A stretch of 12,550 bases of DNA from Deltaproteobacteria bacterium. GTDB lineage: Bacteria; Desulfobacterota; B13-G15. Positions 1 through 12,550 of the stretch are shown piece after piece. Each line of letters begins with the position of its first letter. Within the stretch, counting starts at the first letter, position 1. Under the pieces are notes generated by a model. That model saw only the letters and a program-made list of their open reading frames with translations, had not been told where the DNA came from and ran no database searches. The translations under genes were made by a program, and so were the position numbers. The stretch spans positions 1-12,550 of the forward strand of contig QMLK01000009.1 in the NCBI GenBank assembly GCA_003646705.1. The letters run 5' to 3'.

Positions 1-285
1 AAGGTGGTGATGGAGGCCTTCGAAGGCCTGGGCCGAAGGCCTATGGTGTTGGTCGAGGCCTCAAGCCCCGAGTTCATCAAGGAGTGGGTGAGGGCGGGCA
101 AGGGCCTTTCCATCGTCACCGCCAGCTCCGTGGAAGAGGAGAGGCGCGAGGGGAAGCTCATGGTCCTTCCCCTGGATCCCCCCTTGTGGCTCGACGTCTT
201 CGTGGTCCTCCTGAAGGGGCGCAGCCGAGAGCCCCTCACCTGTTGCTTCCTCCGTTACCTGGGCTGTGACCCAGCGCTGCTTTGA
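1..285 (+). CDS. LysR-type transcriptional regulator, C-terminal fragment (5' end outside window)
   Basis: The reading frame is open from base 1 to a TGA at 283-285, so about 94 C-terminal residues are visible. They match the end of a LysR substrate-binding domain: an ASSPEFIKEWVRAGKG helix followed by the LSIVTASSVEEE strand-turn, where the family typically has 'GxGialLp', then a 'GKLMVLPL' strand and a terminal helix. The helix-turn-helix DNA-binding part lies outside the window. Such proteins bind a small effector in this domain and usually control a divergent or nearby gene, but the target cannot be seen here. It is the only plus-strand gene and converges on the GHL10 hydrolase gene, overlapping its 3' end by 31 bp. 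The family call is fairly safe; the effector is unknown. Confidence 0.8.
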   Translation, partial: KVVMEAFEGLGRRPMVLVEASSPEFIKEWVRAGKGLSIVTASSVEEERREGKLMVLPLDPPLWLDVFVVLLKGRSREPLTCCFLRYLGCDPALL

Positions 286-2102
286 AGGAGCCAACCGAGC
301 TCCTTTTCCATCAAGCTGCGGAGCCGTTCTTGGAGGACCAACCTCTTCAGGGACCAGGGCAGATCCCCATAAGGCCGCCTCTCTGGGGGATGATGTTTCA
401 GGACCCTGTAGAGGACGTAGCTCCCCCTGACCTCCAGGACCGGACTCACCTCTCCGTCCGCCATGCCCCACAGGAGGGGGGCCAGCTCCGATCCCTTCCT
501 AAGGAAGAGGGTCTCCCTCCTCAGGCCGTTGAGCCCCTTGGCCACCCTGTGGAAGCCCTCCCCCGCCTCGATCCTCCTCCGGGCCTCCAGGAGCCTGTAG
601 AAGGCCTCCTTGCGACTGGAGGGGCAGTCCCGGGGGTGGACGTAGAGGGAGAGGGCTTCAAGCTCGACCCTCGGCGGTATGAGGACCTCTTCGTCCTCGG
701 AGGGAAGGGCCTTGGGGTAGAGCTCCCGGGTGATGTAATGGAAGAGCGGTTCAAGTCTGCGGAGCCTTTCCTCAAGGGCCCGCTTCCTCCTCTTGAACTC
801 CCCCAGGAGGAAGGACTGCTTTCGGAGGAGGCAGAGGAAGGGATCGGGGCTCTCGTGCCCCCTCTCTCCCCCTCCTCTCCCTCTGGGCCAATCTGCCCTT
901 CGCCTGTGGACCTCCCTTCCCAAGAAGCTGAGGTAGTCCGGGCGCTGGTCCTTCATCCCCTGATAGGAGAAGTAGGAGAACCCCTGGACCCCCAGCCGCC
1001 TCAGCCGTCTCACCTCTTGGGCCACCACTTGGGGGGGCTTCCGCCAGGCCCCAAGGCCGGCGAAGACCATCCTCCCCTGGGCCCTCTCCCGGGCGGCGCG
1101 GAGTTGGGCCTCCACTCGACAGAGGTCACCCCCATAGGCCATGGGGACCACCAAGTCGAGGTAGCCCGCCTCAAGCCACCGGCCCCAATCCTGTCCTCGC
1201 TCGAAGTAAGCCCTGTCCGGATCGGGCAGCACCGCCGCCGAGAGGATGGCCCCGGGCCTCTTGGCCTTGAGGAGCCTCGAGGCCTCGGCCACCAACCGGG
1301 TGACGTGGTAGCTCCTCTCCTCGGCCCAGAGGGACTGATAGTAGTAGTTCCAGAGGGTCAGAAGGGGCAGATCCTCCCTCAGCAGGATCCAAGGGTTGGG
1401 CTTCCTCGACAGGGGATCTAAGCACCGGGGGTCCACCCCCCAGCGCCCTTTGAAGGCCTCAAGGGCCCGGGGATTGAAGCCCCACTTCGGGCCTGGATAG
1501 CGGACGAAGTCCAGATGGACCCCATCCACCGGATACCGCTGCAGCACCTCCTCCAAGACCCTCAAGAAGTAGTCCTTAACTTCAGGATTTGCAGGGTCGA
1601 GGAATAGGCCCTCGATGGGGTCCTGCCTGCGTTCATCAGGGGAATAGTCCAGTAGGCTGCGCCCCTCCTCGTCCAAGATCAACCAGTCCGGGTGGAGGTT
1701 CACCACGTGATGGGGCGAGGATGGAAAGGGGGGTGGATAGGGCCAGACGTAATAGACGTTGAGCCAGGCATGGACCTGAAGCCCCAATCCTCGAGCCCTC
1801 TGCAAGAGGTACCCCAAAGGGTCGAAGTCCTCGGGGCTCTGCTGTAGGACCTCCGCGCGGGGTACGAAGGCGGAGTTCCAGTAGGCGTCGGCCCTGCCGT
1901 ATACCTGGGCGAAGAGGGCGTTCAGATGGCCCTCCTTGGCCTCCTGCACCACGCGGTCTATGCTCTCGGGGGAGGCGAGGCGAAAACGCACCACCCAAAG
2001 GGCCCTGCCCTCCCGCAGGGTACAGGCCAGGAGCGCCGAGGCCACCAGAAGGGTGAGGAACTTCCCTCTGGCCTTCCAGGGTGCTAAAGGGCCCGGTACC
2101 AT
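255..2102 (-). CDS. Exported GHL10 (DUF187, DigH-like) glycosyl hydrolase fused to a parvulin-like PPIase domain
   Basis: The protein has 615 residues. Residues 11-28 form a signal sequence with basic residues before the hydrophobic core FLTLLVASALLAC. The Cys at 27 could be a lipobox (LLAC), so it may be a lipoprotein. Residues about 35-395 are a GHL10 TIM-barrel: WVVRF start, HAWLNVYYVW (111-120), DGVHLDFVRYP (193-203) with a candidate catalytic Asp198, VVPMAYGGD (318-326) and FAGLGAW (347-353). E. coli DigH (YddW) of this family cleaves denuded septal peptidoglycan glycans. A charged, partly coiled-coil linker follows (about 400-475). Residues about 480-570 resemble a parvulin/SurA-type rotamase: IEAGEGFHRVAK, a GSELAPLLWGMADGEVSPV stretch like the usual 'l.p.f..a.f.l..GevS.pv', then GSYVLYRVL. 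The typical GGdLGwf is not recognisable, so the domain may be inactive. The ATG lies 19 bp inside the radical SAM gene. The glycosidase part is well supported; its substrate is inferred. Confidence 0.8.
   Translation of the reverse strand: MVPGPLAPWKARGKFLTLLVASALLACTLREGRALWVVRFRLASPESIDRVVQEAKEGHLNALFAQVYGRADAYWNSAFVPRAEVLQQSPEDFDPLGYLLQRARGLGLQVHAWLNVYYVWPYPPPFPSSPHHVVNLHPDWLILDEEGRSLLDYSPDERRQDPIEGLFLDPANPEVKDYFLRVLEEVLQRYPVDGVHLDFVRYPGPKWGFNPRALEAFKGRWGVDPRCLDPLSRKPNPWILLREDLPLLTLWNYYYQSLWAEERSYHVTRLVAEASRLLKAKRPGAILSAAVLPDPDRAYFERGQDWGRWLEAGYLDLVVPMAYGGDLCRVEAQLRAARERAQGRMVFAGLGAWRKPPQVVAQEVRRLRRLGVQGFSYFSYQGMKDQRPDYLSFLGREVHRRRADWPRGRGGGERGHESPDPFLCLLRKQSFLLGEFKRRKRALEERLRRLEPLFHYITRELYPKALPSEDEEVLIPPRVELEALSLYVHPRDCPSSRKEAFYRLLEARRRIEAGEGFHRVAKGLNGLRRETLFLRKGSELAPLLWGMADGEVSPVLEVRGSYVLYRVLKHHPPERRPYGDLPWSLKRLVLQERLRSLMEKELGWLLQSSAGSQPR
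285..307 (+). terminator. Putative intrinsic terminator of the LysR-family gene
   Basis: A perfect 7-bp stem, AAGGAGC (285-291) and GCTCCTT (299-305), encloses a 7-nt loop. Its last bases run into TTTT (304-307). It begins at the last base of the regulator's stop codon. The stem is short, only four of its seven pairs are G-C, and the U-tract is short, so it may be weak. Read on the minus strand there is no T-run, so it would serve only the regulator. It lies inside the 3' coding end of the opposing hydrolase gene. Confidence 0.45.
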
Positions 2103-2959
2103 TCAGGCCTGAGGAGTCCGGGGTCCCTCCTGCGGAGGACCGCTTCGATGGTTCTCAAGGCCTCTTCCTTCTCCTCGGGCATCTTGACCTTGAGGGGCAG
2201 GTAGTTAGAGGCGTGGTTGGAGGTGAAGAGGCCCTCCATCTCCGTGTGGGCGAGCATGAGGCCGAGCTCCTCCAACAGCTCAAAGGGGGAGGGCATCTCG
2301 AACTCACCCCTGAGGTACTCCTGGTACAGGGGAGTGCCCGGTACCAGCATGAGGGTGAGGGCCCCCACGTAGTCAGGGGCCATCTCCGTGAGGATGCGAC
2401 CTGTGGCTACGGCGTGTTCCCGGCTGCGGTCCCTGCCGCCTATGCCCAGGAGCACCGTCACCGAGAGCTTTATGCCCGCCTCCTTCACCCGGCGGCCCGC
2501 CTCCACCAGCTTCTCATAGGTGGTCCCCTTCTTCACCCTGTCCAACACCACCTGATCGCCCGACTCCACCCCTAAGTAGACGATGCCGAGCTTCCTCCTC
2601 CGCAACTCCTTCAGCTCCTCGAGGTCCTTCCGCAGGACCCCCTTGGCGTTGGCGTAGATCCCCACACGCTCAAGGCGGGGGAGCTTCTCCTGGAGGTAAT
2701 CGAGGATCTCCACCAGCAGGGACTGCTTCACTATGAGGGCGTCTCCATCGGCCAAAAAGACCCTCTTCACGTAAGGGGCCAGCTTGGGGGCCACCTCATC
2801 GATGTCGGCCTTCACCTCCTCGAAGCTGCGGATGCGGAAGCGCTTCCCCTTGTATGAGGGGCAGAAGGTACAGCGGTTGTGGGAACAACCGATGGTGATC
2901 TGCAGGATGAGGCTCGAGGCCTCACTGGGAGGTCTGTAAATGGTCCCCTCGTACCTCAT
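2084..2959 (-). CDS. Radical SAM protein (COG1032-like, CX4CX2C type)
   Basis: The 291-residue protein has an N-terminal cluster motif GCSHNRCTFC with Cys25, Cys30 and Cys33, expected to hold a [4Fe-4S] cluster that cleaves S-adenosylmethionine. The first spacing is four residues rather than the usual three; from memory this is normal for this subfamily. Other radical SAM core features are VFLADGDALI, GIYANAKG, YLGVESGD, KLSVTVLLGIGG and LTLMLVPGTPLY. There is no B12-binding or TRAM domain, and the protein is close to a bare core. The substrate is unknown. Members are usually annotated only as 'radical SAM protein' or HemN-like. It is cytoplasmic. The start ATG lies inside ftsB (38-bp overlap) with a strong GGAGGAGG at 2963-2970, and its end overlaps the hydrolase start, so translation is probably coupled along the operon. 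Confidence 0.85.
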   Translation of the reverse strand: MRYEGTIYRPPSEASSLILQITIGCSHNRCTFCPSYKGKRFRIRSFEEVKADIDEVAPKLAPYVKRVFLADGDALIVKQSLLVEILDYLQEKLPRLERVGIYANAKGVLRKDLEELKELRRRKLGIVYLGVESGDQVVLDRVKKGTTYEKLVEAGRRVKEAGIKLSVTVLLGIGGRDRSREHAVATGRILTEMAPDYVGALTLMLVPGTPLYQEYLRGEFEMPSPFELLEELGLMLAHTEMEGLFTSNHASNYLPLKVKMPEEKEEALRTIEAVLRRRDPGLLRPEWYRAL

Positions 2960-3242
2960 GGTCCTCCTCCACGATTATGAAGAGGATCTCTCCCGGCTTG
3001 ACCATGCCCAGCTCCCGTCTGGCCAACCTCTCGAGGTAAAGGGGGTCCTCCCTGATCCGTCTCACCTCGTCCTCGAGGGCCTTCCTCTCCCCTTGCAGGT
3101 GGGCGACCTCGGCCCGGAGGGCCCTCCTCTGGATCTCCAGGGCCAGGAGCTTGGCCAGCCCCTTTTGGCCGAAGAGGGCGGAGCCCCAAACCAGCAAGGC
3201 CACCATCAGGACGGCCCATGTGATGAGACGCCACCCCTTCAT
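2922..3242 (-). CDS. ftsB: FtsB/DivIC-family cell division protein
   Basis: From the ATG at 3242 the protein has 106 residues, close to E. coli FtsB (about 103). It has a short cytoplasmic start, one membrane segment (about 6-24), a periplasmic coiled coil (about 30-63), and the family signature DPLYLERLARRELGMVKPGE (67-86). FtsB-type proteins sit in the divisome with FtsL and FtsQ and help activate septal peptidoglycan synthesis. The frame stays open 26 codons further upstream, but I chose the internal ATG: it gives the ATGA overlap with the tonB-like gene, the expected membrane topology and the usual length, and GGTGAGGT lies upstream. The C-terminal tail (VEEDHEV...) is acidic and also encodes the ribosome binding site of the next gene. 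Finding ftsB beside Ton/Tol-type genes is unusual; in many genomes it is near eno or ispD. Confidence 0.88.
   Translation of the reverse strand: MKGWRLITWAVLMVALLVWGSALFGQKGLAKLLALEIQRRALRAEVAHLQGERKALEDEVRRIREDPLYLERLARRELGMVKPGEILFIIVEEDHEVRGDHLQTSQ
2963..2970 (-). promoter_or_regulatory. Shine-Dalgarno site for the radical SAM gene, embedded in ftsB
   Basis: GGAGGAGG is encoded by Val-Glu-Glu-Asp codons near the ftsB 3' end and stands about 3-6 nt before the ATG at 2959. It fixes the radical SAM start despite the 38-bp overlap with ftsB. Confidence 0.7.
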
Positions 3243-3949
3243 CTCAGGACAGACCTCACCGAGAGGGTACCCCACATCTCCACTTGGGGGGCCTCCCGAG
3301 GCAAGGGTTCGAAGAGGCAACCCTTGATGTACTCCATCCCCGCGGCCTCAAGCCGGGCATCTCCCTTCCTCAGGGGGATTACCCGGCCCACCGTCCCGTC
3401 CGGCTTCACCCAGAACTTGAGCACCACCTCTGCCTCCACCGAGATCTTGACCTTGGGGGGCGCAGGGGCATAGAGGAGACGCCGCGACGCCACCGGTCCT
3501 TTGATCCCGATCTGCAGAGGCCTCGGCTTCTTCTTGATTATCTTCGGTTTGAGCTCCCTTTTCAAAGAGGCTATCACCGCCTCCTTGACCTGGGGCTTTG
3601 GTGGCTCCCCGGTCAGGAGGGGTCCCTTCGGGGGAGGGGGTGGCGGATGTCCCCCGAAGAGGCCCTCTACATCGAGGAGTTCCACCCCTTTGGGCTCCGC
3701 AGCGGGCAGCTCTAGGGGGAAGTCCTTGGTGAATCCCTTCCAGATCTGTTCCGTTATCTCCTCCATCACGGGATGGCCTGCCCATCCCTCGGGGCCCTTG
3801 GTGATCAACAGATCCACCGGGGTCAGCAATGTCACAGGGATGATGCGGAACTTAGGGGTGGGCAGGAAGTCCGGCAACAGCATCACCGACAACACGTGAA
3901 GGACGAAGGATATCGACAAAAAGAGGCCCAATCGCTTGGAGAGCTCCAT
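3239..3949 (-). CDS. tonB: TonB/TolA-family energy-transducing protein
   Basis: The 236-residue protein has an N-terminal signal anchor (about 8-25) with the Ser14-x3-His18 pair that corresponds to the TonB transmembrane Ser/His motif needed for coupling to ExbB-ExbD. A Pro/Lys-rich periplasmic spacer follows, including HPPPPPPKGP (101-110) and KPKIIKKKPRP (134-144). Residues about 168-236 form a TonB C-terminal domain: VEAEVVLKFWVKPDGTVGRV, then the RLEAAGMEYIKGCLFEPLP helix-strand, ending in a WGTLSVRSVL strand. It would carry energy from the inner-membrane motor to an outer-membrane or periplasmic partner. No TonB-dependent receptor is in the window, so the partner may be the TPR protein or a Tol-like target. 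It starts 3 nt after exbD and overlaps ftsB by 4 bp. Confidence 0.88.
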   Translation of the reverse strand: MELSKRLGLFLSISFVLHVLSVMLLPDFLPTPKFRIIPVTLLTPVDLLITKGPEGWAGHPVMEEITEQIWKGFTKDFPLELPAAEPKGVELLDVEGLFGGHPPPPPPKGPLLTGEPPKPQVKEAVIASLKRELKPKIIKKKPRPLQIGIKGPVASRRLLYAPAPPKVKISVEAEVVLKFWVKPDGTVGRVIPLRKGDARLEAAGMEYIKGCLFEPLPREAPQVEMWGTLSVRSVLR

Positions 3950-3952
3950 CGA

Positions 3953-4369
3953 TCACTTCCGCCGCTTCTTGGGCCTGGTGGCGATGGCCAGCTTGCTCAG
4001 GCCGGCCGACTTGGCCAGATCCATCACCTCCACCACCTTGCCGTGCAAGGCCCTGGAGTCGGCTCGGATTATGACCATGGTCTGAGGGGCCTTCTTGGCC
4101 CTCTCCCTGAAGATCTTCTCCAGTTCCTTGAGGTTGACCCGCTTTCGGTCCACATATATCCGGTTCTTCCTGGTGATGCTCACCCTGATCTCCTTCTTCT
4201 CCCTGAAGACCCGCTCATAGGCCGCCTTGGGGAGTTCCACCTTTATCCCCGGGGTGATGACGAAGGCCGAGGAGAGCATGAAGAAGATGAGGAGCAGAAA
4301 GACCGTGTCCACCAAAGGCGTGAGGTCTATCCTGGTGTCCCCTTGGTCGTTCCTGTCGATGAACCTCAT
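3953..4369 (-). CDS. exbD: ExbD/TolR biopolymer transport protein
   Basis: The 138-residue protein has a short cytoplasmic tail (MRFIDRNDQGDTRIDLTPLV), one transmembrane helix (about 19-38) and a periplasmic domain. Asp21 in the TPLVDTVFLLLIFFML motif corresponds to the proton-carrying Asp of ExbD/TolR (Asp25 in E. coli ExbD). The periplasmic part shows the family pattern: IKVELPKA, then RVSITRKNRIYVDRKRV, VIIRADSRALHGKVVEVMD and a final IATRP strand. It forms the proton channel with ExbB/TolQ. It begins 2 nt after the exbB stop with a good GGGGGAGGA ribosome binding site located within the end of exbB. ExbD and TolR cannot be told apart reliably from sequence alone. Confidence 0.92.
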   Translation of the reverse strand: MRFIDRNDQGDTRIDLTPLVDTVFLLLIFFMLSSAFVITPGIKVELPKAAYERVFREKKEIRVSITRKNRIYVDRKRVNLKELEKIFRERAKKAPQTMVIIRADSRALHGKVVEVMDLAKSAGLSKLAIATRPKKRRK

Positions 4370-4371
4370 CT

Positions 4372-4977
4372 CTATTCCTCCCCCTTCAGGAGGTCGAGCA
4401 GCCTCAAGGCCACCTCCTCCATCTCCAAGGTGAGGGAGTGGACGCGGTTTCGGAGGTAGCGGTGCATGACGAAGGAGGGGATGGCCACTATGAGGCCAGC
4501 AGCGGTGGTGAGCAACGCCTCGGATATTCCCCCAGCGAGGGCCCCGGGCTCGGCCACCCCTTGGAGCGCTATCACGTTGAAGCTCTTTATCATCCCCGAC
4601 ACGGTGCCGAGGAGCCCCAGCAAGGGGGCCACCCCCGCGATGGTCCCCACCACGTTGATGTATCTCTCCATGTTGGCCACCTCACGTCTGCCCACCTCCT
4701 CCATCCGTTCCTTTATGGCATCGCGCCTCTTGCCGTAGCTGGACAGGCCGGCGTACAGCACGTGGGAGATGGAGGCGTCGGTCCTCTTGCAGAGGGCCAT
4801 GGCCTCGGCCAACTTGCCCTTGGCCACCAAGTCGATGACCTCCATGAGAAAGCCGCGGGGGATCACCTTCCCCCTCCTCAAGGCCCAGAGGCGCTCCAGA
4901 AAGATCCCCAGGGCGACGATGGAACAGAAAGCAATGGGGTACATCAGCACTCCGCCCTTGAGAAACAGTTCATACAT
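4372..4977 (-). CDS. exbB: ExbB/TolQ/MotA-family proton channel protein
   Basis: The 201-residue protein has three predicted membrane helices at about 13-33, 108-130 and 152-174. The motor signature is present: GVAPLLGLLGTVSGMIKSF (115-133) in helix 2, with Thr125, and ISEALLTTAAGLIVAIPS (151-168) in helix 3, with Thr157/158 where the channel-lining Thr is found. It should form the pentameric ring that surrounds the ExbD dimer and uses the proton motive force to drive the TonB-like protein. Its length is closer to TolQ and short ExbB than to long ExbB variants. The ATG follows a strong GAGGAGGGG ribosome binding site. A 35-nt gap separates it from the TPR gene, with no terminator seen. Confidence 0.93.
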   Translation of the reverse strand: MYELFLKGGVLMYPIAFCSIVALGIFLERLWALRRGKVIPRGFLMEVIDLVAKGKLAEAMALCKRTDASISHVLYAGLSSYGKRRDAIKERMEEVGRREVANMERYINVVGTIAGVAPLLGLLGTVSGMIKSFNVIALQGVAEPGALAGGISEALLTTAAGLIVAIPSFVMHRYLRNRVHSLTLEMEEVALRLLDLLKGEE

Positions 4978-5012
4978 GGTTCCCCTCCTCTTGCTCTAAC
5001 CTTTGAAGGTCT

Positions 5013-7973
5013 TCACAGTCCCTTTCCGCAGATCTCCTTGGCCCTTCTGGCCACTTCCTCTTCAGCGGAGAGCCTAAGGGCCTTACGACATGCCTGTCGG
5101 GCCTTCTTCCCCTCCCCCCTCGCCTTGTAGATCTCGGCGGCGATGAGCAGCGCGAGGGCCCCCGCCTCCTTCTCCTCCGGGTAGAGGTAGAGGACCCTCA
5201 AGGCCTGTCCCAGGGCCTCCTCTTCTCTATCCTCCTTCATAAGGATGGAGGCCACCTTAAGTTCGCACCTGGCCTTAAGGCCTTCGGTGGGCGCCCTCGC
5301 GGCCGCCCGTTGGAAGGCCAAGAGGGCCTCCTCGGTCCTGCCCGCCTCGAGGAGCTTCTCCCCGAGCTTCACGAGGACCTTCCACGCGCCTCGCGCCTCC
5401 GGGAACCGCTCGAGGGCCCTCCGGAGCAACCCTACGGCCTCCCCCCCAAAGGCCTCGGCCGCCTTAAGGGCCCCCTGATAGGCGAAGTCCTCGGAGGCCT
5501 TCTCCACCAGCTCCCTGAGGTCCCGGAGGGCCAGATCCCTCTTGCCCTCGCTGAGACGGATCCTCCCCATCCTGTAGAGGGCCTTCCAACGGTAGGGGGG
5601 CCTCCTCACCTCAGCCAGAACGGACAGGGCTTCGGAGGTCTTGCCGGCCCCCTCGAGGAGGTGAGCCAGCTTTAACCTCGCCTCCTCCGCCCCAGGGCTG
5701 CTGGGGAAGGCCTCAAGGACCTTTCTGTAGCAGCCCTCCGCCTCCTTTCCCTCTCCCTTCCTCTCGTAGTACTCCCCCAGCAGGAGCAGGACGTTTATCG
5801 CCAAGGGGTGTTTGGGATAACGTCGGATGAGCTGGTCGCTCCATAGCCTGAACCTCTCCTCCTTGCCGGCGCTGTAGTAGGAGAGGATGATCCCCCAGTA
5901 GGCGTCGGGCACCGAGGGGTCCTCAGGCCAGCGGTTCTTCACCCGCAGGTATGCCAGCACCGCCCTATCGTACTCGCCGAGGTTGTACCTGCAGTCGCCC
6001 ACCTTTAGCCAGGCCTTGAGGGCCAAGGGATTATCGGGCCACCCTTCGGCTACCCTCAAGAAGCGGGCCTCCGCCTCCCTGAAGTGGCCGAGGCGCAACA
6101 GGCTCCAGCCCCACCAGAAGAGGGCCTTGGGGGAGAGGGGGTCTTGGGGGAAGGCCTCCAGGAACTCCCTGAAGAGGGAGGAGGCCTTCGAGAAGTCGTC
6201 CAACTTGTAGAGGCAGAGCCCCTCGTAGAAGAAGGACCTCTTCGAGAGGTCCTCTGGGAGGTCCTCTGATCTCCTCAAGGCCCGGAAGAGCCCCAGGGCC
6301 CTTCGGTACTCCTTGAGGTTGAAGAGGACCAAGGCCCTCAGGAACTCCCCCTCCGGCCCTCCAGCCCGTAGGGCCCAGTGCCCGGCCTCCACCCAGTGGC
6401 CCTCTCTGAAATGGTACCACCCCATGGAGAGGAGGGCCTTGCGGAAGAGCTCCGAACCTCGGGGGAGCCCTTGGAAGGAGGACCAGGCCTCCTTGGGCCT
6501 GTCCAGGTCTAAGAGCCCCTGGCCGAGGAAGAAGAGGCCCCTCTCCCTCAGGGGGCTATCAGGGGATACGATGCTCAGGAACTCCCTCCAAAGCCTTACG
6601 GCCTCGGCGGGCTTGCCTGCGTGATAGAGGGCCAGTCCCTCGTTCAGTAGGGCGTAGGCCCCAAGCTCCGGCCTCCCCTCCCTAGCCCGCTGGAAGCAGC
6701 CAGCGGCCTCGATCAACTCCCCCCTCCTCGAAAGGACCTCCCCCATGAGGAGGTAGGCCCTCTGGAGGAGGTCCTGTTGGGGGTACCTTTGGACGATCTG
6801 CCTCAGGGCCTCCAGGGCCTCCTCGTCCTCTCCCTCCGAGACCGAGAAGCGGGCCACCTCGTAAAGTCCCTCTCCTCCCCACGAGCTGGCCTCAGGGCCT
6901 GAGAGGAGCCGGGAGAGGGCCCCCTTTGCCTCTTCGACCCTTCCCAGGTTCAGGAGGGCCTTGATGAGGCCCCACATCACCGGTCCTCGCCACCTCCCCC
7001 GGGGGTAGCCCTTGAGGTACTGCTGGAAGGCCTTGACAGCCCCCTCTGGGTCGCCAGAGGCCCAAGAGGCCCATCCCTCGAGGAAGAGGGCCCCCTCGGT
7101 CAGGGGATGGGAGGGGTCCTCCTTGAGGAATGCACCGATGAGGCGGGCGGCCTCCTCATACCTGCCGAGGGAGAAGAGGCATAGGGCCCTGAGGTAGAGC
7201 CCCTCTGCCCTGAACCGCCCACCCTCCTTCAACAGAGGACCTGTGGCCCGGTAGGCCTCCTCGATGTGGCCCTGTAGCAGCTTGGCATAGGCCTCCGCCA
7301 GGTAGGAGTTCTCCACCAGGGGGCTCCTGGGGGTCGCCTCCCTCAACTTCCTCAGGGCCTCGAGGGCCTCCCCGTATCTGCCCCGCTCCATGAGGATCCA
7401 GGCCTCTGACTGAAGCGCATAGTCCTCATAGGGGCTGCCGGGATAATCCCTAGAGACCCTTCGGAAGTACTCTAAGGCCTCATCGCTCCTGCCCTCCTCT
7501 AAGGCTATCTCCCCCATCCAGTAAAGGGCCATGGAGGCGTAGAGGCTCTTGGGGTACCTCTGCAAAAGTTTATCGAAGGTCCTCCGCGCCCCGGCCCTGT
7601 CCCCCTTGGCGTAGAGGTAGAGCCCCCGCTTGTAGAGGGCCTCGATCCCTTTGATCACCTGGGCCACCGTTGCGGTCACGGCTGTCGAGTAGGCGCAGCC
7701 CGGCGACCGCACAGTGGGGGAGGGGCGCTCGAGGGTCTTCTCGGCCTCTTTGCCGAGCTCCCCCACCTCCAGAGGGGGCCTCTCGCGGTGGACCGTGGTG
7801 ATGAGGGTCGGCAAGGGCACCCGCCCCAGGGCCTCGGCCTTGAGGGTCTCCTCCCCCACTATCACCACGGGAGGAAGCTTCACCCTCAGCTCTTCTTCCT
7901 TGGGGCTTTCCGCTTGGGCCAGGGGGAGCAGAAGCGACAGGATACATCCTATAGAGAGGACGAACTTTTTCAC
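5013..7973 (-). CDS. Large exported TPR-repeat protein (about 24 repeats), first gene of the ExbB-ExbD-TonB operon
   Basis: The 986-residue protein starts at GTG with a signal peptide (MKKFVLSIGC ILSLLLPLAQA; likely cleavage after Ala21), so it is periplasmic or associated with the outer membrane. Residues 22-100 are low-complexity and Pro-rich, with a TonB-box-like LPPVVIVGEE (33-42). From about residue 110 to the end I count about 24 tetratricopeptide units of 33-36 residues, typified by LYKRGLYLYAKGDRAGARR (113-131) and ALYWMGEIALEEGRSDEAL (149-167), many ending in YP or P. TPR arrays form a superhelical protein-binding scaffold. Proteins of this type (YbgF/CpoB is a small relative in role) accompany Tol/Ton motors and can link them to peptidoglycan synthesis or outer-membrane assembly; that role is inferred. 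The GTG is 11 nt after GGGGGAG (7985-7991), and no other start is available upstream. Confidence 0.88.
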   Translation of the reverse strand: MKKFVLSIGCILSLLLPLAQAESPKEEELRVKLPPVVIVGEETLKAEALGRVPLPTLITTVHRERPPLEVGELGKEAEKTLERPSPTVRSPGCAYSTAVTATVAQVIKGIEALYKRGLYLYAKGDRAGARRTFDKLLQRYPKSLYASMALYWMGEIALEEGRSDEALEYFRRVSRDYPGSPYEDYALQSEAWILMERGRYGEALEALRKLREATPRSPLVENSYLAEAYAKLLQGHIEEAYRATGPLLKEGGRFRAEGLYLRALCLFSLGRYEEAARLIGAFLKEDPSHPLTEGALFLEGWASWASGDPEGAVKAFQQYLKGYPRGRWRGPVMWGLIKALLNLGRVEEAKGALSRLLSGPEASSWGGEGLYEVARFSVSEGEDEEALEALRQIVQRYPQQDLLQRAYLLMGEVLSRRGELIEAAGCFQRAREGRPELGAYALLNEGLALYHAGKPAEAVRLWREFLSIVSPDSPLRERGLFFLGQGLLDLDRPKEAWSSFQGLPRGSELFRKALLSMGWYHFREGHWVEAGHWALRAGGPEGEFLRALVLFNLKEYRRALGLFRALRRSEDLPEDLSKRSFFYEGLCLYKLDDFSKASSLFREFLEAFPQDPLSPKALFWWGWSLLRLGHFREAEARFLRVAEGWPDNPLALKAWLKVGDCRYNLGEYDRAVLAYLRVKNRWPEDPSVPDAYWGIILSYYSAGKEERFRLWSDQLIRRYPKHPLAINVLLLLGEYYERKGEGKEAEGCYRKVLEAFPSSPGAEEARLKLAHLLEGAGKTSEALSVLAEVRRPPYRWKALYRMGRIRLSEGKRDLALRDLRELVEKASEDFAYQGALKAAEAFGGEAVGLLRRALERFPEARGAWKVLVKLGEKLLEAGRTEEALLAFQRAAARAPTEGLKARCELKVASILMKEDREEEALGQALRVLYLYPEEKEAGALALLIAAEIYKARGEGKKARQACRKALRLSAEEEVARRAKEICGKGL

Positions 7974-8015
7974 CTTTTGTTCAACTCCCCCTTGCGGGCT
8001 TTGGCTTGCGGTAAC

Positions 8016-8043
8016 CTTATCAAAAAGGGGTTTTTTGTGTCAA
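8016..8043 (-). promoter_or_regulatory. Sigma-70-like promoter for the TPR-exbB-exbD-tonB-ftsB operon
   Basis: On the minus strand TTGACA (8043-8038) matches the -35 consensus 6/6. A 16-bp spacer leads to GATAAG (8021-8016), which matches TATAAT at 4/6. A start site near 8008-8010 would leave a leader of about 35 nt before the GTG at 7973. The stop codon TGA of the solute-binding protein gene (8042-8040) lies inside the -35 box. The spacer holds an AT-rich dyad, CAAAAA (8021-8026) and TTTTTG (8032-8037) around GGGGT on the plus strand, which could be an operator or simply a bendable tract. Confidence 0.6.
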
Positions 8044-9632
8044 CGAAGGTACCTCTGGAGGTGCTTCGGCACCCACCAGCGGATGAAGTTGTAGGTGATC
8101 CCCGCCGGGGCCGGTTCTATCCCCCGGAAGCGAGCATGGATCACCGGCAGGGCGTAAGGGACGTAGAGGAAGGTGTAGGGCTGGTCCTCGGCCAGGATCT
8201 CCTGCAAGCGGAAGTAGAGCCTCCGACGCTTGGAGCGATCGAAGGTCCTCCTGGCCTCCACCAAGATCTCGTCCACCTCGGGGTTCCGGTAGGAGATGAA
8301 GTTGAGCTCCTTGGGGCCGGTCTTGGAGGAGTGCCAGATGTCGAACTGATCCGGGTCCACCCCCGTGGACCAGCCGAGGATCACGGCCTCGAAGCGCTTC
8401 TTGTCGATGTATTCGTTGATGAAGGAGGCCCACTCCAGCACCCTGATCTTCATCCGGATCCCCACCTGCTTCAAACGCCACTGGATGATTTCAGCGGTCT
8501 TGAGCCTCGAGGTGTTTCCCCAGTTGAGCAGCACCGTGAACTGGAAGGGCTGGCTGTCTTTGTCCAGGATGCCGTCCCCGTCGACATCGCGCCAGCCGGC
8601 CTCCTCGAGCAGCTGCCGGGCCCTTTTCGGATCATAGGGGTAGCGCTTCACATGGGGGTTGTAATACCAGGTGCCGGGCTTATAGGGCCCCGTGGCCACC
8701 ACACCCAGGCCGAAGAGCACGACCTTGACGATCTCCTCCTTGTCGATGGCGTAGCTCAAGGCCTGCCTCACCCGCTTGTCCCTGAAGAAGGGGTGGCGGA
8801 GGTTGTAACCGAGGTAGGTGTAGGCGAAGGGCAGATACTTGTACTTGCGGAACTCCCGCTGGAAGTCAGGGCTTGAGGTCTGACGGGTGTACTGAAGGGG
8901 TGTAAGGGTCATCCAATCGATGCTGCCCGCCTTCAGTTCCAAGAACATGGTGGCGGGGTCGGGCACGATCCTGTAGATGAAGCGGTCTATGTAGGGCCTG
9001 CCCTCGAAGTAGTCGGGGTTGGCCTCGAGGACGATCTTCTCACCGGTCTTCCACTCCTTGAACCTGTAAGGGCCCGTCCCGATGGGACGCCTCACCAAGG
9101 GGCTCTTGGTGAGGTCCTTGCCCTGCAGGAGGTGCTTGGGCAGCACCACCAGGTCGGTCCAGCTCGCCAGCCCAGGGGCGAAGGGCTCTCGATAGGTCAC
9201 CCGGAAGGTATAGCGGTCCAGGACCTCGGCCCGCTCCACCTCGAGGTAGTCCCCGGAGTAGGCGGTGGGGGTCTTGGGATCGGTGATGGTCTTGAAGCCG
9301 AACATCACGTCCTCGGCGGTGAACTCCACCCCGTCGTGCCACTTCACCCCTCGGCGCAAATAGAAGGTGATGGTGCGGCCGTCCGACGATATCTCCCATC
9401 GCTCTGCCAGGTCCCCCACCAGGTTGAGGTCCTTGTCGTACTTGACCAGTCCGTTGTAGATGAGGCCGCAGATCTCGTGTGATGCGCTGTCGGAGGCCAA
9501 CATGGGGATGAGGCTCGATGCATCGCCTATGGAGCCCACCACGATGGTGTCACCGTAACAGGGGGCCTCCTCTTGGGCGGTGGCGCAAAAGGGGGCGATG
9601 AGGATCAGCAGGAGGGCGAGCAGTACCATCAT
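8040..9632 (-). CDS. Extracellular solute-binding protein, family 5 (DppA/OppA/AppA-like)
   Basis: The 530-residue protein begins with a hydrophobic signal peptide (about 1-19, ATA before Gln20) that has no Lys or Arg in its n-region, which is unusual. Mature features are those of SBP_bac_5: GDTIVVGSIGDASSLIP, WEISSDGRTITFYLRRGVKW HDG, FTAEDVMFGFKTI, IGTGPYRFKEWKTGEKIVL, NPDYFEGRPYIDRFIYRI, RVRQALSYAIDKEEIV, DVDGDGILDKD and a C-terminal RRLYFRLQEILAEDQPYTFLY. The family delivers peptides, nickel or other solutes to an ABC permease, but no permease or ATPase gene is present here. The ATG overlaps the acyltransferase stop (ATGA), and ATGATG offers two adjacent starts. An in-frame TAG 8 codons upstream rules out a longer form. 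The ligand is unknown; the context suggests a possible lipid-related role. Confidence 0.88.
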   Translation of the reverse strand: MMVLLALLLILIAPFCATAQEEAPCYGDTIVVGSIGDASSLIPMLASDSASHEICGLIYNGLVKYDKDLNLVGDLAERWEISSDGRTITFYLRRGVKWHDGVEFTAEDVMFGFKTITDPKTPTAYSGDYLEVERAEVLDRYTFRVTYREPFAPGLASWTDLVVLPKHLLQGKDLTKSPLVRRPIGTGPYRFKEWKTGEKIVLEANPDYFEGRPYIDRFIYRIVPDPATMFLELKAGSIDWMTLTPLQYTRQTSSPDFQREFRKYKYLPFAYTYLGYNLRHPFFRDKRVRQALSYAIDKEEIVKVVLFGLGVVATGPYKPGTWYYNPHVKRYPYDPKRARQLLEEAGWRDVDGDGILDKDSQPFQFTVLLNWGNTSRLKTAEIIQWRLKQVGIRMKIRVLEWASFINEYIDKKRFEAVILGWSTGVDPDQFDIWHSSKTGPKELNFISYRNPEVDEILVEARRTFDRSKRRRLYFRLQEILAEDQPYTFLYVPYALPVIHARFRGIEPAPAGITYNFIRWWVPKHLQRYLR

Positions 9633-10732
9633 AGGGCTGTGCCGTAGATCCTATAGGTCTTGTACCTCCTGCCCCCCATGGCCTCGATCCCCTTCTGCAT
9701 CAGGTGGTTGTCCTCGAGGATCCAGGACATCTCCCCCCTCTTGTACCCGAGGCGGTATCCGCGCCTGAAGACCTCTACGTAGAGCAAGGTCTCTATCCCC
9801 CGACGCTGATAGGGGGGTCTCACCCCGAGCAGCAGGACCCTGAGTTCGTCGATCCTCCTCTTCCAATAGAGGGCCTTCAGCAACCCCAAAGGGCCGAGGC
9901 GGCCGTTCAGGTGTCTCAGGATCAGGTTGTAGTTGGGCAGGGCCAGGATGAAGCCCACCGCCTCCCCGTCCACCTCTGCGAAGAGGCCGAGGTCGGGGAC
10001 GAGGACCGCCTTGAGGGCCTTGGCCATGAAGACCACCTCGTCTTCGGACATGGGGACGAAGCCCCAATTCTTGGCCCAGGCCTCGTGGTAGATCCTCATA
10101 AACCGCCTTATCTCCCCCTCGACGTCCCCCTTCTCCACGGTCCTAACCCGGAGGCCGGGGGTCTTCTTGAGGGCCCAGGTGGCGATCCTCTGGATCCGCT
10201 CCGGTATGGTGCCGTCGCCTATGATCAGGTTGGCGTAGAGGTCCCTCGCCTTGTGGAGGCCGATGGCCTCCATCAGTTTCGGGTAATAAGGGGGGTTGTG
10301 GGGCATCATGATGTAGGGAGGGGTCGAGAACCCATCCACCAGCATCCCACATTCATAGTTGGTGGAGGGGTTCATGGGGCCTATCATCTCCTCCATCCCC
10401 ATCTCCCTTAAGGCCTCCTTGGCCCCCTCCATCAGGGCTCGTGCCACCTCGAGGTCGTCCATGGCCTCGAAGAAGCCGAAGTAGCCGACCTTCCTGCCGT
10501 GGTAGTCTATGAACCTGCGGTCCACGATGGCGGCCACCCTGCCCACCGCTTCTCCGTCCTTCATGGCCAGTAGAGGCAAGACGGTGGCGTGGCGGCAGAA
10601 GGGGTGTTTCCCCGTGAAGAAGGGGGCCACCTCCCTCAACAGAGGGGGGACCCAGAGGGGGTCATCCCTGTAGATCCTCCAGGGGAGCCTGAGGAAGGTC
10701 CTGAGTTGCCCCTTTCCCCTTACGGGCTTCAC
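9629..10732 (-). CDS. bcerS: GNAT-fold N-acyltransferase, bacterial ceramide synthase (bCerS)-like
   Basis: The 367-residue protein opens with FLRLPWRIYRDDPLWVPPL (13-31). It then has AVGRVAAIVDRR (62-73), the family signature GPMNPSTNYECGMLVDGF (118-135), and PHNPPYYPKLMEAIGL (144-159). The C-terminal half is a GNAT domain with AVGFILALPNYN and an acyl-CoA pyrophosphate-binding loop RPPYQRRGIETLL (305-317). This architecture and length match the family of YghO and of Caulobacter CC_1154 (bCerS), which transfers a fatty acyl group to the amine of the sphingoid base. A serine-palmitoyltransferase-like gene directly upstream and an SDR reductase beyond it support that role. The GTG start is 16 nt from the best ribosome binding site, and an in-frame AUC four codons upstream has better spacing. 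Another acyl acceptor is possible. Confidence 0.78.
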   Translation of the reverse strand: MKPVRGKGQLRTFLRLPWRIYRDDPLWVPPLLREVAPFFTGKHPFCRHATVLPLLAMKDGEAVGRVAAIVDRRFIDYHGRKVGYFGFFEAMDDLEVARALMEGAKEALREMGMEEMIGPMNPSTNYECGMLVDGFSTPPYIMMPHNPPYYPKLMEAIGLHKARDLYANLIIGDGTIPERIQRIATWALKKTPGLRVRTVEKGDVEGEIRRFMRIYHEAWAKNWGFVPMSEDEVVFMAKALKAVLVPDLGLFAEVDGEAVGFILALPNYNLILRHLNGRLGPLGLLKALYWKRRIDELRVLLLGVRPPYQRRGIETLLYVEVFRRGYRLGYKRGEMSWILEDNHLMQKGIEAMGGRRYKTYRIYGTAL

Positions 10733-10748
10733 CCTTACGGCGATGGCC

Positions 10749-10755
10749 CACCTCC
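10749..10755 (-). promoter_or_regulatory. Shine-Dalgarno site upstream of the N-acyltransferase (decides its start)
   Basis: GGAGGTG lies in the 27-nt gap after the serine-palmitoyltransferase stop. It is 16 nt from the GTG at 10732 but only 4 nt from an in-frame AUC at 10744-10742. No ATG, GTG or TTG lies in frame between the TAG at 10759-10757 and the GTG. Confidence 0.5.
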
Positions 10756-10759
10756 CCTA

Positions 10760-11941
10760 TTAGATGATGCCCAGTTCCCTTCCTGCGCGCTCGAAGGCCT
10801 CGAGCACCCGATCCAGTTGCTCGTCGGTGTGGGTGGCCATGAAGCTGGTCCTCAGCAGCTCCCTGCCGGGAGGGGTGGCTGGGGGGAGCACTGGGTTGAC
10901 GAAGACCCCGTATCGCTCCAGCAGCCCGCACATCTGGAAGGTCTTCAGCTGGTCCCCGATGATGATGGGTATGATGGGGGTGCAGCTTTCGCCCGTGTCG
11001 AACCCCAAGGCCTTGAAGCCCTCTTGCATCTTGCGGGTGTTCCTCCAGAGCCTCTCCCTGCGCTCCGGTTCCTCCATGATGACGTCCAGGGCCGCGCTGG
11101 CTGCAGCGGCCAAGGGAGGGGCGATGGCGGCCGAGAAGATCAGCGAACGGGCGAAGTGCTTGACGTAGTTGATCACCTCCTTGGGGCCCGCGATGAACCC
11201 CCCTATGGTGGCGAGGCTCTTGCTGTAGGTCCCCATGATGAGGTCCACCTCGTCCTCCACCCCGAAGTGCTCCGCGGTCCCCCTGCCCCCTTCGCCCAAG
11301 ACACCGATGCCGTGGGCGTCGTCCACCATCACCCGCGCCCCGTACCTCTTCGCCATGGCGATGATCTCCGGCAGGGGGGCGATGTCACCCTCCATGCTGA
11401 AGACCCCGTCCACGATGATCAGCTTGCCGGCCTCCTCGGGGACCTCCTTGAGGACCCGCTCCAGGTCCTGGGGGTCGTTGTGCTTGAAGCGCCTGACCTG
11501 CGTCATGGCCAGGCGGCAGCCGTCGATGATGGAGGCGTGGTCGTACTTGTCCAAGATGGCCACATCCCTCCTCCCCAGCAGGGCCGAGATGGTCCCGAGG
11601 TTCGTCTGGTAACCCGTGGCGAAGACCAAGGCCGCCTCCTTCCGGAAGAACCGGGCCAGCTTCTCCTCCAATTCCTCGATGATGTCGAGGTTCCCGTTGA
11701 GGAAGCGCGAACCGGCACAGCCCGTCCCGTACCTCTCTATGGCCGCCTTGGCCGCTTCCTTCACCTTGGGATGGTCGGTGAGGCCGAGGTAGTTGTTGGA
11801 GCCGGCCATGATGAGCTTACGGCCGTTCACCATCACCTCCGTCCCCTGGGCCGACTCTATCCGTCGGAAGAGGAAGTAGACTCCAGCCTCCTTCGCCTCC
11901 TCCACCTTCTTGAAGTTGAAACATCTATCGAAGATGTCCAT
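10760..11941 (-). CDS. spt: Serine palmitoyltransferase-like alpha-oxoamine synthase (PLP enzyme)
   Basis: The 393-residue protein is a fold-type I PLP enzyme. It has GSNNYLGL (47-54), [13 protein letters not shown] (71-83), [13 protein letters not shown] (131-143) with His135 to stack on [19 protein letters not shown] (206-221) with Asp207 and His210, and the Schiff-base Lys241 in [13 protein letters not shown] (237-249). The C-terminal [11 protein letters not shown] (362-372) supplies the conserved Arg364. The SKS-A-IGG context around the lysine and the ARSLIFSAA stretch are typical of bacterial serine palmitoyltransferases, not of BioF (GKGFG) or Kbl (GKALGG). It would condense L-serine with palmitoyl-CoA or acyl-ACP to give 3-ketosphinganine. 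Its neighbours support this. A strong AGGAGGGAGAGG ribosome binding site occupies the 12-nt gap after the upstream gene. Another alpha-oxoamine synthase activity remains possible. Confidence 0.82.
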
Positions 11942-11953
11942 CCTCTCCCTCCT

Positions 11954-12550
11954 CTACAGCCATCCTGCCTTTAGGTACCAGGCGAGGGTGAGTTCGAGGC
12001 CCTCCCTGAGGCTCCAGCGGGGACTGAAGCCCAGCACCTCTCTGGCCTTGGAGATATCGCAAAGCCACGCCTCCTGGAGGGCCTCAGCGCACTTGCTGGG
12101 GGTGAAGGCCACCGCCCTTCCCCTCAACCTGCCGAAGAGCTCTCCCCCGTAGGCGCACAGCCAAGCCACGGGGGCCGGAATTCTAATCCTCATGTATCTT
12201 ATGTCAAGGAGAGAAGCTACCATATCGATGAGCGATTGCAAAGGGTGTTTCACGCCGTCGGAGATGAAGAAGACCTCCCCCGAGGGGTAGTCGGCATCGG
12301 CCGCCAAGATCAAGGCCTCCACCAGGTCCTGTACGAAGCAGAGGCTGAGCCACTGCTCCCTCCGGAGCATGGGGACAAACCGCCCCTTCACCAACTTGAA
12401 GAGCTGCAGCATGTAGTCGTCCCTGGGGCCGTAGACGGCCGCAGCCCGGAGGATCCCCACCTGGAGGCTATCTCGATGCCCGAGGGCCACCCCTTCGGCC
12501 TCCAGCTTGCTCCTGCCGTAGGGGGAGACGGGCCTTGGGGGGTCCTCCTC
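11954..12550 (-). CDS. cerR: NAD-dependent epimerase/reductase (extended SDR), candidate ceramide reductase, N-terminus outside window
   Basis: About 198 C-terminal residues are visible, and the frame is open to the window edge. Twenty residues precede the GTG at 12490, which is therefore not the true start. They include the catalytic YxxxK motif in SPYGRSKLEAE (Tyr codon 12518-12520), the hallmark of extended short-chain dehydrogenases. Downstream are RAAAVYGPRDD (Ala replaces the usual Pro of RPxxVYGP), LCFVQDLVEALILAA, GEVFFISDG and a terminal PRWSLREGLELTLAWYLKAGWL-type ending. The Rossmann glycine motif lies outside the window. In Caulobacter an enzyme of this fold (CerR) reduces the 3-keto group in ceramide synthesis. 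That role is inferred here from its position 12 nt upstream of the serine-palmitoyltransferase-like gene. A nucleotide-sugar or sterol-type SDR is the alternative. Confidence 0.75.
   Translation of the reverse strand, partial: EEDPPRPVSPYGRSKLEAEGVALGHRDSLQVGILRAAAVYGPRDDYMLQLFKLVKGRFVPMLRREQWLSLCFVQDLVEALILAADADYPSGEVFFISDGVKHPLQSLIDMVASLLDIRYMRIRIPAPVAWLCAYGGELFGRLRGRAVAFTPSKCAEALQEAWLCDISKAREVLGFSPRWSLREGLELTLAWYLKAGWL

What the first reader, a model, noticed from the sequence alone, without database searches (positions are those of the whole stretch)
9629..12550. Probable bacterial ceramide/sphingolipid synthesis operon (SDR reductase, Spt-like, bCerS-like)
Three adjacent same-strand genes match, in family, motif and length, the three core enzymes described for Caulobacter ceramide synthesis: serine palmitoyltransferase, a GNAT-type N-acyltransferase (bCerS) and an extended-SDR reductase (CerR). 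The Spt-like enzyme has the SKSLATIGG lysine context expected for Spt, and the acyltransferase has the GPMNPSTN signature of its family. Here they form one tight cluster (12- and 27-nt gaps), whereas in Caulobacter bcerS is some genes away. No ACP or acyl-ACP synthetase is in the window; these may lie upstream. If true, this organism makes ceramides, perhaps replacing or modifying lipid A.
Basis: partly seen in the sequence, partly recalled or inferred. Interest (0 to 1): 0.75.

Follow-up and report, generated by a model that had tools for sequence, protein, structure and literature searches.

The report
Bacterial ceramide synthesis gene cluster
Three neighbouring genes in an uncultured deltaproteobacterium-like microbe very probably make the backbone of sphingolipids; this gene set is already known from many bacteria, so it is an ordinary but solid new example.

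Summary
Observation confirmed. On the minus strand lie an SDR gene (C-terminal 198 aa; the contig ends at 12550), an alpha-oxoamine synthase (393 aa) and a tandem-GNAT acyltransferase (367 aa), with 12- and 27-nt gaps. In an 88-row tree the PLP enzyme falls in a 76-row clade (100/97) with a solved SPT (3a2b) and Sphingomonas SPT, apart from Kbl, BioF, HemA and five paralogues of its relatives. The trio recurs in 9 of 9 same-family/same-order genomes; of 80 loci with related GNATs, 62 carry an SPT, 51 SPT plus SDR. The GNAT is homologous (35%) to E. coli YghO and the Sphingomonas 'aca', published counterparts of Caulobacter CC_1154. The ceramide reading is supported (0.85), but it fits the Bacteroidetes/delta type rather than the Caulobacter model: no AcpR/AasR found nearby, the SDR is not shown to be a CerR orthologue, and lpxC is present, so lipid A replacement is not supported. 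Published work already reports Spt-like proteins, often beside bCerS and CerR homologues, in 38 phyla (PMC11334938). Verdict: new member of a known kind. One fresh lead: a PAP2/AUR1-like gene beside the cluster in relatives, a possible ceramide head-group transferase.

The parts
11954..12550 (-). Extended SDR, C-terminal 198 aa (probable 3-oxo-ceramide / 3-oxo-sphinganine reductase), cut by the contig end
   Evidence: PF01370; YxxxK (YGRSK) in the fragment; 56% identical to the full-length SDR of G001; in a 40-row clade of cluster SDRs (97/92)
12506..12520 (-). YGRSK: YxxxK motif of the SDR
   Evidence: Read from the translation; motif meaning recalled
10760..11941 (-). Serine-palmitoyltransferase-like alpha-oxoamine synthase, 393 aa
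   Evidence: NF047600 560 bits, below its cut-off of 640; 3a2b 438 bits; tree clade 100/97; catalytic residues
11219..11221 (-). K241, PLP lysine in [12 protein letters not shown]
   Evidence: Aligned with K265 of the Sphingomonas SPT; lysine in 76 of 76 clade rows
9629..10732 (-). Tandem-GNAT N-acyltransferase, bCerS / aca / YghO family, 367 aa
   Evidence: PF00583; homologous to YghO and Sphingomonas aca; SPT in 62 of 80 related loci; AlphaFold2 model pLDDT 93.5 matches tandem GNATs
10358..10381 (-). GPMNPSTN, GNAT residues 118-125
   Evidence: Alignments A1 and A3: G118, P119, S123 and N125 invariant in the 43 rows of A3; only G118 and P119 in the 16 rows of A1
8040..9632 (-). Family-5 solute-binding protein (530 aa), probably co-transcribed with the trio; role in the pathway unknown
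   Evidence: PF00496; 4-nt overlap with the GNAT; a 74-81% identical gene downstream in 5 of 8 same-order genomes

Best explanation
The three genes form a ceramide-backbone operon. The Spt-like enzyme condenses an amino acid, most likely L-serine, with a long-chain acyl thioester (acyl-CoA or the housekeeping acyl-ACP) to a 3-oxo-sphinganine. The tandem GNAT (bCerS-like) N-acylates the amino group. The extended SDR reduces the 3-oxo group, giving dihydroceramide. Shown here: gene order and its conservation, family placement, active-site residues, predicted fold. Inferred: the reactions, their substrates, and whether acylation comes before reduction.
Against: No NCBIfam SPT cut-off is reached. 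A relatives' paralogue grouping with BioF is more similar overall (47%) than the Sphingomonas SPT (42%). R378 of the Sphingomonas enzyme is L352 here (also not R in 3a2b or the E. coli enzyme). The clade also holds a Priestia enzyme with no sphingolipid neighbours annotated. 18 of 80 GNAT loci show no SPT, some with full 7-kb flanks, and on the GNAT trees the SPT link changes 13 and 9 times. The SDR is incomplete. No lipid evidence.
Confidence: 0.85

Rival explanations
1. Same pathway, different amino acid: the Spt-like enzyme uses alanine, glycine, lysine or cysteate, so the product is a 1-deoxyceramide, another variant ceramide or a sulfonolipid rather than a serine-based ceramide.
For: PMC11334938 states that Spt can use alanine, supposes lysine, and links 1-deoxyceramides with Desulfobacterota by co-abundance (passages and section 20). 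A cysteate acyltransferase is among the solved relatives (28eh, 266 bits). R378 is not conserved.
Against: The best solved matches by far are SPTs (438 bits). No residue analysed here predicts the amino acid.
Confidence: 0.2
2. The PLP enzyme is a BioF or Kbl and the neighbourhood is a coincidence.
For: Substantial scores to glycine C-acetyltransferase (408 bits) and BioF (407 bits) models; 47% identity to a relatives' BioF-like paralogue.
Against: Tree placement, SKS lysine context, conserved linkage to GNAT and SDR; five same-order genomes hold a separate BioF-like paralogue.
Confidence: 0.03
3. The GNAT acylates something other than the long-chain base (another lipid amine or a peptide) and only shares the operon.
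For: Family members occur without an SPT in sight (18 of 80 loci; B. finegoldii and Chloroflexota plasmids). A tandem-GNAT fold alone does not tell the substrate.
Against: Nearest tree neighbours are SPT-linked (8 of 9 rows in the starred set); the genetically required Caulobacter acyltransferase has counterparts in this family (PMC9386255, passages).
Confidence: 0.08
4. The lipid replaces lipid A, so that the organism is LPS-free.
For: Sphingolipids replace LPS in sphingomonads (stated in PMC11087976, passage).
Against: LpxC is found in the MAG (residues 1-134 of 268, at a contig end) and in 9 of 9 same-family/same-order relatives; 56 of 59 genomes searched match it. LptF/LptG matches in 11 of 11 genomes, the MAG's two being fragments at contig ends.
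Confidence: 0.03

Closest known systems
Spt / bCerS / CerR ceramide pathway of Caulobacter crescentus (CC_1162, CC_1154, CC_1164)
   Same: Same three enzyme families; the GNAT belongs to one family with the published counterparts YghO and Sphingomonas aca of CC_1154
   Different: One compact SDR-SPT-GNAT cluster; no AcpR/AasR found nearby; SPT of the other bacterial subgroup; SDR only 26% (Sphingomonas) and 27% (E. coli) identical over the window fragment to the reductases there. Caulobacter sequences themselves were not compared
Spt-like clusters of anaerobic marine bacteria (Black Sea MAGs, PMC11334938)
   Same: Same criterion: Spt-like protein with CerR and bCerS homologues close by; 38 phyla, Desulfobacterota among the potential producers
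   Different: No difference of kind seen; their sequences were not compared with this one
SPT subgroup of Bacteroidetes and delta-proteobacteria (Sphingobacterium, Myxococcus; PMC9386255 passage)
   Same: Best solved match 3a2b (52.5% identity; that it is the Sphingobacterium enzyme is recalled); 56% identity to the Pyxidicoccus cluster SPT
   Different: In Myxococcus and Pyxidicoccus the order is SPT-GNAT-SDR
E. coli yghO cluster (spt, acpR, epi, aasR, yghO, lptFG)
   Same: GNAT, SPT and SDR homologues together
   Different: Carries acyl carrier protein and fatty acyl-AMP ligase genes; genes on both strands; with lptFG

Membership tests
Serine palmitoyltransferase (alpha-oxoamine synthase family) | Groups with known SPTs, not with BioF, Kbl or HemA | tested here: met
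   76-row clade 100/97; BioF, Kbl, HemA and five paralogues on the other side, 100/98; the tool warns of long branches
Serine palmitoyltransferase (alpha-oxoamine synthase family) | Catalytic residues (PLP lysine, stacking His, Asp/His pair) | tested here: met
   H135, D207, H210, K241 aligned with H159, D231, H234, K265 of the Sphingomonas SPT; roles recalled; these are shared with BioF and Kbl
Serine palmitoyltransferase (alpha-oxoamine synthase family) | Reaches the curated NCBIfam SPT cut-off | tested here: not met
   NF047600 560.1 of 640, NF047599 427.8 of 500, NF047603 370.2 of 670; these cut-offs mark narrow taxonomic subgroups, so this lowers the claim of an equivalog, not of an SPT-like enzyme
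Serine palmitoyltransferase (alpha-oxoamine synthase family) | Makes 3-oxo-sphinganine from serine | not testable with these tools
   Needs an assay
Bacterial ceramide synthase (bCerS / aca / YghO, tandem GNAT) | Full-length homology to published members and GNAT fold | tested here: met
   35% identity to YghO and to Sphingomonas aca over the whole length; tandem-GNAT model
Bacterial ceramide synthase (bCerS / aca / YghO, tandem GNAT) | Falls in one exclusive clade with YghO and aca | tested here: inconclusive
   YghO and aca sit in a separate 8-row set (97/91); the deeper order among the 60 ingroup rows is unresolved
Bacterial ceramide synthase (bCerS / aca / YghO, tandem GNAT) | Genetic link to spt | tested here: met
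   Adjacent in the window and in 9 of 9 close genomes; SPT in 62 of 80 wider loci
CerR ceramide reductase | SDR family member linked to spt | tested here: met
   PF01370; 40-row clade of cluster SDRs
CerR ceramide reductase | Orthologous to the Caulobacter/Sphingomonas/E. coli reductase | tested here: inconclusive
   Sphingomonas, E. coli and Pseudomonas reductases branch elsewhere with weak support (86/56); Caulobacter CerR not at hand
CerR ceramide reductase | Periplasmic location (as in Caulobacter) | not testable with these tools
   N-terminus not held; the G001 SDR begins with its nucleotide-binding motif and shows no obvious signal peptide by eye
Rhodobacterial five-gene ceramide set (spt, acpR, epi, aasR, aca) | Dedicated AcpR and AasR with the spt | tested here: not met
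   None in the window; no PP-binding protein within 70 kb on the SPT contigs of 8 same-order genomes; MAG: one PP-binding protein, best AasR-like match 26% identical. The MAG is incomplete and upstream of 12550 is not held

The most novel reading that the evidence does not exclude
In relatives the cluster includes a PAP2/AUR1-like membrane gene that is a ceramide head-group transferase (phosphoinositol- or similar phospho-ceramide synthase): a four-gene module shared by deltaproteobacteria-like lineages (gene on the opposite strand) and Acidobacteriota (colinear SDR-PAP2-GNAT-SPT). In the window this gene is not at its usual place, and a solute-binding protein is coupled directly to the GNAT; it might carry the lipid or a precursor through the periplasm.
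Probability: 0.3. Interest if true: 0.5.

Novelty: new member of a known kind. Interest (0 to 1): 0.3.

Why it matters
It adds an uncultured deltaproteobacterium-like family to the predicted sphingolipid makers and supports the view that a compact SPT-GNAT-SDR cluster without its own acyl carrier protein is a common layout outside the Alpha-, Beta- and Gammaproteobacteria. The PAP2 neighbour in relatives, with myo-inositol-phosphate synthase in 7 of 11 genomes searched, makes a head-group hypothesis directly testable.

Tried and rejected
Rejected: BioF/Kbl identity; lipid A replacement. Tried without result: finding the missing SDR half and upstream genes in the MAG (besides the window only weaker matches on C151 and C173); a literature search for the group RBG-13-52-11 (0 papers); identifying AcpR/AasR (generic hits only; the one AasR-like match on an SPT contig, in G009, is in a 767-aa frame 9 kb away, with similar-sized frames elsewhere in other genomes). 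The fold search listed no ceramide synthase; that absence says nothing. Corrected on the way: I first labelled Roseomonas as without SPT (still so), but in R. mucosa TT14 an oxoamine synthase (1096-2172) and the GNAT (11865-12971) lie on one plasmid about 10 kb apart, so R. gilardii was left ungrouped. In one search my ORF picker hid the SPT of G008 and G016, and the window's own SPT, behind antisense ORFs; searches place them. Two cut SPTs (L081, L155) were dropped from the tree by a 300-aa filter; two cut SDRs (L101, L150) from that by a 240-aa filter. No structure was predicted for the SPT or SDR.
Full report
What is there. The window is an entire 12,550-bp contig (C9) of a 1.38-Mb MAG in 270 contigs, 82.8% complete. 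The genes discussed are on the minus strand. Read 5' to 3' they are: SDR (11954-12550, open at the contig end), oxoamine synthase (10760-11941), GNAT (9629-10732), family-5 solute-binding protein (8040-9632), a 986-aa TPR protein, ExbB, ExbD, a weakly TonB-like protein, an ORF with weak FtsB similarity, a radical-SAM protein and a GHL10 protein. The GNAT stop and the solute-binding-protein start overlap by ATGA.

The PLP enzyme. Its best NCBIfam model is the Bacteroidetes-type SPT (NF047600, 560 bits, cut-off 640), ahead of TIGR01825 (444), NF047599 (428), glycine C-acetyltransferase (408) and BioF (407); none of the 21 models listed reaches its cut-off. Its best solved relative is SPT 3a2b (438 bits). 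An 88-row maximum-likelihood tree puts it in a 76-row clade (100/97) with 3a2b, the Sphingomonas SPT, the E. coli and Pseudomonas yghO-cluster enzymes and 60 of the 62 GNAT-linked enzymes (two cut ones were dropped by a length filter); HemA, Kbl, BioF and five paralogues of same-order genomes are on the other side (100/98), and a Methylocystis and a Bacteroides ovatus enzyme branch between. The tree tool warns of long branches, among them BioF, HemA and the Sphingomonas SPT. Catalytic residues are conserved, and the lysine context is SKS, where the Kbl, BioF, HemA and paralogue rows shown have GK[AG]. Results that go the other way: R378 of the Sphingomonas enzyme is not conserved (nor in 3a2b or the E. 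coli enzyme); the relatives' paralogue L156 is 47% identical, more than the Sphingomonas SPT at 42%; and a Priestia enzyme inside the clade, also SKS, has no sphingolipid neighbours annotated.

The SDR. Only the C-terminal part is held. In a 72-row tree it joins SDRs of other such clusters (40 rows, 97/92), apart from HpnA, GalE, RfbB and two other SDRs of the MAG; deep branches, including the positions of the Sphingomonas/E. coli/Pseudomonas reductases and of the Myxococcus and Streptomyces cluster SDRs, are weak. In Caulobacter CerR is periplasmic (PMC11087976, abstract and passages); the SDR of G001 starts directly at its nucleotide-binding motif, so a cytoplasmic location is as likely here (inference).

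Conservation and surroundings. SDR-SPT-GNAT occurs in that order in 9 of 9 same-family/same-order genomes (G001-G009, for G008). A GNAT match occurs in 27 of 59 genomes, the MAG itself included. In 7 of 8 same-order genomes a PAP2_3 gene on the opposite strand follows the GNAT; it is not at this place in the window or in G008, and G001's contig ends inside the GNAT. The MAG has two weaker PAP2_3 matches elsewhere, one of them over the cut-off (C69, 36.5 bits). PAP2-like genes are in 23 of 80 wider loci, including colinear ones in Acidobacteriota. One scores weakly against the phosphoinositol dihydroceramide synthase model (29.7 bits, cut-off 480), and another against LpxE instead (30.3 bits, cut-off 177); 26 of 27 sequences examined carry PSxH followed by HYxxD, the 27th being a match that ends there. 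Myo-inositol-phosphate synthase is in 7 of 11 genomes, the MAG included. Bacteroides PI-DHC synthase BT_1522 is described as similar to yeast AUR1 in PMC9246714 (passages). This is a lead only.

Mechanism. In the Rhodobacteria the SPT takes its acyl group from a dedicated AcpR loaded by AasR (PMC9386255, abstract and passages); the same paper puts delta-proteobacterial SPTs with those of Bacteroidetes. Here no AcpR or AasR was found near the trio in relatives, so acyl-CoA or the housekeeping acyl-ACP is the likelier donor (inference). Whether acylation or reduction comes second is disputed even for Caulobacter (PMC11087976). LpxC in the MAG and its 9 closest relatives speaks for lipid A beside the sphingolipid.

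Known work. PMC11334938 (passages and section 20; [quoted passage not shown] Desulfobacterota are named as likely producers of 1-deoxyceramides. In the rows listed by searches (25 of 30, 15 of 157 and 4 of 4 papers) I saw none on this particular group or on the PAP2 neighbour. The finding is therefore correct but of a known kind.

Organism. The window's genome is taken to be an uncultured deltaproteobacterium in the old sense (inference).

Noticed in passing
L031:5665-6585 (+), L042:7574-8470 (-), L076:8070-8951 (-): PAP2/AUR1-like membrane gene beside the GNAT in 7 of 8 same-order genomes and PAP2-like genes in 23 of 80 wider loci (colinear in Acidobacteriota); candidate ceramide head-group transferase.
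   Followed up: partly
window 8040-9632 (-): Solute-binding protein (SBP_bac_5) overlapping the GNAT by 4 nt; a 74-81% identical gene follows the cluster in 5 of 8 same-order genomes and a fragment in one more. No permease gene was found by the Pfam scan of ten window ORFs.
   Followed up: partly
window 2084-4977 (-): Radical SAM, TonB-like, ExbD and ExbB genes downstream are also kept beside the cluster in several same-order genomes.
   Followed up: no
L048:2616-4328 (-): In the closest relative (G001) the gene directly upstream of the SDR is a 570-aa ORF, open at the contig end, with a spermidine-synthase-like domain, PF01564.
   Followed up: no
L055, L057: GNATs of the YghO group in Roseomonas and Diaphorobacter plasmids stand beside LptF/LptG-family permeases, CDP-alcohol phosphatidyltransferases and nucleotidyltransferases: possibly related lipid pathways with other head groups.
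   Followed up: no
L107:6995-10363, L110:5007-8074: Two tandem-GNAT genes side by side next to the SPT; perhaps two acyltransferases for different acyl chains.
   Followed up: no
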